IMG/VR virus record: IMGVR_UViG_3300037560_000207 | Span: 1-64,000 of that record | Direction: 5' to 3' (one strand) | From: a virus | Length of the DNA stretch: 64,000 bases | Shown: positions 1-64,000 of the stretch, piece by piece | Numbering within the stretch: the stretch's first letter is position 1 | Layout of the letters: the number at the start of each line of letters is the position of its first letter | Position numbers and translations under genes: made by a program | Notes under the pieces: model-generated | What the model was told of the DNA's origin: nothing | What the model saw: the letters and a program-made list of their open reading frames with translations, nothing else | The model's database searches: none

Positions 1-345
1 TTCAATTCCACGTTTTCGCGCTTCAGTCACCGTATGTTTGGTACCTTTAGAATTATCAATATCATCGTGGAACGCAATAACCAAATGAGGCTTCGTATTA
101 AGCATCTTAATGTTTCTTATTGGTCCTGCTGCATTACCATATTTCTTCCATGCTGCCGGAAATTCAACCACTTCGAAACCAATTTCTAATGCAACCGCAC
201 GAGCTAAAAGATCAACTCCAGTGGGTCCAAAACCATGACCACAACCACCTTCAATTATAATAGTATCAGGTGGAAGTTTTAACAGTCGTTCTCGAATGAT
301 TTTTCTATCAACCCAATCACGACTACCACATACCAAAACTTTCAT
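1..345 (-). CDS. SLOG-family (DUF2493-like) protein, partial
   Basis: The reading frame starts with ATG at 345 and runs off the left edge, giving 115 codons of the N-terminal part. The start MKVLVCGSRDW, then IIEGGCGHGFGPTGVDLLA and the later FPAAWKKYGNAAGPIRN, match the Rossmann-like SLOG fold of small phage proteins annotated DUF2493/YspA. These are thought to bind nucleotide-like ligands; no reaction is established. It is separated from the upstream gene by a terminator. Confidence 0.75.
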   Translation of the reverse strand, partial: MKVLVCGSRDWVDRKIIRERLLKLPPDTIIIEGGCGHGFGPTGVDLLARAVALEIGFEVVEFPAAWKKYGNAAGPIRNIKMLNTKPHLVIAFHDDIDNSKGTKHTVTEARKRGIE

Positions 346-359
346 TATATTCTCCAATG

Positions 360-383
360 AAAAAACCCGCGAATTTCCGCGGG
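360..383 (-). terminator. Rho-independent terminator
   Basis: Read on the minus strand: CCCGCG, a 6-base loop, CGCGGG, then a run of T. It closes the transcript of the 414-671 gene before the SLOG gene. Confidence 0.85.
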
Positions 384-413
384 GAGTAAGAGTCTGAAAT
401 AAACAATAGACCC

Positions 414-671
414 TTAGTCCACACCACCATTCGGTGCAAGTAAATTGGCCAAAATATATTGATCTGGGCGTAAGAACACCCTTGTATCTGGTTTTGGCCA
501 ATCGGGGCCTGATTCTGGACCAACCCAAACAATTTCTGGATCATGAGGTCCAAATGCACGACCACAAATTGGTTCTTCCGTAACAATCCATTCTTTCCCA
601 AAATATTGACTAAGTTCTGGATCAGTAATGATAATTTTTGTTTCAGGTTCGGCTAATTTAACATCTTCCAT
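414..671 (-). CDS. hypothetical protein, 85 aa
   Basis: Acidic, proline-rich small protein (motif CGRAFGPHDPEIVWVGP) with no recognised domain and no membrane segment. It is the first gene after the promoter-hairpin module at 704-754 and is followed by a strong terminator, so it looks like a monocistronic unit. Function unknown. Confidence 0.65.
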   Translation of the reverse strand: MEDVKLAEPETKIIITDPELSQYFGKEWIVTEEPICGRAFGPHDPEIVWVGPESGPDWPKPDTRVFLRPDQYILANLLAPNGGVD

Positions 672-703
672 TTTTTTCTTTCTTTATAGAGCAAAGCTCC
701 GAG

Positions 704-754
704 AGCGACATTTTGTCGCTATCTTATTATACCCCAAACTTCTCCGTTTGTTGC
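704..754 (-). promoter_or_regulatory. phage-type promoter with 5' leader hairpin (copy A)
   Basis: On the minus strand GCAACA (749-754), 17 bases, then TATAAT (726-731). The transcript begins with a hairpin AGCGAC/GTCGCT (704-720) followed by CTCGGAGC. The same arrangement recurs at 7387, 48917 and 49823. It drives the 414-671 gene. Confidence 0.75.
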
Positions 755-785
755 ATAAAAAATAAAAAAACTAATAATGAACAAG

Positions 786-1028
786 CTATTCAGGATTAGG
801 AACTATAACTGGTTTTTTTGCTTTTTTAAAAAAACTATCCAAAATTTTATTAATTTCAACCTTTTGTGTAGCATTATATCCATCACACATAGCCTTCAAA
901 GTCACAGCTTGAATCATCGTTCTTAGACGATCTGGAGCACCACTGAATGTCTCATAATTATGTTCAACCCATCTTTGACTTCCTCTCCAATTGCCAACAG
1001 CTTCTCTTAGCATATCTATTTCGTTCAT
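786..1028 (-). CDS. hypothetical protein, 80 aa
   Basis: Begins MNEIDMLREAVGNWRGSQRW after a GAGGG ribosome binding site. Mostly helical with a basic C-terminal tail (FFKKAKK). It lies just downstream of the synthetase-like gene with an 18-base gap, so it is probably co-transcribed with it. No family recognised. Confidence 0.65.
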   Translation of the reverse strand: MNEIDMLREAVGNWRGSQRWVEHNYETFSGAPDRLRTMIQAVTLKAMCDGYNATQKVEINKILDSFFKKAKKPVIVPNPE

Positions 1029-1045
1029 ATTTTTTCCCTCACTTA

Positions 1046-2074
1046 TTAAAATGGTACAATTAGTGTGGAACCCAACAAAAATTGAATTAAACGTCCCATA
1101 CCAAGTCCAAAACCGCTTCTTATAGAATACGTAAATTGCTGATCTGATCGTCCATTATTTGATATAGGATCAAAAAGTTGCAAATATGACTCAAATGGCT
1201 TTAAACTAGCAGCTTTAATTTCATCTGTTACAATTCCATCATTTATTTGTTCAGCACGAATTTTAATCATTTGTTGTAACATAGAACTTTCAGTTAATTT
1301 CAATCGTAATGTTCCAGCCCTTATTTCGCGTTGTGATCCACCGAAAGTCTCTCCAGCCCATGGTAATAAAAAATCAATACAATCAACGGTATATCGACGT
1401 TTATTATATTCATCAATAGATAAATTATCTTCAAGCGTTTTCCTATCAGTACGATACATATTAAAGAATTTGATAGATTCTGGATAATGAGTCACCTGCA
1501 CGGGACCATTAAAAAACAAACATATCATTTCTTCAATAGTAGATGTAAAATCATCACCCCAATTTATTGAAACACCTGCATTATTAAGTATCTCAAGAAC
1601 TTCAGTATAGGTAATGATTTTAGCTGGTTGTTCTAAATATCTACGAAGCCGATTCTTGTGATCATCCGCCACAAGATTTGATTCTAAAGCAACTTTCATA
1701 ACAGTGTTGAGAAGAATTTGTTGAAAATTAGTTAATTCATTAAGATCACAACCAAGTGATTCATATTCTAATAAAACAAACTCGGCTAAATGCCGTCCAT
1801 CACCGGCTCGTGGCTCATTACGATAACTTCGTCCAAGAGTCCAAACACCAGATAAATTGAACTTTAAGATTTCTGCTTCCATTGATAATTGATCAGTCTG
1901 AGAAAGATATGCAACTTCCGGTGTATTTTGAAGTATAAACGCAGTTGGTACATTCTCACATGCACCAGTACCACCAGTAATTTTATTATAATACGATTCT
2001 ACAATTCCATTTTGTTCCATCAGTAAACGAATTGCATTAATAACATCAGCTTTAAGTTTAATTAATTCCTTCAT
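1046..2074 (-). CDS. asparaginyl-tRNA synthetase-like class II catalytic domain
   Basis: This 342-residue protein is a class II aminoacyl-tRNA synthetase catalytic core of the AspRS/AsnRS subgroup. Seen: YLSQTDQLSMEAEIL (about 56-70), motif 2 as GRSYRNEP...GRHLAEFVLLEYE (81-104) with the RHLAEF signature of AsnRS, GGSQRE near 245, and motif 3 GFGLGMGRL near 325. The OB-fold anticodon-binding domain that normally precedes this core (AsnRS is usually about 430-460 residues) is absent: the chain starts directly in the catalytic region. Known relatives with that architecture include archaeal asparagine synthetase A, which makes asparagine from aspartate. Whether this protein charges tRNA, makes asparagine or does something else is inference. 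It heads a run of accessory genes with 786-1028. Confidence 0.88.
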   Translation of the reverse strand: MKELIKLKADVINAIRLLMEQNGIVESYYNKITGGTGACENVPTAFILQNTPEVAYLSQTDQLSMEAEILKFNLSGVWTLGRSYRNEPRAGDGRHLAEFVLLEYESLGCDLNELTNFQQILLNTVMKVALESNLVADDHKNRLRRYLEQPAKIITYTEVLEILNNAGVSINWGDDFTSTIEEMICLFFNGPVQVTHYPESIKFFNMYRTDRKTLEDNLSIDEYNKRRYTVDCIDFLLPWAGETFGGSQREIRAGTLRLKLTESSMLQQMIKIRAEQINDGIVTDEIKAASLKPFESYLQLFDPISNNGRSDQQFTYSIRSGFGLGMGRLIQFLLGSTLIVPF

Positions 2075-2084
2075 ATATATTTCC

Positions 2085-2273
2085 TTAATTATCTTTCATA
2101 TGTTTCCACATTTCAATTTGGGAAAGTCTATTTTCAGCCTCTTTTTTGGTTTTGTAACACCCAAGATTTTTTCCAGTTTTACTGTAAATACAAAATTTAT
2201 TCCCCTTTTTACGAATAACGGCAATAGCTTTATCTGTTGCTTCCAAAATCTTTTCTTTCCAATCCGTCATCAT
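2085..2273 (-). CDS. small basic protein, 62 aa
   Basis: Contains the pattern KGNKFCIYSKTGKNLGCY followed by KTKKEAENRLSQIE, seen in many small phage proteins of unknown function that look like a short beta-beta-alpha unit. A related pattern (VLDTETGKIVGEYKTKKSAE) occurs in the 37414 gene. Role unknown. Confidence 0.7.
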   Translation of the reverse strand: MMTDWKEKILEATDKAIAVIRKKGNKFCIYSKTGKNLGCYKTKKEAENRLSQIEMWKHMKDN

Positions 2274-2280
2274 TTCACCC

Positions 2281-2370
2281 CTAACCGATATACGGTCCCT
2301 TAAAAACCCGCTTGAAAAAATTGATTATACCTCCAAATGTATAACCCCATAATGCTTTAAATAATTCCAT
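2281..2370 (-). CDS. very small protein, 29 aa
   Basis: MELFKALWGYTFGGIINFFK and a short basic tail follow a GGGGGTAAAG binding site with good spacing. The amphipathic, aromatic sequence could associate with membrane. It fits tightly between its neighbours, which supports it, but it is short and unverified. Confidence 0.45.
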   Translation of the reverse strand: MELFKALWGYTFGGIINFFKRVFKGPYIG

Positions 2371-2382
2371 CTTTACCCCCAT

Positions 2383-2640
2383 TTAGAAAATGAATTCAAT
2401 TCGATCCTCTAATAATATTTCTTTAATTAAGAATGGTGCAACACCACAATGGTCATATCCTGCTTTCAAAGCATTTTCAAAATTATCATAAAAATTAAAT
2501 ATAGTAGCTTTTTCTAAATAACCTAAATGACGACGAACAACCAAAGCAAATTTACCTGCATGATGTTTGAACCATTCCTTACGATTTTGTTCAAAATATT
2601 TTAGTTCAATATCAAGTACATGATTTTTCATCTTAAACAC
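2383..2640 (-). CDS. hypothetical protein (DUF5678-like), 85 aa
   Basis: The pattern YFEQNRKEWFKHHAGKFALV, then DNFENALKAGYDHCG and PFLIKEIL, resembles a widespread small family in phages and bacteria (a conserved HxGKF segment, then an alpha helix and FLIKxI). Function is not known. The family name is a recollection, not a search result. Confidence 0.7.
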   Translation of the reverse strand: MFKMKNHVLDIELKYFEQNRKEWFKHHAGKFALVVRRHLGYLEKATIFNFYDNFENALKAGYDHCGVAPFLIKEILLEDRIEFIF

Positions 2641-2776
2641 TCCGTATTGATTTTGGAGGTCTCAAACTCCATGCCAGATACCAAAGGATAGCAGCGTCCA
2701 CGAGACGAATTATTAGAGCCCTTCTAGGGCTTCGGCACAGAGAAAGTATTTTCACATTCGACGCAACCTATAATAT
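2641..2776 (-). other. gene-free spacer with hairpins
   Basis: 136 bases without a frame I can support. On the minus strand it contains AGCCCT/AGGGCT and CGTC/GACG hairpins, suggesting a structured leader or small RNA upstream of the 2383-2640 gene. I saw no tRNA fold in it. Confidence 0.35.
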
Positions 2777-3037
2777 TTATCTATCTCCCCATCCACTTCC
2801 TTGAGTTTGACCACGTTTCCGAACACTTGGAGGTTTCTTTAATGGCGGAAATTTCCGATAAATCTCCCCCGCTGGTATTCTGTGAAGTTCTTCGAGCCAG
2901 GCATCTTCAATTTTAGGAGTCCAAACATTGGGACTGCTTATAGAATCAAGTATTTTTTGATTAGGTGGTTCAACTTTAACCTGTTCACGCTTTTGAACTT
3001 TTTTTTGTTGTTTACGTTTTTTTTCACTCTGTCCCAT
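2777..3037 (-). CDS. highly basic protein, 86 aa
   Basis: Lysine/arginine-rich N-terminus (KKRKQQKKVQKREQVK), a central segment around WLEELHRIPAGEIYRKFPPLK and a basic C-terminus. Its first codons overlap the end of the 3024-3470 gene, so the two are probably translationally coupled. Nucleic-acid binding is plausible from charge only. Confidence 0.6.
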   Translation of the reverse strand: MGQSEKKRKQQKKVQKREQVKVEPPNQKILDSISSPNVWTPKIEDAWLEELHRIPAGEIYRKFPPLKKPPSVRKRGQTQGSGWGDR

Positions 3038-3470
3038 AGATTATACACTTTAAAGATTTTTTTTCTAACCATATTTTAAATTTGTCTTTATTCCATTCAC
3101 GATAAATCGGAGTATAATTAATCTTCTCCAGAAGTCGGTACATGCTCATTTGATAAACATTTATTTCTTTTGTTATTATAATGCCAGTATAACTTAATAA
3201 AGCTCCAATCGTTTTACTTGCATATCCATTATATCTATATTTTTTTATTGTCCATGCTCCAAGAAAGGGTCTCCCATCTTCTTCCCAACCATTAATAAAT
3301 ATTATTGCCCAACATATAAGTTGTTGTCTTTTAAAATTTAGAGCAAGCATATGCTTAGAAAGATTATATCGTAAAAAATAACTCATTCCTCCATTTTCCC
3401 AACTCATTTTATTACGAATATAATTACGCCATTTAGTCGAAAGGGTTGTAATAGAGCAAAATTGAATCAT
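3024..3470 (-). CDS. GNAT-like acetyltransferase, 148 aa
   Basis: The central segment FLGAWTIKKYRYNGYASKTI looks like the acetyl-CoA pyrophosphate-binding loop of GNAT N-acetyltransferases (a strand, then an R/Q-x-x-G-x-A-like turn and helix), followed by a C-terminal strand-helix ending YTPIYREW. The loop is degenerate, so the assignment rests on overall pattern. Substrate unknown; it could act on small molecules, protein or tRNA. Confidence 0.55.
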   Translation of the reverse strand: MIQFCSITTLSTKWRNYIRNKMSWENGGMSYFLRYNLSKHMLALNFKRQQLICWAIIFINGWEEDGRPFLGAWTIKKYRYNGYASKTIGALLSYTGIIITKEINVYQMSMYRLLEKINYTPIYREWNKDKFKIWLEKKSLKCIIYGTE

Positions 3471-3474
3471 TTAG

Positions 3475-3549
3475 CTATCTATCATCATCTCTAAAATAAT
3501 GACACACTTCACACATAGTTATTTCTCTTGTTACAATACGTGTATCCAT
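3475..3549 (-). CDS. very small CxxC protein, 24 aa
   Basis: MDTRIVTREITMCEVCHYFR followed by an acidic end. Its ATG overlaps the stop codon of the upstream 3549-3662 gene as TAATG, the classic coupling arrangement. Too short for domain assignment. Confidence 0.4.
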   Translation of the reverse strand: MDTRIVTREITMCEVCHYFRDDDR

Positions 3550-3662
3550 TAGTAGTCATCCAACCATGCATCACCATTACGTATATCCGGTATAATTCGA
3601 ATTATTATAGTCAGAGCTAACAATATAAGCATTATTATTATTATAATCCATCCTGCCGACAT
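3549..3662 (-). CDS. small single-pass membrane protein, 37 aa
   Basis: MSAGWIIIIIMLILLALTII forms one strong transmembrane helix, followed by a charged tail ending DAWLDDY. I chose the ATG at 3662 because TTTAGGAGATATTGTA just upstream supplies AGGAG at ideal spacing. That ribosome site lies inside the remains of a tRNA gene. Function unknown. Confidence 0.6.
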   Translation of the reverse strand: MSAGWIIIIIMLILLALTIIIRIIPDIRNGDAWLDDY

Positions 3663-3663
3663 T

Positions 3664-3713
3664 ACAATATCTCCTAAAGCCATGCGCCACTCTACCAACT
3701 GAGCTACGGTGGC
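3664..3713 (-). pseudogene. 5' half of a tRNA gene (relic)
   Basis: The minus strand reads GCCACCG, TA, a perfect D-arm GCTCAGTTGGTAGAGT and then ATGGC-TTTAGGA-GATAT in the place of an anticodon arm (nominal TAG anticodon, one mismatched pair). There is no T-arm and no complementary acceptor strand afterwards; the sequence passes into the coding start at 3662. It looks like a truncated tRNA whose loop now serves as a Shine-Dalgarno site. Confidence 0.55.
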
Positions 3714-3715
3714 AC

Positions 3716-4015
3716 TTAAAAACCACATCGAATCTTGTATTCTTCCCAAACAGCAGTTCTAATATTTTCGGGTAATAAATACAATGCATCGCGTAGGGCT
3801 CTTTTTCGACCCACGGCACGAGAAAAATTATCATTTGGATGACAAACTGCTATTCCTTGATAAGCATGATTTTTATTCAGTTTAACCATAGCTAAAGAAC
3901 ATCTACGGCTTTTATCAAAACATATACCTGTAAAATTATCGAGTTCAAATGGTTCAAGAACTTTATGATAAAACCAAACCTCAATTTTATCTCTACCACA
4001 TGTCACTTTCAGCAT
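3716..4015 (-). CDS. hypothetical protein, 99 aa
   Basis: Starts MLKVTCGRDKIEVWFYHK; mixed alpha/beta composition with FTGICFDKSRRCSLAMVKL and an arginine-rich helix (RAVGRKRALRDALYLLP). It sits between a tRNA-Met gene and the tRNA relic. No domain recognised. Confidence 0.65.
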   Translation of the reverse strand: MLKVTCGRDKIEVWFYHKVLEPFELDNFTGICFDKSRRCSLAMVKLNKNHAYQGIAVCHPNDNFSRAVGRKRALRDALYLLPENIRTAVWEEYKIRCGF

Positions 4016-4031
4016 TTATTTTCTCCTTTAC

Positions 4032-4102
4032 TAGCGGGAGGGAGATTCGAACACCCAGTACGTGCTTATGAAGCACGTGTGTTGCCATTACACTATCCCG
4101 CA
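4032..4102 (-). tRNA. tRNA-Met (anticodon CAT)
   Basis: Cloverleaf on the minus strand: acceptor GCGGGA/TCCCGC, D-arm GTGT/ACAC, anticodon stem CGTGC/GCACG with loop TTCATAA, and T-loop TTCGAAT. The outermost acceptor pair is mismatched (T-T). The anticodon stem lacks the three G-C pairs of initiators, so an elongator or a lysidine-modified Ile reader is more likely than initiator. CCA is not encoded. Confidence 0.85.
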
Positions 4103-4107
4103 TCATT

Positions 4108-4398
4108 TTATAGTTCTACATCTCCGTTCATTTCGGTCTTTTCCATTTCATATGGAATCATGGCTCTTCGCCAAAATTCATCCCGAGCTTCAGCAAGGGC
4201 GGATCGAACTACTGCCATCCTGGCATAACTACATTTACCACTTGATTCTTTGTTACATAACAATCTAGCCAGACGAAAAAGGACATAGTTCATTTCCCCA
4301 GATAATTCATCGTTATCGTTTAGACCGTTCAAAATACAAGCTAAACGATTTATCAGAGAATCATATTTTTCACGTTTATCTTTTGGGATATATGGCAT
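4108..4398 (-). CDS. conserved phage hypothetical (DUF6899-like), 96 aa
   Basis: MPYIPKDKREKYDSLINRLA, then GEMNYVLFRLARLL, SYARMAVVRSALAEARDEFW and RAMIPYEMEKTEMNGDVEL, match a small family found in many phages: helical bundle, PYE near the end, NGDV terminus. I prefer the internal ATG at 4398 because the family starts MPYIP; a GTG 18 bases upstream is the alternative. Function unknown. Confidence 0.75.
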   Translation of the reverse strand: MPYIPKDKREKYDSLINRLACILNGLNDNDELSGEMNYVLFRLARLLCNKESSGKCSYARMAVVRSALAEARDEFWRRAMIPYEMEKTEMNGDVEL

Positions 4399-4409
4399 TT
4401 TATCACTTA

Positions 4410-4550
4410 CTACCAAGATATATTTCGTTTATCACCACATCTTTTACACACAAGCCATTGTAATGCACCATACTTATTTATAACACCATGATAGGAATGC
4501 CATAAACATTTACAAATTATGCGACTTATCCATGGTATTGATTTCAGCAT
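4410..4550 (-). CDS. small zinc-ribbon-like protein (DUF1660-like), 46 aa
   Basis: MLKSIPWISRIICKCLWHSY, then WLVCKRCGDK; the C-x2-C near the end and the CxxxWHxY element resemble small prophage proteins of the DUF1660 type. Its ATG overlaps the stop of the 4550-5038 gene as TGATG, indicating coupling. A similar small protein is at 62586. Confidence 0.55.
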   Translation of the reverse strand: MLKSIPWISRIICKCLWHSYHGVINKYGALQWLVCKRCGDKRNISW

Positions 4551-5038
4551 CACGTTGCATCTCCAACATTTCCTTTACGAGATTTTTTCAATGGATCAAA
4601 AGGTGGTGGAGATCGATGGTCTGGCCATGTCGGCTTTGGTGCTGGTTTCGTGGTGGACCCATCTGTATTGGGTGCAAATGGATATTGGTTATCTGTAGTT
4701 TCAAAAGGTTGTGGATTAGGATCATCTGTACTTCCAAATTGTCTTGGCTGCGGTAGAATCTTTGTTCTATATGGCCCCAGGTTTGGTTTTGCTATTTCAG
4801 GTGGTAATATCAATGGGTCCATTGGTGACGGTGGCGGTGGTGGTGGACCTATCGGTTTCATTGGATCAAGGTCTGGCGATTGTTTTAATACTATCATAGG
4901 TGGCAATTTGATCCTCTCTATTTCGTCTAGCAGAAACTTTATTACAGTACACAATTCTCCAATAAGAACTTTATGATGTTTAGTACCTGTGGATTTACTG
5001 ATATTAGTTATTAATTTCTTCGCTTGTTTTATATCCAT
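4550..5038 (-). CDS. proline-rich protein, 162 aa
   Basis: The N-terminal about 45 residues are helical (KQAKKLITNISKSTG...FLLDEIERI). The rest is low-complexity and proline-rich (GPPPPPPSPMDP, KPAPKPTWPDHRSPPPF), probably disordered. No catalytic motif. Such tails occur in phage structural linkers, but its position among accessory genes gives no clue to role. Confidence 0.65.
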   Translation of the reverse strand: MDIKQAKKLITNISKSTGTKHHKVLIGELCTVIKFLLDEIERIKLPPMIVLKQSPDLDPMKPIGPPPPPPSPMDPLILPPEIAKPNLGPYRTKILPQPRQFGSTDDPNPQPFETTDNQYPFAPNTDGSTTKPAPKPTWPDHRSPPPFDPLKKSRKGNVGDAT

Positions 5039-5059
5039 TTATTTCCTCCATTAATTAAA

Positions 5060-5577
5060 TTACAAACAAACATGTTTCCAAATTTTTCTAGTTGAAATAT
5101 ATGAAATTGTTGATGGATCAACATTGAATCGTTCTGCAATTTCTCGTTGTAACCATTTTTTACCAAAATTACCATTTCTACCAGATTTTAATAACAATAA
5201 AATAGACTTAACAATAGAATTTGTCAATTTTGATTTTGAATTATTGCTTCCTTTAGTATCTCTTCTAGTACCATGTTGAATTGAATCTTGTTGATTTTCT
5301 GATTTTGTTCCCCACTTTAAATTACTCAATTGGTTATTTTTACGATTTCCATCTTAAGTGAACATTTACCAACAAAAGTTTCTAAAATCAATTGATGGAC
5401 TTTCCATGTAACACATTTGCCATTTTTACATAATATTACTTGAAAATATCCATCTCTAATTCCAGGTTGTAAATTAATTTCAGTTTTACGCCCCTTACGT
5501 ATTAAACTTTTTATATTCCCAAAATTTGATGCTTGATAAAATCCTTTATAATTTGGAATATCTTGCCACCGTTCCAT
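5060..5577 (-). pseudogene. broken NUMOD4/HNH homing endonuclease
   Basis: The upstream half (5577 to about 5344) encodes a NUMOD4 start, WQDIPNYKGFYQASNFGNIK, and the HNH lead-in KVHQLILETFVGKC. The downstream half, in another frame, continues DGNRKNNQLSNLKWGTKSEN and ends with a helix-turn-helix (EIAERFNVDPSTISYI). Intact relatives carry about eight residues with the catalytic C-H-I-D between these parts; here they are missing and the frame shifts. The HNH active site is therefore lost and the gene is very probably dead. Confidence 0.8.
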
Positions 5578-5582
5578 ATTAT

Positions 5583-6134
5583 TTAATTATCCGATAAAAC
5601 AGATACATAAGGAAGATTTCTATATAAATCGTTATAATCAAGGCCCATTCCAACTACAAATTCATCAGGAATATCAAACCCAACAAAATCAACAGTTTCT
5701 ATATTTTTAGCTTTTCCTGGTTTACGTAATAGTACGGCAGTTTTCATGCTTAGTGGACATTCCCATAATATATGATCTTCTATAAATCCCAATGTCTTTC
5801 CAGTATCTAATATATCATCAATCAATAATACATGTGCGCTATCATGTAAATTTCTTTTAGGCCATAATGTTATCTTTGGTTCTTGAGCAGTTATCGATTT
5901 ACCTTGGTATGTTGAAACTCTTATAAAATCAAGTTCTGTGCGAATAGATAATTGACGCACTAAGTCAGCCATGAAAAATATAGCACCGGTTAATACACCA
6001 ATAACTATTACTGGTTCTTCTGAATGTCTATACCAATCTTGTCTAGAATAATAAAAATCAATATCAGAAGCCATTTCGGTTATTCTGGCTTGAATACGAT
6101 CTTTATCAATAAGCACTTTCCGTAACATCCCCAT
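5583..6134 (-). CDS. hpt: hypoxanthine (guanine) phosphoribosyltransferase
   Basis: A 183-residue type I phosphoribosyltransferase converting hypoxanthine (and probably guanine) plus PRPP to the nucleotide. Seen: VIVIGVLTGAIFFMADL (42-58), ELDFIRVSTYQG with the mobile loop, the PRPP-binding motif VLLIDDILDTGKT (102-114), and the purine-specific end VDFVGFDIPDEFVVGMGLDY, typical of Hpt. Length matches the bacterial family (about 175-185). It salvages purines for phage DNA synthesis and lies in an operon with the tmRNA. Confidence 0.96.
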   Translation of the reverse strand: MGMLRKVLIDKDRIQARITEMASDIDFYYSRQDWYRHSEEPVIVIGVLTGAIFFMADLVRQLSIRTELDFIRVSTYQGKSITAQEPKITLWPKRNLHDSAHVLLIDDILDTGKTLGFIEDHILWECPLSMKTAVLLRKPGKAKNIETVDFVGFDIPDEFVVGMGLDYNDLYRNLPYVSVLSDN

Positions 6135-6145
6135 AGAGATAACCC

Positions 6146-6370
6146 TTATTTGATTATTTTCTTAATATAAAAATCTACAGACCACACACAACCATATGAT
6201 ATCAAAGCATCTCGAATTACAAAAGCATCTCCATCACAAGATTGTGGGAGATTATCCTCAGTGCCAATTAGTTTTCTCATAATCAAATAACCAAGTTCTT
6301 CTGGCCATTCTTCACGCAATGCCTTTTCTACTTTTATAAGATTAGTTGCTATAACTTGATAATTACCCAT
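6146..6370 (-). CDS. hypothetical protein, 74 aa
   Basis: MGNYQVIATNLIKVEKALRE, then a helical segment and VIRDALISYGCVWSVDFYIK. No known domain. It lies between the tmRNA and hpt and is presumably on the same transcript. Confidence 0.6.
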   Translation of the reverse strand: MGNYQVIATNLIKVEKALREEWPEELGYLIMRKLIGTEDNLPQSCDGDAFVIRDALISYGCVWSVDFYIKKIIK

Positions 6371-6390
6371 TATAAAATAATTCCTTTTAA

Positions 6391-6736
6391 TGGAGACGCG
6401 GGGAATTGAACCCCGGTCCAGCGATAAAATTCAATAATACTTCTACGTGCATAGTTGATTATTTAAATCTCGGAGCCACAAACGCCAACCAACAGGCTTT
6501 TATTTTTCCACATCAGACTATTATTTCATATTGATCCGGTCGAATATCAAATCAACACTAGCCCACTGCCATCGTCAATCAGAATAGTAGGCGTCTTCCA
6601 ATTAACGGACTGCTTAAGCAGCCATTTTTAAACGAGCTTCGCCGTTTAAGATTATCGCCAGTTTTTTAACGAGGCCAACTGACAACCTCGGCACGCAACA
6701 TCACTTTCACTTACCCTGTCGATTCCTATCGTCCCC
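6391..6736 (-). ncRNA. ssrA: transfer-messenger RNA (tmRNA)
   Basis: 346 nt. The 5' end GGGGACG pairs with the 3' CGTCTCC plus discriminator A, keeping the G3-U70 wobble that specifies alanine. The 5' region has the family's ATAGGAATCGACAGGG signature and the 3' end has T-arm CCGGGGTTCAATTCCCCG. The internal frame ends GCT GCT TAA and reads AIILNGEARLKMAA, a plausible degradation tag with the expected -AA terminus; the exact resume codon is inferred. CCA is not encoded. It lies 4 bases after the upstream gene, so it is probably processed from the transcript made by the 7437 promoter. Confidence 0.93.
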
Positions 6737-6740
6737 TTTT

Positions 6741-7067
6741 TTACTTTAAATTATGACCAGCAGTACAAGAAGTAGAGCCAACAAATCTCTTTTCTGGTTG
6801 TTTACAATCAGAACAATCACATGGTAAACCAGCACCAATATTCGTCTGATGCAATCGCTTTTGTGCTAATTCAATTAGAAATTTAAGATCTTCAGAGGAA
6901 AAATGTCCAGAAGACGTATCCTCATCATCTAAAAAACCAAGACATGCTTCTAATGCTTCATGCCAAGAGATTCCGCAAACATCAACATTTATAAGTCTTC
7001 GACCATGAAGGATGGGTTTATTATATAAACTCAACCATCCGAAAGTCTTTCTTAATACACGAGCCAT
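6741..7067 (-). CDS. hypothetical protein with cysteine cluster, 108 aa
   Basis: Begins MARVLRKTFGWLSLYNKPIL; the C-terminus contains CDCSDCKQPEKRF...CTAGH, a possible metal site. No family recognised. It directly precedes the tmRNA in the same transcription unit. Confidence 0.65.
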   Translation of the reverse strand: MARVLRKTFGWLSLYNKPILHGRRLINVDVCGISWHEALEACLGFLDDEDTSSGHFSSEDLKFLIELAQKRLHQTNIGAGLPCDCSDCKQPEKRFVGSTSCTAGHNLK

Positions 7068-7072
7068 TTTAT

Positions 7073-7351
7073 TTATCCATCTGGTGAGCCAACACCAACA
7101 AGAACTGAATCTTCAATACACTGAAAAAGCTGTTCCGTAATCGTATTAGCTAAACATTGCCAAATTACAGCCTTTCTTTTATCATCTACATTTAATGTAT
7201 CGGTATCTATCTCCATCCTCCATTTAGGATTACTTCTCCTAATAACTCTAAGAGTACCGAGGGTGAAACAATCATACTTAATTCTATATTCTGACACAAA
7301 ATCACCATCACCATTAACTGGAATTAAACTTATTCTTTCAATTTCCTGCAT
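7073..7351 (-). CDS. hypothetical protein, 92 aa
   Basis: First gene after the promoter-hairpin module at 7387-7437. Beta-rich N-terminus (ISLIPVNGDGDFVSEYRIKY) followed by helices (KAVIWQCLANTITEQLFQ). No family recognised. Confidence 0.65.
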   Translation of the reverse strand: MQEIERISLIPVNGDGDFVSEYRIKYDCFTLGTLRVIRRSNPKWRMEIDTDTLNVDDKRKAVIWQCLANTITEQLFQCIEDSVLVGVGSPDG

Positions 7352-7386
7352 TACAATACTCCTGTATCAATCTAAACATCTCCGAG

Positions 7387-7437
7387 AGCGGCACTTTGCC
7401 GCTATCCTATTATACGTCCAACCAAAGTCCCTGTTCC
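7387..7437 (-). promoter_or_regulatory. phage-type promoter with 5' leader hairpin (copy B)
   Basis: Minus strand GGAACA (7432-7437), 17 bases, TATAAT (7409-7414), then hairpin AGCGGC/GCCGCT (7387-7403) followed by CTCGGAG. Compared with copy A, both stem strands changed together. It would drive 7073-7351, 6741-7067, the tmRNA and hpt. Confidence 0.78.
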
Positions 7438-7476
7438 ATCAAAATAAAAAATAAATATAGTCCTAAAACTAAGATT

Positions 7477-8235
7477 TTATATTCCACCATTTAAATATTT
7501 GCTCATATTACAATTATGGCAAAGAATCTGAAATCCTTCTGGAAAATTATTGTCCATTAGCCATTTAAAAAATCCTGATCCATATTTACCAATCTTATGA
7601 CGATGAGTATTACCATCACCATCTATATGATCTATAGCCAAACAAACGGACTTGGATTCACCACATTCGACACATTTACCTCCATAATATTTAATAACAG
7701 TATTACGATTATTATCTCGCCTAACTTTATCTTTAGTTTGAGTGAGTGATCCTTGGTACCAATTATTTCGTTTATCTATACATATTTGACATCTTTTACC
7801 ATTTTCTACTGGTGGATTTTTACCACAATCATAACACATATTCAAAGCTATAAACAAATCATGTCTTTTCTTTTGATAAGTATTTTTATCATCTGAACAT
7901 TTACTGCACAAAGTTTTATTATTATCCACTGAATTAGAGCATATTACACATATATTTGCATCCTTACACTTATTATAATGCTTCATCTGAGATTTATTAG
8001 ATGCAACAATAGCCTTTGGTCTACATACATCACATAATCTTTGTCCATCAGATGGCTTGCCACAACATAAACAAAGACCATTAGCCTTCTTTTTCTTATT
8101 ATGCCTCTGAGTTTTTTCAACAGATTTCCCGAGACAATATTCACACATTTTACGTCCAGATTTATTGGGCCTGCCATCCCTTGGACATAGATTGTGTATT
8201 TTACGGTATTCTAATGTTTTCGGATCAGTAGCCAT
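7477..8235 (-). CDS. HNH endonuclease with tandem zinc ribbons, 252 aa
   Basis: The C-terminal about 70 residues form an HNH nuclease: CVECGES...LAIDHIDGDGNTHR...FQILCHNCNMSK. Before it come four or five CxxC pairs (LCPRDGR...CEYC, CLCCG...CDVC, CVICS...CSKC, CYDCG...CQIC), probably structural zinc ribbons that bind DNA. It starts after AGGAGAAAAGAT and has its own promoter at 8253-8281, as expected for a free-standing mobile endonuclease. It sits just beyond the terminator of the 8353 virion gene. Confidence 0.85.
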   Translation of the reverse strand: MATDPKTLEYRKIHNLCPRDGRPNKSGRKMCEYCLGKSVEKTQRHNKKKKANGLCLCCGKPSDGQRLCDVCRPKAIVASNKSQMKHYNKCKDANICVICSNSVDNNKTLCSKCSDDKNTYQKKRHDLFIALNMCYDCGKNPPVENGKRCQICIDKRNNWYQGSLTQTKDKVRRDNNRNTVIKYYGGKCVECGESKSVCLAIDHIDGDGNTHRHKIGKYGSGFFKWLMDNNFPEGFQILCHNCNMSKYLNGGI

Positions 8236-8252
8236 ATCTTTTCTCCTATATT

Positions 8253-8281
8253 ATTATACGTGTAAAAGATACTCTTGTTCC
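8253..8281 (-). promoter_or_regulatory. phage-type promoter (endonuclease gene)
   Basis: Minus strand GGAACA (8276-8281), 17 bases, TATAAT (8253-8258), immediately upstream of the HNH gene's ribosome binding site. There is no leader hairpin here. Confidence 0.78.
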
Positions 8282-8290
8282 ACACAAAAT

Positions 8291-8325
8291 AAAAAAAATC
8301 GAGGTAGTCCGAAAACTACCTCGAT
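8291..8325 (-). terminator. strong Rho-independent terminator
   Basis: Minus strand: AATCGAGGTAGT, short loop, ACTACCTCGATT and eight T. It ends the transcript of the abundant structural gene at 8353. Confidence 0.93.
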
Positions 8326-8352
8326 TATCAATTTTAAAATTATCTATATCTT

Positions 8353-9468
8353 TTAAGTGGCAAGTCCGGCAGGATCGGCCACATGAGTGCATTTCAAAGA
8401 ATTGAAATTCGAATAGTTGTAAGTTACAGCCACGTTGCCACCACCACTATCACCACCGCCATAAGTTACCGACGCCAGCTTATTCTTCGCACCCAGGTTG
8501 ATACGTGTTCCTTCTTCAACCCAGATGAAAATCTTTTGATTAGTAAGGTTATTACCGCCAACTGGATCAGCAAGAGCATCAATCAAATCACCCTTAGACG
8601 AAGTGGTATCAATTGCACAAGTTACCTCAGTCGGGAACGAAACAAACCGATGATATGGTCCACGACGACCAAGCTCAAATAATTGATCACGACCAAGATC
8701 AGTTGAAACAGTAACTGTTTGGAGATGGGCACTATAGGAATCTCCCGATACTAAATTCCACCCATTAGCATCAATTCCATCAAGTTCTGTAGGCCAAATA
8801 CTACCACTAACACCAGTAATAACAGCCGAACTATCCATCGCGCAACCACTACCCATCAAAACATTTTCCCGACGAGCTACACCACCAGAAGCAGTTATTG
8901 ATAATGGTTCATCAGAACCATCAAACACAGATGGTGCAAAGTGAGTTAAACCACTAGCCACCCATTCTTTATTATTACCAACTATAGTAAGGTCTTCTGT
9001 AGAACTTCCTTCGACATTCATTGTATATGTCATCGCTGAAACATACATCCCGGACATACCAACTGATTGTAGCGGCGTACCAGATGCATTATCAAAAGTA
9101 TCTGGATAAATATTGAGAGCCGCAAAACATCGTTCATTAGAACGCCCAACTAAAGTTGCTGATGTTGCACCCGGCGTAGCAAGATGATATAGTAATGGAT
9201 ATCCATCAAGCACCTTTTGGGCCGTTAACTCAATATCTGGAATACCCTCAATATTCTCATAAAGCTCCAATTGACCAAGTTCAAATACTTGTTCAAGATT
9301 GAACGTAGTATTCAAACCAACACTTTGCACACCATGTGCAGTTATAAATCCAGACGGATGTGTTCCCGAACCTGCATGAAGTGCGCCAGCATCAAGCGGA
9401 CATAACGTATCATGAGGAGCGAAACCCACAGCCTGTATGGCGTAGAAAATCCTTGAGTTAGAAGACAT
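8353..9468 (-). CDS. virion structural protein, tail-tube-like, 371 aa
   Basis: Beta-rich protein with internal similarity between two segments: VQSVGLNTTFNLEQVFELGQLELYENIEG (about 50-77) and LQTVTVSTDLGRDQLFELGRRGPY further on. This suggests duplicated tube-like domains. The C-terminal region is glycine-rich (VTYGGGDSGGGNVAVTYNYS). Start chosen at the ATG at 9468 behind GAGGTGA. Monocistronic with a very strong terminator, typical of a high-copy virion component; tail tube is an inference from fold style and position. Confidence 0.6.
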   Translation of the reverse strand: MSSNSRIFYAIQAVGFAPHDTLCPLDAGALHAGSGTHPSGFITAHGVQSVGLNTTFNLEQVFELGQLELYENIEGIPDIELTAQKVLDGYPLLYHLATPGATSATLVGRSNERCFAALNIYPDTFDNASGTPLQSVGMSGMYVSAMTYTMNVEGSSTEDLTIVGNNKEWVASGLTHFAPSVFDGSDEPLSITASGGVARRENVLMGSGCAMDSSAVITGVSGSIWPTELDGIDANGWNLVSGDSYSAHLQTVTVSTDLGRDQLFELGRRGPYHRFVSFPTEVTCAIDTTSSKGDLIDALADPVGGNNLTNQKIFIWVEEGTRINLGAKNKLASVTYGGGDSGGGNVAVTYNYSNFNSLKCTHVADPAGLAT

Positions 9469-9526
9469 ATACACTCACCTCAACCTTTCTTTTCAAAACT
9501 ATCCCAAATCTATCCATCTATTCTCC

Positions 9527-10330
9527 TTATACACAATGTGATAAAATTCTTTTCCTATCCAGACTAATACAACAAGCATAATAAAGAATATTCAGTAAGT
9601 TACAAACATATAATCCACCATATTTAACTTCCCAACAACATTCAGTTTTTTTATACGGTTTCACATCTGGAATTTCCACGATATACCATGCTTTAGACTC
9701 AACAAATCTTTTGAAATCAAATACTATATCTGACGTACCGCATAAACCTAAAATAATTGAACTATCCTGTCGTTCTGATATCCACCCATCCCCATCAATC
9801 ATCCCTCGCCAAAAATGCCTATTATTCTTAAGAGATTCTGGGACTTTAGCTATCTTGCTTTTCCTTGGAACAATATTATACTCAAATAATTTTTCAACAA
9901 TCCGATTAGAATATATACTCAAAAACACTCCACCCTTATTATAATATAAAGATTTATTAGATCCAATAAATTTCTTAAATTTCTCTAGATGTTCCCAATC
10001 TTTTTCCGCCAAACCAATATTTAATTGTTTTGATCTTTTTGGTGGATGATATACATTTCCATCAGCAAGAATAAAACCTATCCAATAAGCACTTTCTTCT
10101 GCTATTGTATCAAAAACATCCTCTTTAATTAAATTAGTTCTTTTGGCATCGCTACGATTTCTAATAAAAACATCATGCCTCTTTAACAAAGATGTTATTA
10201 CCATATCTGTAATATTATATTCAAATCCTAATTGTCTGGCAGATTTTCCCTCCTTATATTTCCGAATTATTTCTTGTACAATAACATCTTCTGGATTCCA
10301 TTGATCTGACCTACTTTTTCTGTCCTGCAT
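9527..10330 (-). CDS. LAGLIDADG homing endonuclease, 267 aa
   Basis: Two LAGLIDADG helices are visible: AYWIGFILADGNVY (about 91-104) and HFWRGMIDGDGWIS (about 173-186), each ending in the catalytic acidic residue. The N-terminus carries a helix-turn-helix (KEGKSARQLGFEYNITDMVI). It is a free-standing mobile endonuclease inserted between two virion genes; no host-gene split is evident, so it is probably intronless. Confidence 0.92.
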   Translation of the reverse strand: MQDRKSRSDQWNPEDVIVQEIIRKYKEGKSARQLGFEYNITDMVITSLLKRHDVFIRNRSDAKRTNLIKEDVFDTIAEESAYWIGFILADGNVYHPPKRSKQLNIGLAEKDWEHLEKFKKFIGSNKSLYYNKGGVFLSIYSNRIVEKLFEYNIVPRKSKIAKVPESLKNNRHFWRGMIDGDGWISERQDSSIILGLCGTSDIVFDFKRFVESKAWYIVEIPDVKPYKKTECCWEVKYGGLYVCNLLNILYYACCISLDRKRILSHCV

Positions 10331-10377
10331 AAATCATACCTCCTTGTATTACTTATACACCAACTTTATGCAATTCC

Positions 10378-11307
10378 TTAGATATTTCCAAAATCAATCT
10401 CTACTTCATATATTACTCTAGCTCTAAATAACTGAGAATTTAATGAATTTATTGTTGCCGAATTACTATCTATGACTCTCAAACGTTTCCATGGGTGATC
10501 CGATACCATATCTACCCAGTTTGTTACTCCCGACACAATATCTCCATATTCATCGAATGGAAAGGTAATACTATTCAAATCAGTCATCCAAAAGGTAGTC
10601 CGACTCTGGTAATCTAACCAATCCATTAATAAATTTCGATCCGATGGATTATCTGCGAAAATATGAAAAGTCACGTATCTTGTTTTTATCTGTCCACCAC
10701 CCAATTGTAAACCTCGTTGTTTACCAGTACCAACTTCAATAAAAATACTCGGTAACCAAATCTGATGCTCTCTGGATGTGGTGCCAGACGGCAAAGAGTC
10801 AGATAGAAATTCCTCCACCGCATTTAGCATCATCACTCTGAATTCTGTAGAATCGGCAAATCCCACATGCACAGATCGTCGGGTGTACTCTGCTCTGATA
10901 TCATCGTTAGCGTTTTTTGGTTCATCGAATATAATCCGACCATTTAGATAATCTACATGATGACGATTGATACCGACAGAATCAGTCGAATAAAAATCTC
11001 CGTCAATATAAACACCCGAAACTCTGAAAGGATCAATAGCACCGCTACCCAACGAAACGCCGCTCTCCCAAACAAATTCTCGACCAACCGCCTCCCATAC
11101 TCGTCCATATTCATATCTTTCGTCTGGAACGAGGTGTAATTGTGATTCTGTATCATCAAACCAACTGGCAGAATCGTATTCATATATACCGTATGCACCA
11201 TTTTGTAATAAATTATGGTCTATCCAAAATTTCAAATTGTAAAGAAGTTGATCAGTTAATTCGTATCCCCCGAATCCATGCCCAATACCTTTAAAAGTTA
11301 AAGACAT
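10378..11307 (-). CDS. virion structural protein, 309 aa
   Basis: Contains WIDHNLLQNGAYGIYEYD, VSGVYIDGDFYSTDSVGINR and DWLDYQSRTTFWMTDLNSI, ending FRARVIYEVEIDFGNI. The style matches conserved uncharacterised tail or neck proteins of large myo- and siphophages. It lies between tail-type genes and is interrupted on both sides by endonuclease insertions. Confidence 0.55.
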   Translation of the reverse strand: MSLTFKGIGHGFGGYELTDQLLYNLKFWIDHNLLQNGAYGIYEYDSASWFDDTESQLHLVPDERYEYGRVWEAVGREFVWESGVSLGSGAIDPFRVSGVYIDGDFYSTDSVGINRHHVDYLNGRIIFDEPKNANDDIRAEYTRRSVHVGFADSTEFRVMMLNAVEEFLSDSLPSGTTSREHQIWLPSIFIEVGTGKQRGLQLGGGQIKTRYVTFHIFADNPSDRNLLMDWLDYQSRTTFWMTDLNSITFPFDEYGDIVSGVTNWVDMVSDHPWKRLRVIDSNSATINSLNSQLFRARVIYEVEIDFGNI

Positions 11308-12269
11308 ATTTTAGCTCCTTTGCTACTATTACATGATTGACATAGTAGGGATAAATTGTCAAGACTAAATAATTCCAAAACATCCCTTTCTGTTTTAGCG
11401 ATCTTAACAGGTATTATATGATCTATAGTCCAAGGAGTTATATCATATGATCGATGACATATTGGACATTGATTATTCTGAGACAATCTAATTGATTCTA
11501 GATGTTCCTTTAGCTCTTGGGGTAAACATGGTAGTAAACGAAAACATCCTATTCTATTTTTTATTATATTTTTTGATCTCAAAGCGTTATTCAAAGATGT
11601 TCGTAATCTACAAATAAATTTCCCTGTTGGAGTTGATCTAAATTTCTGAGTCATCCTTCTTGAATAAGCTCTACCTTCGTCGGTTTTCATTCTTTCTCCA
11701 TGTTTGACTAATTTGCATTGAACACATATGTCTATTTTCCCATTTTTCTTAAGATAATGCGGCGTTGGGCCATGAATTTGACATAATGCTATTACTTGAT
11801 TATTAGTAAGTTTCTTAAGAATTGATTTCGTCGGCAATCCATTAAAAGTATCAGTATGAATACCCAATTTCCTAGCCTTAGATACTACAGCACTATATGA
11901 TCTACCCAATAAATTACAACAGTATTCAATTCCACGAATTTTATAATATTGTTTTAAGATATTCTCTTCTTGTTTACTCCAGTCTCTAATAACTTTAGTC
12001 AACCCGAGCAAAAATGCTTTCCCAGAAATGGATTGATAAGATCGATTTAAAACTTTAGAACAATATTTGCCGCCATATTCAGTATAATATTCTATCAATA
12101 CGTTCTCTTCGTCTACTGTCCATTTATAATTACTTTGTATGCGAAGTCTAGAAGCTTGTCCCCGAACAGATTTGGGGTATTTACCAAGTAAATCAGCGCA
12201 ATATTTACTACTTTTAGTAGGATAATATTTTTTTAATAAATCTATTGCGTCTTGTGTCCATCTTTTCAT
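11298..12269 (-). CDS. HNH endonuclease with Myb/SANT-like repeats, 323 aa
   Basis: Three N-terminal repeats of about 45 residues (WTQDAIDLLKKYYPTKSSKY, WTVDEENVLIEYYTEYGGKY, WSKQEENILKQYYKIRGIEY) look like SANT/Myb DNA-binding units. The C-terminus is an HNH nuclease: CPICHRSYDITPWTIDHIIP...LSLLCQSCNSSKG. Its end overlaps the start of the downstream virion gene by 10 bases, showing seamless insertion into the operon. Confidence 0.88.
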   Translation of the reverse strand: MKRWTQDAIDLLKKYYPTKSSKYCADLLGKYPKSVRGQASRLRIQSNYKWTVDEENVLIEYYTEYGGKYCSKVLNRSYQSISGKAFLLGLTKVIRDWSKQEENILKQYYKIRGIEYCCNLLGRSYSAVVSKARKLGIHTDTFNGLPTKSILKKLTNNQVIALCQIHGPTPHYLKKNGKIDICVQCKLVKHGERMKTDEGRAYSRRMTQKFRSTPTGKFICRLRTSLNNALRSKNIIKNRIGCFRLLPCLPQELKEHLESIRLSQNNQCPICHRSYDITPWTIDHIIPVKIAKTERDVLELFSLDNLSLLCQSCNSSKGAKICL

Positions 12270-12270
12270 T

Positions 12271-12972
12271 TTAAATTACTCTCTTCACTAGTATTAGTGC
12301 TGCCTTCTGCGATACACCCTTCTGGCCAAGGGCCATTTCTATGAAATTTTCACCCATTCCACCTGACACAATTGAAGGAAGAACATATGGGGTTCCGCCA
12401 CCGCCAAGCGCCTCTAACGAAACCATTATTGCTCTTCCACTGCGGGATACCTTTTGTATTCTGGTATTAAATTGTTCACTATCTCCGCTGAAAATTATTT
12501 GATACGCAGCAGCGCCAATATCAATATTTGGGTCCATCAAAAGCCATTTAACTACGGGAATAGTAATATTTGATGGACTAGATATATATTGCGCGCCGGG
12601 TAAACTTAAATATTCACCCCAGTTTTTTTCTACTGCTTGAATTCTTATCGATACCGTATCACCTTGACTTCTACTTAAAATATGAACAGATGATCGAATT
12701 AATTCAGCCATTCCATCAGCCAAAGCGTTCGCAGTACTATCATCTAGACCAAAATGGGCTGGTAAATCTTCTGAACCTTGACCCCTGAGAGCTTTAGCTA
12801 CAACAGTATTATTAAAAATTTTAACTAACATTGTTCCAATTTCTTGACTTATCAATGCTGCCCTAGTTAAAACTCGTCCTGCCCATATTCTAGACCCTTC
12901 TCTTTTAACTCCTTTGATTAATTGAGTCATAGTTTTTGCTGTTGGTTCTATATTGAATATTATCCGAGTCAT
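12271..12972 (-). CDS. probable virion protein, 233 aa
   Basis: MTRIIFNIEPTAKTMTQLIK, long helical middle, then beta segments (VSIRIQAVEKNWGEYLSLPG). Start set at the ATG at 12972 behind GGGAG; it overlaps the stop of the upstream gene as TAATG. Its place directly after zinc-domain neck-like proteins suggests a tail-completion or head-tail role, but no family is recognised. Confidence 0.55.
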   Translation of the reverse strand: MTRIIFNIEPTAKTMTQLIKGVKREGSRIWAGRVLTRAALISQEIGTMLVKIFNNTVVAKALRGQGSEDLPAHFGLDDSTANALADGMAELIRSSVHILSRSQGDTVSIRIQAVEKNWGEYLSLPGAQYISSPSNITIPVVKWLLMDPNIDIGAAAYQIIFSGDSEQFNTRIQKVSRSGRAIMVSLEALGGGGTPYVLPSIVSGGMGENFIEMALGQKGVSQKAALILVKRVI

Positions 12973-13562
12973 TAAACCAACTCCCAAAAACTAATACAAT
13001 ATCGATCTTCTCTTAAACCGACAATGATAGGTTGTTTTATACAACGAACCCTTAATTTAACAAGACTCATTATAGCATAATTTGATATAGCAAATTTGGC
13101 TCTTACTAAATCATCAAAATTATATAAATATGTTTTGAATCTGACTATGCTTTTGTAATCTGTAGTAGATATACCATAATTTTCAGTATCACCAGCGTTC
13201 CAACTAATCAAACATCTAATACATTTCTGTACTGAAGTTTCTAAAAATCCTCGCCCCAAACAATACGGACATTTCCTTCCTCTTCCAAATGGCCGTGGTC
13301 CACCCGGTCTATAAATACCATTTGATCTTTTTCTTATTGTATCAAAATAACAATTCGGACAAGACTCCTGAATAGGATCAAATTCTAATAATACATTTTT
13401 ACCAAGTTGATTGATTAAAGCATCAATTCGTGATTGATAAATATCGATTAATGAATCTTGAATTTGAATAGATGCTGTTGGGTCTAATGTCGGACAAACA
13501 AGAGCAGGTTTTGGCTCATAACCATTAATAAATAGATTACCAGATGTTGTTATTGTTGCCAT
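12972..13562 (-). CDS. zinc-motif virion-associated protein, 196 aa (domain duplicate)
   Basis: Nearly the whole chain duplicates the C-terminal about 190 residues of the giant gene upstream: VCPTLDPTASIQI, IDALINQLGKNV, CPNC, KCPYCLGRGFLET, KCIRCLI and the ending GLREDRYCISFWEL are shared. Three CxxC pairs form a DnaJ-like zinc-binding module. ATG at 13562 overlaps the giant gene's stop (TAATG). It also begins with one SGNLFINGYE repeat. Similar proteins in large phages sit in the neck/connector block; the exact role is unknown. Confidence 0.65.
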   Translation of the reverse strand: MATITTSGNLFINGYEPKPALVCPTLDPTASIQIQDSLIDIYQSRIDALINQLGKNVLLEFDPIQESCPNCYFDTIRKRSNGIYRPGGPRPFGRGRKCPYCLGRGFLETSVQKCIRCLISWNAGDTENYGISTTDYKSIVRFKTYLYNFDDLVRAKFAISNYAIMSLVKLRVRCIKQPIIVGLREDRYCISFWELV

Positions 13563-16500
13563 TATATCAACTCCCAAAAACTAATGCAATATCTATCTTC
13601 GCGTAGACCAATAGGTATTGGGCCTTTTATTCGATGTACCTTTAATTCTGTAATATCTACTTGATTTAAATCAACAATTGCACTGCTTGCCCTTAATAAA
13701 TCATTCATTTCCGTAATATATGTTTTAAATCTCACCACTGATTCTTTCTTTTCTATCGAAATTCCATATCTCTCAATATCGTGTGGACTCCATTTAATTA
13801 AACATTTAATGCATTTTTGAGTATAAGTTTCCAAAAATCCTTCGCCATAACAATATGGACATTTTTTACCTCTTATAAAAGGCCGTGATCCCCCTTGTTT
13901 ATACACCCCGGTAGACCTTTTATTAATAGCATCATATATACAATTTGGACATTGTTCTAATTGTGAATCAAAGCTTAAAGTAACATTTTTACCAAGCTGA
14001 TTAATTAAGGCATCAATATGTGACTGATAAATTGTAATTATTTCATTGGGTATCTGAATACTAGCTGTTGGATCGAGTGTGGGGCAAACTACGATTGATC
14101 TCAATCTACATCCATTGATAAAAAGAGTAATAAAGTTATTTGATGGAATAATTCCCGATCCTTTTATAAATAAATTACTGGATATTATCGATTGAATCGG
14201 ACCACAAATATATAAGTTTCCAGAATCGACATAATCCAAATGTCCATGGACGAATAAATCACCAGATGTTTCTGTACTATCTTGTCCACCAATAAACAAA
14301 TTGCTAGTTAATTCAATTGTAATATGTGAGATAATATATAAGTCACCAGATAAAATATTGTCGGCATGACCCCAAATGAATAGATCGCCAGAAGCAGGGA
14401 TTGTGTCATGACCATGAATAAACAATGATGGTGTAAATACACCGCTAGTTTCAATAAATCCCTTGATAAAAAGATTACCTGATGTTTGAATATCGTCGTA
14501 ACCTTTAATGAACAAATTACATTGTTCATCGGTCGTTAAATGTCCATATATATATAAATCATCAGAAGCAGTGTGACCTGTATATCCATAAATAAATAAG
14601 TCACCTGAAACATTAATATCATTGTGTCCATATAGAAACAGATCGCCAGACATAAAAGTATCGTCGTATCCATAGATGAACAAATCACCAGACGTAGAAA
14701 CTGTAATGAAAGCTTGTCCCTGAATAAACAAATCGCCAGAAGCTGAAATGATATCTTGTCCATATACAAATAGATCGCCAGACGCAATAGTATCTTCATG
14801 ACTATCTATATATAAATCACCAGACGCATCTATTCTATCTTGTCCTGCGATAATTAAATTACCCGAAGTGTTTTGATCAATATGTCCTTCAACAAATAAA
14901 TTACCAGAAGTCTCGACTTCTACATAACCTTCTATAAATAAATCACCAGAAGTTAATATTAATTTTGGTCCATAAATAAATAGATCACCAGAAGCAGCTA
15001 TTTGTTGTGGACCCGATATAAATAAATTACCAGAAGCAATTGAAGATAATGTTCCTTCAATAAAAAGATGTGGACTAATATCAAATATTCCGATACCTAG
15101 AGTATACCAATATCCCGCCCCAATCTCTATAAAATCTATATTAGGCAATACATCGCATTGACCCTGCGAGTTGTTTCCCCAAGTTACAATAGACCCATCG
15201 GTCTTCAAAGCGAGACTGTGGTGTCCACCACCCACAACAGCCACAAAGTCTGTATTTGGCTCCGGTACGTCGCATTGACCGTAGGTGTTCCTTCCCCAAG
15301 CAACGATCGAGCCGTCAGCCTTCAGACCCAGACTGTGGAACCAACCAGCCACAACCTCCGTGAAGTCCGTGTTTGGCGCTGGTACGTCGGTTTGATCATA
15401 GTCGTTGTATCCCCACGCTACGATCGAGCCATCGGACTTAAGACCTAAACTATGGCCATACCCCCCCGCAACAGCAATGAAATTCGTGTTCGGTGCTGGT
15501 ACGTCGCATTGATTGTAATCGTTCCATCCCCAAGCAATGATCGAGCCATCGGCCTTCAGGCCAAGACTGTGCCACCCACCTGCCGCAACTCCAGAAAAGC
15601 TCGCATTCGGTATCGGAACGTCGCATTGGCCTAGTGAATTTAATCCCCACGCCACAATCGAGCCATCATCCTTAAGCCCGAGACTATGGAATCCGCCAGC
15701 AGCAATTTCAGAAAAGCCCGTATTCGGTATCGGAACGTCGCATTGACCCTGCGAGTTGTTTCCCCAAGTTACAATAGACCCGTCGGCCTTAAGACCAAGA
15801 CCATGCCCATCACCCCCGGCTACAGCCACAAAGTCTGTGTTTGGCGAAGGTGTATTAGTTTGGCCATAATTATTTTTCCCCCATGCATAAAGTCGTGGTA
15901 TATCATCTTTGGTAAGAAAAACATCATAGCCATAAATCCATAAATCACCAGAAATGGCAATATCTTCTTTATTATGAATATATAAATCACTTGATGATTG
16001 AAAGACATCATAACCTTGAATAAATAGATCATTAGATACTGTTATTCCTGGTCCGCGAATAAATAGATCGCTAGATGCAGTGATCTCTTTATGACCTTGG
16101 ATAAATAAGTCGCAAGAAGCAATATTATCTATATGACCTTTAATAAATAATTGTGGTGATAAATTTGAAGCTAGTCCTACTTTTGATGTACCGTGGCCAT
16201 CATCAGGTAAATCGAAATATGAAACAACAAATTTAGTTGCACCAACATATTCCGAGTCAAGAATTACAATGGGATTCCAATATGTTCCATTATCTTTACT
16301 ATTATATTCTTTTTCTGTACTGAATATTATATCAGTACCATCAATCATTCCTATTTTCATTGTACCATGATCTGAATCGGCATTATCATTATACGCAATT
16401 AAAAATTCTGTTTCAGATATAGCTTTAACAAAATTAAAAGATACTCTACCAGTATTAAGATGTTCTGTTTCATCGCCAAATGTTATGGTTGTATCGTTAA

Positions 16501-18322
16501 TAGTTCCTATTTTAGCTGTACCATGATCTGAATCAGCATTATCTCGATATGCAACAACAAATTTTGTATCAGATATAGTATCAACAGAAATATAAGTTGC
16601 TCCATCTACACTAAGAAATGCTGTTTCGACACCAAAAGTGATGGTAGTTCCACTTATCGTACCAATTTTTGCCATACCATAGTTCTGCTGGTCTTTGTTT
16701 CTATATGCAACAACAAATTTATCTGTAGAAATAACTGAAACATCATTATAGTCTGCCCCATCATAAATAGCAAAATCTTCCTCATTACCGAAAGTTATAG
16801 TTGTTCCAGAAACTGTACCAACCCTGGCACTACCATGATTTGAATCACCACTATCTGTATATACAACTACAAATTTAGATGAATCGAAAGTAGCAACAGA
16901 AATATACCGTGAATAAAGACTTGATTGAAATTCTTTTTTTACACCGAATGTTATATTTGTACCACTGACAGTCCCAATTCTAGCTACACCTTGACCAGTA
17001 TTATCTTGATATGTAACTACAAATTTAGATGAATCAAGAGTAGCAACAGAAATAAATTGGGCTCCATCATAACTAAGAAATTCTGTCTCTGTACCAAATG
17101 TTATGGCCGTACCACTAACAATCCCTATTTTAGCTGTACCATGGTTTGAATCAGCTTGATCTTTATATACAACAACAAATCTTGATGCATCAAGTCTTGC
17201 AGTAGAAATATCATTAGCTATACCCTCACTAAGAAATTCTGATTCATCACCAAAAATCAAATTACCAAAACTTAAAGTAGAAAAAGTATCATAACCACGA
17301 ATAAATAATGGTGGTTCTTGTATTCCACTAACTTCTATACATCCTTTTATAAATAAATCTCCTGATGCAGTTTGATAATCATTTCCATGTATAAACAAAT
17401 CAAATTGATCACTTTCAGTAGTAATACCACTACCTAAAGTGTAACAAGATAAACCAGATGGATAATTAACACTAAACTCTGTATCAGTTCGACAAACTCT
17501 AACACCAAAAGTGTATAAAGTACCCGAAGCATCCCCATATCCATAACCATCTATAAACAAAGAAATATCATCTCTAGGAACAGTACTTATATATAAATCG
17601 AAACTATTAGATATTTCTGTAGATAATGATGTTAATAGAGGTACTTTTCGATGTTTAATAGGATAAATAATATACGGATGATTTGAAAGACCAACTGATC
17701 CATAAGGCATTAATTTCAAACGGCCTATAATATCTCTATCTTTGTTGTCATCAAGAGGCATATAAAATTTAAGGTTCTGTGGACGAATTAATGAAGGTGA
17801 GTAACCAGCCGCTAGGCGTATAACTTCAGCATCAGTTAATACTGCATTCCAAATAGCTGCTTCAGCGATTTTACCATCAGTATATGCACCTGGACTACTA
17901 TCTCTAGCTGCTCCAATGGCTGTACGATCATGCCCAGTCATTGCTCCAACTGTATCAGTATCCGTAACTTTACCGCCACCATCAAGATAAACAGTTCTGT
18001 TACTTACACCACCCCATATACCGCAAGCATGATACCATTTATTAGCACTAAAACCAGTTGAAGTTTCGGCTTTTTGTGCTGGTGTACCTGGTGGACTATA
18101 ATCGTGTGAAAAAGCTATAACTGGGTCACCTACTAGATTACCCCATGCTCCTAATAGTGTCCAATAATCAGGTACATCTTTATCACCAATCCACATTAAT
18201 GCATGATTTGCTGTAATATTTGAAACATTAAACCAACAACTCATCGTAAATGGATAATCAGTAACAACAGGTGATTCAACCTGCAAATAACTACTTGATA
18301 AATTTTTAAAACTACGAGCCAC
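13562..18322 (-). CDS. giant mosaic fibre/adhesin protein, 1586 aa
   Basis: GTG start at 18322 behind GGAGG. In order: a LamG/concanavalin-like domain (about 1-170, VYLDGGG, GKIAEAAIWNAVLTDAE); five or six about 47-residue repeats around SKFVVVYKDQADSNHGTAKI (350-710); short SGDLFIxG repeats (724-794); seven RCC1-type blades such as HSLGLKADGSIVAWG (807-1074); about twenty 14-residue SGDLFIYGxD repeats (1087-1387); and the zinc module (1397-1586) duplicated in the next gene. It is probably a surface fibre or host-recognition protein anchored through the C-terminal module. The RCC1 stretch (15.1-15.9 kb) is visibly more GC-rich than its flanks. Confidence 0.8.
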   Translation of the reverse strand: MARSFKNLSSSYLQVESPVVTDYPFTMSCWFNVSNITANHALMWIGDKDVPDYWTLLGAWGNLVGDPVIAFSHDYSPPGTPAQKAETSTGFSANKWYHACGIWGGVSNRTVYLDGGGKVTDTDTVGAMTGHDRTAIGAARDSSPGAYTDGKIAEAAIWNAVLTDAEVIRLAAGYSPSLIRPQNLKFYMPLDDNKDRDIIGRLKLMPYGSVGLSNHPYIIYPIKHRKVPLLTSLSTEISNSFDLYISTVPRDDISLFIDGYGYGDASGTLYTFGVRVCRTDTEFSVNYPSGLSCYTLGSGITTESDQFDLFIHGNDYQTASGDLFIKGCIEVSGIQEPPLFIRGYDTFSTLSFGNLIFGDESEFLSEGIANDISTARLDASRFVVVYKDQADSNHGTAKIGIVSGTAITFGTETEFLSYDGAQFISVATLDSSKFVVTYQDNTGQGVARIGTVSGTNITFGVKKEFQSSLYSRYISVATFDSSKFVVVYTDSGDSNHGSARVGTVSGTTITFGNEEDFAIYDGADYNDVSVISTDKFVVAYRNKDQQNYGMAKIGTISGTTITFGVETAFLSVDGATYISVDTISDTKFVVAYRDNADSDHGTAKIGTINDTTITFGDETEHLNTGRVSFNFVKAISETEFLIAYNDNADSDHGTMKIGMIDGTDIIFSTEKEYNSKDNGTYWNPIVILDSEYVGATKFVVSYFDLPDDGHGTSKVGLASNLSPQLFIKGHIDNIASCDLFIQGHKEITASSDLFIRGPGITVSNDLFIQGYDVFQSSSDLYIHNKEDIAISGDLWIYGYDVFLTKDDIPRLYAWGKNNYGQTNTPSPNTDFVAVAGGDGHGLGLKADGSIVTWGNNSQGQCDVPIPNTGFSEIAAGGFHSLGLKDDGSIVAWGLNSLGQCDVPIPNASFSGVAAGGWHSLGLKADGSIIAWGWNDYNQCDVPAPNTNFIAVAGGYGHSLGLKSDGSIVAWGYNDYDQTDVPAPNTDFTEVVAGWFHSLGLKADGSIVAWGRNTYGQCDVPEPNTDFVAVVGGGHHSLALKTDGSIVTWGNNSQGQCDVLPNIDFIEIGAGYWYTLGIGIFDISPHLFIEGTLSSIASGNLFISGPQQIAASGDLFIYGPKLILTSGDLFIEGYVEVETSGNLFVEGHIDQNTSGNLIIAGQDRIDASGDLYIDSHEDTIASGDLFVYGQDIISASGDLFIQGQAFITVSTSGDLFIYGYDDTFMSGDLFLYGHNDINVSGDLFIYGYTGHTASDDLYIYGHLTTDEQCNLFIKGYDDIQTSGNLFIKGFIETSGVFTPSLFIHGHDTIPASGDLFIWGHADNILSGDLYIISHITIELTSNLFIGGQDSTETSGDLFVHGHLDYVDSGNLYICGPIQSIISSNLFIKGSGIIPSNNFITLFINGCRLRSIVVCPTLDPTASIQIPNEIITIYQSHIDALINQLGKNVTLSFDSQLEQCPNCIYDAINKRSTGVYKQGGSRPFIRGKKCPYCYGEGFLETYTQKCIKCLIKWSPHDIERYGISIEKKESVVRFKTYITEMNDLLRASSAIVDLNQVDITELKVHRIKGPIPIGLREDRYCISFWELI

Positions 18323-18405
18323 TTATTATACCTCCGGTAGAATGATTATTCGCAATGTTACTATTGATATAGCAAACCACGGTCCGGTAATTTTTACTGA
18401 AATGA

Positions 18406-18726
18406 TTATAAAATTCCAGAACCAGCAAAACCTGCAAATAAATCAATTGCATCATCAACTTTTGATTGAATCATCTCATCGGATGCCCCTAAAATTTGAG
18501 ATAATTCAATATCTTTATTGGCAGCTAATACTGCCCACAACATTCTCTTTGCTTCTACAACAGGATTATTCATCACAAGTTTACCCCATTGTAGTCGTTG
18601 GTTTTGATTATCTGGTGGAGATGCATCAGTTCGAATCATCTCTGCAGCAATTATAACCGCTACTGCAACTTTATCCTGAAGATCGCTATCATTATTTGCG
18701 CTATATAATTCCATATATGTTGCCAT
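18406..18726 (-). CDS. probable virion protein, 106 aa
   Basis: MATYMELYSANNDSDLQDKV, then helical segments (VAVAVIIAAEMIRTD, KRMLWAVLAANKDIE) and a glycine-rich end. Start taken at the ATG at 18726 behind GGAGGTGAA. Located among fibre and connector genes; similar short helical proteins occur in tail modules. No family recognised. Confidence 0.55.
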   Translation of the reverse strand: MATYMELYSANNDSDLQDKVAVAVIIAAEMIRTDASPPDNQNQRLQWGKLVMNNPVVEAKRMLWAVLAANKDIELSQILGASDEMIQSKVDDAIDLFAGFAGSGIL

Positions 18727-18763
18727 AATTTCACCTCCAACTTTTTTTCCTTTTTCCAAATAT

Positions 18764-19261
18764 TTACTGTACCTCTTGTGGAATTGGAATAATCATAATT
18801 GTATTAACACCTGTATCATTTCTTAAATTATCCGCAGTATTATTATGAATAACAACACTAAAATATCTTGCTACAATACGACAAATGCCAGCAGCAGTCA
18901 TATCATGATTTGTATCTGTTGATGTAACTATAACACTTCCAATATAATACATATTTTTTAGACTGTTAGTACTTCCAATTGCTGCATCTGATGTTCCTTC
19001 TTGTCCATCCTCATCAGTTCCATCTGATGTAGATAAATATATATCAACTGTTTCATCTACTATTGGTGTAGTAGCAAATTGAAATGTAGCTCTCCATTCA
19101 TACCATTCTGATCTAGCAGAATCTCCAAGATCATGTTGAGCAGAAATCCTACCAGCACCTGCTGCAAGATTAGCCAAGGTAAGATTCTTAGTTGGACTTT
19201 GAGCACTATCAGCAAATTTAAGCGGTGTCTCAGGATTAATATAAACTTTATTATTTGGCAT
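18764..19261 (-). CDS. probable virion structural protein, 165 aa
   Basis: MPNNKVYINPETPLKFADSA, then a beta-rich body (WYEWRATFQFATTPIVDETV, DIYLSTSDGTDEDGQEG) and a C-terminal strand series ending MIIPIPQEVQ. Resembles small beta-sandwich structural proteins near phage fibres. Assignment is by context. Confidence 0.55.
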   Translation of the reverse strand: MPNNKVYINPETPLKFADSAQSPTKNLTLANLAAGAGRISAQHDLGDSARSEWYEWRATFQFATTPIVDETVDIYLSTSDGTDEDGQEGTSDAAIGSTNSLKNMYYIGSVIVTSTDTNHDMTAAGICRIVARYFSVVIHNNTADNLRNDTGVNTIMIIPIPQEVQ

Positions 19262-19277
19262 ATCTAATCTCTCCTTT

Positions 19278-20942
19278 CTAATTAAGTAAATACTCTATTA
19301 AATTACGTGGATATATCCATTTTGCATTTTCAGGAAATTCTAAGAAAAATTGTCCTGTGAATGTTTCACTATTATCTGCCGTCATCATATAAAAATATTG
19401 TTGTTGATATGTGGTATAAACTGGCAAACCAGACGTTGACCATGCCCAGCGTCCAGTATTTCCTATTTGATAGCAACCACTAGACACAACAGAGACCGGG
19501 GTATTTTGTCCATCGGTAATTTCCCAAAGCTGAATATTTGCACTAGTAGCACCATCTAGAGTTCCAATGATTTGCGGATAATGATCTGATGTTTTTAGGA
19601 GCCAATCTAAAGGTCTAGCAGCAATAGCATCAATACCTCGAATAAATAATGATGGTGCTGAACCACTAACATCGATATGTCCATCTATGAATAAATCTCC
19701 AGAAACAACAATATCTTCATGACTTTGGATATATAGATTTCCTGATATCTCTATGTTATCGAGCCCATAGACAAATAAATCGCCAGAAGCAGTATAATCG
19801 GTATATCCATGAATGAATAAATCCCCAGATGTAGTAATCTCCGTAAGTCCGATAGGTATGCTTCCAACTTTGGCCGTACCATGGCTAGAGTCAGCAGTAT
19901 CCCGATATCCGATAATAAATTTACTCGCAGATAAAGTAGTAGTAGAAATATCATCGACTCCGTCTACACTGAGAAATTCCACTTCATCATCAAATGTGAT
20001 ATTCGTTCCGATAACTGTTCCAACTTTTGCTTTACCTTTATTTGAATCGGCACTATCATTATATGCAATAACAAACTTGGTCGTATCCAAAACTGCAATG
20101 GAATTAATATTTGTTAAACCACTATTAAATTCCGTCTCATCACCGAAGGTTATAGTTGTACCCGAAACCATTCCAATTTTAGCCGTACCATGATCCGAAT
20201 CGGCAGCATCCCGATATGTAACAACAAACTTAGTTGTATCTAAGGCTGCGACGGAGTTATAATATACTATACCTGAGCTATTGAACTCCTTTTCATCACT
20301 AAAAGTAATAGTTGTACCAGAAACTGTTCCGATTTTAGCTGTACCATGACCTGAATCGAAATCATCCTTATATACAACAACAAATTTAAATTCATCAAGC
20401 ATCGCAACAGAAATATAAGGTGTCGCGCCTGTGTCGTTAAACACTGTTCTATCACCAAAAGTAATAGTTGTACCAGAAACTGTTCCGATGTTAGCTATAC
20501 CATGACTTGAATCTGCCTGATCTTGATATGCAACAATGAATTTGGTTGGTTCAAGAGCCGCAACAGAATTAAAATTCACCCCGCCTAATGACCACTGAAA
20601 TTCCGTTTCATCACCAAAAGCTATAGTTGTACCTGAAACCGTTCCAATTTTCGCTGTACCATGGTCCGAATCATTTCCATCGGAATATACAACAATAAAT
20701 TTGGATGAATTCAAAACATCAATAGAAATATGAGTAGCTGCACCAATACTAAGGAATTCTGCCTCATTATCAAATGTTATATTCGTACCAGAGACTGTTC
20801 CAATTTTAGCAGTACCATGATTTGAATCATCACCATCCCGATATGCAATAATAAATTTGGACGAATCCAGAGTAGCACAAGAGATATAACTAGCCGCACC
20901 TACATCAAGAAATTCAGATTCACTACCAAAAATTATTGCCAT
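19278..20942 (-). CDS. repeat-rich fibre-like protein, 554 aa
   Basis: Residues 1-365 are seven or eight tandem about 47-residue repeats (SGTTITFGDETEF, then LDTTKFVVTYRDAADSDHGT, then AKIGTVSGT), the same unit as in the giant gene. Then SGDLFIHGYTD-type repeats (about 370-440), and a C-terminal domain (IQLWEITDGQNTPVSVVSSG...GRWAWSTSGLPVY) homologous to the 21498-21845 protein. The modular reuse shows shuffling among three neighbouring genes. Probable fibre or adhesin. Confidence 0.7.
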   Translation of the reverse strand: MAIIFGSESEFLDVGAASYISCATLDSSKFIIAYRDGDDSNHGTAKIGTVSGTNITFDNEAEFLSIGAATHISIDVLNSSKFIVVYSDGNDSDHGTAKIGTVSGTTIAFGDETEFQWSLGGVNFNSVAALEPTKFIVAYQDQADSSHGIANIGTVSGTTITFGDRTVFNDTGATPYISVAMLDEFKFVVVYKDDFDSGHGTAKIGTVSGTTITFSDEKEFNSSGIVYYNSVAALDTTKFVVTYRDAADSDHGTAKIGMVSGTTITFGDETEFNSGLTNINSIAVLDTTKFVIAYNDSADSNKGKAKVGTVIGTNITFDDEVEFLSVDGVDDISTTTLSASKFIIGYRDTADSSHGTAKVGSIPIGLTEITTSGDLFIHGYTDYTASGDLFVYGLDNIEISGNLYIQSHEDIVVSGDLFIDGHIDVSGSAPSLFIRGIDAIAARPLDWLLKTSDHYPQIIGTLDGATSANIQLWEITDGQNTPVSVVSSGCYQIGNTGRWAWSTSGLPVYTTYQQQYFYMMTADNSETFTGQFFLEFPENAKWIYPRNLIEYLLN

Positions 20943-20958
20943 AATTCATACCTACAAA

Positions 20959-21480
20959 TCAAAAACGATCCATTCGACCAGTTTCAAATTGATCATAATA
21001 CCATGAAATAGTCGATAATGCGCTACCACCAGGTATTCTATATGGACTTAAAACAGCCTTACCAATACCACTAGATGCCAACAAAGACCATTTAAGTTTT
21101 TCATATGCAGCACATGGTCCAAATTCCAGAATATCACGGTAACCCCTAAAACTGACACTTGTATCAATTGCACTATCACCATCTCGCACTTTAATTCCCT
21201 GACCCAATGCTTGTTTGAATTCACCTTGTACAAGAATACACGCAGCCTTCAATGGAACTAAAGCCATAAAAACTGAATCTTCACTTGTTACAGGATCGGG
21301 AGAAATTGTTAGGGCACTGATATCATATGAATAATCATAATCGAACGGAATTTCGGCATCAACTATAATACCAGCGGTAATCAATACCCGTTCAAGATAT
21401 TCATCAGTGTAAGTCTGTGGTGAAGCAATATCACTCACAAGAACTCTTACCATCAAAATCAGATCAGCATCCCAACTCAT
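20959..21480 (-). CDS. head-tail connector-like protein, 173 aa
   Basis: MSWDADLILMVRVLVSDIAS, PQTYTDEYLERVLITAGIIV, then LVPLKAACILVQGEFKQAL. This resembles small helical neck/connector proteins that count out a bundle of helices after an acidic start. No decisive motif; position beside fibre genes fits a virion role. Confidence 0.5.
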   Translation of the reverse strand: MSWDADLILMVRVLVSDIASPQTYTDEYLERVLITAGIIVDAEIPFDYDYSYDISALTISPDPVTSEDSVFMALVPLKAACILVQGEFKQALGQGIKVRDGDSAIDTSVSFRGYRDILEFGPCAAYEKLKWSLLASSGIGKAVLSPYRIPGGSALSTISWYYDQFETGRMDRF

Positions 21481-21497
21481 TTTCTATCTCCTTAATT

Positions 21498-21845
21498 CTA
21501 TACGATATATGAACTTTTGTCATTCAATGAAGGCATACCACCATCACGATTCTCATGAGAAATAAGCACAAAATCTCCATCATCAGTAGTTGATACACCC
21601 GAAGCAGACATTCGCCAATGGAATTGCTGACGGCTAGCAGTTAAAACAGGAATACCACTCGTAGACCAAGTATATCGTCCTGTACTATTAATCTCAGCGC
21701 AACCACTTGCACTAATCGAAGTTGGTGTACCATCTTCCCAAAGTTCAATATTGACAGTTTGACCTGTCACCAACTCGCCCACAATAGCCGGTGGCGCATC
21801 TGGAAAGAAATCAAATTCAGCAATTGACTGTCCTATTAAAGCCAT
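21498..21845 (-). CDS. fibre-associated beta-domain protein, 115 aa
   Basis: The core IVGELVTGQTVNIELWEDGT, SGCAEINSTGRYTWSTSGIP and QFHWRMSASG corresponds to the C-terminal domain of the 19278-20942 fibre protein. It is the stand-alone version of that module. Probably a small virion surface or adaptor protein. Confidence 0.6.
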   Translation of the reverse strand: MALIGQSIAEFDFFPDAPPAIVGELVTGQTVNIELWEDGTPTSISASGCAEINSTGRYTWSTSGIPVLTASRQQFHWRMSASGVSTTDDGDFVLISHENRDGGMPSLNDKSSYIV

Positions 21846-21872
21846 TTCAAACCTCCTTACTTAACACAAAAA

Positions 21873-22259
21873 TTATCCACCTGCTAATTCTATTAATTGA
21901 TCAATGATATTAGATACCATAAAATATCGCTTGAACTCTTTTTCGGTATACCGAATCCGAGATGCTACGCAGCGAGACCGCAAAGGGAATTTAAGGGTAT
22001 GTAACCTCTTTGTGACAGTCGAAGAATCAACTCCCAAAAGTCTTCCAACCTGAGAAGAAGAAAGACCTATGTTATATAGAGATATAAAAAGAAAATCGGG
22101 GAAAATTTGATTTGCCTCCGATCGACTTCGCATCTTAACTCTAAGTGATTTTAGCCTATTATACATAGATGTTTCACTACATCCATCAAAACGAGCTACC
22201 GCTGCACAACTTTCCCCTTGAGAATACAATTCTATTACTTTTGCATCTGATAAAGACAT
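21873..22259 (-). CDS. helix-turn-helix protein, endonuclease-like remnant, 128 aa
   Basis: Two helix-turn-helix units: VIELYSQGESCAAVARFDGC and LYNIGLSSSQVGRLLGVDSS, each followed by a basic linker (RLKSLRVKMRSRSEA). The same repeat type fills the N-terminus of the neighbouring 22377-24149 endonuclease. No nuclease motif remains, so it may be a truncated mobile gene or a stand-alone DNA binder. Confidence 0.65.
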   Translation of the reverse strand: MSLSDAKVIELYSQGESCAAVARFDGCSETSMYNRLKSLRVKMRSRSEANQIFPDFLFISLYNIGLSSSQVGRLLGVDSSTVTKRLHTLKFPLRSRCVASRIRYTEKEFKRYFMVSNIIDQLIELAGG

Positions 22260-22288
22260 AATACCCCCAGGAAAAGACCTTTCACTAG

Positions 22289-22297
22289 ATTATACAC
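22289..22297 (-). promoter_or_regulatory. extended -10 promoter for the HTH gene
   Basis: Minus strand GGTGTATAAT upstream of the 21873-22259 gene. The TGTG/TGTATAAT extension is shared with 27389 and 30643, but no AACA-type -35 is present at 17 bases. Confidence 0.45.
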
Positions 22298-22376
22298 CAA
22301 TAAAGGAAAGAAAAAAAAGAGCAAGAAACCATATATAGTCTCTAACTCTTTTATGATATGAATTAAATAAGTGAAA

Positions 22377-24149
22377 TTATAGGATTAAAGTGTACCTGTA
22401 TTTATGACCTAATGGAATACGAATCCATCCCCGTTCTTGGGCTAATTCTCGTTCGGTTTTATCTATATTTTTGATTCTCCTACATGATGATTTATGCATT
22501 AATTTTAATGCTAATGGATCAAAATATGCATAACTTGGTTGTGTCTTTCCGGCTTTGTCCCATTTAGCCATTCTGTAAACACCACCATTGTGTCCAACGG
22601 ATGAATCAGCAAACGATATAAGTTTTTTAATTTGTGTATAGTTATCTCTTATATATTGACAGCATTGATTAAGAAAATCACAACTAAAGGGACGCACGAC
22701 ATAGAAAGGAATGCATAAACGTGTAAGCTCCCAAGTGTTTTTCTCTATATACTTATTTGTTCCAATTCCGAAAGTGGCTATTCCGATAATTATATTACCT
22801 CTTTTGGCCACTAAAATAAGTTTTGATCCAGGAAGAGTACCTAAATAATGCTCGTATCTTATGATTTGTCGTATTTCTTTGGTAGCTGAGGCTTGTATAT
22901 AATACTCGATAGGTTGCAATTGGCCATTATCATCAAATAATTGGAAATCATTATGTGTTAAATCACTGCGTTTAATAGCGAAATCTGGATATGCTTGCCA
23001 TATTTTCCACCAAGGATGTGCTTGTTCCAACTTCCCCTCTTCTATTTTGTCATGCTCTTCTTTTGAAATAACCAAACTATTATTCGCATCATAAAATCTT
23101 GGATCATTTATAATAGCTAAATTGCGATATTCATCTAATAATGGGGAATGTTTTGTAATTGATGACCGTAATATAACATGAAATGGATAAATATGATGAC
23201 AATTTAATTCTCTAATTTGTTGATCAGAAATTTCGCTTTTATATTGTTGTCTGGAAAAAGCATCTGTACGCCACTGTGAAGAAGCAGCGCAACTGCGTAC
23301 AGCATTGCGAATATCGGTTACACCACCTTTCCAGGAACCATTATTTTCACCGATATTTTTTCTTCGTTCTTTTCCAATTGCTATGAATCTTTTTAATACA
23401 AATTGAGAACTTTTATTAAAATAAGCAGAAATTTTCTCACACGACCAACCACATCCGTCATATAGGTGAATTAATTGTTCATCTGGTATTTCATCGCTAC
23501 CTCTCCACAATCTAGCCCCGCCAGACACTGTTCGTGTTCCACGACCAGATTTTTTAAGATGTTTTTTAACAAATCCATGGCTCTTTCCTAATTTTTTAGC
23601 AGTTTCAGCGATACTTAATTTTTGGTTCCAATATAAATCGATTATCTTCACATCATCAACGGATTTATCTGTTTGTTGTTCGCCAACAGAACGAATTTTA
23701 ATACCATTTTGCTTTAATCTACGACGGATAACAGAACTACTTACTCTAAATTGTTCTGCACATGCCGTAAGGCTCAATTGTTGCTCTAGATACAAAGTTA
23801 ATAATTTTATTCTATCGATTGGTATTGTTCTTGAAATTCCACCGACCCTGAGTAATTTGACTCCAGCTTCTTTGAGTTTCTTTTGGACCAAGGAAACAGA
23901 AATATTATATGTTTTGGCTATATTTTTGGTGGACATTTTGTTAGTCTCATAATCATATTTAATTCTATCTGAATCGATCGTACTAGGAGCTTGTCCTTGC
24001 GGTCTCAACGGGATTTTGGCTTCCTTGAATCTATTGATAATTGTTTGAAGATGGACTTTAAATATTTTTGCTATTTGCGACGTTGATAAGCCATCATCTT
24101 TATATAATATAGAAGCTTTCTCTAGGTCAAATTGTTTTCTATGAGCCAT
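22377..24149 (-). CDS. HTH-array + HNH + Mom-like GNAT fusion, 590 aa
   Basis: Residues 1-265 hold five helix-turn-helix repeats (LSTSQIAKIFKVHLQTII, MSTKNIAKTYNISVSLVQ, LSIAETAKKLGKSHGFVK and others). About 275-385 is an HNH-type segment (ELNCHHIYPFHVIL, NNSLVISKEEHDKIEE). The C-terminal about 200 residues (YEHYLGTLPGSKLILVAKRG, ELTRLCIP, SFADSSVGHNGGVYRMAKW) resemble the GNAT-like Mom fold of phage Mu, which modifies DNA adenines. It has its own promoter (24172) and lies outside the capsid operon terminators. It is probably a mobile endonuclease; what the Mom-like part does is unknown. Confidence 0.75.
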   Translation of the reverse strand: MAHRKQFDLEKASILYKDDGLSTSQIAKIFKVHLQTIINRFKEAKIPLRPQGQAPSTIDSDRIKYDYETNKMSTKNIAKTYNISVSLVQKKLKEAGVKLLRVGGISRTIPIDRIKLLTLYLEQQLSLTACAEQFRVSSSVIRRRLKQNGIKIRSVGEQQTDKSVDDVKIIDLYWNQKLSIAETAKKLGKSHGFVKKHLKKSGRGTRTVSGGARLWRGSDEIPDEQLIHLYDGCGWSCEKISAYFNKSSQFVLKRFIAIGKERRKNIGENNGSWKGGVTDIRNAVRSCAASSQWRTDAFSRQQYKSEISDQQIRELNCHHIYPFHVILRSSITKHSPLLDEYRNLAIINDPRFYDANNSLVISKEEHDKIEEGKLEQAHPWWKIWQAYPDFAIKRSDLTHNDFQLFDDNGQLQPIEYYIQASATKEIRQIIRYEHYLGTLPGSKLILVAKRGNIIIGIATFGIGTNKYIEKNTWELTRLCIPFYVVRPFSCDFLNQCCQYIRDNYTQIKKLISFADSSVGHNGGVYRMAKWDKAGKTQPSYAYFDPLALKLMHKSSCRRIKNIDKTERELAQERGWIRIPLGHKYRYTLIL

Positions 24150-24171
24150 TGTCAGTTCTCCTTCCTAGAGT

Positions 24172-24200
24172 ATTATACACACAAAGCAACCGTTCGTTGC
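24172..24200 (-). promoter_or_regulatory. phage-type promoter (HTH-HNH-Mom gene)
   Basis: Minus strand GCAACG (24195-24200), 17 bases, TATAAT (24172-24177), just upstream of the 24149 start. It lies between the capsid terminators and the endonuclease gene. Confidence 0.72.
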
Positions 24201-24223
24201 TGATTTTATGGAAAATTTTTAAT

Positions 24224-24261
24224 AAAAAAAGATGGAAGGAAATCTTGTTCCTTCCATCCCT
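24224..24261 (-). terminator. second capsid-operon terminator
   Basis: Minus strand GATGGAAGGAA, short loop, TTTCCTTCCATC and seven T. It backs up the terminator at 24286. Confidence 0.88.
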
Positions 24262-24285
24262 AAAAATGATTTTCTCTAGTCTAAT

Positions 24286-24316
24286 AAAAAAGGGCCTGAT
24301 GAGTCACCAGGCCCCT
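24286..24316 (-). terminator. capsid-operon terminator
   Basis: Minus strand GGGCCTG, 9-base loop, CAGGCCC, T6, directly after the major capsid gene. Confidence 0.92.
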
Positions 24317-24337
24317 TTTAGAGTTAGAAACTTCCCA

Positions 24338-25366
24338 TTAGAAGGAGCCGAGCAAAATTCGACGTCCGTCTAAAGCTGCAAAACCATGCTCAGCCCATGC
24401 GTAAAAACCCGCCTTCATCCGGCGATGCAGCATGTCATCCTCGAAGATTTGGAGTTCACGCTTGACAGGCATAACAAATGAATCACCGTGCGAAAGATCG
24501 AGTCCTACAACAACTTCCTCATCGCTTGTACCCATACTAACACCCAGTGTTGCAAAATATGTCTGAAATTCCTGGCCTACACCAAGTTCATCTAGTGGAT
24601 GCAAATTGACGCCATAAATACGAGCCATCGGTCCACCATCCTCACCAGCGGTGAAGATTTCCCGACGAGTCACGTCGTCAACCTCATCATGATCCCATTC
24701 ACGAATGTCCTCAAGAGCCTCTGGACTGATATACAGATCAGTTAAACGACCACGATTAGCCGTTGCACTATTTCCGCCTGCTAGACGAACCATAGTTGTT
24801 TTCATTAAAGACACAAGACGTTTCGTAAACTGACCAGCCGTTGCTGCACTATCATATACTAGTGGAGCCCCACCACTATAATCAGTACGACCTGCACCAG
24901 CCGCGATAATGACACGCCAGCCATCCGTATTCATCTTCTTAACAAAACCAGCCTCAAGAACTTCCATCGCACGAGCAATAATGTTCCATCGTGCAGAAGT
25001 CGCATACTTCAGTGGCCAGTCAATTGCGTTACCAACATCGTAGGTGCTAATCGTTACAGCATCACCGGTGATTGTACGCTGTGGTAAGGCACCTTCACCA
25101 GGAATCATATACGCCACATAATCATTTTCCTGTGCAGTCTGATAAAAATCCAACGGATACTCAGCAGTTGCACTCGGGTCTAGAACTTCAGGTGCGAAGA
25201 TTCCGCCCAAAATATCGCCGTCAAGTAACGCTGATCGTAGAGGAACTTGTAAAGCCTGAGCTAGAGAATGCATCGCCTCCAAAGCCTCAGCTTTATTTGC
25301 AGACCCAGTTCTCTTCAGAAGTTCAACTTGCTCAGCAGTTGGTTTTCTAATCCTATTACGCTTCAT
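24338..25366 (-). CDS. major capsid protein
   Basis: 342 residues with HK97-fold style: helical N-terminus (KPTAEQVELLKRTGSANKAE), EYPLDFYQTAQENDYVAYMI, spine-helix region (ARWNIIARAMEVLEAGFVKK), A-domain segment (RLTDLYISPEALEDIREWDH) and the late MPVKRELQIFEDDMLHRRMK. It lies between the decoration-like gene and two strong terminators, the expected site for the most abundant virion protein. No clear cleaved delta domain is visible beyond the first about 45 residues. Confidence 0.85.
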   Translation of the reverse strand: MKRNRIRKPTAEQVELLKRTGSANKAEALEAMHSLAQALQVPLRSALLDGDILGGIFAPEVLDPSATAEYPLDFYQTAQENDYVAYMIPGEGALPQRTITGDAVTISTYDVGNAIDWPLKYATSARWNIIARAMEVLEAGFVKKMNTDGWRVIIAAGAGRTDYSGGAPLVYDSAATAGQFTKRLVSLMKTTMVRLAGGNSATANRGRLTDLYISPEALEDIREWDHDEVDDVTRREIFTAGEDGGPMARIYGVNLHPLDELGVGQEFQTYFATLGVSMGTSDEEVVVGLDLSHGDSFVMPVKRELQIFEDDMLHRRMKAGFYAWAEHGFAALDGRRILLGSF

Positions 25367-25381
25367 TCTTCTTCACCCCCT

Positions 25382-25885
25382 TTAATTTTCTTTGTCATAA
25401 ATATCAATAAAAACCCTACAGAACCCATTGGCGTCCTTGGTAGTCTCAAAACGCCCTACGGCTTTTGAACTACTTACGGCACCAGTAGCCAGTAAACCAC
25501 TATTACCAAGAAAGGCAACACCTCCAACTGCTGGAGTTTGGCCAGGGGTAATCATATCAGTTACTACCCAACCATGCCTAACCAACGTACACTTGTCACC
25601 TGGACGAATCTCTTGATTCTCATAATTAATAAAATCCCGAGTAGCACTCATTGCTAAAGCTACATTCTGTAATAGAATCCCTTTTGGAACTGTAGTAGAA
25701 CCAACGGAAGCATCATAATCAACAATATTTGCCTCATCAGTAATATTAATACCTAGAGAAACACCAGTACCCTGTGTCACAACACTAGCTATGCCACCCT
25801 TTTCTACAGCACTAGCCTGATCAGGATACCAAAAGTTGGTAATATCAGTAATTTCATTATATTCACGATCTGGTTTTAAAGCCAT
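25382..25885 (-). CDS. capsid decoration/stabilisation-like protein, 167 aa
   Basis: MALKPDREYNEITDITNFWY, then beta-rich PKGILLQNVALAMSATRDF, RPGDKCTLVRHGWVVTDMI and AFLGNSGLLATGAV. The pattern matches small beta-barrel decoration proteins (DUF2190/phage D-like) encoded between protease/scaffold and capsid. Function inferred from family style and position. Confidence 0.7.
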   Translation of the reverse strand: MALKPDREYNEITDITNFWYPDQASAVEKGGIASVVTQGTGVSLGINITDEANIVDYDASVGSTTVPKGILLQNVALAMSATRDFINYENQEIRPGDKCTLVRHGWVVTDMITPGQTPAVGGVAFLGNSGLLATGAVSSSKAVGRFETTKDANGFCRVFIDIYDKEN

Positions 25886-25887
25886 TC

Positions 25888-27369
25888 TTATTCACCCCCT
25901 TCATCTTTTTCTACGCGCCCACATAGCGCTCCTGCCATTGATTGCCATTCAGTATCTGAATCTTTCACATCTTTATTTGCGTTGAGATCAGCACTGTCAT
26001 CCACTTCCACATTATTCAGAGCCGCCTCCGCTTGCTCTGCCACCTTCTCTTCTGCTGTCTTGTCATCTGTTGTGGTTTTTGTAGCGTCAGTCTTCTTTCC
26101 CGACTCGCCGTCTACAACCTCTTTAGACTTAGTTTCACCAGCATACTTCAGAACCACTTCGAATGTCTCATCGGTCATTTCACGAAGTTCGGCTAATGTT
26201 GCCTTTTCGTCTTCGATCTTTTTAACCTCCGATAACTTCACCAGGCGATCTTGAGCCGTTGCATTCTTACGGATTTCTTCTAGTTCCGTTTTGCTTTCGT
26301 CGACACTTTTTGTCACCTCGTTAAATTTCTTCTGAAGCTCAGCTTTCTCAGCCACAATAACTTCCATCTTCTCAGACGCCTCTGTTACACTAGTAGTTAG
26401 TTCATCAACCTTCTTAGTCAGAACAGTAATCTGCTCTTCAGAATCCTTGGTTTTGAACTCTTCTACTGCCTTCTGTAACTCGGAAATCTCTTGTTCCTTA
26501 TTCTTTAAGGCCATCTGAGTTTCTTCCAACTTTACCTGCAATTGTTTTTCATCCACGTCTTCTACACCCCCTTCCAATAATTCATTTAATTCAGCACTTA
26601 CAAAAACTTGCGAAGCGGCTGCTTTACTTGCCGCAACCTTAATCACCGATTCGGGATTCGCAGGTGTATCTACAAACCCCTGCGCTCCGAATATGATGTC
26701 TTTAAGAACCCGACCAACTCTATACCCTTGATAATTACCACTACCACCGTAAATTCTCAAATGCTTAGTGAGAAAAGCCGTGGCTTCGGTACGTTCAATC
26801 AATTGGGTTTCGTTGGTATCAGGATCAATCAAACCATAACCAAAATCAGGAAACCAAGCTTCCACTGATACAAATATCTCACCAGCTTTAGCTTTAGTGA
26901 TAATTTCATCAATTCGTTCAGCTAATTCGGAAAACGCTCGATATAATACACCAGCAACTTCAAGATCAAATTCAGTTGGAATAGTTTCTCCATCAACCTC
27001 ATTACCAGATTTATCCAATACCCTACTTTTAACAATATGTCCTAAAATTTTATCACCTTTGTGATTATCATTTATAGGTTTATGGACTGGTGACAACCGA
27101 GCTTTCCAAACCTCTTCGGGTGTAAAAATATCATCATTTAAATTCCACCCAGTACTGACCATAATAGCAACAATTAAAGCCAAATCCGGTTGTTCCTGAC
27201 CAAGAAGCTCTTTCACTGTCTGTACTGTATCAGTTGCACGAGCTAATTCTGCAATAGACATACCATCAGAATACTTTTCAATATCGCCAACTCGCACCTG
27301 TGCGGTAACAAATGCTTTATTTGCTTGAAAATCTATACCCGCTTCTTTTTCAGCTTTATAAATACGCAC
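25888..27369 (-). CDS. prohead protease with fused scaffold, 493 aa
   Basis: N-terminal half: MVSTGWNLNDDIFTPEEVWK, PINDNHKGDKILGHIVKSR and AGEIFVSVEAWFPDFGYG, the conserved His and Ser regions of prohead proteases. C-terminal half: a long glutamate/lysine coiled coil (about 290-410) and an acidic tail, typical of scaffold. Start set to GTG at 27369 behind GGAGG, because a -10 element lies inside the longer frame. It would mature the procapsid and guide capsid assembly. Confidence 0.8.
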   Translation of the reverse strand: MRIYKAEKEAGIDFQANKAFVTAQVRVGDIEKYSDGMSIAELARATDTVQTVKELLGQEQPDLALIVAIMVSTGWNLNDDIFTPEEVWKARLSPVHKPINDNHKGDKILGHIVKSRVLDKSGNEVDGETIPTEFDLEVAGVLYRAFSELAERIDEIITKAKAGEIFVSVEAWFPDFGYGLIDPDTNETQLIERTEATAFLTKHLRIYGGSGNYQGYRVGRVLKDIIFGAQGFVDTPANPESVIKVAASKAAASQVFVSAELNELLEGGVEDVDEKQLQVKLEETQMALKNKEQEISELQKAVEEFKTKDSEEQITVLTKKVDELTTSVTEASEKMEVIVAEKAELQKKFNEVTKSVDESKTELEEIRKNATAQDRLVKLSEVKKIEDEKATLAELREMTDETFEVVLKYAGETKSKEVVDGESGKKTDATKTTTDDKTAEEKVAEQAEAALNNVEVDDSADLNANKDVKDSDTEWQSMAGALCGRVEKDEGGE

Positions 27370-27388
27370 TAGAACCTCCGTTGTATAG

Positions 27389-27398
27389 ATTATACACA
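27389..27398 (-). promoter_or_regulatory. extended -10 promoter of the capsid operon
   Basis: Minus strand TTGTGTATAAT (TATAAT at 27389-27394), 20 bases upstream of the protease start. There is no recognisable -35 at 17 bases. Confidence 0.5.
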
Positions 27399-27455
27399 AT
27401 CATAGATAGAAATTACACGAAAACAGACCCACAAAAAAGACTTTTCACTAGCATA

Positions 27456-27611
27456 TTATTTATTCTGTTTAAGAAATTCAATTACATCAGCTTTTGCTTT
27501 TTCATCATCATGAAGAATCTTGGATGCAAATCCATCCTCATTAAGTTGAGAATGAGTTTTTGTTGCCAATTCATCCAATGAAGGAAGATATATCTGCACT
27601 TTCTCAACCAT
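27456..27611 (-). CDS. small protein, 51 aa
   Basis: MVEKVQIYLPSLDELATKTH, then an acidic helix (DDEKAKADVIEFLKQNK). Good frame density and tight packing with the next gene; no family recognised. It lies between portal and protease genes, where small head proteins are common. Confidence 0.55.
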   Translation of the reverse strand: MVEKVQIYLPSLDELATKTHSQLNEDGFASKILHDDEKAKADVIEFLKQNK

Positions 27612-27617
27612 TCCATC

Positions 27618-27776
27618 CTAGTTAATACCTTCTATGGTATAATGAAATCTTAAAAATTCCTCACCATCAAACATATATCTTTCAACTAAAAAATCTGTCG
27701 AAGGAACTATTACACCATTAATTGTTATAACAGTTTGTCTAGTCGCCGTATCCAATGAAACATTTACAATTGCCAT
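27618..27776 (-). CDS. small beta-rich protein, 52 aa
   Basis: MAIVNVSLDTATRQTVITIN, GVIVPSTDFLVERYMFDGEE and a short end. Predicted all-beta; follows the 27779 frame with a GGGGAATAGAA ribosome site. Possible small head component; not recognised. Confidence 0.55.
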   Translation of the reverse strand: MAIVNVSLDTATRQTVITINGVIVPSTDFLVERYMFDGEEFLRFHYTIEGIN

Positions 27777-27778
27777 TT

Positions 27779-27841
27779 CTATTCCCCTTCCTCAATAATA
27801 CCCATTGAAATACAAAGATTAAACATTTTATCAAAATTCAT
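27779..27841 (-). CDS. tiny frame, 20 aa (possible)
   Basis: MNFDKMFNLCISMGIIEEGE; its ATG overlaps the stop of the HNH gene as TGATG. It may be a coupled micro-protein or the displaced remainder of a gene interrupted by the endonuclease. Confidence 0.3.
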   Translation of the reverse strand: MNFDKMFNLCISMGIIEEGE

Positions 27842-28458
27842 CACTTCATTCCAACCTTTCTTTTGCTTCTTATTGATTTTGTTAAAGCCATTTCTGTTGT
27901 CCAATCAAGATCGAAACGTTTCCGAAGAGTATTTTCATTAATATTCATCTCTTCTGCCCAAGCAGTCAAACATTGTGTTCTACCTTTATATGTTTTCATA
28001 TTATTATTTCGTCTATTGCGACAGTTTATTTTAGAAGTAACCCAACGACAATTTTCCTTGCAATAATCACCATTATTATCAATTCTATCTATTTGAAATC
28101 TAGGTGGACTTTCTCCCATATCTTCCAGAAAATTCGGAAATTCCATCCATCGTTCGCAAACCATAATCCCTCTACCTCCATAAAAAGAATAATATTTATG
28201 ATTAGGATTGATACATCTTTGAATCATATTAATCCATAATCTATATTCTTTAAGTTCCTTACCATCTTTCCTGGGACCATATTTCGTTACTAAACATCCA
28301 CAACTTTTAGTATGATTTCTTTTAAGACTATTGGCTAGCACAATCGTTTTATTGCCACAATCACATTTGCACAACCATCTAGATTTTCCCCATTTATCTT
28401 TCCAGGTTTGTTTTATAACTTTAAGTTTACCAAATCTTTTACCAATTAAATCAATCAT
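27841..28458 (-). CDS. HNH-family mobile endonuclease with zinc ribbon, 205 aa
   Basis: N-terminal zinc module WLCKCDCGNKTIVLANSLKR...KSCGCL; central RLWINMIQRCINPNH and YGGRGIMVCERW; catalytic segment FQIDRIDNNGDYCKENCRWV; then NCRNRRNNN and a helical tail. This is a common stand-alone phage endonuclease family. It overlaps the portal stop by 8 bases. A close relative with a nonsense codon is at 39403. Confidence 0.85.
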   Translation of the reverse strand: MIDLIGKRFGKLKVIKQTWKDKWGKSRWLCKCDCGNKTIVLANSLKRNHTKSCGCLVTKYGPRKDGKELKEYRLWINMIQRCINPNHKYYSFYGGRGIMVCERWMEFPNFLEDMGESPPRFQIDRIDNNGDYCKENCRWVTSKINCRNRRNNNMKTYKGRTQCLTAWAEEMNINENTLRKRFDLDWTTEMALTKSIRSKRKVGMK

Positions 28459-30586
28459 CTTTGATTTCTCCGACCATAATAGACCAAGCCGAAGTAATCA
28501 ATATTCGCTTTTCTTTCATGATTGGTCCTCTTTTTGTCAATTCAGTAAAATTTATTACCAATTCATCAAAAATATTTTTCATATAATTAAAATCCCTCCC
28601 TGCCGTTTTTAATCTTTCAGCTATAAGTTTTTTGGAAACAATATCCCCCGGTCTCAAAGTAGATAACATACCATATTTAACTTGTTCTAATTCATCTTTC
28701 TGAGCCTTACTCAAAGATCGTAAATTCTTAATCTTATATAGTTCAAGATATGTATTATCTGCAAATTGATCTATTTTATCCAGAAATCCCTCTCCGACAA
28801 CACGCAAAACTGAAAGTGTTTTGGGAGTCCGTGTATTTCTAGGCCCAGTATCCTTTGTTGATGGTGGCCGTCCTGGAGAATTGTTACCATCATCTCTTGG
28901 TTGATCCCCACTGGGATTATCTCCGCCACCATCTCCACCTCCACCATCACCATTACGCATCTGCTTAACCCTTTCCAATTCAATAGCAAGCTCGTTTTGT
29001 TTTTCCATAACAGAGAATGGTCTATTATAAGGATTTGATTTTTCTAATGCACCAGGATTTTCCTCTCTAAGCTGCTGTTCTGTTTTTAGTCTCTCAAGTT
29101 CAATCATATAATTTACACCAAATACTTCAGTAGCTTTCTCAGATGAAATAATACCACGATCAAGTAACTGAATCATCAATTGTTTCTCTGCTGCTTCGTC
29201 TCGCAAAGACATAGTACCAAAACTAATTGCTGGAATTTTTTTAAATCCCATTGCATCTGCAACTAAACGAAATTCACCTTCCATCCAACGAATAGCACGA
29301 CTACGCACATATTCCAAACGTTCAACCAAAGTTTTCAATTGAACAAAAGCTGATTGAGCATTACGTACACCCGCACCCCGACCTCCAACTAATGAATCAG
29401 GAATACCTAAACCACAAACTATATCAGCATTAACACCAGTATATTTTTCTGCTCCAAGAATTTTATCTGTAGGAGGATATTCGACCTGAAGATCAATCAT
29501 ATCATCCCACACAAGGTCCATAACCCCACCACCAACATTATGTTGAAGAATGTCAATTAACTTATCTACAGCAGCGCGTGTCGGAAGAATTTGTTGCTCT
29601 GATTTACCAAGTTTCCAAAGACGAATGACATTTATAACACCATCAAGTGCTGCCATGTCAGCTAAACGCATCTTCTCTTTGAACATTACATCTTCAATAA
29701 CACCATATAAGAAAGGTGTACCCCAATCTTCCCAATCATCTTTCTTATAATAATCAACATAAATTCTATCCATATCTAATGCTACTAGAGTTCCATGTTT
29801 TTTAGCAGCTTTCACAACCTCTGGTGGAAGTTTAACTACAAAAGCTTTTTCTGCTTTCGTTCTTGGTCTCTTGATTGCATTAGCAAGAGATTTCGGAATT
29901 TGCATACCCAATGCATCAGAACCAAAAAATCGACCAACTTCACCACCAATTTTCTCAATTACAGCAGGTGATAAAAATGTATATCTCCAAGGAATTTGTC
30001 TACGCTTAGCTTGCTTCTTGGTAGTTTTAATCTTTTCAGGCGGATCAGTTACTTTGGTTTCATCAATTGTATCAATAGCCGTTATGGCCCCTTTTGTCAT
30101 TTCCTTAATAACGGGCCTGGTGATAAGTCCATTTTTGCGACGAACAATTACATTGGCATCTCGCATTAGTAACTTCATAAAATCATGGGCTCGACCTTGC
30201 AAATTAACATGCCTAGCCCACTCACGGAAAAATCTTTCCTGAGTTTTGGTGGCATGTTGTAATTCCAATCCCTCGGCTGCAAAGTCTGTCATTAAGTCGA
30301 TGATATTTCTGACCATACCTACCTTACGGTAAATAGCCTGACAAGCAAGGATAATATCAGCATGTTTAATAGGAAGTTTATCGCTTGGACGATGGACATT
30401 GTAATCGTGACGATTATGTCCTGTGCGAAGATTAACATCAGATGCGATAGTTCTGTGTGCGACTCCATGAGTTAGATGACATACTTCGGGAAGAATATGT
30501 TCAGTGATACTTTTTATACCTCTAGTGTACAACTGCTCCGTAGATGGAGCTTTCGATTGTCGAACACCGGATTGCTTTTTTGCCAT
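28451..30586 (-). CDS. portal protein, 711 aa
   Basis: Large portal with helical wing (IYRKVGMVRNIIDLMTDFAA), PFLYGVIEDVMFKEKMRLAD and the typical GVNADIVCGLGIPDSLVGG...NAQSAFVQLKTLVERLEYVR clip/stem section. The C-terminal extension has a Gly/Asp linker (GDGGGGDGGGDNPSGD) and a separate helical domain. It forms the dodecameric vertex for DNA entry and docks the terminase encoded just upstream. Confidence 0.9.
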   Translation of the reverse strand: MAKKQSGVRQSKAPSTEQLYTRGIKSITEHILPEVCHLTHGVAHRTIASDVNLRTGHNRHDYNVHRPSDKLPIKHADIILACQAIYRKVGMVRNIIDLMTDFAAEGLELQHATKTQERFFREWARHVNLQGRAHDFMKLLMRDANVIVRRKNGLITRPVIKEMTKGAITAIDTIDETKVTDPPEKIKTTKKQAKRRQIPWRYTFLSPAVIEKIGGEVGRFFGSDALGMQIPKSLANAIKRPRTKAEKAFVVKLPPEVVKAAKKHGTLVALDMDRIYVDYYKKDDWEDWGTPFLYGVIEDVMFKEKMRLADMAALDGVINVIRLWKLGKSEQQILPTRAAVDKLIDILQHNVGGGVMDLVWDDMIDLQVEYPPTDKILGAEKYTGVNADIVCGLGIPDSLVGGRGAGVRNAQSAFVQLKTLVERLEYVRSRAIRWMEGEFRLVADAMGFKKIPAISFGTMSLRDEAAEKQLMIQLLDRGIISSEKATEVFGVNYMIELERLKTEQQLREENPGALEKSNPYNRPFSVMEKQNELAIELERVKQMRNGDGGGGDGGGDNPSGDQPRDDGNNSPGRPPSTKDTGPRNTRTPKTLSVLRVVGEGFLDKIDQFADNTYLELYKIKNLRSLSKAQKDELEQVKYGMLSTLRPGDIVSKKLIAERLKTAGRDFNYMKNIFDELVINFTELTKRGPIMKEKRILITSAWSIMVGEIKDD

Positions 30587-30642
30587 TTTTGCCCCCTTAT
30601 CATACCATGATACTAACCACGGTCTAATTAACGGTCCAATTG

Positions 30643-30671
30643 ATTATACACCATAAATTTAGATTTGTTTA
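30643..30671 (-). promoter_or_regulatory. phage-type promoter of the portal operon
   Basis: Minus strand TAAACA (30666-30671), 17 bases, TATAAT (30643-30648) with a TGGTG extension. It overlaps the end of the terminase gene and would drive the portal gene. Confidence 0.65.
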
Positions 30672-32755
30672 CCATTTTTAACAGCCTTAAAAATGCCACC
30701 ATAACGAGTATATTGGGCATTTCTCATTCTACCCACTCCTGCTCCTCTATATAAAGGCTCATTTTTAGGTGGCTTAGCACGCTTTTCTATATTACCTGGC
30801 ACATCCTCATAATCAATATTATCAGGTTGAGCTATATCTGTGTTATAAATATATTTATGAGATAATAAAAGAGCCGTATAACGATCTTTACGAAGTCTGC
30901 CTTTCCGACCACGACCTTCTACCGCCCCTGGCTGAACCACCTGTGGGGTATCAAATCTTTCCTTACCAGTTGCGGTTTCACTCATATGGATAGTACAAAG
31001 CTCATTCTTTAATTCTTCTAAATTAAATACATTATCTTCGTAAGTATCAAAAGTAATACCAATTGCTTTTTCTGCCTCAATCGCAGAATACATCTTTACG
31101 CTATCAAAAGCTGGGAATAATAAAGTACGAGTTTCTAAACTCTTGTGCAGGGCTATATTGGCTTCCTGATTAAATTCATTGGTTTGTGCAATAAGATGTA
31201 AGATATGTCGTCCATCCGTCTCTCCATCAGTAGATTTTGGATCATCGAAATCTATAACTTCATAGATCGGAAAATCGCCATCATCTTTATTTAGCAATTT
31301 CTTATTTCTAAGCATTTCAGAAATAGCATAGCCACCACCTTGACTATCCATCTCAATTCGTACTGGATTAAATAAACGAACAATATCTAGAATTTTTGAA
31401 CAACAATATGCATAGTAGTCATCGTCAGTAATTAACCCCCGTTTCTTTCTTTTGATAAATTCCTTTTTATTTACAGACCAACAATAAACTACTCGATAAT
31501 GATTTGCCCAGACTTCAATCATGGTAATAGCTAAATTATCTTTTTCGGCAGCAGGATCGATTCCCATGACATACTTACGTTTGGATTGACCCTTCATCAA
31601 TGGAGTAAAGGTAACTGCACCATCAGGGGTTTCTATTGGCTTGTTCGGTCCAACAGTGCATCCTTCAATCAAACTGCGTGGATAAAATCCATCAGAATCC
31701 TTTACAAAAATTGCTCCGTATTCCATAAGATAAACATTACGAGGAAGAATAGCTTTTGCATGTGCTAATTGTCTTTGATCTAATAATCCCTCTGGTAAAT
31801 GAGTATGAGGAATACATATAATAGCATAATCTCGATAATCAAAATTATTAGGAACTAAATTCTCTCCACCAAAAATATCCGCAATAAGAGAAGGATCACC
31901 TTTGCTTTGAATAATAGATTGCCACATTTGATACCTTTTGGCAAAATGATTAAACGCATAATAGGCAGTACCACAATAAATAATCTGATTACCATGTTTA
32001 TATTTAGCATCTTTAATAATTTGTTTTTTAATATCTTCTGGAATATTCATCTTAACTAATTGTTTATCAAAAGCAATACTTCTGGCTTCATCAACAGGTG
32101 TTTTAGTTGTAGCAGCGAAACCACGAACAACAACATCAAAAACATCTTCCGGCACACTAGCAAATTCATCTACAATAACCGTTGTTGCTCTAAATCCACG
32201 AATTTTCTGACCATCACCCAATGGTAGCGCTGTAATCATTGAATCACCAATTCTAAAATAACAGAGATCAACATTTTGACGTGGACCAGCTTTCTTACCA
32301 CCACCTACAATACTCCTAAGCAATAAAGAATTAGACCAAATTGTTTCTATATAACCAAACACTAATCTTGCTTGTCTCAAACCAGCGCCAACAATAACAA
32401 TCTTAGAACCAGGATCAAATAATGCTCGAAGAATAGCATAAACCGCAAGCAAAAAAGTTTTACTTCCTCCCCGTGATGCTACCAACATAGGAAACGGAGT
32501 ATTCCACATAATCTGTAATATAGCAATTTGAATAGGAAATAAATCAATCCCCAAAAGAACTTTGGTTGTCCAACCAATATAATCAATATTCAACATCTTA
32601 CTAACTACAACTTGGTCTAGCGGGTCTTTGGATTGCTTTAAATCAGTAAAAATATGTTTATTTATTGTAGGTACTCGATCACGGAATGGGAATAGATATA
32701 GATGCTTTCCTTGATCACCATGGAGTAATTCACTTAATGTAATCTTAGTACCCAA
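30659..32755 (-). CDS. terL: terminase large subunit
   Basis: ATPase domain: Walker A LVASRGGSKT (about 91-100) and Walker B TTVIVDEFAS (about 191-200), with the coupling segment IIYCGTAYYAF. Nuclease domain of RNase H type: YVMGIDPAAEKDN (Asp near 400) and RIEMDSQGGG (Asp near 470). I set a TTG start at 32755 behind GAGGGAG, leaving an 11-base overlap with the upstream gene; a TTG further upstream would overlap it by 71 bases. It packages DNA into the prohead through the portal. Confidence 0.93.
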   Translation of the reverse strand: MGTKITLSELLHGDQGKHLYLFPFRDRVPTINKHIFTDLKQSKDPLDQVVVSKMLNIDYIGWTTKVLLGIDLFPIQIAILQIMWNTPFPMLVASRGGSKTFLLAVYAILRALFDPGSKIVIVGAGLRQARLVFGYIETIWSNSLLLRSIVGGGKKAGPRQNVDLCYFRIGDSMITALPLGDGQKIRGFRATTVIVDEFASVPEDVFDVVVRGFAATTKTPVDEARSIAFDKQLVKMNIPEDIKKQIIKDAKYKHGNQIIYCGTAYYAFNHFAKRYQMWQSIIQSKGDPSLIADIFGGENLVPNNFDYRDYAIICIPHTHLPEGLLDQRQLAHAKAILPRNVYLMEYGAIFVKDSDGFYPRSLIEGCTVGPNKPIETPDGAVTFTPLMKGQSKRKYVMGIDPAAEKDNLAITMIEVWANHYRVVYCWSVNKKEFIKRKKRGLITDDDYYAYCCSKILDIVRLFNPVRIEMDSQGGGYAISEMLRNKKLLNKDDGDFPIYEVIDFDDPKSTDGETDGRHILHLIAQTNEFNQEANIALHKSLETRTLLFPAFDSVKMYSAIEAEKAIGITFDTYEDNVFNLEELKNELCTIHMSETATGKERFDTPQVVQPGAVEGRGRKGRLRKDRYTALLLSHKYIYNTDIAQPDNIDYEDVPGNIEKRAKPPKNEPLYRGAGVGRMRNAQYTRYGGIFKAVKNGKQI

Positions 32756-33284
32756 GACAATCTCCCTCAAGTTTATTTTTGGGTTCCTGATGTACCCAAC
32801 GATCCTTCTCAACACGAACTACTTCTTCACAAATCATTTGGGTTATGCGATATCCGCAGGCCCCTGCTGGGATAATATGTACACCATATTTAACTGACAG
32901 ATACATCAACCATCTTATCAAAGATTTACCAGGGACGCCTTTTGTAAATTGCGGCGGAGAAAGTTCCAGAATATCTGGTGTTAATGATGATTCTATTATA
33001 ATATATGAATGTTTTATTTCAGACATACGTTCCATTTCTTTTTCAAATGCTGGTCGTTTCTTACTGCTATAATTACCCCATAATTCTGAAAAGGCAAATT
33101 TTCGTTCAACAGCAAGGATATCAGTATAACCTACCAGGCTATAATCACCTGTTTCCAGGGTATCTGTGATGGTACCATTGCACCTAGGGGGACGACGATC
33201 TGGAGTATGCGCGTCAAAAGTCCAACCCTTTTGTTCACGACTATCTTTTATTACGGTGTAATGGGGAAGAATTAATCTAGACAT
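32745..33284 (-). CDS. ERCC4-type nuclease, 179 aa
   Basis: VIKDSREQKGWTFD, then LETGDYSLVGYTDILAVERK gives the XPF/ERCC4 arrangement D-x-R-E ... GDY ... ERK, with the following FEKEMERMSEIKHSYIIIES. The family cuts branched or flapped DNA. Placed between gmd and terL; a role in resolving DNA before packaging is inference. Confidence 0.85.
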   Translation of the reverse strand: MSRLILPHYTVIKDSREQKGWTFDAHTPDRRPPRCNGTITDTLETGDYSLVGYTDILAVERKFAFSELWGNYSSKKRPAFEKEMERMSEIKHSYIIIESSLTPDILELSPPQFTKGVPGKSLIRWLMYLSVKYGVHIIPAGACGYRITQMICEEVVRVEKDRWVHQEPKNKLEGDCLGY

Positions 33285-33332
33285 TCAACTTTCCTCTTTT
33301 TATTACTTCTGTTAACGCTCTTTCTATCATTA

Positions 33333-34346
33333 TTATGTATTTTCTTTTATTAATGCTTCATAATCACTGACAATCATTTCACTTATCATCTCATCAAAAC
33401 TAATTGTCGGTTCCCAACCAAGAATTATTCTTGCCTTGGTGGGATCAGCACATAAATAATTAACATCTACTGGTCGATAAAATTTAGGATCAATGATTAC
33501 ATAATCCTCATAATTTAACCCAATCGTTCCAAAAGCAACTTCCAACAATTCCTTTACAGAACGTGCTTTGCCAGAACCAAGTACATAATCATCTGGTGTA
33601 TCATGTTGTAATATCATCCACATTCCACAAACCATATCAATAGCATGAGACCAGTCCCTTTTTGCTTCAAGATTACCCAAAGCCAACATCGGCATCTTCC
33701 CTGGAAAAGGAGGAACTCCATCATTAATATTCATCCAATTTTTAAGCATAGCAACATATTGAGTAATTTTTCTCGTAACAAAATTTTCCCCTCTTCTTGG
33801 CGATTCGTGGTTAAATAAAATACCAGCACAAGCAAAAATATTATATGCTTTACGATATAAACCAACCGTTTGGTGCGCGTATAATTTAGCAATACCATAT
33901 GGTGAAGTAGGTTCCATTTGTGTAGTCTCGGATTGTGGCATAACATTAACATTACCAAAAAGCTCAGATGTACTAGCTTGATAAAATTTACTTTGTGGTG
34001 AAGATTGGCGAATTGCTTCAAGTATACCGAGAGGACCAACAGCATCAATCTGACACGTTGTAATTGGTTGATCAAATGAAGCACCCACATGGGTTAATGC
34101 AGCTAGATTATAAACTTCATCCGGCTGAATCCCGGAAATCAACCGATGCATACATGTAACATCTGTAATATCACCATCAACTAATTCAAAATTAGGATGA
34201 TGCTGGAAATGAATAATGCGTTCAGTGGTATCAACTGATGATTGCCTAATCAATCCATAAACTTTATATCCCTTGTCCAATAAGAATTCTGCCAAATAAC
34301 TTCCATCTTGTCCAGTTGTCCCAGTGATGAATGCAGTTTTACCCAT
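33333..34346 (-). CDS. gmd: GDP-mannose 4,6-dehydratase
   Basis: 337 residues of the extended SDR family. NAD(P)-binding FITGTTGQDGSYLAEFLLDK (6-25), active-site region YQASTSELFG with the S/T-x-E, catalytic YGIAK, and RRGENFVTRKIT for substrate. It converts GDP-D-mannose to GDP-4-keto-6-deoxymannose, the precursor of fucose, rhamnose or perosamine-type sugars. With the glycosyltransferase at 34583 it may modify DNA, virion or host surface sugars. Confidence 0.95.
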   Translation of the reverse strand: MGKTAFITGTTGQDGSYLAEFLLDKGYKVYGLIRQSSVDTTERIIHFQHHPNFELVDGDITDVTCMHRLISGIQPDEVYNLAALTHVGASFDQPITTCQIDAVGPLGILEAIRQSSPQSKFYQASTSELFGNVNVMPQSETTQMEPTSPYGIAKLYAHQTVGLYRKAYNIFACAGILFNHESPRRGENFVTRKITQYVAMLKNWMNINDGVPPFPGKMPMLALGNLEAKRDWSHAIDMVCGMWMILQHDTPDDYVLGSGKARSVKELLEVAFGTIGLNYEDYVIIDPKFYRPVDVNYLCADPTKARIILGWEPTISFDEMISEMIVSDYEALIKENT

Positions 34347-34611
34347 TTTTCTTCATATCTCCATTCTTCTTCGTCTTCTGATGTGCATCAATCATTTTTT
34401 GAATATCCTCTGATAACGCAGTAATATTAGCATTACCATCTGAAATTGTAAAACTATCAATTTCCTTCATACAACAACGTTTATATTTTTTACCAGAATT
34501 ACATAAGCAAGGCCAATTACGACCCCATCTCATACGTCTACGAGTAATTGGCATAGTAACACCACTAATACGTCTACTAAGATTACGAAGTTCCGATGAC
34601 CTTTTGCTCAT
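34339..34611 (-). CDS. SEC-C zinc-motif protein, 90 aa
   Basis: Contains GRNWPCLCNSGKKYKRCC, a complete SEC-C metal-binding motif as found at the C-terminus of SecA and in many small proteins. Start at the ATG at 34611 behind AGAGGAAAGGGG. It overlaps gmd's start by 8 bases and the end of the glycosyltransferase, so the three are coupled. Role unknown. Confidence 0.75.
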   Translation of the reverse strand: MSKRSSELRNLSRRISGVTMPITRRRMRWGRNWPCLCNSGKKYKRCCMKEIDSFTISDGNANITALSEDIQKMIDAHQKTKKNGDMKKNG

Positions 34612-35680
34612 AAGGTATACCCCTTTCCTCTGCACATAATCGTGCATCAATTTCCCAACAATGCCGTACCGCCGCTCTTTGTCCCTTGGTCTTAACATCT
34701 TCCTCATATTTATGCAATCTAGCTATTCGGAAAAGATCAGCCAATCTATTAAAATATGTATGATTTTGAGCTACATATTCTACGCTAGCCCTAATCTTAT
34801 CAAAACGCTGTGATTGATCCTCTACAAGCCCAATTACTTTATTTATAAAATTAGTTGTACTAATAGCTATTTCACAATGCTTCCCAAGATATTTAGAAAT
34901 CATAGGATTATCAGATACTTGAATGCCACCACACAACGGAATCATGAATGATCTTTCATTGACACATGCTTGAAGCTTTACCTGTTTTACTGTATGAACA
35001 TTAAGACATACTTTAGCTGTTGCATAAACATGAGCTAATTTAACAATATCTAGTGGACCATTATAATTAAGACCAGCTAACTGCCAAATGTTATCACCGA
35101 ATACTTGATAAGAATAACCAAGTAAATCTAACCTCTTAAACAATGGTTCAATCAAATGTTTCATAATATCTTGTCGGTGATTAAAATTAGCAACCATCGC
35201 AACATCAGTTAATACTGAACATGTTGACGGCAATGCTTTAACCATATTCCCCGCCACTGGTAAATGCACAAGATTACTATTCTGCCAACCACGCATATAT
35301 TCAAACCATAAATTAGGCTCCAAACGAGTATGTACAATAACTTCTTTAATTTCTTTTATTAAATCTGGTTCATCATCATGAGCAAATTCATATGGTCCAT
35401 CTATTGTAGCATTAGCCGGATTCAAAGGTAAAGCATCAATAATTACCACCACCTGATTATCATTTATAACTTTAATAGGTAGTTGTCTTATACCATATCT
35501 TGAAAAAGTCATAATTAATTGAACTCCATATTTTTCAATTAATTCACGACAACCTAATTTAGTCTTGGGATTTCCAACATATACTTTCCAACCAAGATAT
35601 CGCAAAGCATCAACATAACCATGTTGTATCATTTTTGATGTCATCCCAGGACGCGGAATATATAGAGCACATTTATTCAT
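34583..35680 (-). CDS. glycosyltransferase (CgeB/family-1-like), 365 aa
   Basis: GT-B style: N-terminal MNKCALYIPRPGMTSKMIQH, VYVGNPKTKLGC, and the C-terminal donor-site stretch LNVHTVKQVKLQACVNERSF then LCGGIQVSDNPMISKYLG, as in CgeB-like transferases. Several ATGs occur in a row; 35680 has GGGGAGA at best spacing. Next to gmd, so a 6-deoxyhexose donor is plausible; the acceptor is unknown. Confidence 0.75.
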   Translation of the reverse strand: MNKCALYIPRPGMTSKMIQHGYVDALRYLGWKVYVGNPKTKLGCRELIEKYGVQLIMTFSRYGIRQLPIKVINDNQVVVIIDALPLNPANATIDGPYEFAHDDEPDLIKEIKEVIVHTRLEPNLWFEYMRGWQNSNLVHLPVAGNMVKALPSTCSVLTDVAMVANFNHRQDIMKHLIEPLFKRLDLLGYSYQVFGDNIWQLAGLNYNGPLDIVKLAHVYATAKVCLNVHTVKQVKLQACVNERSFMIPLCGGIQVSDNPMISKYLGKHCEIAISTTNFINKVIGLVEDQSQRFDKIRASVEYVAQNHTYFNRLADLFRIARLHKYEEDVKTKGQRAAVRHCWEIDARLCAEERGIPYEQKVIGTS

Positions 35681-36587
35681 CATCATTCTCCCCGAAATCA
35701 GTATCTGCATCCATAATTATTGGTTCAACACTACCATCAGGAAACTCAATAGATTTACGAAATTCATTTGTAATATCTTCAGCAGCAATCTTTGTTAATT
35801 CAGCAAAACGCCCCTGCTTATCTCTTTCGTCTTGCGAATGTTGTAATTTGGTTACTAACTCCAAAAATGTCTGCTTGCCTCCACTAAGTTCTTCTAAACG
35901 ATCTTTACGAGTTGCGGCCAAACTACTATAAATTTTCTGTCGTTCTTTCACTAATGCATCATAACGATCATATGCTGCTTTAGTATATCTGTGTCTATCG
36001 TCTAATTGTCTCTGTTGTAAAATACGAAACTTAATAGTATCTTTGTTTTCTTCTTCTTTCTTAGGATTCTCGATAAACCATATCTGTAAATCAGCAATTT
36101 GTCTTTGTAATAAACGAGTTAAAATCAATTGTCTATCAATCAGAAGTCTATGTTTCAAAAAATCATCGATCTGCATAAATTCACTAATAACAATATCTTC
36201 AAATTGACAACATAGAAGACCAAAATCTTCTACATATACAGCCACTTCTTCTGATTCAAATTGTTTCTTAATAGTTATATATAAGTGTGTCTTTTTGAAT
36301 TGATCTCTAAACCAATGAGCTTTTTCACCATCAGAAAGTCCATGTGGTGGTAAGGTGAGCATTGGACCATCTAATACATCAATATTAATAGACTGACCAG
36401 GCTTCTTAATCACACCCATAGCACGACGGCGTCTACCAATAGTATCGAGAGTCCATTTGTATCCACATTCCTCTATCAACCGTTGCTGAATCTTTTTATC
36501 ACTTAGATCTTGTTTTATACAATCAACAAGAATTTTCAATGCTTTAGGATTAGAAGATAATCTCTGATTTTTAATTTCTGACACCAT
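35673..36587 (-). CDS. small-terminase-like DNA-binding protein, 304 aa
   Basis: N-terminal helix-turn-helix with DLSDKKIQQRLIEECGYKWT and TIGRRRRAMGVIKKPG, a long helical centre rich in Q/R (LTRLLQRQIADLQIWF...), and an acidic tail ending GENDDE. Size, HTH plus coiled centre, and place upstream of terL suit a TerS, but no signature proves it. The TIGRRRR element is shared with the 49077 protein. Confidence 0.5.
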   Translation of the reverse strand: MVSEIKNQRLSSNPKALKILVDCIKQDLSDKKIQQRLIEECGYKWTLDTIGRRRRAMGVIKKPGQSINIDVLDGPMLTLPPHGLSDGEKAHWFRDQFKKTHLYITIKKQFESEEVAVYVEDFGLLCCQFEDIVISEFMQIDDFLKHRLLIDRQLILTRLLQRQIADLQIWFIENPKKEEENKDTIKFRILQQRQLDDRHRYTKAAYDRYDALVKERQKIYSSLAATRKDRLEELSGGKQTFLELVTKLQHSQDERDKQGRFAELTKIAAEDITNEFRKSIEFPDGSVEPIIMDADTDFGENDDE

Positions 36588-37122
36588 CTTCTCTCTCACT
36601 TAAAATCTCGGTAACCTTTTGACGTATTTCTTCAACCAATGAACTACGAATTATATTATTTTCAATTAGTTCTTCAAATGGTTTAAGTAAATCGTCAGGT
36701 AGTCGTTCTTGAATATATATTAAAGTTTCATTACATAAAATATATTCAATTGGATCAACACTTATTTGTGTAGAGCACAAAAGTATGTCTTGTTCTGCAA
36801 TATTACAACTTTCAAGCGACAAAGCATTCACTAAATTCATTCGAACCCAAGCAAGACCAGAACTAGAAATATCCGAACCAGGGCGAAAATACTTATCTCT
36901 CTTAAGGTTTTTAAGACGATTTTTAACATGTCGAGCCAAATAATTCTCAATCGGGCCTATTGTTGAATCATATCGATTCAAAGCCTCCAAACACATACAC
37001 CATACTTCTTGATAAACATCACTATTTACATAATACGCAAAGGCACCATTATTACTACGAGATTTAGCTAATCGCTCAATAATAGGATATGCTTCATTAA
37101 GAAGTTTTTGACTGACTATCAT
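36571..37122 (-). CDS. sigma-factor-like protein, 183 aa
   Basis: The region VYQEVWCMCLEALNRYDSTI, then YLARHVKNRLKNLKRDKYF, matches sigma70 region 2 (core binding, -10 recognition), as in compact phage late sigma factors. A later helical part could be region 4. Start at the ATG at 37122. It could direct polymerase to the AACA-N17-TATAAT promoters seen in this arm; that link is inference. Confidence 0.65.
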   Translation of the reverse strand: MIVSQKLLNEAYPIIERLAKSRSNNGAFAYYVNSDVYQEVWCMCLEALNRYDSTIGPIENYLARHVKNRLKNLKRDKYFRPGSDISSSGLAWVRMNLVNALSLESCNIAEQDILLCSTQISVDPIEYILCNETLIYIQERLPDDLLKPFEELIENNIIRSSLVEEIRQKVTEILSEREDGVRN

Positions 37123-37285
37123 CCTCTGTTTCCTTTTCAACCAATTTTTTAATTGTCTTCTTTCCGATAGCTGGTTCTGGATCAGGAATAACTAAATCAT
37201 CAATAACCTTGGCATTAGCCCCTTTTGTTCCACGAGTAATCAAACGACAGTCTACCTTAGTTTTCTTGTAACTCATTTCCATCAC
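37097..37285 (-). CDS. small basic protein, 62 aa
   Basis: Begins MMEMSYKKTKVDCRLITRGT behind AAAGGTG; lysine-rich with an acidic end. First gene of the minus operon that carries the sigma-like and terminase genes; TATAAT of a possible promoter lies at 37291-37296. Function unknown. Confidence 0.55.
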   Translation of the reverse strand: MMEMSYKKTKVDCRLITRGTKGANAKVIDDLVIPDPEPAIGKKTIKKLVEKETEDDSQSKTS

Positions 37286-37379
37286 CTTTAATTATACACA
37301 ATTACGTCCGATAAAATCGTCCCCCATATATATAGAGAGCGCATTTTTGCAAAAGTGTTCCATTTTTCTTATTTTTCTT

Positions 37380-37408
37380 CGAACAAATTCCCCAGTTACA
37401 CGTATAAT
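37380..37408 (+). promoter_or_regulatory. phage-type promoter, plus strand
   Basis: CGAACA (37380-37385), 17 bases, TATAAT (37403-37408). It points away from the minus-strand operon and serves the 37.4-42 kb plus-strand cluster. The expected start of RNA coincides with the GTG at 37414. Confidence 0.75.
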
Positions 37409-37413
37409 ATAGT

Positions 37414-37701
37414 GTGGAACAGTTTGTGGTCAGAAAAAATACTTTACCTTATGTTCATCAGTGGGCTGTTTTAGATACAGAAACAGGCAAAATAGTTGGT
37501 GAATATAAGACTAAAAAATCCGCAGAAGAAGGTTGTAAAATTTTCAACAAATACGGTTGGTATAAATTACCAGATAACACTGATACTAAGGATATCAAAG
37601 ATACCTGGAAGACTGCATACAAACGTATGAAATATCCAGATGGTGATCCACTACCTAAACCGCCAAGACATTCTAATAAACGACTAGTGGAGCTTGATTA
37701 A
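37414..37701 (+). CDS. small protein, 95 aa, probably from leaderless mRNA
   Basis: GTG start (VEQFVVRKNTLPYVHQWAVL), with DTETGKIVGEYKTKKSAEEG resembling the 2085 protein, and a basic proline-rich tail. There is no room for a ribosome binding site between the promoter -10 and the GTG. Its stop overlaps the ATG of the methyltransferase gene (TAATG). Confidence 0.6.
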   Translation: MEQFVVRKNTLPYVHQWAVLDTETGKIVGEYKTKKSAEEGCKIFNKYGWYKLPDNTDTKDIKDTWKTAYKRMKYPDGDPLPKPPRHSNKRLVELD

Positions 37702-38405
37702 TGATTAAATTAATTCATGGAAAATTTGAAGATATCCCTCAATCTGAGATTGGGAATATTGATCTAATTATTGCAGATATCCCCGACTGTTTAAATCAAA
37801 AATATCCTGATTATATAGACAAAATGCCGAAAAATGAATATGAAGCTAAATTACATCTTTGGTTAGAGAAAATGTCAAAATTAACAAAAGGCCCAATATT
37901 CTTTCTTTGTAATGAACGCTGGATTAAAGAAGTTGAGAATACCATTAGTAATATAGGTATTAAATTGATCCAGAGATTATTGTGGCATTACAATTTTGGA
38001 ATGGATCAATCTCGTCATAACAAATATAGTCTCTGTTATCGTCCTATTTATTGGTTGCATTCAGATTTTATTATTCCAGAAAATATTAAAATACCATCTG
38101 ATCGTCAAATTAAATATAATGATTCACGAGCTGCGCCAACGGGTAAAATTCCACAGAATGTTTGGAGTTTTCCTAGAATTTGTGGCAGCTTTCGTGAACG
38201 AAGACCATGGTTTCCAAATCAAATAAATCAGAAGGTTATCGAAAGAATTATTTTGGGGCATTGCCCCATAAATGGCACAATTTATGATCCATTCATAGGA
38301 AGCGGTACATCTGTTTTTGCTGCTATCTCAACAAACAGAAATGTTATTGGTTCTGATATAAGTAAAACATGTATCCGACAAATTAGAAAAAGCTTGAATT
38401 TATGA
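37701..38405 (+). CDS. DNA methyltransferase-like protein with altered motif IV
   Basis: C-terminal SAM motif [20 protein letters not shown] (about 197-216) and the preceding [20 protein letters not shown] place it with N4/N6 amino-methyltransferases. The catalytic motif IV, normally D/S-PP-Y/W, reads DLIIADIPD (21-29), i.e. DIPD. It may be inactive, a variant enzyme or a binding protein. It is in a coupled plus-strand group with 37414 and the HNH gene at 38402. Confidence 0.75.
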
Positions 38406-39013
38406 CCAAAAAATGTAAGCAATGTAATAATTCATTTCCTTACAGACAAAGACGAACATTTTGTTCTCGTCAATGCTATATCCAATATCGTCATCAAATA
38501 AATAAATCTTGGAACATTGATCGATTAAGCATACTTAAAACAAAAGAAAAATTATTTTGGAACAACGTAGTTAAAGGAAATGCTGATTCTTGTTGGATTT
38601 GGACGGGCCATTTCGCAACAAATAAATATGGCGATTTTAATTTTATGATTGATGGAATTGTGTCTCGGTATACAGCGCACAGAGCGGCATATATGTTAGA
38701 TAATAATGTAAATATTGATCCTACTATATATGTATGTCATAAATGTGACAATCGATCGTGCGTTAATCCATTACATCTATTTTTAGGAACAGCATTCGAT
38801 AATAATGAAGATATGGCTATGAAAGGCAGAAGACGAGAATGTCGCGGAGAAGACCGTTCAACATCAAAATTAACAAATGATCAAGTTAGACAAATCAAAA
38901 TAATATTGAAACAATCAAATCGTCCCACTTATCGGTCAATTGGTAAACAATTTAATGTTAATGCAGGAACAATTTATCTTATTAATAAAGGAAGAAATTG
39001 GAGTCATATCTGA
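38402..39013 (+). CDS. HNH endonuclease, 203 aa
   Basis: N-terminal zinc knuckle [25 protein letters not shown]_3-type core CWIWTG...[10 protein letters not shown]...[20 protein letters not shown], and a C-terminal HTH ([18 protein letters not shown]). ATG overlaps the methyltransferase stop. Mobile endonuclease. Confidence 0.9.
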
Positions 39014-39045
39014 TCTAACAAAGTAATTAAACTTGGAGAAATCTC

Positions 39046-39402
39046 GTGAATAAAACTAATGTAAAAACACTACTTAAACAATGGAGTGGGCTAATTGATG
39101 TTAACGAACAACTATCCAAAGAAAAGGCTAGTCAAAACACAGATGGTCTCAGAGGACGGATTAAAAGAACTATAGGAACACCAATAGTCTTTGATTTAAA
39201 GACACACAAGGATCAACAAAAGATTCAAAATGCATTATGCCAAGAATTACCACAATATATTGACCTTATTCATAGTAAGCCAGATATAATGGACGGACAT
39301 CCATGGATTCGTGAAGATTTTATTGAGCTTTATGCTGGACATTTTCGTATAGTGGTTGAAAAGCTTGAACGAGTTGGTGGCGAAACTGTTAAAGTACAAT
39401 AA
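39046..39402 (+). CDS. hypothetical protein, 118 aa
   Basis: GTG start behind GGAGAAATCTC: MNKTNVKTLLKQWSGLIDVN, then helical LCQELPQYIDLIHSKPDIMD and a beta end. No family recognised. The adjacent broken endonuclease begins at its stop codon. Confidence 0.65.
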   Translation: MNKTNVKTLLKQWSGLIDVNEQLSKEKASQNTDGLRGRIKRTIGTPIVFDLKTHKDQQKIQNALCQELPQYIDLIHSKPDIMDGHPWIREDFIELYAGHFRIVVEKLERVGGETVKVQ

Positions 39403-40057
39403 TATGCCAAAATTAATTGATTTAACTAGGGAAAGATTTGGACGATTGATCGTTATCAAAAGAATGAATAATGATAAATATAGAAATTCTAAATGGTTAT
39501 GTAAATGTGATTGTGGAAAAGAAAAAATAATTTCTGGTCCTAGCCTTAGAAATAATAAAACTAAAAGTTGTGGATGTTTATATATAAAACATGGTCATAG
39601 TAGGGTTAATAAAATAACTGTAATCTATGAATCATAGTGTAATATGATCCAAAGATGTACTAATCCAAATAATAGAGATTATCATCTTTACGGTGGTAGA
39701 GGAATTACTATTTGTAAACGATGGATGAAATTTAAGAATTTTGATAAAGATATGGGAGAGCATCATGAAGGATATCAGATAGATCGAATAGATAATAATA
39801 AAGGATATTTTAAAGAAAATTGTCGGTGGACAACTTCTAAACAAAATAATAGAAACAGACGAGATAACCGTTTAATTACGTCTTTTGGAAAAACTCAAAC
39901 TTTAATAGAATGGTCAGAAGAATATAATATTCATTATAAAACTTTATTTTCTAGAATTTATAAACTTGAGTGGTCAATAGAAAGAGCCTTAATAACACCA
40001 GTCAAAAAATACAAAAAAATTAACTATAATGGAGACACATCTAATGGCATATATTAA
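39403..40057 (+). pseudogene. HNH-family endonuclease with in-frame TAG
   Basis: Starts MPKLIDLTRERFGRLIVIKR with zinc module WLCKCDCGKEK...KSCGCL, then reads YES-TAG-CNMIQRCTNPN and continues in the same frame to IDRIDNNKGYFKENCRW. In the intact relative at 27841 the aligned position is Trp (YRLW-INMIQRC), so TGG to TAG is the likely change. Loss of a small connecting segment before it is also likely. It overlaps the ClpP-like gene start. Confidence 0.8.
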
Positions 40058-40745
40058 AGCAGACTTAGATCATTGGTTTGATTATTCTTATCTCCCATCT
40101 AAACGAATGATCTATGTTGGCTCACACAATACTGAAACAGCAAATGATGAAGGTGAATCTGGCACAGATTGTCAAATGTCTGAATTTTTCATCAAAGCAA
40201 TGCTTCATCTTAATAGTATATCTTCAAAACCTATTTTTGTCAATATGAATAATATCGGGGGAGATTATTACCATGGTATGGCAATGTATGATATAATTAG
40301 ATTATCACCCTCGCATATTTATGGAACAGCCTGGGGTTATGCAACATCAATGGGTTCTATAATATTGCAAGCCTTCGATACCAGAATAATTACACCGAAT
40401 TCCGTAGTAATGATTCATGATGGTGAAGATTCAATAACCGGAACTCCTAAAAGTGTAGAAGCATGGGGTAAACAAAGTAAAAAAATACGGGAAAGAACCT
40501 ATGAAATTTACTTTGCCAGAATGAAAGCAACAAAACCCCGTATTACATTAAAAAAAATCGAAGAAATGTGTTCACACGACACAATCTTTACAGCAAAAGA
40601 AGCCGTTGATAATGGATTAGCTGATTGGCAAATGATTAGTACACAAGACCCATATAAATTTTATGCTACAGAAAAACAAAATGCCAAATGGCAGCCAAAA
40701 ATGAAGTCTGGAAAACATGAGGTTGAAGAAGAGGAGAATGAATAA
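40044..40745 (+). CDS. ClpP-like serine protease, 233 aa
   Basis: ClpP/crotonase fold with FVNMNNIGGDYYHGMAMYDI, nucleophile elbow GYATSMGS (Ser102), VVMIHDGED (His125) and HDTIFTAKEAVDNGLAD (Asp179): a full catalytic triad. Start at 40044 behind GGAGACACATCTA. An acidic C-terminal tail follows. It is away from the capsid genes, which already have a protease; it may act on host proteins or in a Clp complex. Confidence 0.88.
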   Translation: MAYIKADLDHWFDYSYLPSKRMIYVGSHNTETANDEGESGTDCQMSEFFIKAMLHLNSISSKPIFVNMNNIGGDYYHGMAMYDIIRLSPSHIYGTAWGYATSMGSIILQAFDTRIITPNSVVMIHDGEDSITGTPKSVEAWGKQSKKIRERTYEIYFARMKATKPRITLKKIEEMCSHDTIFTAKEAVDNGLADWQMISTQDPYKFYATEKQNAKWQPKMKSGKHEVEEEENE

Positions 40746-40746
40746 T

Positions 40747-41319
40747 ATGAACTTACATGAATACCAAACAAAAGCACGCAGTACTGCTATCTATCTTGAT
40801 ATAAAAGATTCAAAAATAATCTATCCAGCATTAGGTTTAATCGGAGAAAGTGGGGAAGTTGCTGAAAAAGTAAAAAAACTCATTCGTGATGCTAATTGGA
40901 ATATGACACCAGAACGTGCTTCAGCAATTGCAAAAGAGCTTGGGGATTGTTGTTGGTATCTTGCAAACATTTGTTGTGATATTGATCTCGACCTAAAAAT
41001 GATGTATGAAATGCGCGGTGTTCATATTACACAACAAATTCGTACTCTTTCCTTACCACGATTAGTTTTTCATATGAACAAACATGTAACTAGTATTGCA
41101 GAAGCTTTAAAATATTTGTATTATTATGACAAACGCCCCCTTGGTAATAAAAGTCGATATCCTGGAGTTCCTAATCATCTATCACATATCATAGTGTGTA
41201 TTGAAGAGATTGCGCACAAATGTGATTTTACTCTAGAAGAAATTTGTGTTATGAATATCAAAAAGCTTACAGAACGTAAAGAGATGGGAACATTAAAAGG
41301 TGAAGGTGATACAAGATAA
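40747..41319 (+). CDS. MazG-like nucleotide pyrophosphohydrolase, 190 aa
   Basis: All-alpha MazG fold: NLHEYQTKARSTAIYLD, the metal-binding ALGLIGESGEVAEKVKKLIR and KELGDCCWYLANIC. The C-terminal half continues the helical bundle. Family members hydrolyse (d)NTPs or lower ppGpp. Start at 40747, 9 bases after GAGGAG; an ATG at 40738 is possible. Confidence 0.88.
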   Translation: MNLHEYQTKARSTAIYLDIKDSKIIYPALGLIGESGEVAEKVKKLIRDANWNMTPERASAIAKELGDCCWYLANICCDIDLDLKMMYEMRGVHITQQIRTLSLPRLVFHMNKHVTSIAEALKYLYYYDKRPLGNKSRYPGVPNHLSHIIVCIEEIAHKCDFTLEEICVMNIKKLTERKEMGTLKGEGDTR

Positions 41320-41573
41320 TGGAAATAACTCAAGCAGCACCAATGCCAGAAATCGTGCAACTTTTTACGAATTTACTTTGGGCTAACTCTCCCAAAAATT
41401 GGGAACTTAAAAGTACATATCACAAAAAAACTTTATTTGTTTCTATGTTAATACAAACTCGAAAAATACGTCGCAGTTTTAGTTTGAATATGATTAATAG
41501 CCGATCAAAAGATTTATGGGATTTTGCAGCCGAATGCATTAATAAAATGGTATCAAATGACTCAAGAAAGTGA
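41319..41573 (+). CDS. hypothetical protein, 84 aa
   Basis: MEITQAAPMPEIVQLFTNLL followed by a basic helical body (TRKIRRSFSLNMINSRSKDL). ATG overlaps the MazG-like stop (TAATGG). No family recognised. Confidence 0.6.
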   Translation: MEITQAAPMPEIVQLFTNLLWANSPKNWELKSTYHKKTLFVSMLIQTRKIRRSFSLNMINSRSKDLWDFAAECINKMVSNDSRK

Positions 41574-42016
41574 ATGGTAGAAATGTGGCTAAGATTATAT
41601 GTGCATGGTGTGGTGATTCGTTTGAGAAATCCCAAAAACGTATCAATCAAACAAAAAAGTTAGGACAAAAACATACATGTTCAAGGAAATGTGCATCAGC
41701 TTTAGTTAATAAATCACGTAGGTCAGAGCCAACCACAATCAATGCTGCGAATGTACGTCGAGACAAAGACAAGTTCCCCGAAAAGGATCGCGCACGCTAT
41801 CTTGTAAGACAAGCTGTAAAATCGGGTAAACTTATTCCATTGGAAGAATGTGAATTCTGCGGGTCTGAAGATCATGTGGAAGGACATCATTCTGATTATT
41901 CAAAAGCATTTCTATTACTATATCTTTGTAAAGATTGCCATTACGATGCAGATAATTCAATAGATAAATGGGAAAATTTAGCTACAGATTATTCAGATGT
42001 GTGCGGATCAAATTGA
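41570..42016 (+). CDS. HNH-like endonuclease, 148 aa
   Basis: N-terminal zinc knuckle ICAWCGDSFEKSQKR...TCSRKC; C-terminal CEFCGSEDHVEGHHSDYSKA and LYLCKDCHYDADN give an HNH-type metal site. GTG start overlapping the previous stop. Its last 28 bases overlap the convergent gene at 41989. Confidence 0.75.
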   Translation: MNGRNVAKIICAWCGDSFEKSQKRINQTKKLGQKHTCSRKCASALVNKSRRSEPTTINAANVRRDKDKFPEKDRARYLVRQAVKSGKLIPLEECEFCGSEDHVEGHHSDYSKAFLLLYLCKDCHYDADNSIDKWENLATDYSDVCGSN

Positions 42017-42459
42017 CGACATTGTAATTTATGTTGATATGGCAAACAATAACGGGTTAAATTAAATGGTATCAATCCGACATCCGTTTCATTCTTATTC
42101 AATATTATCCTTACAGCCTTCTTACCACATACAAATGCTGAAAATGTTTCTGCATTTGTCCCGAGACTTTTTCTCCAATCTGGAAGCAATGCTATTCCAT
42201 TACATTTATTGATTATAGCATCTAAATCTCTAATCATACACTCAGCAAATGATGATTCTAAATAACTTCCATGCTCAGCCGGACTCCAAATAGTAAACCC
42301 CTTTTCTCGAAGTAAACGAGCCACTAAGGTAAACATAGGTTTGTTCAATTGCGGAATACCTCGCATACTTCCCGCAAGATAGAAATCATATCCATCTTTT
42401 TTCTTCGATTTAATATAGTTCGATGGTCCTGATAATGCCCTAAAAAATTCATTCCACAT
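41989..42459 (-). CDS. nucleoside 2-deoxyribosyltransferase-like (DUF4406-like), 156 aa
   Basis: DFYLAGSMRGIPQLNKPMFT, LLREKGFTIWSPAEHG, MIRDLDAIINKCNGIALLPD and GTNAETFSAFVCGK match the Rossmann-like deoxyribosyltransferase superfamily used in nucleotide salvage or modification. Overlaps the end of the convergent plus gene by 28 bases. Confidence 0.78.
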   Translation of the reverse strand: MWNEFFRALSGPSNYIKSKKKDGYDFYLAGSMRGIPQLNKPMFTLVARLLREKGFTIWSPAEHGSYLESSFAECMIRDLDAIINKCNGIALLPDWRKSLGTNAETFSAFVCGKKAVRIILNKNETDVGLIPFNLTRYCLPYQHKLQCRQFDPHTSE

Positions 42460-42484
42460 ACTATTTATTCCCCTTCATTCTTCA

Positions 42485-43285
42485 TTAGACATTATATTGT
42501 TTCCATTCATTCAGTGCAACTTTACTAGCATATTTCACAATAGTATCCATATTACAATCATAAAAACCTGCGCAACTAAAGCTATTAATTTCCAATAAAT
42601 ACATATTACCTTTCGACTCAGCTATATCTACTGTGTAACACAGATCGGGTTGCCACTCTTGCGTAGCTATTATTCCAGCCAGACGAAAAGATAATGGTGG
42701 TGGTAAATCAGATGATTCTACTGGTAAATATTTACATCCGGTTATTACTTTTCTATCACAGATTACGAAACGCCATTCTGCTGTTATTTTCTTTTCTGGA
42801 GCTACAACAATTAAAATCTCTGGACCAATCGTCTGTACCAGCGATTCGATTTTGTACTTCTCATGTAGTGTAATAATATCACCAGTAAAAGGCTTAATAC
42901 CGCTGTCTGGTCTAACAAATAAAGATAATTGAAATGCAGTAGTTAAATCATCCCATCGTTCTAATAAATCTCCTAAAGGCATCATCATATAACATCTATT
43001 TAAAAGATATTTGCCTAAATAAGCATAGTAAATACTACATTTCATATTTTCAAAATTAGACCATACACCGGGTATAAATCGTGCCCGCTGACGAGCTTGT
43101 CGCACAAAATCAATATCACCATAACAAACAATACAACCATCAGGATTATATATGTCAAAATCTATCTGTTGACCCAAATGAGATTCAATTAGATGAACAG
43201 TCATTCCTTGAGCAGTGACCTTTGTTATCATTAAATCAGTATCGACACCATCCATATTAGTTTGAATTAACCATTTTGGTTTCAT
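42485..43285 (-). CDS. ATP-grasp domain protein (RimK/DUF4343-like), 266 aa
   Basis: LFVRPDSGIKPFTGDII, AEWRFVICDRKVITGCKYLP and CYTVDIAESKGNMYLLEINS show the ATP-grasp nucleotide and Mg-binding strands (D and E...N). The family ligates a carboxylate to an amine; substrate unknown. Its ATG overlaps the stop of 43282-43524. Confidence 0.82.
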   Translation of the reverse strand: MKPKWLIQTNMDGVDTDLMITKVTAQGMTVHLIESHLGQQIDFDIYNPDGCIVCYGDIDFVRQARQRARFIPGVWSNFENMKCSIYYAYLGKYLLNRCYMMMPLGDLLERWDDLTTAFQLSLFVRPDSGIKPFTGDIITLHEKYKIESLVQTIGPEILIVVAPEKKITAEWRFVICDRKVITGCKYLPVESSDLPPPLSFRLAGIIATQEWQPDLCYTVDIAESKGNMYLLEINSFSCAGFYDCNMDTIVKYASKVALNEWKQYNV

Positions 43286-43524
43286 GTTAATTCCTCTGTT
43301 AGAATCACTCTAATCGCATTTGCCTGAGCTTTCTTTAATGCTGTTGTTTCACTATCACCCTTTTGACGATAGAAGCAATAAAATCCTTCAACGATCCGGC
43401 GATCCTTCATAGCTCGTTCACTAACCTCTTTAACATTTAACGAATCACGTTTACATAAACGCTCTATGCGGTAGCATAAATTCATAGTAATTTTACTTGC
43501 TCGTCTTAGTTCATCACCTATCAT
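43282..43524 (-). CDS. small helical protein, 80 aa
   Basis: MIGDELRRASKITMNLCYRI, RRIVEGFYCFYRQKGDSETT. Basic and helical; no recognised family. Coupled to the ATP-grasp gene. Confidence 0.6.
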   Translation of the reverse strand: MIGDELRRASKITMNLCYRIERLCKRDSLNVKEVSERAMKDRRIVEGFYCFYRQKGDSETTALKKAQANAIRVILTEELT

Positions 43525-43535
43525 ATAAATATTCC

Positions 43536-43841
43536 TTATTTTTCTTTGTTAGGAATAAATGATCCACCAGTTGCAGCCATTTGTTCGAGTACCATAGCTG
43601 GAGATGGTTCCCAACCTCCTTTTTTCATGTGTTCAAGATATTTACGATGATGTTCACATAAGATTGCAGCCAATAATGTGTCTTCATTTGTGATACAAGT
43701 ATCCCAAACACGTGTCATACAACCATTCTCAGATGAATAATACGTAAAACCACCAGCTCCATTCGGCTTGCAAAATAAATGATATCCATTCGGCGTAGTA
43801 CCCAAATCTTCCATTTCACTTTTATCACATTTATTACACAT
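43536..43841 (-). CDS. small CxxC protein, 101 aa
   Basis: MCNKCDKSEMEDLGTTPNGY, later GCMTRVWDTCITNEDTLLAA and CEHHRKYLEHMKKGGWEPSP. Cysteines and histidines could bind zinc. Overlaps the start-side neighbour (43834) by 8 bases. Function unknown. Confidence 0.62.
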   Translation of the reverse strand: MCNKCDKSEMEDLGTTPNGYHLFCKPNGAGGFTYYSSENGCMTRVWDTCITNEDTLLAAILCEHHRKYLEHMKKGGWEPSPAMVLEQMAATGGSFIPNKEK

Positions 43842-45060
43842 TATTTACCTCCGGTTCCAAAACAGAACCATCCTCAATGATAACTTGACATTCTTTACCT
43901 TTAGATACACGTTCGAGCCAAATCTGTGCATCGGCATCATCAGCCATCTTAGCTACCATTTCCAAATTCTTTTCATCTAGTAACGATCCTTCTCTAATCA
44001 ATAGCACTCGTAATTTTGGATTCATAGCTAATCCTATAGCTACCGAAATACGGATTTGTTGAGAAGTTGAGCACTGAGTGAATGGAATATCTTCGAAAGT
44101 AACGCCATCATCATCAATCGCTAATCCCTCAATAGGGAATTCAGCCTTAGCTAATGCCTTAGCTTTGTGGGAAACTATCTTAGCCATCTGTGTACCCAAC
44201 GATCCTGATTTTTCCCTTAATTCAGTCAATTGCTGATCAATCTTCTCATATACTTTGTTTTCACGCACCTTTGTATTAATACCCTCAGCATCAGCCATTC
44301 TAGTATGAATAGCTTTATCATCAATCGTTTCTTCATTTCCTTCAAGAGACTTCTGTCTTTTCTTGATATCTGCTTTTAATGCTTTGACTTCTTTCTCAAG
44401 CCTTTGGAGTTCATCAATCTTAAATTTTAATCCTCGTTTAGCAGTCTCTATTTTTTGATTATATTCAAGTGCCTTAGCATATTGCTCACCAAGCTCCTGA
44501 ATCGATAATTCCTGGTCAGGCAATGCCCCATCGTGTTTGACCATATTATCCAGGTTGGCTTTTAAATCCTTACCTTGTCGATTGACTATCGTTCTTTGAT
44601 CGAACAAATCTTTATACTGACCATTTACTTTATCAAAATTTAAGCCCACTAATTTCTTAAGAACTTCAGCTTGCTTTTTAGCATCCATCCTGGAAAATTC
44701 TAATGGATCAAAAGCTAATTCGCCTTTTAGTTTATCCAGCATGGCTTGTGGCGATGGAAAAGTTGCACCATCTTTATTTTTAACAACTAAATTAGTACCT
44801 TTTGGTGTAAAAGTGCGAACAACTTCAATTTCCTTTTCTATATCACCTAGGTCTAATTTGATACGAGCCTTCTTCTCTCCCTTTCGTATTGGTTTATCTG
44901 GGATAGAACCTGCCCCATCTAAAGCATATTGTATTGAATCTAGCGCACAACTCTTTCCGGCAGAATTATCACCTCCAATAACCACAAGTGAACCATCAGG
45001 CTTAATATGAACTACTTTTAAATGTTTAACATTCTCTGCCTCTAAAGCAATTATCTTCAT
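43834..45060 (-). CDS. SMC/RecF-like ATPase, 408 aa
   Basis: Walker A VIGGDNSAGKSCALDSIQYA (28-47), central coiled coil (about 195-300), ABC signature-like QCSTSQQIRISVAIGLAMNP and Walker B region LRVLLIREGSLLDEKN with Glu in place of the first acidic Asp. This compact architecture is common in phages next to recombination or nuclease genes. DNA end or break handling is the likely role. Confidence 0.82.
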   Translation of the reverse strand: MKIIALEAENVKHLKVVHIKPDGSLVVIGGDNSAGKSCALDSIQYALDGAGSIPDKPIRKGEKKARIKLDLGDIEKEIEVVRTFTPKGTNLVVKNKDGATFPSPQAMLDKLKGELAFDPLEFSRMDAKKQAEVLKKLVGLNFDKVNGQYKDLFDQRTIVNRQGKDLKANLDNMVKHDGALPDQELSIQELGEQYAKALEYNQKIETAKRGLKFKIDELQRLEKEVKALKADIKKRQKSLEGNEETIDDKAIHTRMADAEGINTKVRENKVYEKIDQQLTELREKSGSLGTQMAKIVSHKAKALAKAEFPIEGLAIDDDGVTFEDIPFTQCSTSQQIRISVAIGLAMNPKLRVLLIREGSLLDEKNLEMVAKMADDADAQIWLERVSKGKECQVIIEDGSVLEPEVNNV

Positions 45061-45064
45061 TTCA

Positions 45065-45271
45065 CTATTCTTTCACTAGAGAAATATCATCTAGATTAAA
45101 AAGATGAGGACGATTAACTTGCGGTCTACCTTTTCCAAAATTCAATTCTACCATATTGTGCTCAGGTTCAGAAGCAAAAGCTTTAATTTTTGCTGTCTTA
45201 CCTATAACAGCAGAGCATTTATCACACTTTTCAATTTTTACTACATCTCCAACTTTCATTTCAACATTCAT
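45065..45271 (-). CDS. small KOW/SH3-like protein, 68 aa
   Basis: MNVEMKVGDVVKIEKCDKCS, VIGKTAKIKAFASEPEHNMV: a beta-barrel-like sequence similar in style to phage SH3-like small proteins. ATG at 45271 behind AAGGAGAAGG. Precedes the SMC-like gene by 5 bases. Confidence 0.6.
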   Translation of the reverse strand: MNVEMKVGDVVKIEKCDKCSAVIGKTAKIKAFASEPEHNMVELNFGKGRPQVNRPHLFNLDDISLVKE

Positions 45272-45282
45272 TTTCCTTCTCC

Positions 45283-45816
45283 TTAATCTTCTAAGATTTC
45301 TCGCCAAAAAATAATTTGTCCATTTAGTTCTAATTTGAATTGCGCAGCTTCACGCAATAGATTCGTTTGTTCGGGAAAAGATTCACATCCACCTGGAAAT
45401 ATATCAAAATAAATTATATTAAATCTTTCTTTTATGTTTCGCAAATATTCTAAAATATCTTGATGTACTAAAATAGCCTTTTGATGTGGTATATATGGCC
45501 AAACAAGATCAATTACTGCCTGTTGTTTTTCTACCACAACAATTTCATCAACACCATCTTTATCAGAAACATTTAATAAATCAAAACCTAACCCGAGACC
45601 AGCAATCAAAACTTTCCCATAAGCCAATTCATGTAATTCTTGATATAAATGCCATTCGTTTTCATCCATTGATGTCCAAACCATAAAAGGATCAGAATGT
45701 TCTATCAAAGATGTATTTTGGCCACTATCTTTAATAATTTCAAATCTCCCTATTCTTTGTTCGGGGATATTATCATAAATTATTTTCCAGTGTTTACAAA
45801 ATTCAGAGATCATCAT
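45283..45816 (-). CDS. class I SAM methyltransferase / spermidine-synthase fold, 177 aa
   Basis: KVLIAGLGLGFDLLNVSD is the glycine-rich SAM loop, EIVVVEKQQAVIDLVWPYI gives the acidic ribose-binding residue, then ILVHQDILEYL and FNIIYFDIFPGGCESF. Pattern resembles spermidine synthase-like enzymes. Substrate unknown. Confidence 0.75.
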   Translation of the reverse strand: MMISEFCKHWKIIYDNIPEQRIGRFEIIKDSGQNTSLIEHSDPFMVWTSMDENEWHLYQELHELAYGKVLIAGLGLGFDLLNVSDKDGVDEIVVVEKQQAVIDLVWPYIPHQKAILVHQDILEYLRNIKERFNIIYFDIFPGGCESFPEQTNLLREAAQFKLELNGQIIFWREILED

Positions 45817-46028
45817 TTAAGTTTCTTTATTATTTGTACACGAAAACAAAAAAGCAACCATCCAAATCCTATTCCATAATGCGCGTTCCCTCGACCGATA
45901 AACCGTGGTTTCCACCAAATAGGTTTTCCATAACCCAACCATGCAGCATAGATATAATCATCAAATCGCACACCCATTGCAAAACCTGTTTCGGGTTTAT
46001 TGACATGTATACAAAGAAATTGTCTCAT
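45813..46028 (-). CDS. hypothetical protein, 71 aa
   Basis: Aromatic and glycine-rich (FDDYIYAAWLGYGKPIWWKP, GRGNAHYGIGFGWLLFCFRV). Possibly membrane-associated. Overlaps both neighbours by 4 bases. Not recognised. Confidence 0.58.
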   Translation of the reverse strand: MRQFLCIHVNKPETGFAMGVRFDDYIYAAWLGYGKPIWWKPRFIGRGNAHYGIGFGWLLFCFRVQIIKKLK

Positions 46029-46576
46029 TCCCGTTTTTCCCTCAATTCTTCACGAAAAGAAACCAACATAATACCTAATTCACAATCTTTTTTATGAACA
46101 CCAGGATGATATGGTTCCTTATAATTACCAAGCCTCCTAGTACATTCTGGACAAACACCATTTTCAGCTTGTATATCCTTTTCCATATCTTTTATCCACC
46201 ATCTCATTTTCTTTACTTGACCTTTATGCCATTTAACCACTTCACGAATTGTTGTATTTTTAATATCATAACACTCATATATTTTTGATGATCCTACTAG
46301 TGAACTTTCTGTGATATTACAAACCCATTTTGTACCAGGTTTTTTTTGTTTATCTAACCAATCTAACATCTCTGTATCTTCGAGAGATTTAAGATATAAT
46401 CTAAGCAAGGTTTCTGCCCAACGAGGTATTGAACTCCCAATAGTATCATAAAGTTTCCATGAACGATGCTCATAATCATAAATTTCTAAATATAAACCAT
46501 GATGACTTTCTATAATTCGAACCGAACATGATCCTTCTGCACTTGGGACTATAAATTCAAGTAGTTCTTTCAACAT
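46025..46576 (-). CDS. hypothetical protein, 183 aa
   Basis: MLKELLEFIVPSAEGSCSVR, with WVCNITESSLVGSSKIYECY in the middle and CPECTRRLGNYKEPYHPGVH toward the end, a possible zinc site (C-x2-C...H...C). No recognised family. Confidence 0.6.
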   Translation of the reverse strand: MLKELLEFIVPSAEGSCSVRIIESHHGLYLEIYDYEHRSWKLYDTIGSSIPRWAETLLRLYLKSLEDTEMLDWLDKQKKPGTKWVCNITESSLVGSSKIYECYDIKNTTIREVVKWHKGQVKKMRWWIKDMEKDIQAENGVCPECTRRLGNYKEPYHPGVHKKDCELGIMLVSFREELREKRE

Positions 46577-46590
46577 TTTTCATTTTCCTT

Positions 46591-47004
46591 TTAATCAACA
46601 ACAACCTTAACCTTCATAGGAAGTCTCGTTGCCTCTAGAATTGGCAGATTAGCCTCAGTAGGTACATAAATAACCTCACTGTTGCCGTCTTGCAATCCTT
46701 GAATCCAAAGATATCGAAGATATGCCTCATTCTCTCTCAAGCTTTCTCCGATAATCTTATTGGCTTCTGCTACACCTTTCGCCCGTTCAACTTCAGCAGC
46801 AGCAAGTGCTGTTGCAGCTTCCTTCTTAGCTTCAGCTTCTCTAACTGTAATTTGTCGATTCCATTCAGCTTGTTTAAGTTCAGCTTGTCCAGCCAATCCC
46901 TTTTGCCATACCTTATATGTAGGGACTCCCCATAATACAATACCTATTAATCCTATAAATCCAATTATTACACCAATTACTGATATTTCACTTTTCTTAA
47001 TCAT
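46591..47004 (-). CDS. Band-7/SPFH-like membrane protein, 137 aa
   Basis: One N-terminal transmembrane helix (VIGVIIGFIGLIGIVLWGVP) followed by an Ala/Glu-rich coiled coil (REAEAKKEAATALAAAEVER) and LPILEATRLPMKV. Matches short SPFH/prohibitin-like proteins seen in phages. It would sit in the host inner membrane with the coil in the cytoplasm; role unknown. Confidence 0.75.
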   Translation of the reverse strand: MIKKSEISVIGVIIGFIGLIGIVLWGVPTYKVWQKGLAGQAELKQAEWNRQITVREAEAKKEAATALAAAEVERAKGVAEANKIIGESLRENEAYLRYLWIQGLQDGNSEVIYVPTEANLPILEATRLPMKVKVVVD

Positions 47005-47218
47005 TTCTTTTTTCCTTTTCTAATGTCCCAATCGCCTCATCAAGCAACTTAGCCCGTTCTCGTTGAGCTTGGTTCATTATATCATATATTTCACTAATTT
47101 CCTCACCTAATCCAGTTACACTAAATTCAGTATCACAAGCAAAACGATACATCTTAAGAATCCGTATTGGATACTCATCATCGGGTGTAGAGTCTACATG
47201 CATATATTCCTGTTTCAT
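46997..47218 (-). CDS. hypothetical protein, 73 aa
   Basis: MKQEYMHVDSTPDDEYPIRI, then an acidic helical end (RERAKLLDEAIGTLEKEKRN). Overlaps the Band-7-like gene start by 8 bases. Not recognised. Confidence 0.58.
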   Translation of the reverse strand: MKQEYMHVDSTPDDEYPIRILKMYRFACDTEFSVTGLGEEISEIYDIMNQAQRERAKLLDEAIGTLEKEKRND

Positions 47219-47221
47219 ATT

Positions 47222-47707
47222 TTATTCCTTCACATTCAGTGTAACCCGTACAAATCCATGTTTGTCGAGATCAGTCTCAAAAGTACCAACAACTTCTTTT
47301 TGTGCAGCCTCTGTTTTTAAACCAACTTTTCTTATATATTCTAAGTATAATTGTCTAGCACTGATTGATGTAGTAATATCTTCTTTAATTTTTTCAGCTT
47401 CTCTTGATATTTTGTCATGTTTTTCTTGTAGGTCAGAAGCAAGACACAAAAGAATATCTTGGGGTCTCGTGACAGGTCTCAATTCATGCTCAACAACCAT
47501 ACCTAAGTCTCCCCAATGTCTAAAATTAATCTTATCTGATTGAACTGACATGAAAGCTACACCATATACAGTGGATACTCTCTTTGGTATACCATACTCA
47601 TCTTTAAAACCAAGACGTTGACTTGTATCAGTAATTTTCCAAAAATAACCCTTAAATGGATTCTTATTATCATACATCCAATCGCCAGTAGAATATTTCT
47701 CTGTCAT
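47222..47707 (-). CDS. hypothetical protein, 161 aa
   Basis: Beta-rich N-terminus (TGDWMYDNKNPFKGYFWKIT, VYGVAFMSVQSDKINFRHWG), then a coiled segment (SDLQEKHDKISREAEKIKED) and a short beta end. Not recognised. Confidence 0.6.
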   Translation of the reverse strand: MTEKYSTGDWMYDNKNPFKGYFWKITDTSQRLGFKDEYGIPKRVSTVYGVAFMSVQSDKINFRHWGDLGMVVEHELRPVTRPQDILLCLASDLQEKHDKISREAEKIKEDITTSISARQLYLEYIRKVGLKTEAAQKEVVGTFETDLDKHGFVRVTLNVKE

Positions 47708-47730
47708 TCTTCTAATCCTTTATTCGAAGA

Positions 47731-47811
47731 TCACGAGCCCATCTGACGTTTGCCACCGTAGTAATCTATAATCCAAACACGCATTCCTTCTTTTATTTCA
47801 TTTAGTTTCAT
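47731..47811 (-). CDS. very small protein, 26 aa
   Basis: MKLNEIKEGMRVWIIDYYGG and a short end. The ATG overlaps the stop of the next upstream gene (TAATG), which supports translation by coupling. Confidence 0.4.
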   Translation of the reverse strand: MKLNEIKEGMRVWIIDYYGGKRQMGS

Positions 47812-47987
47812 TATGTGGGTTCTTCTCCATGTTTCCTTTTGAATGGACCATAGTATGCATTCCATAGAATATTGCAATTATTAGAACACCATCCTGCTAA
47901 TACCTTTTTACCAAATCGTTTTAAAACATATCCAGTCCACATTTTGGCAGATTTTCCACATCTTACACATTTGGTTGTCTGAGTCAT
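47811..47987 (-). CDS. small zinc-finger-like protein, 58 aa
   Basis: MTQTTKCVRCGKSAKMWTGY, then AGWCSNNCNILWNAYYGPFK: two CxxC/CxxxC pairs with a spacing suited to one zinc ribbon. Function unknown. Confidence 0.6.
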   Translation of the reverse strand: MTQTTKCVRCGKSAKMWTGYVLKRFGKKVLAGWCSNNCNILWNAYYGPFKRKHGEEPT

Positions 47988-48008
47988 TTTGTATTCCTTA
48001 TCTTCTTT

Positions 48009-48293
48009 TTATAAATCAAAGTTCTTCTTTTCAGCATCCAAAGCAACTTGATAATCAATTAACAATTCACAAGTTAGTCGAATAGCATCTTCTTTTGCTT
48101 TAGATAATGAATATCTTATTGGCCCTTTTCTTACTTCCGCTGCATAATATCCCTTATGTTCACTTGTAGATACAATAGCAAACCATCTATAATTTGAATT
48201 AGAGGTAGGGTGTTGTAAATAACAATATAAGTTAATACTTCCAACCCGCGCACTAGCGTATTCGTCTGATCCTTTCCAATTAATTTTTCGCAT
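48009..48293 (-). CDS. hypothetical protein, 94 aa
   Basis: MRKINWKGSDEYASARVGSI, NYRWFAIVSTSEHKGYYAAE and a helical end. Overlaps the 48280 gene end. Alpha/beta, not recognised. Confidence 0.6.
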   Translation of the reverse strand: MRKINWKGSDEYASARVGSINLYCYLQHPTSNSNYRWFAIVSTSEHKGYYAAEVRKGPIRYSLSKAKEDAIRLTCELLIDYQVALDAEKKNFDL

Positions 48294-48558
48294 TATATTC
48301 CATCATTTCTTGCACTATCTCAACCACTTCCTTACCTAATGAATTAAGTATTTTCCCTTTATTCTTACACTTGTTACATTGGCCATCTAAGCCTCTTAAT
48401 TGAGAATAACCCCAGCAACAATCACATGGTTCAAAAGCCCCATTCGCAGCTTGTGATTTAAATTCTGATGGTAACCATCCACAACTATAACAGCGCGGTC
48501 GTAGAAAATATGAATCAAACTCTACTGCATAATCTTTACATTCAGGACATTGTATCAT
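48280..48558 (-). CDS. double zinc-ribbon protein, 92 aa
   Basis: CPECKDYAVEFDSYFLRPRC-YSC forms one ribbon and CDCCWGYSQLRG...CNKC a second, DnaJ-like one, with an acidic helix after. Likely nucleic-acid or protein binding. Confidence 0.65.
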   Translation of the reverse strand: MIQCPECKDYAVEFDSYFLRPRCYSCGWLPSEFKSQAANGAFEPCDCCWGYSQLRGLDGQCNKCKNKGKILNSLGKEVVEIVQEMMEYNAKN

Positions 48559-48566
48559 TTTAGCTT

Positions 48567-48854
48567 CTACTTATTATACATTTGCCGTTCATATTCTGAT
48601 TCGGTAACATACGTTAAAACTTTACATTCGTCACCTGTTATCTTCATTTCTCCTCGGAAATATAGGCAATATCTCGGTGTTTTATAAAAAACAAATCCAT
48701 TATTATGATGTTCAATAGTCCCAGAAACAATCACTTGGGGGTGCTTTACGATACACTCATTCTTTTCAATATTTTGTGCAGAAGATAATATATAAGGCAC
48801 AGATACAAAAAATATCACAGTCAATATTACTGCAAAAAGATATATACGATTACT
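48567..48854 (-). CDS. signal-anchor or exported protein, 95 aa
   Basis: MSNRIYLFAVILTVIFFVSV is a signal or anchor segment; the remainder is beta-rich with two cysteines (KTPRYCLYF, GDECKV). ATG at 48854 behind AAGGAGG. First gene after the promoter-hairpin copy C. Possible periplasmic role. Confidence 0.65.
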   Translation of the reverse strand, partial: SNRIYLFAVILTVIFFVSVPYILSSAQNIEKNECIVKHPQVIVSGTIEHHNNGFVFYKTPRYCLYFRGEMKITGDECKVLTYVTESEYERQMYNK

Positions 48855-48880
48855 CATTACATGTTTCCTCCTTTTAAATA

Positions 48881-48894
48881 GCAAGACACAAAAG
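48881..48894 (+). repeat. 14-base repeat GCAAGACRCAAAAG (leader copies)
   Basis: GCAAGACACAAAAG on the plus strand, inside the minus-strand leader of the 48854 gene. Copies: 49779-49792 (same setting, GCAAGACGCAAAAG), 51925-51938 (inverted), 56383-56396 (GCCAGACACAAAAT), 60063-60076 and 60580-60593 (just before GGAGA ribosome sites). Confidence 0.7.
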
Positions 48895-48916
48895 TGTAGT
48901 GTGCGAAGCTCTTGGT

Positions 48917-48968
48917 AGCGATCCTCTGGTCGCTATCTTATTATACGTCTATCTCTATCCCTTGTTCG
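48917..48968 (-). promoter_or_regulatory. phage-type promoter with 5' leader hairpin (copy C)
   Basis: Minus strand CGAACA (48963-48968), 17 bases, TATAAT (48940-48945), hairpin AGCGA/TCGCT with 8-base loop (48917-48934), followed by GAGCTTCGCACA. Drives the 48854 gene and those after it. Confidence 0.75.
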
Positions 48969-49009
48969 AATAAATCTCTGAATTTTTTTTGATATATGTT
49001 ATGAGACGT

Positions 49010-49063
49010 AAAAGAGAGGGGGAGAGATGAACTATACGAGGTTTATCCATCTCTTATTCCCCC
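49010..49063 (-). terminator. probable terminator
   Basis: Minus strand GGGGG and AGAGATG pair with CATCTCT and CCCCC around a large loop, followed by a short T stretch. It would end the 49077-49718 transcript. The T run is weak. Confidence 0.5.
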
Positions 49064-49076
49064 TGTATAATTATCT

Positions 49077-49718
49077 TTAGAATCCTACACCAGCCCTAAT
49101 AGTAGGCGGTCGTCTGTAATTGATGGCTTCGATAAAGACAAGACGCCATTCTCTATATAGGGAATACACTTCTCTGTAGTATCTCCCTCCGGTGATTGAT
49201 TGATGATACATAGCTTTACAATAGTCATATGCACGCAATTGAGATTTGTTAAGTTTAGAAATATTGGCCTTTGTTCTCTCAAGAACCGTATGCCAGTGGA
49301 TAACTTTATCTCTAGCGGTATCCCACCATTCCTGCGGGCTTGGTTCTCCTTTGGGATGATTTGCTAGACCCTCAAAAAATGACGCAGTGTATTCGCACAG
49401 ATCACCAAATAATAAATCATCTGGATTAACATTTCCGAAACAGTCTTCTAGGATCATTTGAGTTTTATTAGTTGCGGATAAACGTTTCTTTGAATTCTTA
49501 ATAGCTGTTACAGATTTGAGAGGTTTACAAAAGGAAGCGGGCATTTCCCTTAGAACCCCCAATCCTCGACGCCTTCTTCCTATGGTACTTGTGTCCCATA
49601 GATGGCCGAAACTATCATACAATTTTTGACTGATGTCTTTATCTGATAAACCATTCTTAGACATGTGTTCAAGAGCAAGCATCGCTCCTTTGTTGTTACT
49701 TAAATTCTTTTTGTTCAT
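49077..49718 (-). CDS. terminase-small-like/HTH protein paralogue, 213 aa
   Basis: N-terminal NGLSDKDISQKLYDSFGHLW and TIGRRRRGLGVLREMP repeat the DNA-binding region of the 35673 protein. The rest is helical (NISKLNKSQLRAYDYCKAMY). ATG at 49718 behind GGAGG. A second copy of the same recognition domain in a separate unit suggests either a regulator or the true TerS. Confidence 0.6.
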   Translation of the reverse strand: MNKKNLSNNKGAMLALEHMSKNGLSDKDISQKLYDSFGHLWDTSTIGRRRRGLGVLREMPASFCKPLKSVTAIKNSKKRLSATNKTQMILEDCFGNVNPDDLLFGDLCEYTASFFEGLANHPKGEPSPQEWWDTARDKVIHWHTVLERTKANISKLNKSQLRAYDYCKAMYHQSITGGRYYREVYSLYREWRLVFIEAINYRRPPTIRAGVGF

Positions 49719-49822
49719 AACCATTTCCTCCAAGCAAGCTAACCAAAGATTTATACGATCCATCGCTACCACGTAAGAGCAAGACGCAAAAGTTAGGTAC
49801 CATAACTGTGCGAAGCTCTGAG

Positions 49823-49875
49823 AGCAGCCCTCTTGGCTGCTATCTTATGATACGTCTAACTCCTCCATTTATTGC
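49823..49875 (-). promoter_or_regulatory. phage-type promoter with 5' leader hairpin (copy D)
   Basis: Minus strand GCAATA (49870-49875), 17 bases, TATCAT (49847-49852), then hairpin AGCAGCC/GGCTGCT (49823-49841), followed by CTCAGAGCTTCGCACAG. Promoter boxes deviate, but the hairpin and flanking bases match copies A-C. Drives the 49718 gene. Confidence 0.65.
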
Positions 49876-50207
49876 AGGCCCTCCGATTTTTTTTGGCTTT
49901 TTTGTGGGGTAATAACGCGATTGATTTAGGGGTTGAAAAAGGGGTGTACCCCAAAAGGTGGGTGTTAAGGAGAGAAAAAGTGTACATGAAAAGTTGTAGG
50001 TAATGTGAAAAATGAGCCGGGTATGCCTAACCCCCCGCACGGTTATTGGACCCAGATGAGTTATCGGACCGTTTATAAAACGGGCCGCGCCCCTGTTTTG
50101 TCCTATAAACAGATACCCACGCCTACAAAGTTATCGGACTATTCTTGCTCGACTAGCAAGGAAAGTTATCGGACATAAAAAAGATTTTATTTTACTATGT
50201 TATAGGC
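49876..50207. other. divergent intergenic region
   Basis: 332 bases without genes between the divergent arms. It holds a GGGGT/ACCCC-type hairpin near 49951 and the first TTATCGGAC copies at 50061, 50131 and 50166. A site for an origin or a regulatory switch is possible; nothing proves it. Confidence 0.5.
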
Positions 50208-50236
50208 TTGCATTCTCGGGGGCGGTATGCTACAAT
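50208..50236 (+). promoter_or_regulatory. sigma70-type promoter of the right arm
   Basis: TTGCAT (50208-50213), 17 bases, TACAAT (50231-50236). It precedes the small-gene operon starting at 50264 and differs from the AACA-type promoters of the left arm. Confidence 0.7.
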
Positions 50237-50263
50237 ACAGGTAGAAAGAGAGGCATGGAAACG

Positions 50264-50431
50264 ATGAATTACCAGACTCTAATCACAAATGCAATGGGTT
50301 GGCTAGCCGATGATCCTATCAGAATTGCATGGATTATCGGAATCGTTGTGGTGCTCGGAGCGGTAAACGGTATTTATCGGTCGCTCGGACATTGTAGGAA
50401 TATCGGACATAGTGGGCGACGTATCCTATAA
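50264..50431 (+). CDS. small membrane protein, 55 aa
   Basis: MNYQTLITNAMGWLADDPIR, then a transmembrane helix (IAWIIGIVVVLGAVNGIY) and a basic tail. Start at the second ATG, 10 bases after GAGG; an ATG at 50255 is possible. Contains motif copies within its coding sequence. Function unknown. Confidence 0.55.
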   Translation: MNYQTLITNAMGWLADDPIRIAWIIGIVVVLGAVNGIYRSLGHCRNIGHSGRRIL

Positions 50432-50525
50432 CGATAGGGGTAATAACGATGTTTTGGTATCGGATTATCTGGTGTGCGGTGGTAATCACAGTTATCGGTA
50501 TGTGGTAGGTTATCGGAGGGACAAA

Positions 50526-50612
50526 ATGACCATCATTATCGGATGTGTGGTTTTAGTGATTATAGGAGCCCTTGCGATATGGGGCGTGTTTAACGACATT
50601 ACCGGACTATAA
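50526..50612 (+). CDS. small membrane protein, 28 aa
   Basis: MTIIIGCVVLVIIGALAIWG plus a short tail, essentially one transmembrane helix, behind GGAGGGACAAA. I chose the internal start because of this site; a longer frame from 50412 lacks one. Function unknown. Confidence 0.6.
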   Translation: MTIIIGCVVLVIIGALAIWGVFNDITGL

Positions 50613-50626
50613 CAGGAGCGGTAACT

Positions 50627-50887
50627 ATGTTCGGAAACGCTACAATCGACATACCAGGAAACGGAGTTATCGGACCAACACACATGGAAGGATTATCGGA
50701 CCAACTTGCGTTGTGTATGGGACGTATCGCAGCGATGACGTTACCGGATGCCTTCATTACAGTTATACTTGAAGGCGGAATATTGGTAGTTATCGGATGT
50801 GATAAGTTCAACGGCGAGATTGTTATCAGACGTTGTAGTGGTTATCGGGAATATGCCAATAACATAGTAGGAGGGCCTATAATATAA
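50627..50887 (+). CDS. hypothetical protein, 86 aa
   Basis: MFGNATIDIPGNGVIGPTHM, then helical LALCMGRIAAMTLPDAFITV and beta ILEGGILVVIGCDKFNGEIV. AGGAGCGGTAACT precedes the ATG. Several TTATCGG motifs are embedded, encoding V-I-G and L-S-D in different frames. Confidence 0.6.
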   Translation: MFGNATIDIPGNGVIGPTHMEGLSDQLALCMGRIAAMTLPDAFITVILEGGILVVIGCDKFNGEIVIRRCSGYREYANNIVGGPII

Positions 50888-51234
50888 TGGGACCACTAGA
50901 AGTTATAGGACCGTATGCTGGTACTGTAATAACTACCAGAAAGACGGACGTTCCCGCGACCAATAACCCACCCAATGGTACTTCTATACTTATCGGACTA
51001 CTCATGCTCCCGTTGGGGTTATTAGCCCTTGTATTTATAGGACTATACGTGTGGGCATACCGATTTCCTTTGTGTCTTATTGGACTAATCGTTATCGGAC
51101 TATGGGCGTGTGCCCATTTTGGGTCCAATAAACCACTAATAAGGTGGCATAGAAAGAACAGATTATCAGACGAGCAACGTGCTAGAATCGAGCGCAGATT
51201 ATCAGACATCGAACGACAGCCGGGGCTGCAATAG
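50887..51234 (+). CDS. membrane protein, 115 aa
   Basis: Two hydrophobic segments (ILIGLLMLPLGLLALVFIGL and FPLCLIGLIVIGLWACAHFG) and a basic cytoplasmic tail RLSDEQRARIERRLSDIERQ. ATG overlaps the previous stop. Function unknown; location and size suit an early host-takeover or lysis-timing protein, without proof. Confidence 0.62.
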   Translation: MGPLEVIGPYAGTVITTRKTDVPATNNPPNGTSILIGLLMLPLGLLALVFIGLYVWAYRFPLCLIGLIVIGLWACAHFGSNKPLIRWHRKNRLSDEQRARIERRLSDIERQPGLQ

Positions 51235-51290
51235 TCTGATAATAGTAAAGGCTAGTTTAGTGTGTCGAAGTCATACATAGGGGAATTACG

Positions 51291-51647
51291 ATGAGAAACG
51301 TAGTTATAGGACAGACCGGACGGATTCCATTATCAGACGATGCGATCATGCGTAAACTGTCGCATAGACGAACGGTCCGATATCAGTACGCAAAGGCAAA
51401 GCACGGGTGGATAGCATGGGTTTGCGGACCTTTTCATTCCCGGACCTACGGAGCGTGCGCGTTTGGGACCGATAAAAGAAGGAGTAGAGTCTCGCTTCAA
51501 AGGCGGTTGGCTAATAATTATCGGTATCTAGGTCTTATGCTACACTCGGACGTGGACGATGCAGATAACGTGGGCAACGTGGACGATAGGTTATTGGACG
51601 TGGGCGTGGTCAATAGGGCGATAACTGAAGGCGTTTGTCGCCTGTAG
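51291..51647 (+). CDS. basic hypothetical protein, 118 aa
   Basis: MRNVVIGQTGRIPLSDDAIM, HRRTVRYQYAKAKHGWIAWV, then an arginine-rich and finally Asp-rich section. RBS AGGGGAATTACG. No family recognised. Confidence 0.55.
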   Translation: MRNVVIGQTGRIPLSDDAIMRKLSHRRTVRYQYAKAKHGWIAWVCGPFHSRTYGACAFGTDKRRSRVSLQRRLANNYRYLGLMLHSDVDDADNVGNVDDRLLDVGVVNRAITEGVCRL

Positions 51648-51676
51648 ATTATTGGACACAAAACAGGAGAAAACTT

Positions 51677-51856
51677 ATGGGACTAACGGTGAAAGAATTA
51701 AGAACCGCTTTAAGGGAGTTAGCAGACGATTGCCAAGTTATATTATCGGTCGAGGATGATAATCCACCAGTACCGATAATCCACGAGACGGAGGCAATCG
51801 GCGCAATTGTCGGTCCTGGGGTAATCAAGATTCTCGGAACAATGCACTACCGCTAA
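51677..51856 (+). CDS. small protein, 59 aa
   Basis: MGLTVKELRTALRELADDCQ, then VILSVEDDNPPVPIIHETEA. The TVKELxxxLxxLxxD-x-V opening is common in small phage proteins and recurs at 57296. RBS AGGAGAAAACTT. Ends just before the terminator at 51869. Confidence 0.68.
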   Translation: MGLTVKELRTALRELADDCQVILSVEDDNPPVPIIHETEAIGAIVGPGVIKILGTMHYR

Positions 51857-51868
51857 TATCTAGGAATC

Positions 51869-51892
51869 GGCCCGATTTTATCGGGCCTTTTC
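51869..51892 (+). terminator. Rho-independent terminator
   Basis: GGCCCGA, loop, TCGGGCC, then T5. It closes the first right-arm operon. The loop plus stem reads TTTTATCGGG, so it incorporates the regional motif. Confidence 0.92.
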
Positions 51893-52082
51893 CATGCGCA
51901 TCTCGTAACATTATCGGACCATCACTTTTGCGTCTTGCTTTCATTATCGGACAGGACTGCATTATAGGTCTTGTCTGGAAACTAACTTACCCTGTCTGTA
52001 ATATTGTGGATGTTATTCGACAGTAGTGATAATATCGTTATTTTTATAGGAACAAAAAATGGTTATCGGAGTATAATAAGTT

Positions 52083-52616
52083 ATGGGAACTACCTACGCA
52101 CTACCAGTTATTGGACGAAACTACGAGTTATCGGCTATCGTGGACGTGGAGGATTATCGGACACTTAAGTTATGGGAATATAGGTGGTATAGAGTTATCG
52201 GAACCAGCGGTATCACTTATGCTCAGACCAATATAAACGGTAAAATGATTACCCTCCATCGCTTAATTATGGGAACTACGGATCGGCCAAGGTCCGTATG
52301 TGTAGATCATATTGATAGAAACGGACTTAATTGTTCTCGGACTAATATGCGTATAACCGATAATACAGGCAATCAAAGAAACGCTCGTAAACATTTATCG
52401 GCCAATCCCACAAGTTCCTATAAAGGTGTCCGACATATGGGTCCAAAATATCGGACCAAACCTTGGCGCGCAGAAATTACATTATCGGATAGCCAACCAC
52501 AACACATTGGAACTTATCGGACTCAAGAAGACGCAGCAAAGGCTTATAATAAAGCGGCCATAAAATTATTTGGACCTATGGCACGATTGAATGTTATTAG
52601 ACCCAAATCCACCTAA
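52083..52616 (+). CDS. HNH/AP2 homing endonuclease, 177 aa
   Basis: HNH_3-type core: ITLHRLIMGTTDRPRSVCVD-HIDRNGLNCSRTNMR, then NQRNARKH; C-terminal AP2 DNA-binding domain SSYKGVRHMGPKYRTKPWRA, HIGTYRTQEDAAKAYNKAAI. At least eight copies or near-copies of the TTATCGG motif lie inside the gene, so it has been resident long enough to acquire, or was selected for, the regional signal. Confidence 0.92.
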   Translation: MGTTYALPVIGRNYELSAIVDVEDYRTLKLWEYRWYRVIGTSGITYAQTNINGKMITLHRLIMGTTDRPRSVCVDHIDRNGLNCSRTNMRITDNTGNQRNARKHLSANPTSSYKGVRHMGPKYRTKPWRAEITLSDSQPQHIGTYRTQEDAAKAYNKAAIKLFGPMARLNVIRPKST

Positions 52617-52809
52617 AAAACATATCGGACTGTGTTTTTGTCCAGTAATATCGTTATTCTTACCTAAAAAATACGGTTATTTTCAACCTAGCATAATATA
52701 TCCTATCGGACTTTAGTAAACGGACGTAATTATTATCGGCTAGGACGTTATTTGCCGATAAAAACACGATTGGCGCGCCAAAAACACCTAAAAAAAACCT
52801 ATATAATGT

Positions 52810-52838
52810 TTGACCTATTGTATAACTACCCCTATAGT
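52810..52838 (+). promoter_or_regulatory. sigma70 promoter before the structured-RNA tract
   Basis: TTGACC (52810-52815), 17 bases, TATAGT (52833-52838). Predicted RNA start about 52845, at the beginning of the hairpin-rich region. Confidence 0.78.
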
Positions 52839-52844
52839 ATAGTG

Positions 52845-53160
52845 TAGGATAAGAAACCATAGGGTTATAAGACAGTGTGATAACGGGGAAGCGCCCTACC
52901 GGAAGCGGAGTCTCAAATCCGATAGTCTTGGGAACGTCCCACCGAGATTGTGGGTGAGCGTCCGACAGAGTGTTTGCTCGGGGCGCGAGCCCCGGTATAG
53001 GACGTTTCTCCGTTATCATTCCGACGTGACTATCATAGTCACCGATAATAAGTGATCTACGCAATGTAGGTCCGAATAATGATTCCGAGATTCACTACTT
53101 GCTCGTCCTATAATCGGGACGGAGTAGTCTCGGTATGGGACGGGCAATAACTCTTCTTGC
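52845..53160 (+). ncRNA. structured RNA / leader candidate I
   Basis: An outer pairing GATAACGG (52879) with CCGTTATC (53011) encloses CCCAC/GTGGG and a GGGGC-GCGA-GCCCC hairpin with a GNRA tetraloop. Next come GTGACTA/TAGTCAC and CGTCC/GGACG hairpins. It runs to the ribosome site of the 53173 gene, so it may be a 5' regulatory leader, or the first domain of a large ornate RNA. No match to a known riboswitch core was recognised. Confidence 0.6.
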
Positions 53161-53172
53161 AAGGAGAATTGT

Positions 53173-53520
53173 ATGCCGTCTAGTTCCACAATTGCCGAGT
53201 CTACCACAGCTAGTGGTACGGAATTCGGGTCCGCTGAATTCATCGAGAATGCTGTCTCTTATGCGGAACACAGGGCGCTCGTCAACGCCGCGTCCAAGTA
53301 CGATAACTTGGATGATGCACAAGCCGCGCTTTCTACCGTTTGGGCAGCGCTCGTTGAGCAATCCCAACAGGGTGGAGGGTTTACGCCGTCTGTCGAGTTG
53401 GGGTTCGGGTCTGATAATGCCTCGCAGATCGCGTTTGCACTTATCGGACAACGGAGTCGAGTCACCGATACCCGTAAGGCTATGGTAGCCGTCGGTAAGG
53501 CGAATACGCCGAGCACGTAG
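53173..53520 (+). CDS. hypothetical protein, 115 aa
   Basis: MPSSSTIAESTTASGTEFGS, helical middle (NAVSYAEHRALVNAASKYDN, AQAALSTVWAALVEQSQQGG) and a basic end, behind a strong AAGGAGAATTGT site. Alanine/serine-rich, no known domain. It is the only convincing gene in the RNA tract and is flanked on both sides by structured RNA. Confidence 0.65.
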   Translation: MPSSSTIAESTTASGTEFGSAEFIENAVSYAEHRALVNAASKYDNLDDAQAALSTVWAALVEQSQQGGGFTPSVELGFGSDNASQIAFALIGQRSRVTDTRKAMVAVGKANTPST

Positions 53521-54086
53521 TATCTATCGCACCGCGTCTCTAACGTCCAGTAACTCCGGTGGATGATGCCGTTAGGGACGTGGACCGATGGGTATTCTAA
53601 ATCGCTTAGTGGGTGGCACCCATATTGACGGTCAATGATCGTCTAACATAGGCACGCTGTTTGTGTCAGCGATTCCCATAACCCTTTATCACAGCGGGGA
53701 GTCCGATAAGCATCGGGTATACCCGGACGGGGTTGGTCTAGTCCGATAGTCCGCCGTAGTAGGGTCTGTCGAACGTGCAGGATGTGCGCTTCGGGTCTGA
53801 ACCGGAGAATTACGGTTATCGGTCGAAGCCAATCTTAGAAGCGACAAAACGTAGGATTCGAGAATACGAATCCAGTCTACGCCGATAATATGGGCGAGAT
53901 AAGTAACGGTCTTGTCTGCGCAATTCCCTATATGGCGCGCACGGTTCTGGTTCAGCGCCAGATAGCGCTCTGTCTAGGTATAATTGTGTTGACTATCGAA
54001 CAAGACGTTATGGGAATACGTCCGTGGTTCGGTGTAGGCAAGTTAAATCGTCGTGGGATAGGCATATCCTAATGACGGGTTTTTTT
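53521..54086 (+). ncRNA. structured RNA candidate II (about 0.57 kb)
   Basis: No supported frame. Opens with a 14-pair stem (53532-53545 with 53570-53583, one G-U region), then TGGGT/ACCCA, ATTGA/TCAAT and GGATTCG/CGAATCC (53854-53873, extended by GTAG/CTAC). Ends in a T7 terminator. Size, density of stems and position near tRNAs are reminiscent of large ornate phage RNAs (GOLLD, ROOL), but no specific match is claimed. Confidence 0.55.
54049..54086 (+). terminator. terminator of RNA candidate II
   Basis: CGTC...GGGATA-GGCA-TATCCT...GACG followed by seven T. An alternative stem, GACGGG with CCTGTC across the T run, is possible. Confidence 0.75.
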
Positions 54087-54129
54087 GTCCCTGTCGATAA
54101 ACTTTTCTATGCAGATGGTCTAGTTTATT

Positions 54130-54663
54130 ATAGCTGACAATACGCTGGGTCGGATAATAGAAAACGGCGCGGAATACACCTGTCGGGATTGGCATTGAAA
54201 CAGTAAAACGCAAACGGGTAGAATGCGTGTAGCTGTTTCCTTGTAGCCGAACGACACGACGCGGCGGCAGTAGTAAAGCTGGAGTAAACCGACTGTCCGG
54301 TCCAGTGGCGCGCTAGCCCGTCGTTATAAAGTACACAAGAAACAGTCCTATCTGTGATAAGGGTTCGTTTATTCGGATTCCGGTACACTAACTGACAGTA
54401 AAGTAACGGTAGGGCTTTGTACATAAAAAGCAGAGGTAGGGCCTACGGGCCGGGAAGTTAAATCGTATTCTCCATAGAAGAGTCGATAAAGAACATTGTT
54501 CGAGCCGTGTCGATCTTTAATAATTGGAGAATAGATTTAACGGCAAACTTGGTGGGTTAGTTTGTCAACTTTTGGAGTGTTCCCGAGAAGTTTGGATCAC
54601 CATTCGTCAGAGGAACGGGGAGCCTGCCGTACCAGTTTTGGTGGAAATTCTGGTACACTTTTT
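54130..54663 (+). ncRNA. structured RNA candidate III (about 0.53 kb)
   Basis: No supported frame. GAAACAG/CTGTTTC (54197/54233) encloses ACGCA/TGCGT. GGCC-TACG-GGCC at 54440-54451 is a UNCG tetraloop hairpin. A 17-pair stem with one bulge (54457-54474 with 54525-54541) encloses an 8-pair stem and a GAAC/GTTC tip. It ends in a terminator. This nesting is far beyond a random spacer. Identity unknown; GOLLD/ROOL-type ornate RNA is the leading guess. Confidence 0.65.
54627..54663 (+). terminator. terminator of RNA candidate III
   Basis: GTACCAG, 14-base loop, CTGGTAC, then AC and T5. Confidence 0.8.
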
Positions 54664-54740
54664 ACGATGACATATCACTACGGACTGCAATCTAGCCAAT
54701 GGGAATAACGTGTTATATATTAGCCAAATCGACGAATGAG

Positions 54741-54805
54741 GTATAGAGCGCCGTCTGAGGGTTTGGGTTTAACCTGATCGCCTATAATAGGCGGCTCATC
54801 TATAC
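54741..54805 (+). ncRNA. small structured element
   Basis: GTATAGA (54741) pairs with TCTATAC (54799), enclosing CGCCTA/TAGGCG. It lies upstream of the 54964 gene and could be a leader or a further RNA domain. The flanks up to 54963 show no other feature. Confidence 0.45.
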
Positions 54806-54963
54806 TTTGTCGTCGGGCGTACTTAATAGAAATCGTGCGCACGGTATCTATTGGGGTATATGGCGCGCCTTGAGGGGTGAAATATATATAGAAGCCACAC
54901 TTGGCGTTGCAGCCTGTAGTGATGTGTCATTTTTTAGGGAAATCTGTAAAAGGAAAAATAAGA

Positions 54964-55134
54964 ATGAAAGAGCGTGAACTTGCATGTTGGATTGTCGGAA
55001 GTATAATGGGTTTCACCGCCCTTATGATAGGGGGGATAGGATACTATACCGCAAAGCTTGCAACCATTAAATATGAGGCGTGGATTCAAATCTCCCACGA
55101 GGTAATGAAAGCAATCACCAGTCTAACAGACTAA
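54964..55134 (+). CDS. small membrane protein, 56 aa
   Basis: MKERELACWIVGSIMGFTAL, MIGGIGYYTAKLATIKYEAW: one transmembrane helix with an extracytoplasmic or cytoplasmic helical tail. Start at 54964 behind AAAAGGAAAAATAAG. Function unknown. Confidence 0.62.
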   Translation: MKERELACWIVGSIMGFTALMIGGIGYYTAKLATIKYEAWIQISHEVMKAITSLTD

Positions 55135-55201
55135 GAAGAATAGTGATGGAATTCCGATCCACTCTTCTTTGTTGTCATACTATCTCAAAAGGGGCTGCAA
55201 A

Positions 55202-55411
55202 ATGATTCAAAAGGGAAGTACTGCAATCGTAAGAACCAGGAACGCGATCTACTCTCCGTGTCAAATTGTTCTCCTGCATGAGAACAGTGTCGCTGTGGAG
55301 TATCTTGCGGGCATGAAGAAAGACAGCAAGACAGGGAAGATGGTTGAGGATCGTCGAGTCGATACGATTCCTCGCAATCAGATTGTCAGCATGTCTGAAA
55401 GACCTTTTTAA
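55202..55411 (+). CDS. small KOW/SH3-like protein, 69 aa
   Basis: MIQKGSTAIVRTRNAIYSPC, IVLLHENSVAVEYLAGMKKD, ending IPRNQIVSMSERPF: an all-beta pattern like SH3-type binding domains. RBS AAAGGGG. Function unknown. Confidence 0.62.
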   Translation: MIQKGSTAIVRTRNAIYSPCQIVLLHENSVAVEYLAGMKKDSKTGKMVEDRRVDTIPRNQIVSMSERPF

Positions 55412-55421
55412 GGAGGAAAAA

Positions 55422-55685
55422 ATGATCATTTTTCACGGTGGATGTAGTTGTGGGGTCGTTTGGAGAATAAGTCTTAATGAATATGAAATTGAATCTGGTC
55501 ACCCGGAAAGACCAAATATAATCACGGCTGGTTATTTCAGGTGGTGTCCAATTCTAAAGCAATGGACACTAATTGTATCTCACGATCGGTCGTTTACTTT
55601 TGACTTCACACAAAAAGCGTGGGCGGGTTTGTGGATGGAAAGAGAAAAGATCACGGAACACGCTTCTAACCCTAAGCAACAATAA
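55422..55685 (+). CDS. hypothetical protein, 87 aa
   Basis: MIIFHGGCSCGVVWRISLNE with a CSC element, then WCPILKQWTLIVSHDRSFTF. ATG at 55422 behind TAAGGAGGAAAAA. No known family. Confidence 0.62.
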   Translation: MIIFHGGCSCGVVWRISLNEYEIESGHPERPNIITAGYFRWCPILKQWTLIVSHDRSFTFDFTQKAWAGLWMEREKITEHASNPKQQ

Positions 55686-55796
55686 AAATCAAATCTTTGG
55701 GTGGTTGGCTTTTAACTCTATGCGACAAGTAATACTGTGGCAAGCCGTAAAGGATAAGCCTGGAAATCCACTCTAAGCTAATTTCATCCCTTTTAT

Positions 55797-55894
55797 GAAG
55801 GTGGTAGTTTAATTGGTAAAGCAGCCTATATCCTGATATAATCCTATCGGATCAGGGTGTAAGCAATCGCGGGTTCGAGTCCCGTCCACCTTCT
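55797..55894 (+). tRNA. tRNA-like gene with oversized anticodon arm
   Basis: Acceptor GAAGGTGG/CCACCTTC, D-arm GTTT-AATTGGTA-AAGC and T-arm GCGGG-TTCGAGT-CCCGT are all canonical. Between D and T arms, where about 22 bases are usual, are 45. GCCTATATCCTGAT pairs with ATCAGGGTGTAAGC (13 of 14 pairs) around a 13-base loop. With a standard five-pair stem the loop would be 31 bases and lacks U33. No normal anticodon can be assigned. It may carry a short insertion, be a pseudo-tRNA, or be a tRNA mimic. Confidence 0.7.
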
Positions 55895-55950
55895 TCAAGA
55901 ATTCTGGTACATTTTTCTTCATAGGTCGGTATCTCAAAAGGAGAACTATA

Positions 55951-56139
55951 ATGAAACGAATAAATATTAAAGGGACTTGTGGGGTGTGTGGTGAGGAACG
56001 TGATACGTTTGTTTCTGCCAGTAATGTCGATGCTGGCCCGTGGACGTGTGAGAATTGTGCCAAAATCGTAGGTCAATACCTTGCAATGACTGGATACGTT
56101 CTGGTTCTTCCTGTGCCAAATCCCGATACTGTATATTAA
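55951..56139 (+). CDS. small zinc protein, 62 aa
   Basis: GTCGVCGEERDTFVSASNVD, GPWTCENCAKIVGQYLAMTG: two CxxC pairs of one zinc ribbon. RBS AAAAGGAGAACTATA. The 61502 protein has the same layout, so this is a small paralogous family in the right arm. Confidence 0.68.
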   Translation: MKRINIKGTCGVCGEERDTFVSASNVDAGPWTCENCAKIVGQYLAMTGYVLVLPVPNPDTVY

Positions 56140-56147
56140 TAGTCTAA

Positions 56148-56220
56148 GGGGACATAGCTCAATCGGTAGAGTAATCGACTCATAATCGATCGGTTAAGGG
56201 TTCAAGTCCCTTTGTCCCCA
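56148..56220 (+). tRNA. tRNA-Met/Ile2 (anticodon CAT)
   Basis: Complete 73-base cloverleaf: acceptor GGGGACA/TGTCCCC plus A, D-arm GCTC/GAGT, anticodon stem ATCGA/TCGAT with loop CTCATAA, T-arm AAGGG/CCCTT. CAT could read AUG, or AUA if lysidine-modified. CCA not encoded. Confidence 0.92.
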
Positions 56221-56410
56221 ATATTATAAAGATATTACCCTCCTTTCCTGGTCATGCTGTCAGATTACGATTTGACAGTGTGGCTAAATGCTCTTTGGTT
56301 TGTAAATCAGAGGGTGTCTAGCTGCACTATCTAAATGTAGTGGGGTAGTATGGGGGTTTCACACTACATCTTGTATAAAATAGCCAGACACAAAATAGGA
56401 GAATAACCAC

Positions 56411-56602
56411 GTGATTAACATGAGACACGATCAATCGGTCCAAATAACGTTCGATAACGGACAATCATTTCTATTGTGGTTTATGCAAGACGGTACAAAT
56501 TCTGTAGCAGTTGAGGATGAATCTGGTAAGGAAATAGGAAGACTTGGTGCTAATGTTCTCATAGAATTCCTATATCTTAAATCTTTGGAAAGTAAAATAT
56601 GA
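56411..56602 (+). CDS. hypothetical protein, 63 aa
   Basis: GTG start behind AGGAGAATAACCAC (an ATG nine bases on is the alternative): MINMRHDQSVQITFDNGQSF, acidic middle and LGANVLIEFLYLKSLESK. The 14-base repeat lies in its leader. Its end overlaps the next ATG. Confidence 0.6.
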   Translation: MINMRHDQSVQITFDNGQSFLLWFMQDGTNSVAVEDESGKEIGRLGANVLIEFLYLKSLESKI

Positions 56603-56784
56603 ATATAACCAAACAAGATTTGGCAGATCAAAGGAAATTGATCCAAGAGGATTTGAGGCTCATTTTGATTGATATTGATTGTGGGACATGGTATAGGGTC
56701 AATCACGTCATTATTGATAGGATCAAAATCCTTGAGGATAAACTTGATGAATTCACATCCGCCGATAATGATTTCTTCACCTAA
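56599..56784 (+). CDS. hypothetical helical protein, 61 aa
   Basis: MNITKQDLADQRKLIQEDLR, then ILIDIDCGTWYRVNHVIIDR and an acidic end. ATGA overlap with the upstream gene. Not recognised. Confidence 0.6.
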   Translation: MNITKQDLADQRKLIQEDLRLILIDIDCGTWYRVNHVIIDRIKILEDKLDEFTSADNDFFT

Positions 56785-56894
56785 TTATCACCCCAATAAA
56801 ACAACATCGTCCCAAAAATAGACTATCCGGGGTTCCCTAATAAGTATTCGGGGTTTTCTATGAATAGTCCGGGTGTGTCTCTATACCAGGTGTA

Positions 56895-56948
56895 AATCAA
56901 TAAAATCCTGCGTTTTTTGTAGGCGCTAGCGACTTAGTCTTATTGATT
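56895..56948 (+). promoter_or_regulatory. hairpin leader of the 56962 gene
   Basis: AATCAATAA pairs with TTATTGATT (9 bp) around a 36-base loop containing CCTGCGTTTTTTGTAGGCGC. The TTTTTGTAGGC core recurs at about 57238 and 57593 ahead of two more genes, so it may be a shared leader element. Confidence 0.45.
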
Positions 56949-56961
56949 AGGGGGATGAGTA

Positions 56962-57195
56962 ATGTTAGTGGTAATAGGTAAAATTGAAGTTAAACCCAGT
57001 TTAGAACTCGATGGCACCCTCGTCGAGTTTAATGTTATGTACGATGAAACAAAGATTGGTAGTATAGGCCGATTCCCTTACGATATATGGCTGCTCAAAC
57101 TGGTGGAAAACGTATGGATTTATGAAAATTGTTTGAACGAGATATGGGAACAGTTCCGCAACCATGTAAGCTCGTCTGTCTGCTCGGCATATTAA
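56962..57195 (+). CDS. hypothetical protein, 77 aa
   Basis: MLVVIGKIEVKPSLELDGTL, VEFNVMYDETKIGSIGRFPY and a helical end. GGGGGATGAGTA upstream. Followed by a terminator. Not recognised. Confidence 0.6.
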   Translation: MLVVIGKIEVKPSLELDGTLVEFNVMYDETKIGSIGRFPYDIWLLKLVENVWIYENCLNEIWEQFRNHVSSSVCSAY

Positions 57196-57206
57196 CAGCA
57201 TTCTTT

Positions 57207-57225
57207 ACCCCGTAAACGGGGTTTT
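57207..57225 (+). terminator. terminator
   Basis: ACCCCG, TAAA, CGGGGT and T3-4, 11 bases after the 57195 stop. Confidence 0.75.
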
Positions 57226-57295
57226 GTCGTAAATACAAATTTTGTAGGCGCGCGCCGCATTATCTAGCGCCTCTATAGGTTGAAAGGAGAAAGAG

Positions 57296-57454
57296 ATGAC
57301 TGTAAGAGAACTAATAGAAACATTAGAAACGTACAATCCAGACTATACAGTTATTGTTGAAACTATCGTCAATAACGTGAATATTGACCACGTAAGGTGT
57401 GGTATCCTGTTCTCGGACACTCACGGAGTAGTAATCTACCCCAAAGAAAAATAA
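57296..57454 (+). CDS. small protein, 52 aa
   Basis: MTVRELIETLETYNPDYTVI opens like the 51677 protein and many phage small proteins (TVxELIxxL...D...VIV). RBS AAAGGAGAAAGAG. Role unknown. Confidence 0.65.
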   Translation: MTVRELIETLETYNPDYTVIVETIVNNVNIDHVRCGILFSDTHGVVIYPKEK

Positions 57455-57654
57455 GTTTCGCAGGCTGCAAAACCAAAGTCAAATCTAATCTCGTTTACCG
57501 TGTATATACGATTGTGGGGCTTAGTGGTGACGGGTGGGATAAAGTGGGTAACAAGGCGCTAGGTACAAAAATTGTACCCTGTTTATTATTTTTTGTAGGC
57601 TAATGCCGTGGGTTGACGATAAATATCGTCTCATTTTGTAAGAAGATACTAGAA

Positions 57655-58482
57655 ATGATAGAGCACCTTCTCCTAACAGAAAGAAATGGTCTTTTACCGC
57701 ACCCAATAACATATTCACAAGTAAACCCATCAACACATCCAATTTCTGCGCAAGAATTACAAATCCACGGATTCAAAAAAATCCAATACTATTGGCTCCA
57801 CATTCCAACTGGACTAATAAATGCTTCAATTTTGTGGGTGAGAACTGAGCAATATGCCAATCTCCTCATCGAATTATGGAACAATATCGGCGGGCTCACA
57901 TGGAAATATTCATTAGTCCCGTTCAGTGTAGGGGATAACTCAGACCATAAAAAAGACATACCGGAGGAAAAAAGAATGAAAATTGAAAATTGGGCTGTCA
58001 TATTTCCCCCATCAGTAAGCCCATATACACCACCGGAATTATTAAAACAATCGTTACAGGGCGAAATCTTTGGACATCCCAAATTCAATGATGGAAAACG
58101 TATCACAACATCGTCAATCGTCGGGAAAAACAGTCGAAACGAAATCTTAACACACAGTGGTAGTATCTACGAATTAGGTCAAATTGATCCTGCCTACGAA
58201 GCACAATTTCCAGATGCAAAAAACAAGCTGTTAAGCAGTTTGCCTCTACCACACTGTCTTGCAGAAAGTACAAAAACTGTTTTCAAACGTGTTATAAATA
58301 TGGGTTATAAAGTCTACAAGTTACAAAACACATCTGGGTTTTCGAGTGAGAAACCTAGCATAATAATCCAAAAAGGCGACCCAGGATGGGAAATTGCATA
58401 CAATAAGTGGTTGAGAGGCGAAAATCCTACTGATTCAGAACTTTGGAAGTACGGAATATTTGCTTGTACTAAAAGGAAGTAA
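57655..58482 (+). CDS. hypothetical protein, 275 aa
   Basis: The largest gene of the right arm. MIEHLLLTERNGLLPHPITY, INASILWVRTEQYANLLIEL, WAVIFPPSVSPYTPPELLKQ, KVYKLQNTSGFSSEKPSIII. Mixed alpha/beta, no motif recognised. The ATG at 57655 is preferred over a TTG at 57613; ribosome site is weak. The stretch before it (57455-57654) has GGTAC/GTACC and GACGAT/ATCGTC hairpins. Confidence 0.65.
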   Translation: MIEHLLLTERNGLLPHPITYSQVNPSTHPISAQELQIHGFKKIQYYWLHIPTGLINASILWVRTEQYANLLIELWNNIGGLTWKYSLVPFSVGDNSDHKKDIPEEKRMKIENWAVIFPPSVSPYTPPELLKQSLQGEIFGHPKFNDGKRITTSSIVGKNSRNEILTHSGSIYELGQIDPAYEAQFPDAKNKLLSSLPLPHCLAESTKTVFKRVINMGYKVYKLQNTSGFSSEKPSIIIQKGDPGWEIAYNKWLRGENPTDSELWKYGIFACTKRK

Positions 58483-58484
58483 AA

Positions 58485-58841
58485 ATGTCAACACAAACAC
58501 TAGAACAAATGGAATCCGATCTAAGACTTGCAGGATTTATAGAATACTACTCTAGTCTGAGCCACGAACACGCAGTGTCGAAGTGGGAATTGAAAGTACA
58601 CAACGAAAACGGCAAGATCGAATACCTTGTCCGCGCTTTCTTGTATAAAAAATACGGCAGCAATCGGCGCAGTGATTACGACGACGGTGTTGTAGAATTT
58701 GAAGCTACGCTGTATCAGGAAATGCGAGACGACGAATGGATAACACTACAACTTCATGGCTCAAACATCAAATCGGCCCTTTTCTTATTCAGCGACGCAT
58801 ATACTGATCTGTGTTGTGAGTTGGATAGGCATAATAACTAA
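58485..58841 (+). CDS. hypothetical protein, 118 aa
   Basis: MSTQTLEQMESDLRLAGFIE, beta-rich centre (YLVRAFLYKKYGSNRRSDYD, FEATLYQEMRDDEWITLQLH), helical end. Two bases after the previous stop. Not recognised. Confidence 0.62.
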   Translation: MSTQTLEQMESDLRLAGFIEYYSSLSHEHAVSKWELKVHNENGKIEYLVRAFLYKKYGSNRRSDYDDGVVEFEATLYQEMRDDEWITLQLHGSNIKSALFLFSDAYTDLCCELDRHNN

Positions 58842-58862
58842 GGGGCGCTAGAGGAGAAAAGT

Positions 58863-59018
58863 GTGGTAAGAATAAAGGGTGTTCACGACTTCAAGGTGCT
58901 TAACGACTACGACGATGTGGTGGTGTTTTTCACAGACGAAGAACAGAACGAATATTCCATGGACATAGCCCAGGAGGATGTAGATCAGTTGACCGACGAG
59001 CTTCTTGATATTACCTGA
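58863..59018 (+). CDS. acidic small protein, 51 aa
   Basis: GTG start behind GAGGAGAAAAGT: MVRIKGVHDFKVLNDYDDVV, then VFFTDEEQNEYSMDIAQEDV. Strongly acidic, which could suit a DNA-mimic or inhibitor protein; that is only a guess from charge. Confidence 0.55.
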   Translation: MVRIKGVHDFKVLNDYDDVVVFFTDEEQNEYSMDIAQEDVDQLTDELLDIT

Positions 59019-59048
59019 TTATCGTCCTGTGGCACAAGGGGATACAAA

Positions 59049-59504
59049 ATGAGAAAATTCAATGTCGGCGATGTGGTCTCATCAACCTCTCCTCCTTATC
59101 TAAACAATAGGAAAATAGTTTCGATAGACGATAGTTGTACTCCAATCCTCTGTTTCATTGAAGGCCGTGAGCCAATCGAAACGTCCCCGCCTCTGTCTTG
59201 TACAGAAAACAGTTTGGTACTCGTTGAAGAAGCACACGCACAACCAGGGGATACGATCGAAATAACATTTAATGAAGATGGATGGCTAGGGAAAAGATTC
59301 GTTGTGGTAGAGTCGGATCGTAAAGGTAGTGAACCGGGTGAGGCGTGGTTCTATGATGAACACAAAACCCTGGGGTACTTCATGTCTCACAACTACAAAA
59401 TAATAAGTCGTTCTGGAAAAGCCCCAAACAACAAAGCTAATAGAGACGTGGACACGTTTCTTAAAGAACAAAAAGATGATAATCTTCGTAGTGTTTTTGG
59501 ATAA
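59049..59504 (+). CDS. hypothetical protein, 151 aa
   Basis: MRKFNVGDVVSSTSPPYLNN, IVSIDDSCTPILCFIEGREP, then PGDTIEITFNEDGWLGKRFV: two successive SH3-like beta units. Basic helical end. Not recognised. Confidence 0.6.
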   Translation: MRKFNVGDVVSSTSPPYLNNRKIVSIDDSCTPILCFIEGREPIETSPPLSCTENSLVLVEEAHAQPGDTIEITFNEDGWLGKRFVVVESDRKGSEPGEAWFYDEHKTLGYFMSHNYKIISRSGKAPNNKANRDVDTFLKEQKDDNLRSVFG

Positions 59505-59520
59505 CTCACTAGAAATTAAA

Positions 59521-59667
59521 ATGATAATCAAAATAATTGTGCTAACTCTAGTAATTTGGATATTTTTGGAGCTTGGAGTAGTAAGACCAAGAATGAAGCC
59601 AATCTACGCATTCCTACTCATTCTAACTATATTTTCATCACTCTTATGTCTCATACAATGGAGATGA
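59521..59667 (+). CDS. small two-pass membrane protein, 48 aa
   Basis: IIKIIVLTLVIWIFLELGVV and IYAFLLILTIFSSLLCLIQW are two transmembrane helices. ATG at 59521. Holin-like size, but nothing else supports that role. Confidence 0.55.
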   Translation: MIIKIIVLTLVIWIFLELGVVRPRMKPIYAFLLILTIFSSLLCLIQWR

Positions 59668-59668
59668 A

Positions 59669-59851
59669 ATGATAACCGAAGTGTTTATACCAGCGGTAAA
59701 TTGGACCAGGCACCTAGTTGATGCAATTAGAAACGCTAAACCTGGGGAAACTACCAGGATCATAGTCCGTAGCCACGAAGAAAGGGAGCTAGGCTTACGG
59801 GCACACGCTCGAATGTGTCCCGAAAAAAACGTGGAGTTCGTTATACAATAG
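59669..59851 (+). CDS. hypothetical protein, 60 aa
   Basis: MITEVFIPAVNWTRHLVDAI, KPGETTRIIVRSHEERELGL. GGAGATGAA site directly upstream. Not recognised. The following 59852-60062 is gene-free. Confidence 0.58.
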   Translation: MITEVFIPAVNWTRHLVDAIRNAKPGETTRIIVRSHEERELGLRAHARMCPEKNVEFVIQ

Positions 59852-60062
59852 GTGTATTTCGCTTAACACTGCATCCTGATCGTCGGCTCCGAACCAGTTT
59901 GGCCTGTATATATGTTTTCAGTATACCCAAATGTCCCGTTGATATGGAAGACACGTATGCGAGATACCCGTGCTTCCTTGCTTAAAAATTGGTGTATATC
60001 TTTCTCGTAATCCCTACACTAACGTTTTTAAGATGTTAACGGGGCATCTGGATGTACTGAAT

Positions 60063-60076
60063 GCAAGACACAAAAG
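60063..60076 (+). repeat. 14-base repeat GCAAGACACAAAAG with ribosome site
   Basis: Immediately followed by GAGA so that the repeat and Shine-Dalgarno merge (ACACAAAAGGAGA). The copy at 60580-60593 does the same before the paralogous 60605 gene, and 56383 and 51653 are looser versions ahead of 56411 and 51677. Confidence 0.7.
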
Positions 60077-60086
60077 GAGAATATAG

Positions 60087-60296
60087 ATGAAAACGACAGT
60101 GAGTAATATTCAAGTGGGTGTTGGAGATGAAATCGCTATTTATGATAAGGCGTATAGAATTACATCAATAAAAGATGCCATCAAAGGTATAATGGTAATT
60201 GAAGATGGACATGTTGTAGAATCATCAACCATATACACGTTAGACCTGAGATTACCGGGATGGAGGTTTATACAATACTATATTAATCCGCAATAA
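60087..60296 (+). CDS. hypothetical protein, 69 aa (paralogue of 60605)
   Basis: MKTTVSNIQVGVGDEIAIYD, KAYRITSI, then EDGHVVES and LDLRLPGWRFIQ. The 60605 protein shares GDEI, DKAYRI, HGHFVDS and LDLRLSGWEF, so the two arose by duplication together with their leader repeat. Function unknown. Confidence 0.65.
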   Translation: MKTTVSNIQVGVGDEIAIYDKAYRITSIKDAIKGIMVIEDGHVVESSTIYTLDLRLPGWRFIQYYINPQ

Positions 60297-60364
60297 ACAA
60301 AACTGGGATTGGAACGGTGGGGTTTTGATCCACTCTTTTTTAGTAAAATTCACAGGGGAAAAAT

Positions 60365-60565
60365 ATGTTAGAATTTCGCAAAACAATGGATGATCGCGCA
60401 ATGGATGTCTACCGATGCGAACCACACGCTAAACAACAACATATTGGAAGTATTCAATGGCATCCAGATAAAGTCCCCAGATTTGTCTGGTGTGTAGGTA
60501 CTGCACTTGAAGTAACACTAGGGGAAATGAAAGAAATAATCGAAGCTTTTAAGACATACAGATAG
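60365..60565 (+). CDS. hypothetical protein, 66 aa
   Basis: MLEFRKTMDDRAMDVYRCEP, QQHIGSIQWHPDKVPRFVWC, helical end. AGGGGAAAAAT upstream. Not recognised. Confidence 0.6.
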   Translation: MLEFRKTMDDRAMDVYRCEPHAKQQHIGSIQWHPDKVPRFVWCVGTALEVTLGEMKEIIEAFKTYR

Positions 60566-60604
60566 ACAAAAACTGAGTTGCAAGACACAAAAAGGAGAGC
60601 GTAG

Positions 60605-60826
60605 GTGAAAACCACAGTAAAAGGTGGGGCAATGAAAGCGTGGTTGGAAGTAAGAGCTGGAGATGAGATAGGTATCGGTGATAAGGCGTATAGGATTATT
60701 GGGATAATTCCCGATTCTCACGTCATAAGTAGGCAGATAATTGAACACGGACATTTCGTTGACTCGGATACTCAACACGAATTAGACCTAAGATTATCTG
60801 GGTGGGAATTTCTGAAGAGACCCTAA
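60605..60826 (+). CDS. hypothetical protein, 73 aa (paralogue of 60087)
   Basis: GTG start after AAAAGGAGAGCGTAG. MKTTVKGGAMKAWLEVRAGD, DKAYRIIGI, HELDLRLSGWEFLKRP. Duplicate of the 60087 gene with a longer N-terminus. Confidence 0.63.
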   Translation: MKTTVKGGAMKAWLEVRAGDEIGIGDKAYRIIGIIPDSHVISRQIIEHGHFVDSDTQHELDLRLSGWEFLKRP

Positions 60827-60881
60827 CTCTCCACCTTAACTTATTCGTCTGGCTAATTCGGCATTATGAAGCAAAGTTGAA

Positions 60882-61058
60882 ATGACTTGGCCAAAATGGA
60901 ACGTGTTAGTTCATCAACAAAATAGAGCTACCCCATGCCGTATAGGAACTGTGAAAGCACGGAGTATGGGAGAAGCTATACGAAAGGGCAAACGACTTTC
61001 AAGGTCTTGGAAGGTATCCGGTCGTATTGAAATCGAACAAACCATCTTTCTCGGATAA
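60882..61058 (+). CDS. small basic protein, 58 aa
   Basis: MTWPKWNVLVHQQNRATPCR, KARSMGEAIRKGKRLSRSWK. Very basic; ribosome site weak (GAAGCAAAGTTGA). Not recognised. Confidence 0.5.
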   Translation: MTWPKWNVLVHQQNRATPCRIGTVKARSMGEAIRKGKRLSRSWKVSGRIEIEQTIFLG

Positions 61059-61063
61059 TACAA

Positions 61064-61120
61064 ATGATTAGACTTTTTATCTCAGCACTCATTATCGTTT
61101 GTGTTGGTGGTTGTCTGTAA
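61064..61120 (+). CDS. 18-aa lipoprotein-like peptide (possible)
   Basis: MIRLFISALIIVCVGGCL: a short basic start, hydrophobic core and a lipobox VGGC one residue before the end. Mature product would be a lipidated dipeptide. The size resembles tiny lysis lipoproteins, but there is no strong ribosome site, so treat as possible only. Confidence 0.35.
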   Translation: MIRLFISALIIVCVGGCL

Positions 61121-61133
61121 AGGGGTTGATACT

Positions 61134-61334
61134 ATGGCGCAGCAAGAATGGGACATACTGATTCACCTTGGAGATGAAGTCCCGCGTTACGTTGGGGCGA
61201 TGAAAGCGTGGGATGAGCAGGAGGCTAAAGAAAAGGGTACACGATTAGCAAATGGTCGGGGTTTGATTGGTCTTATCGAGATTCTATCTTCGGGGCCTGC
61301 AAGCAACACTGATGTAAACTATCATGTTTGGTAG
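61134..61334 (+). CDS. hypothetical protein, 66 aa
   Basis: MAQQEWDILIHLGDEVPRYV, GAMKAWDEQEAKEKGTRLAN. ATG at 61134 behind AAAGGGGTTGATACT. Resembles small phage proteins with an alternating strand-helix fold; no name. Confidence 0.6.
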   Translation: MAQQEWDILIHLGDEVPRYVGAMKAWDEQEAKEKGTRLANGRGLIGLIEILSSGPASNTDVNYHVW

Positions 61335-61343
61335 GGGAATATG

Positions 61344-61505
61344 ATGCCTAAAGAATTTTCAGTCAAAATGTTGGGGTTCATCAATAGCCTCGGGTACAAA
61401 GTTGTACGTCGTCGCTGGCACGGGTTTCTTATAATGTGGTTCTACCTCACTTCTTTCATCATTAGTGGGATTGCAGGTCATCTTCTATTTGGGAGTACAA
61501 AATGA
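61344..61505 (+). CDS. small membrane protein, 53 aa
   Basis: MPKEFSVKMLGFINSLGYKV, then a basic stop and helix (FLIMWFYLTSFIISGIAGHL). TGA overlaps the next ATG (ATGA). An ATG three bases upstream is equally possible. Confidence 0.55.
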   Translation: MPKEFSVKMLGFINSLGYKVVRRRWHGFLIMWFYLTSFIISGIAGHLLFGSTK

Positions 61506-61708
61506 GAAAATTTAATGACTCCCCTCTAACTGTCAGAAAAAGTCGAGAAAGCACATGTGACATATGTGAAAGGGTCGTGACAGAATACGCTGAACGAAAC
61601 AAACGATACGACGGCCTTTTCGTATGTCTCGAATGTGACACAATCATCAACAAGTTTCTTCAACTGAGCGGGTGTTGTGTTGTACGTATAGGGAAACGAA
61701 TAGCATAA
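61502..61708 (+). CDS. small zinc protein, 68 aa
   Basis: STCDICERVVTEYAERNKRY, GLFVCLECDTIINKFLQLSG. Same C-x2-C...C-x2-C...I-x-x-(F/Y)-L-x-(M/L)-(T/S)G layout as the 55951 protein. Stop overlaps the next start (TAATG). Confidence 0.65.
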   Translation: MRKFNDSPLTVRKSRESTCDICERVVTEYAERNKRYDGLFVCLECDTIINKFLQLSGCCVVRIGKRIA

Positions 61709-61956
61709 TGGAAATGTGTATTAGAATCGGATACGACTCAGAAAATGAAGAGTTTTATGTAGAGGCATACGGATCAAACTCCGAACATTTAGGGAGTCTC
61801 CATTTTAAGAAGTGGAGTCAAGTCCTCTGTTTCCTATGGATAGATTATACTAACCCCAAATCAGCCGAATCGTGGCTACGTCAAATATCTAGTGAGGAAG
61901 TAACAAACGAAGAAATGAAATACATAGTCTCTAAGTGGCCCAATCATCACCCCTAA
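61708..61956 (+). CDS. hypothetical protein, 82 aa
   Basis: MEMCIRIGYDSENEEFYVEA, then helical WLRQISSEEVTNEEMKYIVS. ATG chosen from the TAATG overlap. Not recognised. Confidence 0.6.
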   Translation: MEMCIRIGYDSENEEFYVEAYGSNSEHLGSLHFKKWSQVLCFLWIDYTNPKSAESWLRQISSEEVTNEEMKYIVSKWPNHHP

Positions 61957-61974
61957 GAAAAGGAGTAATAGATT

Positions 61975-62310
61975 ATGAATGAAAAAGGACAAATAGCGGA
62001 TGTAGCAAGAAATCACATCGCAGCAATTTTTGATGATCATCGAATAATTAACAGTGGAGACATCTATGCTGAGAAAATCCGCAAAATACCACTAGAAGTA
62101 TTACTTTCGCCGCCGCCGTCGAAAATAGAACCAAAAATAAAAACAACGCTTAGTTGGGCGGATGTGGTAGATCACATAGCAAAGGCTCTGCGAGAGGTGG
62201 CTGACGAGGATGATGTAATCCAGGCGTATGAGTCGATGTTTCCCGGTAGTGACTTGTCATATAATGGTGACAGTATGTTTACTCTGGAGTGTTGTATAGA
62301 TGATAACTAA
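61975..62310 (+). CDS. hypothetical protein, 111 aa
   Basis: MNEKGQIADVARNHIAAIFD, a PPPSK linker, then acidic helical WADVVDHIAKALREVADEDD. AAAGGAGTAATAGATT upstream. Not recognised. Confidence 0.62.
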   Translation: MNEKGQIADVARNHIAAIFDDHRIINSGDIYAEKIRKIPLEVLLSPPPSKIEPKIKTTLSWADVVDHIAKALREVADEDDVIQAYESMFPGSDLSYNGDSMFTLECCIDDN

Positions 62311-62433
62311 ATGTATTGGAAACCTCCGTGTCAGGGAGGATTCAAATTTCCGGCGGCTTATTACATGGAACTGGACAATTTCCCAGTGTATGGTGTGTCT
62401 TTACCACAACGATACTCTGGCATCATAAAATAA
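62311..62433 (+). CDS. small protein, 40 aa (alternative frame exists)
   Basis: MYWKPPCQGGFKFPAAYYME, LDNFPVYGVSLPQRYSGIIK, ATG directly after the previous stop. An overlapping frame from a TTG at 62316 to 62528 encodes a CPDCRGDLAW segment and could instead be the real gene. I cannot decide between them. Confidence 0.4.
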   Translation: MYWKPPCQGGFKFPAAYYMELDNFPVYGVSLPQRYSGIIK

Positions 62434-62585
62434 CAGATTCTTTGGAATCGCACTTCTTGTTTGAGTGTCCTGATTGTCGTGGGGACTTGGCGTGGTTACA
62501 AGCAAAGAAAAACGGTAAACTTTCATAAATTGGTGTATGGTAGTCTATATTAAGTCATCTTTAGTAAAGTGTAAAGGAGAGACAA

Positions 62586-62729
62586 ATGAGATGCCTTAGA
62601 AAGCTCTGGTGTGTCATTTGGGGGCATGACTTCATATCTTATATATACTCCGACGCAGATAGGAAGTGGTGGTGGACAGGAGCTTGCAGTAGGTGTGGCG
62701 CAACGGACGGAAGTAAAGTTGAACATTAG
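62586..62729 (+). CDS. small DUF1660-like zinc protein, 47 aa
   Basis: MRCLRKLWCVIWGHDFISYI, then WWWTGACSRCGATDGSKVEH: the C...GH...W...CxxC pattern of small prophage proteins, as in the 4410 gene. RBS AAAGGAGAGACAA. Confidence 0.65.
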   Translation: MRCLRKLWCVIWGHDFISYIYSDADRKWWWTGACSRCGATDGSKVEH

Positions 62730-62803
62730 ACGCAGAGCTGCAAATAGGAAATTCCAATAAGTCCAGTTTTCCAAGCGTTAGCCAGACAACAAAGGGGATA
62801 ATC

Positions 62804-62992
62804 ATGCAATTAGAGTGTATGTTCCGAAAGGACTTGTCTAAATTACCAAGTAATGAAGCTAGATTGAGGTTTTTAACGGAGGAAACGCATAACGCCAATC
62901 CTGAATCATGTTGGGGTAGGTTTGTAATAAATTTATGTAACAGGTTGGCTATCGAGATCATGATTTTTTGCTTGAGAAAGGATCGAGCATGA
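62804..62992 (+). CDS. hypothetical protein, 62 aa
   Basis: MQLECMFRKDLSKLPSNEAR, LRFLTEETHNANPESCWGRF, helical end. AAAGGGGATAATC upstream. TGA overlaps the next ATG. Confidence 0.6.
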   Translation: MQLECMFRKDLSKLPSNEARLRFLTEETHNANPESCWGRFVINLCNRLAIEIMIFCLRKDRA

Positions 62993-63423
62993 GTACAACG
63001 TATCACGCTGCCGCTATTGTTGGATGTAAGATCGATGGATCAAAGATTTTCTTCAATAAAGAAGTCAGAGCGTGTAAACATCTGATCCCGTCACAGACCC
63101 CTGGATTACCCCCTGAAAACGCGAAGTTTTGTTCAGAGTGTGGTAAAAAGGTGTGGTCAAAAGTAAGTACCTCAATTCCACAGTACGATGAAGAAGAGGA
63201 AACTCTCTGTGGATTTCGAGTGTTCTACGACGAAAATGATGATTGTGTCTTCGTTGCTGGGGAGTATACTGAAATCCCTAACGAATTAGAAGCGCTGCCA
63301 GAAATGCTCGATGCTGGTGCAGCAGGAGATACAGTTCGTAGAAATCTCAAAGCCACACTGAAGCCACTCGGGTTGTGGGACGAAAAACAATTCGGTATAT
63401 GGCTCGTTACGTGGTATTCTTAA
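62989..63423 (+). CDS. zinc-ribbon protein, 144 aa
   Basis: MSTTYHAAAIVGCKIDGSKI, RACKHLIP...AKFCSECGKKVW (one zinc ribbon, about 29-57), then an acidic beta domain with CGFRVFYDENDDCVFVAGEY and a helical end. Domain order resembles conserved phage hypothetical proteins; function unknown. Confidence 0.65.
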   Translation: MSTTYHAAAIVGCKIDGSKIFFNKEVRACKHLIPSQTPGLPPENAKFCSECGKKVWSKVSTSIPQYDEEEETLCGFRVFYDENDDCVFVAGEYTEIPNELEALPEMLDAGAAGDTVRRNLKATLKPLGLWDEKQFGIWLVTWYS

Positions 63424-63435
63424 AAGGAGTAAACA

Positions 63436-63819
63436 ATGTCCACCTGTTATTTTTACCTATTAAAAGAATGTGACTTTGAAACGAGAACGTTTCATATTCT
63501 TGACGTACTAACCATTGTAACAGGGCGGTTGGTGGCCCCAAGTAGGATGGATGCCGTATACGAAATCATAAATTGGATTACGCATGGCAATTTATACACA
63601 CATGAACTTCCAGGAGCATCAGACAAATGCAAACCGCAACTATTACGATGGTTCCCAGAATTGCAACCAACAATAGCCAGCGGCAAGTCACTAGATGAAT
63701 GTATGGAAAAGGCACAGACATGCCCGGATGCAGCTATCAAAATGTGGCTTACAGAGCTAAAAATGATGTTTCCCGACATTCGTGATACCTACGATGTTCC
63801 TCGTATCCTAGAGGATTAA
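63436..63819 (+). CDS. hypothetical protein, 127 aa
   Basis: MSTCYFYLLKECDFETRTFH, IVTGRLVAPSRMDAVYEIIN, HELPGASDKCKPQLLRWFPE, then helical. AAAAGGAGTAAACA upstream. Short conserved-looking protein, not recognised by name. The tRNA-Lys follows. Confidence 0.65.
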   Translation: MSTCYFYLLKECDFETRTFHILDVLTIVTGRLVAPSRMDAVYEIINWITHGNLYTHELPGASDKCKPQLLRWFPELQPTIASGKSLDECMEKAQTCPDAAIKMWLTELKMMFPDIRDTYDVPRILED

Positions 63820-63831
63820 ACGGTAATCTAT

Positions 63832-63905
63832 AGGTCGGTAGCTCAGTTAGGTAGAGCAGTTGATTTTTAATCAATTGGCCGTGAGTTCGATTCTCACCCG
63901 ACCTA
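63832..63905 (+). tRNA. tRNA-Lys (anticodon TTT)
   Basis: Acceptor AGGTCGG/CCGACCT plus A, D-arm GCTC/GAGC, anticodon stem GTTGA/TCAAT with loop TTTTTAA, T-arm GTGAG/CTCAC with TTCGATT. 74 bases, no encoded CCA. TTT suits the AT-rich codon use of the phage. Confidence 0.95.
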
Positions 63906-63953
63906 GTAAACCTATGGAGTAGTTGGTGTATAAGTCTTGGGAGGATAAGATTT

Positions 63954-64000
63954 ATGCACACCAAACTCAAAGGGAATATAGCAGAGGCATCGACAGTATT
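63954..64000 (+). CDS. partial gene, PDDEXK-like endonuclease start (tentative)
   Basis: ATG behind GGGAGGATAAG; only MHTKLKGNIAEASTV is in the window. The opening resembles PDDEXK-type nucleases that begin MxTKxKGDIAE, but this is too short to be sure. Confidence 0.4.
   Translation, partial: MHTKLKGNIAEASTV

Follow-up and report, generated by a model that had tools for sequence, protein, structure and literature searches.

The window analyzed here is a 64,000-nt stretch of the 181,360-bp (181-kb) record of an uncultured phage. At 50.06 to 53.45 kb a 9-bp word, TTATCGGAC, is repeated through a series of mostly small conserved ORFs and the spacers between them:

49077 to 49772, minus strand: HTH-containing gene, divergent from the array
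50041 to 53850, plus strand: motif array with 12 exact copies of TTATCGGAC and about 30 one-mismatch copies
50627 to 50887, plus strand: small conserved ORF in which motif copies occupy more than one frame
50887 to 51234, plus strand: small conserved ORF (MGP...ITTRKTD) within the array
51291 to 51647, plus strand: conserved ORF (VIGQTG...GPFHS) within the array, which served as the query for motif-blind sampling
51866 to 51892, plus strand: terminator-like hairpin, read from the sequence, with TTATCGGGCC in its 3' arm
52083 to 52616, plus strand: HNH endonuclease gene with motif copies, not constant among the arrays of related phages
52810 to 52838, plus strand: sigma-70-like promoter (TTGACC-17-TATAGT) near the array end
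53173 to 53520, plus strand: conserved ORF at the distal array end with one exact motif copy
53701 to 53709, minus strand: single exact copy, within a hairpin that belongs to the structured RNA downstream

The structured RNA that adjoins the array on its downstream side is new and has strong covariation.

Exact copies on the plus strand start at 50061, 50131, 50166, 50667, 50693, 50990, 51092, 51911, 51944, 52154, 52514, and 53441. The total of 12 agrees with that of the first-pass annotation. The minus strand has only two exact copies in the whole window, at 37306 and 53701. Between 50.0 and 54.6 kb, the 12 forward copies and 1 reverse copy compare with 0.04 expected from the dinucleotides of that region, a value that replaces an earlier estimate of about 0.01. 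The TTATCGG core, for which more than 25 plus-strand copies had been reported, occurs 29 times forward and 7 times reverse in the same region versus 1 and 10 times in the remaining window. When one mismatch was allowed, 42 forward and 10 reverse sites were found within 3.8 kb versus 0.43 expected per strand. The bias toward one orientation is real, but it is not absolute. The full record contains 13 forward and 2 reverse copies of TTATCGGAC and 3 and 1 copies of the motif read backwards. Thus, there is a single cluster and none elsewhere in the genome, and the motif is not equally frequent across the 181,360 bp.

Motif clusters that tolerate the same variants are shared by family A, the phage family to which the window belongs, with YuA-like, T7-like, and T4-like phages that are unrelated to it. 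The array type recurs in at least four mutually unrelated groups of uncultured bacterial viruses, and its carriers span GC contents of 33 to 65%. The family A terminase has weak similarity to SPbeta-type phages, and the nearest cultured relatives are without arrays. BLASTN found no match for the array among phages and none for 44 to 48.9 kb among plasmids. Pooling 15 arrays yielded 281 exact copies versus 1.4 expected, with a specific variant spectrum. The pooled tolerance is approximately TTHYNRGNN, with T2 and G7 nearly strict, which is wider than the variation mainly at positions 5 and 6 described previously.

Motif copies fall in all frames, sense as well as antisense. The ORFs of family A have 159 sense sites (61, 58, and 40 in the three frames) versus 52 antisense sites, and families B and C have sites in both orientations. 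These results support the earlier inference that the motif is read in every frame and that selection acts on the nucleic acid, not on protein. That the array arose by recent tandem amplification or as a protein-coding repeat is extremely unlikely; the repetition itself is all that speaks for it. The spacers are unrelated, and the array is not a tandem amplification because its flanks fail to align in pairs; L276, L286, and L219, which resemble tandem repeats, are separate loci. Both readings are at odds with the retention of the motif at homologous places in phages whose array proteins share only about 40 to 60% identity. They are also at odds with the control in which triples of the reversed motif were scanned, which returned 10 loci, all Gly-X-Y coding repeats, versus 63 for the motif.

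The minus-strand copy at 37306 stands alone, in a different setting:

37306 to 37314, minus strand: isolated motif at the late-operon promoter, immediately upstream of GTGTATAAT
36571 to 37140, minus strand: conserved late-operon gene resembling sigma-70 region 2, downstream of the motif copy above
35673 to 36599, minus strand: conserved gene with an N-terminal HTH-like segment, adjoining the terminase cluster

The position and orientation of this copy, which immediately precedes the late -10-like box, are conserved in family A, and all 14 of the close family A members examined have kept it, either exact or with a tolerated change. The possibility that relatives without exact copies use a different motif was rejected because their late promoters still have variants of this one. 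The sigma-70-region-2-like gene was found in every family A genome examined and has a weak PHROG sigma match (E 0.011). The gene at 35673 to 36599, with a family match at only E 0.09, might be guessed to encode the terminase small subunit. Of 27 promoter-like sites within arrays, 7 have the motif directly against the -35 hexamer, versus a background of 2.9% (p=8e-6), as in an array promoter of the form TTATCGGGC-TTGACT.

Adjacent sites on the same strand are phased at about 4.5+10.5n bp. Phasing near 10.5 bp was found in family A (p=0.0005), family B (p=0.002), and family C (p=0.002), statistics for which the arrays of one family are not independent of each other. The phase is 4.8, 4.3, and 4.5 bp, respectively, which is one phase across three unrelated lineages, and divergent site pairs are likewise phased (p=0.005). 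The family A phasing loses significance when only exact copies are counted (n=83, p=0.32), and the best single period in this family is 11.5 bp.

Each genome has one cluster plus one or a few single copies. Clusters lie near contig ends (46 clusters, KS p=9e-9; at ≥100 kb, p=4e-6), and family B arrays are compact, about 0.4 kb, with constant site positions and orientations and differing flanks. This architecture would suit a replication origin, a partition (centromere-like) site, or a terminal or packaging site, with a protein nucleating on the array, and the TTATN of the motif matches the first half of the DnaA box, TTWTNCACA, which counts for an origin. However, such a role is unlikely to be the explanation because the late-promoter copy and the copies abutting -35 hexamers require a role in transcription. 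Furthermore, the DnaA C-terminal domain (PF08299) was detected in 0 of 32 phages at E<=1, with controls detected, which argues against a phage DnaA and an origin. The break points of the contigs relative to the array differ among genomes, a pattern that assembly breaks in a variable region would also produce.

An array acting at the RNA level, in which UUAUCGGAC repeats in the transcript are bound by a CsrA-type protein or paired with an antisense RNA, would be consistent with the sense orientation in family A, the GGA in the core, and the structured RNA with GUCCGAUAA downstream. It is nevertheless improbable, given the helical phasing of about 10.5 bp, the presence of both orientations in families B and C, and the position of the late-promoter copy upstream of a -10-like box. 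In addition, TTATCAGAC, which is without GGA, is enriched 60-fold, in conflict with the strict GGA of a CsrA/RsmE RNA sponge. The adjacent structured RNA was rejected as an antisense guide because its GUCCGAUAA lies in a hairpin.

The orientation bias in family A and the proximity to contig ends might also suggest polar recombination sites like Chi. However, none of 48 sampled bacterial genomes, which may not include the host of the phage, is globally enriched in the motif. The arrays of families B and C are bidirectional, and Chi would not be expected as a degenerate 9-mer fixed in a promoter. This role is very improbable. Among the roles that the first-pass annotation had listed, protein-binding sites of the stoperator type fit best, and the RNA-protein array and Chi-like sites are disfavored.

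The phasing, together with the motif and promoter findings, points to double-stranded DNA sites for one cooperatively binding protein. We assign a probability of about 0.5 to the array being such sites for a sequence-specific, putative transcription-controlling protein that is stoperator- or silencer-like. Asymmetric sites of roughly one helical turn would bind one protein, presumably cooperatively along the helix. The protein would act at promoters, through the sites abutting -35 boxes and the site inside the late promoter, and also along the early transcription unit, and its occupancy might block or time early and late transcription. The two orientations of sites in families B and C, unlike classical stoperators, count against a stoperator-like function, as does the fact that a lysogeny repressor is not expected in T4-like and T7-like carriers.

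No DNA-binding family common to the lineages was found with HMMs of 129 family A families or with HHalign of families A and C, a comparison that covered 867 of 1920 pairs. The only shared families were AAA ATPases, HNH, DUF4406, methyltransferase, and metabolic genes. Therefore, the binding protein may be host encoded, or it may be phage encoded but missed. The divergent HTH gene was rejected as its source because only 3 of 12 arrays in family A have it at the corresponding place. The Tyr recombinase of family A was rejected as the common factor because it is missing from the other lineages.

If the protein belongs to the host, the array might instead be a decoy, with many operator copies titrating a conserved host protein, such as a defense or silencing factor, at entry. 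The occurrence of the same motif in unrelated phages without a common DNA-binding gene, and the packing of many copies into a small region, frequently close to contig ends, would be consistent with a decoy. Yet a decoy leaves the single conserved late-promoter copy, the -35 positions, and the one-way orientation in family A unexplained, and no host with matching chromosomal sites was found among the sampled genomes. We consider it doubtful.

Two types of cellular match were rejected. Transposon ends do not account for the bacterial matches with three copies, which are Bacillaceae intergenic repeats, short tandem repeats, and coding repeats of the AlbA_2/COG2865 type, a label assigned from sequence without a domain scan. 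A Heimdallarchaeota match (L234) is not evidence for a host because the array there is joined to other DNA across an N run, a probable misassembly.

Regulator sites repeated within a phage are already known. An asymmetric motif that recurs with a single helical geometry across at least four unrelated lineages, for which no DNA-binding gene in common was found, is not described in the literature searched, in which queries for the motif string and for repeats returned nothing relevant. We tentatively suggest that unrelated tailed phages (a large SPbeta/Slash-like family and YuA-like, T7-like, and T4-like phages) each acquired, independently, phased arrays built from one 9-bp word that is read by one host protein, as a regulator or a decoy. 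If so, bacteria possess a conserved DNA-binding protein that takes part in infection and awaits discovery. The finding suggests that many phages of uncultured bacteria exploit, or have to cope with, a factor so far unrecognized, and the motif provides a sequence handle for finding that factor and, through it, the hosts.

Regulation through operators together with stoperators that follow the direction of transcription is well established in phages (PMC6550527). The L5-type stoperators of cluster A mycobacteriophages are likewise short, asymmetric, multicopy sites, mostly in one orientation to transcription, and some are operators inside promoters (PMC6550527, PMC9283540). The same orientation is found here in family A, though not in families B and C, and the late-promoter and -35-abutting copies correspond to the operators. 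However, L5 sites are spread genome-wide and differ between subclusters with the repressor, whereas the present sites are confined to one region and one late-promoter copy, enter coding sequence in all frames, and have one motif common to unrelated phages. No candidate immunity repressor common to the carriers was found.

SPbeta, another large phage, also has a repeated element that is bound by a DNA-binding regulator, SPBRE/MrpR, but SPBRE, 15 bp long, is located at about ten promoter regions and forms no dense array (PMC10516654). In Goe14, an SPbeta-like phage, TTATCGGAC is not in excess. MrpR is a catalytically dead repressor with a Tyr-recombinase fold, whereas the conserved residues of the family A Tyr recombinase suggest an intact catalytic site, and the other lineages have no such enzyme.

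Partition centromeres of the parC/tubC type are also compact arrays of short direct repeats that are bound cooperatively. They have few, regularly spaced copies at one noncoding site with the gene for their own binding protein adjoining, in contrast to the up to about 60 sites that run through genes here with no constant neighbor gene. DnaA boxes share the 9-mer length, the TTATN 5' half, and the free fifth position; they differ in the 3' half (CACA rather than GGAC) and from the present sites in the promoter association of the latter and the lack of a phage DnaA C-terminal domain. The chromosomal TTATCGGACA arrays of Bacillaceae (L196, L209, L254, L256, L292, L227, and L287) consist of the same 9-mer in one orientation, with spacers that at several loci are mutually unlike, as in the phage array. 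Unlike the phage array, they are intergenic and have a rigid 21-bp (or multiple) spacing and a different helical phase.

The uncultured phage whose first 64 kb form the window has a full record of 181,360 bp. Between 50.0 and 54.6 kb, the plus strand carries 12 copies of the 9-mer TTATCGGAC (50,061-53,449) and the minus strand one, against 0.04 copies expected from the dinucleotides of the region. This result bears out the dense cluster reported in the first-pass annotation; the single orientation described there is true of most exact copies, but TTATCGG occurs on both strands (29 plus, 7 minus). A count across the whole record found no second cluster, and thus the motif is not equally frequent elsewhere. 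Nor did a tandem amplification with alignable flanks account for the copies, because the spacers between them are unrelated. The array region (GC 0.41-0.52 versus ca. 0.35 in the DNA to its left) contains small conserved open reading frames, together with an HNH endonuclease gene and a promoter of the sigma-70 type. Features of the record are as follows.

Features of the phage record
Window 6391-6736, minus strand: phage-encoded tmRNA, tag peptide GEARLKMAA
Window 22377-24149, minus strand: 590-aa protein, HNH/HTH part fused to a Mom-like DNA modification part
Window 53518-54500, plus strand: predicted large structured RNA, conserved and non-coding, between the array and tRNA genes
Full record 111620-112537, plus strand: XerC-like tyrosine recombinase, with homologues in nine other family A records

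When IMG/VR was scanned for three motif copies with gaps of 2-32 bp, 63 stretches were recovered; the reversed word yielded 10, all Gly-X-Y coding repeats. Most records inspected over their whole length have one cluster per phage, and the spacers show no relatedness. By gene content the carriers belong to lineages that are not related to one another. Family A comprises the window, G001-G006, G018, G020-G022, G027, G037, G042, and G049; its terminase is ca. 26% to that of Bacillus phages Slash/Stahl and matches SPbeta-type phages more weakly. Family B has a DNA polymerase A at 46-49% to phages of the YuA type, family C a T7-type terminase at 35% to LUZ100 and others, and family D a T4-type gp43 at 47% to S-ShM2. 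G012 and G029 form a further small group. Sampling that ignored the motif agreed: each of the 10 relatives of the array gene at 51291-51647 had the motif, as a dense array in nine and a degenerate one in L388. Of the records sampled by portal, clusters occurred in the large G027, G042, and G049, and G037 and G055 end inside one; G050 lacked both cluster and array gene, distant relatives lacked a cluster, and six named relatives had no motif excess.

Fifteen arrays taken together (52.8 kb) contain 281 exact copies of the word, versus 1.4 expected. The changes that are tolerated are specific, and T2 and G7 are almost invariant. The variation reported earlier at positions 5 (any base) and 6 (G to A) was found, but position 3 (A to C or T, not G) and position 4 (T to C) also vary, and positions 8 and 9 are loose. 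Within open reading frames, family A sites fall in each of the three sense frames (61/58/40) and on the antisense strand (52), so selection is not on a peptide, as first proposed.

Neighboring same-strand sites favor spacings of ca. 15, 25, and 35 bp, and divergent pairs favor ca. 21, 31, and 41 bp (pooled P = 0.005). Phasing at 10-10.75 bp is significant separately in families A, B, and C, although arrays of one family are linked by descent, and the phase is common (4.8, 4.3, and 4.5 bp, respectively). The best single period for family A is 11.5 bp, and its exact copies alone (n = 83) are not significantly phased. That unrelated lineages agree in phase is the best indication of a single protein geometry on double-stranded DNA.

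The searches identified no trans-acting factor. HMMs built from 129 protein families of family A revealed no DNA-binding family common to other lineages, and the part of an HHalign comparison made between families A and C found DUF4406 alone in common. DnaA C-terminal domains were absent from the phages searched. Ten large family A records encode the XerC-like recombinase, its catalytic residues apparently intact; it was absent from the other lineages searched, and integration and dimer resolution are its candidate roles. The lack of a common DNA-binding family, DnaA, or recombinase favors a host-encoded binding protein, with a divergent phage protein as a possible alternative. Bacterial genomes sampled showed no global motif enrichment. 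The array may alternatively serve as a decoy.

Seven loci on Bacillaceae chromosomes (L196, L209, L227, L254, L256, L287, and L292) have intergenic TTATCGGACA arrays at exact 21-bp spacing, with spacers that are unlike in several loci and spurious open reading frames of YRT/LSD type. AlbA_2/COG2865-looking genes of several phyla (L216, L232, L224, L238, and L288) have (MSDK)n-type coding repeats whose DNA includes the motif in reverse complement, which is probably a coincidence of coding tandem repeats. In a Heimdallarchaeota MAG (CP070695.1; L234, ca. 5857-5956), a family A array is joined to other DNA over a run of N, so that a misjoined phage contig apparently forms part of this archaeal "chromosome."

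The motif also occurs at promoters. In family A, a single copy lies immediately upstream of a GTGTATAAT box where the late operon begins; this operon includes a sigma-like gene, an HTH-like gene, terminase, and portal. The copy is kept in each of the 14 close members examined, either as TTATCGGAC or in a tolerated form (for example, TTATGGGAC, TTATAGGAC, ATATCGGAC, or TTATCGTAC), and is missing in the distant G062 (portal 34%). Its distance to the box varies (ca. 4-23 bp), and therefore it is not a fixed -35 element. Within arrays, the motif abuts the -35 hexamer in 7 of 27 promoter-like sites (background, 2.9%; P = 8e-6).

Directly 3' of the array, a conserved non-coding stretch (53.52-54.5 kb) has homologues in G001-G003, G006, G020, G022, L383, L387, and L388. 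A consensus fold over ca. 415 nt in eight phages, predicted to form 18 helices, keeps 94% of pair cells (shuffled, 87.5%; slid, 31-44%), with two-sided compensatory changes in 38 of 101 pairs (shuffled, 14.6; slid, 4-9), a count reached in 0 of 500 shuffles. At E ≤ 1, Rfam gave no match for this stretch itself. In position, the stretch resembles large phage RNAs such as GOLLD and ROOL.

Clusters lie closer to contig ends than expected (46 clusters with hand-compiled positions, KS P = 9e-9; contigs of 100 kb or more, P = 4e-6), for which either genome termini or breaks in the assembly of a variable region may account. Among family A genomes, the position of the break with respect to the array varies. 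The array may alternatively have an origin, partition, or terminal role.

By its anatomy, the array may function in the way of stoperators or of a sequence-specific silencer: in family A the asymmetric sites follow the direction of transcription, sites lie in promoters and along early genes, and their phasing suggests cooperative binding. The stoperator-like role suggested in the first-pass annotation thus agrees with the anatomy of the array (orientation in family A, promoter sites, and phasing) but not with its distribution: stoperator sites are found genome-wide, whereas these are not. For this reason, and because there is no known repressor, we do not file the array as a stoperator system. 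Furthermore, L5-type motifs vary from subcluster to subcluster (PMC6550527), whereas the present motif is common to several lineages.

Follow-up and report, generated by a model that had tools for sequence, protein, structure and literature searches.

GOLLD forms a 14-mer cage and ROOL an 8-mer cage, both built of RNA only and of unknown purpose; giant phage RNAs already have precedent as a general idea. GOLLD, large and ornate, occurs in phages and prophages, frequently close to tRNA genes, and has a conserved 3′ part and a less conserved 5′ part (PMC12286853). ROOL measures ~580–660 nt and has a disordered linker and no conserved ORF (PMC12286853, PMC5643018), and the bacterial OLE RNA is conserved, ~600 nt long and accompanied by protein partners (PMC12286853, PMC9723947). 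Extrachromosomal mycobacterial prophages have RNA-based origins and no RepA (PMC7157519).

We analysed a 64,000-nucleotide stretch (hereafter the window) from an uncultured virus, part of a contig of 181,360 bases, in which a tract of nested RNA structure had been predicted from sequence features. Like GOLLD, the RNA proposed here is phage-borne, ornate, near tRNA genes and composed of a conserved 3′ part and a less conserved 5′ part. However, it is about twice as long (~1.7 kilobases), has a protein gene between its 5′ and 3′ structured parts and an array of 9-mers upstream, and is a putative oligomer where GOLLD forms a cage. Like ROOL, it is large, ornate, associated with phages and close to tRNA genes, but it gave no covariance-model match and contains a conserved ORF. 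OLE is likewise a large conserved RNA and a possible parallel as an RNP; unlike OLE, the present RNA is phage-borne and without a match, and the partner proteins are unrelated as far as tested. HEARO or IscB-type omega RNA and group I/II introns also pair a structured RNA with an ORF, either next to it or within it, whereas the ORF embedded here is small and of no nuclease or reverse-transcriptase family, and Rfam gave no match.

Specifically, the Rfam search proposed with the original prediction found no relevant family: no curated family of Rfam 15 matched at E ≤ 10 in 52600–55100, nothing relevant appeared at E ≤ 5 in six relatives, and the covariance models of GOLLD, ROOL, OLE, HEARO and group I and group II introns had no match in the tract or its relatives. 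Membership in GOLLD or ROOL, one of the possibilities first raised, is therefore not supported. A very divergent member of either family would also be phage-borne, long and near tRNA genes, but the failure of the covariance models in tract and relatives and the embedded ORF make this highly improbable. With covariation in homologues (below) and no Rfam match, the other possibility first raised, a class not yet described, is the one retained. That the tract codes for a novel class of large structured RNA in phages is almost certain. The family, its architecture and the array were found neither in Rfam 15 nor in the phage and plasmid collections nor in the open-access papers searched. Very few RNAs of such size and order are known from phages; the present one would rank among the largest structured phage RNAs known, as an independent class with an internal protein gene and a fixed neighbouring array.

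Distribution and genome setting of the unit

The segment 52.81–54.57 kb is a single conserved unit that is also present in 10 further uncultured phage contigs (11 genomes in total). The relatives (L062, L063, L064, L065/L066, L067, L068, L069, L070, L084 and L088) were collected by profile and pattern searches starting from DNA and ORF matches; L065 and L066 are near-identical and were taken as one, and the contigs are possibly incomplete. The DNA of 52800–54950 matched four relatives at 72–79% in stretches, including the noncoding 53648–54073, and an early search found the ORF at 53173–53520 beside the DNA match in five. The members keep a fixed order of promoter, structured leader, ORF of 103–115 aa, ~1.05 kb of structured RNA and covarying terminal hairpin (L070 is truncated by the contig end), and this unit is kept across a family of ~160–180 kb phages. 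Coordinates are collected in Table 1.

Table 1. Features of the RNA locus and the adjoining array, in window coordinates.
Feature	Position	Strand	Basis
Array of 9-mer TTATNGGAC, about 35 near-exact copies	50043..52741	+	Word counts; also in ten relatives
118-aa gene inside array	51291..51647	+	Conserved in 11/11 genomes
Sigma70-type promoter TTGACC-17-TATAGT, conserved TATAACT in spacer	52810..52838	+	Pattern and conservation
5′ variable leader part, holds GCGA hairpin	52845..53010	+	Alignment
Conserved leader	53011..53172	+	Covariation
Embedded ORF, 115 aa	53173..53520	+	Purifying selection; no known family
Main structured domain, 34 covarying helices, 211 pairs	53521..54451	+	Covariation, alignment A3
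Variable long stem, GTTAAATC.../...GATTTAAC in window	54457..54541	+	Alignment
Terminal hairpin 54542–54549/54559–54566, loop with invariant GGTGGG, then short T-run	54542..54573	+	Covariation
Second similar hairpin, GTACCAG, loop with GGTGG, CTGGTAC, then T5	54629..54663	+	Sequence

No match to the tract was found in cultured phages and plasmids (blastn/tblastn) or, by protein alignment, in GTDB genomes, and neither the downstream 69-aa ORF nor a single ORF sequence as query recovered relatives. Several 17-base pattern matches were judged to be chance, and matches of an over-extended sequence profile beyond the RNA 3′ end were spurious and discarded. Note that very near relatives may be missing from the collections searched. 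The terminase has relatives of 59–84% identity in 25 IMG/VR contigs, and only ~25% similarity to cultured phages. Five contigs of 160–180 kb relatives (G017, G026, G028, G029 and G001) end inside or a few kb from the array or RNA locus, at differing points that may be genome termini or assembly breaks.

The minus-strand arm of the genome carries the terminase and virion-type genes, and the plus-strand arm DnaB helicase, PolIII alpha, RecA, ribonucleotide reductase and DNA ligase. The plus-strand arm begins where the tract is found, just past the minimum of cumulative GC skew; in the relative G007, the RNA locus is also at a switch of gene direction and skew. The proximity to tRNA genes noted at the outset was borne out, with tRNA genes 1.2–1.6 kb downstream of the tract and, in L066, a tRNA-Asp beginning directly at the RNA 3′ end.

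The pRNA of phage phi29 has a structural role and functions in oligomeric form. A DNA-packaging RNA analogous to it would suit the position of the present RNA, which in 4 of the 7 records over 150 kb is no more than ~4.5 kb away from a contig end. On the other hand, the contigs end at different places, one of them inside the RNA, the terminase is in the opposite arm, and the RNA is about ten times larger than pRNA, so that a packaging role appears very unlikely.

Two further features lie downstream. A second noncoding block (56822–56900 and 57455–57620; GAAACTATCCGGGGTTTTT... and ...GGCGCTAGGTACAAAA...TTGTAGGCTA), common to relatives, is split by small ORFs in the window, and its reading as a structured RNA is not supported by a conserved fold (z −1.3, 6 sequences). 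A tRNA-like gene at 55798–55893, whose loop region is oversized, scored 39.8 bits in Rfam and was not called by ARAGORN.

Fold, ends and transcription signals of the RNA

The consensus structure is conservative and was derived from eight aligned closer members (alignment A3); over its 211 pairs, 93.8% of cells are paired. Pairs changed on both sides numbered 97, compared with 41.3 in shuffles and 18–27 in slid versions, and none of 500 shuffles matched this count. The covariation score was 0.425 against 0.228 in shuffles and about 0.09 in slid versions. The RNAalifold energy of the eight members was −473 versus −257 ± 9 (z −24.8) in 60 column shuffles preserving gaps and conservation, and the covariation term reached a z of 15.7. 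In the first 10-sequence alignment, for which parallel-strand helices served as the null of the helix finder, antiparallel helices had covariation scores of up to 96, whereas the best null helix scored 45. The long nested stems seen originally are thus far above chance at the alignment level. Long-range helices in the main domain include 53729–53836, 53874–54040 and 54049–54055/54255–54261. A candidate pseudoknot (54293–54297/54408–54412) was not above the parallel null. A symmetric kissing loop with covariation, which would point directly to oligomerisation, did not turn up.

Because the consensus structure came from the same alignment, a held-out test was run. A covariance model of 53520–53681 was built on the eight members with the divergent L064, L062 and L070 excluded, and it found these at 41.7, 34.1 and 33.4 bits, respectively, each just after the ORF. 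A sequence-only model gave 25.9 bits for L064, 12.8 bits for L062 and no match for L070, indicating a gain of 16–21 bits or more from structure. With the double-change pairs and the recovery of held-out members, the covariation test in homologues suggested by the original prediction came out in its favour. The test for protein frames across the structured part, set beforehand, found none, and no long conserved frame lies outside 53173–53520 in the alignments. Judged by its aligned homologues, the tract almost certainly encodes a large structured noncoding RNA whose conserved secondary structure is supported by covariation. Chance folding, or misread coding DNA, draws on the region being richer in G+C than the rest, since any single sequence there folds stably; the covariation, the held-out members and the lack of a further long frame refute it and leave its likelihood practically nil.

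The tract had been thought to hold possibly two RNAs (53.5–54.09 and 54.13–54.66 kb), with a terminator at a T-run near 54080. However, helix 54049–54055/54255–54261 bridges the proposed gap, with all cells paired and double changes in three pairs, and the T-run is absent in relatives, which argues for one RNA and against a terminator at that site. A pattern scan found no plus-strand terminators within the tract. The main domain ends with a UACG hairpin at 54440–54451, kept in 6 of 8 members. This tetraloop hairpin of the original prediction stood; the GCGA one belongs to a variable insert at the 5′ side, missing from most members. The long stem that follows the domain differs in sequence among members, yet is again a stem in most. 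In the terminal hairpin, 6 of 8 bp have changes on both sides, and this covarying hairpin (54542–54566) is the more likely 3′ end of the RNA, the second hairpin being a possible backup terminator. Terminator-like hairpins of this kind recur (54545–54573 and 54629–54663, with similar ones in L068, L069 and L084, and also near tRNA genes); they have a GGTGG(G) loop followed by CACTTTTT or similar, and may be a family-specific 3′-end signal.

At the 5′ side, a textbook sigma70 promoter had been claimed. Its consensus alone does not stand out from chance (12 sites of promoter type versus 10.7 expected in shuffles), but the promoter is credible because TTGAC-N5-GTATAACT-N5-TATAGTATNNTGTA is kept in relatives at the same position and spacing. 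This pattern occurs once in the window, and a search of the viral collection recovered only members of this RNA family. Transcription would start near 52845. The variable part of the leader is mostly missing in other members except L068, whose insert looks unrelated. The conserved part contains a covarying 7-bp hairpin (53054–53060/53066–53072) and an 11-bp helix (53101–53111/53135–53145) just ahead of the ribosome-binding site of the ORF.

Two later strands just before the ribosome-binding site are alternative partners for strand 53101–53111, a possible switch by which the leader and 3′ structure would act only in cis, controlling translation or stability of the mRNA of the 115-aa ORF. Such a limited function is unlikely, given that most of the structure (>1 kb) follows the stop codon and is conserved beyond the needs of the ORF's surroundings. 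Cis-control, a packaging RNA and a divergent GOLLD or ROOL are all less likely than the architectural and origin readings discussed below.

Embedded protein, repeat array and proposed role

The embedded ORF, the one convincing gene of the original prediction, held up as such. It shows 34–50% identity to the ten relatives, with pN 0.36 below pS 0.66 and pN<pS in 55 of 55 pairs; by this substitution pattern, it is a genuine coding sequence under purifying selection. Conserved structure flanks it on both sides; the original prediction contained neither this embedding nor the upstream array. Comparison of the protein with Pfam, PHROGs and PDB sequences gave only noise and no convincing family, and an AlphaFold model predicted it to be helical at low confidence, too weak for a fold search.

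The array runs through small ORFs and intergenic DNA and stops just short of the promoter. In 11 genomes, the 3 kb ahead of the promoter contain TATNGGA 406 times, against 16.7 ± 3.9 expected from dinucleotide shuffles and 58 on the other strand of the same 3 kb. Each genome has 22–52 array copies on the same strand, and only scattered copies of TTATNGGAC elsewhere; N is C in 63%. Since the copies fall in all codon phases and their positions in the 118-aa gene are partly conserved and partly lineage-specific, the array seems to be under selection as nucleic acid. Spacing is irregular (mode 25–27 bp) with unconserved intervening sequence, and the strongest period is ~8.75–9, driven by spacings near 18, 26 and 35; ten-base helical phasing was not clear. 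The open-access papers listed for the word TTATCGGAC gave nothing relevant.

Sequence searches of Pfam and PDB gave no match for the 118-aa protein. In its model, the elements follow the alpha-beta-beta-beta-alpha order typical of double-stranded RNA-binding domains (dsRBDs), and many dsRBDs were among the structure matches, none of them significant (best Z 5.3), pointing weakly to a dsRBD-like topology.

The role that we favour, with a probability of roughly 45% for the whole statement including the transcription scheme, is that of an RNA with an architectural function in the early arm, whether ornate, RNP or oligomeric. Transcription by host RNA polymerase would begin at the sigma70-type promoter, where the replication-gene arm starts, and the ORF would be translated from the same transcript, with leader and 3′ part folding around the ORF. 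The folded RNA would be an abundant homo-oligomer or an RNP, for which the embedded protein, the dsRBD-like neighbour or both are candidate partners, and might work in the mode of GOLLD, ROOL or OLE without membership in those families. We base this reading on the same layout in 11 genomes, the covariation, the held-out members and the conserved promoter, together with structure on both sides of a selected gene, the GOLLD/ROOL-like setting and the dsRBD-like neighbour in all 11.

Counting against it are the absence of a symmetric covarying kissing loop, the statistically weak dsRBD resemblance and the low-confidence model of the embedded protein. The position of the array at the GC-skew minimum suggests, also against the architectural reading, a role linked to an origin. 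As the main rival, the locus would be an RNA-based replication origin or copy control, with the TTATNGGAC array as an initiator-binding or RNA-pairing origin that the giant RNA primes, opens or regulates near its site of synthesis. All members have 20–50 same-strand 9-mers directly upstream, showing the direct repeats by which iteron origins are recognised, and the skew minimum coincides with divergence of the two arms in G000 and G007. The RNA is also enriched in the complementary word UCCNAUA (46 versus 3.3 ± 1.9 expected), and RNA-based origins in mycobacterial prophages provide a phage noncoding RNA at a replication region (PMC7157519). However, skew follows, and is confounded by, gene direction; the region is GC-rich rather than AT-rich; and the complementary words in the window's RNA are mostly within its own helices. 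No Bac_DnaA domain was found in the six records searched, and DnaA was accordingly dropped as reader of the array. In addition, the ~1 kb of conserved structure after the ORF exceeds the needs of known primer RNAs. The mycobacterial prophage ori regions span a few hundred bases, and the available part of that report describes no comparable structure or array (PMC7157519). We regard the origin reading as doubtful, and the architectural RNA as the preferred one.

The array nevertheless gives a concrete hook on function. Conceivably, although this seems rather unlikely, the GUCCNAUAA words of the RNA pair with the 20–50 upstream UUAUNGGAC words, or share a binding protein with them, as one machine. 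If so, array DNA or its transcripts would be brought together on an RNA scaffold at the apparent origin, and nucleic acid would form a compartment for replication or transcription.

Other features of these genomes include a phage-encoded tmRNA on the minus strand (6391–6736) with the tag GEARLKMAA. Outside the window lie a BrxL-like Lon-related ATPase of a BREX component family (G000:107406–108857; L095:3406–4857; E 7e-103) and a large subunit of ribonucleotide reductase that contains an intein and a LAGLIDADG domain (G000:117421–120345; L095:13421–16345). HNH/homing-type endonuclease-like genes are unusually many, for example at 27841–28458, at 52083–52616 and along the right arm, and they include a repeated 'IGKxFGRLxV...WLCxCxCG' family.

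Follow-up and report, generated by a model that had tools for sequence, protein, structure and literature searches.

The tRNA-like gene and its genomic setting

The window (the whole stretch of 64,000 bases analysed here) is part of a 181,360-base viral record, G000, in which a phage terminase and a portal are present, and it contains the tRNA-like gene listed with its parts and neighbours in Table 1. Compared with named phages, the portal matched only Bacillus phage G (two records, 22% identity), and the terminase matched 41 records, all at less than 60% identity. Besides the element, the record has ten Rfam tRNA matches. A phage tmRNA is found on the minus strand at 6388–6736 (Rfam) or 6391–6736 (ARAGORN), with the predicted tag GEARLKMAA; it is the one tmRNA that ARAGORN reports in the window, and the element is not recognised as a tmRNA. 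Among Rfam models the element matches RF00005 best (weaker matches within that clan are not displayed). Two further observations concern other genes. In the ORF at 22377–24149 (minus strand), the part near the start matches HNH endonuclease families and the end a Mom-like DNA modification family. In the relatives L017, L019, L020 and L022 the longest open frames at the terminase locus have 848–1324 amino acids, vs 718 for the gene in the window; at a guess, these possibly contain inteins.

Table 1. Positions of the element, its parts and neighbours in the window, and of the odd-armed genes of the phage clade.
Feature	Position	Strand	Basis or remark
tRNA-like gene, 97 bases with G-1	55797..55893	+	Rfam tRNA match 55798–55893 and sequence
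Acceptor stem, 5' strand, G-1 and 7 bases	55797..55804	+	8/8 pairs with 55886–55893
Acceptor stem, 3' strand with C73; CCA absent from the gene	55886..55893	+	Sequence
D arm GTTT-AATTGGTA-AAGC	55807..55822	+	4/4 pairs, one G-U
Rebuilt anticodon arm	55824..55864	+	Strands 55824–55837 and 55851–55864, loop 55838–55850
T arm GCGGG-TTCGAGT-CCCGT	55869..55885	+	5/5 pairs, one G-U
62-aa ORF between the two tRNA genes	55951..56139	+	ORF list; tie to the element putative
Ordinary neighbour tRNA, CAT anticodon	56148..56220	+	ARAGORN; Rfam, 74.8 bits
Odd-armed clade genes 1–7	G000:55798; G004:50350, 50636, 60303, 116609; G011:37282; G014:4842		
Odd-armed clade genes 8–14	G029:162976; G030:47756; G031:33165; G034:110361; G040:70875; G045:176753; G046:164904		G034:110361 borderline (7-base loop, no U33)

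The neighbours of the element are not conserved. The 62-aa ORF, 57 bases from the element, matches only itself (26 other records searched up to E = 1), and an 87-aa neighbour protein has two weak matches, one elsewhere in G000 and one, interrupted by a stop, in G011. No homologue of the element, with an ordinary arm or otherwise, was found among the viral contigs, the related records and the clade bodies: a 25-base exact pattern gave no match in the viral contigs, and a search of 25 related records gave five short matches of 17–32 bases in three records. There is consequently no covariation for the element's own arm.

Anatomy and fold

Read from the sequence, the acceptor stem AAGGTGG/CCACCTT is paired at all seven positions and is extended by G-1 (position 55797), which lies opposite the discriminator C73 (55893). 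The T loop (TTCGAGT) is standard, and the body has the acceptor, D and T arms of a tRNA. The anticodon arm GCCTATATCCTGAT/ATCAGGGTGTAAGC is paired at 13 of 14 positions, with one C-A mismatch and two G-U pairs, and closes on the 13-base loop ATAATCCTATCGG; a 5-pair stem with a 7-base loop and U33 is absent. If the stem is restricted to five positions, a 31-base loop results, whose second base is A and which hence lacks U33. The initial annotation had described intact acceptor, D and T arms, the 13-of-14 pairing with its loop and the missing U33 under a standard stem, and our direct reading agrees with it on each of these points; of the span it gave (55797–55894) the start stands, and the gene ends one base sooner, at C73. 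Judging from tRNA geometry, an arm of 14 positions would hold no loop at the usual distance for reading codons.

The element scores 39.8 bits with the Rfam tRNA model (gathering score 29), and default ARAGORN reports no gene there. Its minimum free energy is −36.9 kcal/mol (z −4.69), which none of 200 shuffles equalled; the arm region alone gives z −3.68 (p 0.007, 300 shuffles), and 13 of 14 arm pairs were reached in only 8 of 400,000 shuffles. In the minimum-energy fold the top of the arm is closed differently, via a small inner hairpin of three pairs, and the open 13-base loop is thus one of two predicted drawings of the arm top. A promoter-like site at 55813–55842, within the element, is one of five in the region, where shuffles average 6.8. 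The structure of the element is real, and it has no usable anticodon.

Odd-armed tRNA genes in the phage clade

Loci of the clade were gathered by terminase and portal searches (25, 69 and 79 loci, overlapping), and Rfam tRNA searches were run on 25, 24, 28 and 12 records. The resulting sample comprises 157 tRNA matches, 11 of them from the window's phage; outside it are G001:153437 (beyond the stretch fetched), G017:98208 (partial) and seven matches from the 12-record search. The controls are 209 tRNAs from 14 named phages picked from search hits, i.e. 214 Rfam matches minus two tmRNAs and three truncated or partial matches; the whole control records have 227 matches, a few of which lie beyond the fetched stretches or under the gathering score. 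Most of the clade matches are ordinary tRNAs. An odd arm was flagged by the looser of two scripts in 21/157 clade matches vs 4/209 controls (p=1.6e-5) and by the stricter one in 32/157 vs 13/209 (p=4.4e-5). None of the four controls flagged by the looser script has an enlarged arm, and by the same script all 31 control tRNAs of at least 76 nt have a canonical 7-base loop.

Counted by eye, 14 distinct clade genes combine good outer arms with an odd anticodon arm (Table 1). From the 21 matches flagged by the looser script, 12 were counted, two are exact duplicates (G046:58193 and G032:33160) and seven were dropped (G001:57299, G007:62080, G016:14063, G040:61454, G040:57028, G048:10832 and G048:7683); G004:50350 and G004:116609 were added from the stricter script only, and the final choice was made by eye. 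The remaining 141 ‘ordinary’ matches still hold the dropped genes. Among the latter, G040:57028–57124 (in L172) has an ordinary 7-base loop with GAT and, in our own reading, an apparent hairpin insert in the D loop.

Taken together, the arms of the 14 fold better than their shuffles (Fisher p=1.2e-5), on a score to which a normal 5-pair stem would also add, and four of them show no such effect (p>0.5). Default ARAGORN overlooks seven of the 14, the window's element and six more. At the other seven it calls tRNAs (Asp gtc twice, Ala cgc, Gly ccc, Thr tgt, Cys aca and one undetermined). G-1:C73 is present in two of these seven genes, some of which may be mildly irregular tRNAs, not mimics. No shared sequence was recognisable when the 14 odd arms were compared by eye. 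The clade body nearest to the element is only weakly similar to it (score 30.2), so the odd-armed genes appear to be independently derived, and their recurrence across the clade speaks against a one-off accident.

Conservation could be compared for one pair other than the window's gene. L405 and L406 carry the same gene, which has G-1 and C73 and in which no anticodon stem can be recognised. It is 92% identical over 125 bases, vs 68% (542 bases) and 71% (211 bases) downstream, the only side compared because of where L405 begins. Conservation above that of the flanking sequence is common for tRNA genes. Six pairs of duplicate records are identical along the aligned stretch, as are L399 and L408, and so carry no information on selection. 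Separately, the related viral contigs L192, L403 and L404 have a common tRNA-like gene with a loop region of 19–20 bases, in whose stem one pair appears changed on both sides (AGGGA/TCCCT to AAGGA/TCCTT). Other viral contigs (L207, L208, L209, L216 and others) contain, by eye, a tRNA whose anticodon position reads TAT and whose variable arm is long.

The acceptor pair G-1:C73

The eighth acceptor pair of the element is the bacterial tRNA-His identity pair, G-1:C73. Within the clade this pair is found in 5/14 odd-armed genes vs 1/141 other matches (p=1.6e-5), a contrast noticed after looking. C73 occurs in six of the 157 clade matches, each time with G-1: the five odd-armed genes and G048:12639, which has a GTG anticodon. 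The GTG tRNAs of G001, G016 and G041 are ordinary and lack C73; the histidyl-tRNA synthetase (HisRS) of the hosts may therefore not read C73. Among the 209 control tRNAs, G-1 is found together with C73 in five, four with a GTG anticodon and one that is not His.

Because the contrast had been noticed after looking, viral contigs fetched by pattern were taken as a second sample, with at least 84 distinct hits in at least 124 loci, classified automatically. The 84 matches listed comprise 30 odd-armed, non-restorable genes (five with G-1:C73), seven genes restorable by excision (none with G-1:C73), nine with a weak acceptor, six fusions or sequences with N, and 32 canonical ones with a long variable region, the last class being permissive: L201, restorable by the excision test described below, is in neither of the first two. 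That test restores L203 (p=0.007); the classification rule does not. Among the matches listed, and with the clade member L183 removed, G-1:C73 is found in 5/29 odd-armed genes vs 5/209 controls (p=0.003), and C73 is present in all five of the 29 with G-1 vs 2/24 without it (p=1.8e-4). One of the five viral-contig genes with the pair, L278, is called by ARAGORN (Val tac); its removal leaves 4/28 among the matches listed (p=0.013). A-1:T73 is also in excess there (5/29 odd-armed vs 2/209 controls), so the eight-pair acceptor, and not histidine as such, may be the common factor.

A choice by eye gave 38 viral-contig genes, six of them with G-1 and C73. A scan restricted to C73 gave 17 stretches, which partly overlap the earlier ones; G-1 is present in 11 (nine without the duplicates L407 and L408), two of which, L178 and L251, have weak acceptors. 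ARAGORN calls L399 as tRNA-His (atg). The clade portal profile had no match in 13 other records tested, several of which are short. The element belongs to a recurring group of genes marked by a distinctive acceptor.

Recovery of an anticodon by excision

The initial annotation had suggested that the arm could hold a very short insertion to be excised, which would make the element a tRNA whose insert is removed and whose ends are rejoined. For 65 sequences, each compared with 300 shuffles, we listed all single excisions after which the arm and the variable loop would be normal. The best excision in the element gives two of five pairs and the loop TTCAGGG, which 68% of shuffles match (p=0.68); no single excision rebuilds a canonical arm, and a 7-base loop with GUG is absent both from the unaltered element and from every one-excision product with a paired stem. 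The earlier statement that the element has no usable anticodon holds after single excisions as well. The test has power, since clear positive cases emerge in other tRNAs: among the matches listed, seven of the 84 viral-contig genes regain a perfect arm on removal of an insert, and L351 and others hold removable inserts. Repair of the element RNA by RtcB was rejected, as RtcB was found in only one of the 27 records searched (G048) and not in the element's own. An excisable insertion is accordingly very improbable for the element, and the suggestion is abandoned.

The inserts themselves are an observation in their own right. An insert of 39–42 bases lies between positions 28 and 29 in L351, L361, L370, L385 and L387 (Lachnospiraceae and Acetatifactor MAGs), L352 (Fluviicola), and L238 and L232 (viral contigs). 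Its removal gives a perfect 5-pair stem and ordinary 7-base loops with differing anticodons (equalled by none or one of 300 shuffles). The five Lachnospiraceae-type inserts have a hairpin and a CAGCAA motif in common, and are possibly an undescribed small tRNA intron.

Interpretation

Phage tRNAs are usually seen as decoders, or as substitutes for cut host tRNAs, and phage tRNAs are reported to evade tRNA-cutting defences. A recurring set of non-decoding genes that retain the acceptor, D and T arms would form a distinct type of phage RNA, of which we recognised no description in the titles and opening lines of abstracts of the open-licence PMC literature.

Our preferred reading, a tentative one, is that the element mimics a tRNA without decoding, with an acceptor of histidine type and a putative role. 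It would have kept the shape of a tRNA, with its elbow and its acceptor, D and T arms, and given up decoding, the anticodon arm turning into a stiff hairpin and the acceptor gaining the eighth pair. We infer that the element is transcribed, cut by RNase P and given a CCA end by the host, and that its RNA is bound by proteins reading the acceptor end and elbow, probably HisRS where the host enzyme reads G-1:C73. According to excerpts of PMC9976931, G-1 and C73 are, with the anticodon, the bacterial histidine identity elements, and micro- and minihelices with G-1:C73 are charged by HisRS; both bases are missing in some alpha-proteobacteria. The RNA would occupy or mislead enzymes that read the acceptor or elbow, and would stay out of translation. 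In its most concrete form it would be a decoy against host defences attacking the acceptor end; Cas12a3, as described in an excerpt of PMC12851939, cuts tRNA tails via the acceptor stem and T arm. This decoy role is a guess, and not a likely one. A decoy for anticodon nucleases, as proposed initially, is improbable in that form, since the loop cut by such enzymes appears to be missing; one for enzymes binding the acceptor end or elbow is possible. We regard as doubtful the wider claim that tRNA mimics lacking an anticodon, with an acceptor of eight pairs that is often of histidine type, form a class found in several phage lineages.

Decay is a serious rival, since no homologue of the element was found: a tRNA gene, perhaps once a tRNA-His, may have lost its arm to insertion or hairpin expansion and be degenerating. 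The tRNA sets of the clade vary much between records, the odd-armed genes have unrelated bodies, degraded forms exist (e.g. G007:62080, of 65 nt, and the partial G040:61454), the Rfam score of the element is low and its neighbours are not conserved. Half of the 14 genes are called as tRNAs by ARAGORN, as mildly damaged genes would be, which slightly lowers our confidence in a mimic and raises that in decay, a distinct possibility. Against decay are the fully paired acceptor, D and T arms, an arm pairing improbable by chance, the number of odd-armed genes in the clade and the conservation of the L405/L406 gene above its downstream blocks.

The element could also use a tRNA shape as a carrier for its hairpin, which would then be the active part, e.g. 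a protein-binding or antisense element. The arm is long and stable, and engineered tRNAs tolerate hairpin aptamers (excerpt of PMC7590224), but the 14 arms lack a recognisable common sequence, and the element's own genome has four matches of 11 bases complementary to the arm and none of 12, about chance by estimate; antisense action on that genome was rejected, and we consider a carrier improbable. The proximity of the next ORF, and a likely ribosome-binding site directly after the G045 element, would fit a processing signal, in which RNase P and 3' trimming free a small downstream mRNA while the arm drifts. Drift leaves the lengthened, well-paired arm unexplained, and these two elements are the cases looked at, so that a processing signal also has little probability.

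Comparison with known systems

The element resembles bacterial tRNA-His in its tRNA body and in G-1 paired with C73, and differs in having neither the GUG anticodon nor a 7-base loop, and in its arm of 14 positions. With defence-evading phage tRNAs (excerpts of PMC11555353) it shares phage encoding and a possible tie to host defence; those tRNAs act with their anticodon, unlike the element, and a change of anticodon abolished the protection. Bacterial Y RNAs, named in PMC12282133, are likewise non-coding tRNA mimics, as proposed for phages too. A Y RNA/Ro system was rejected for the element: Ro (TROVE) protein was found in none of 27 records, G000 included, many of which are possibly fragments. 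The aptamer-tagged tRNAs in the excerpt of PMC7590224 also have a hairpin within a tRNA, and there G-1:C73 confers histidine identity; they are engineered, carry the hairpin in the variable arm and retain decoding. The tobamovirus tRNA-like structures are viral tRNA mimics as well. They are histidylated according to excerpts of PMC8157909, whereas for the element histidine acceptance is only suggested by G-1:C73, and they form the 3' ends of RNA genomes, whereas the element has genuine D and T arms and is encoded by a DNA phage as a gene of its own.
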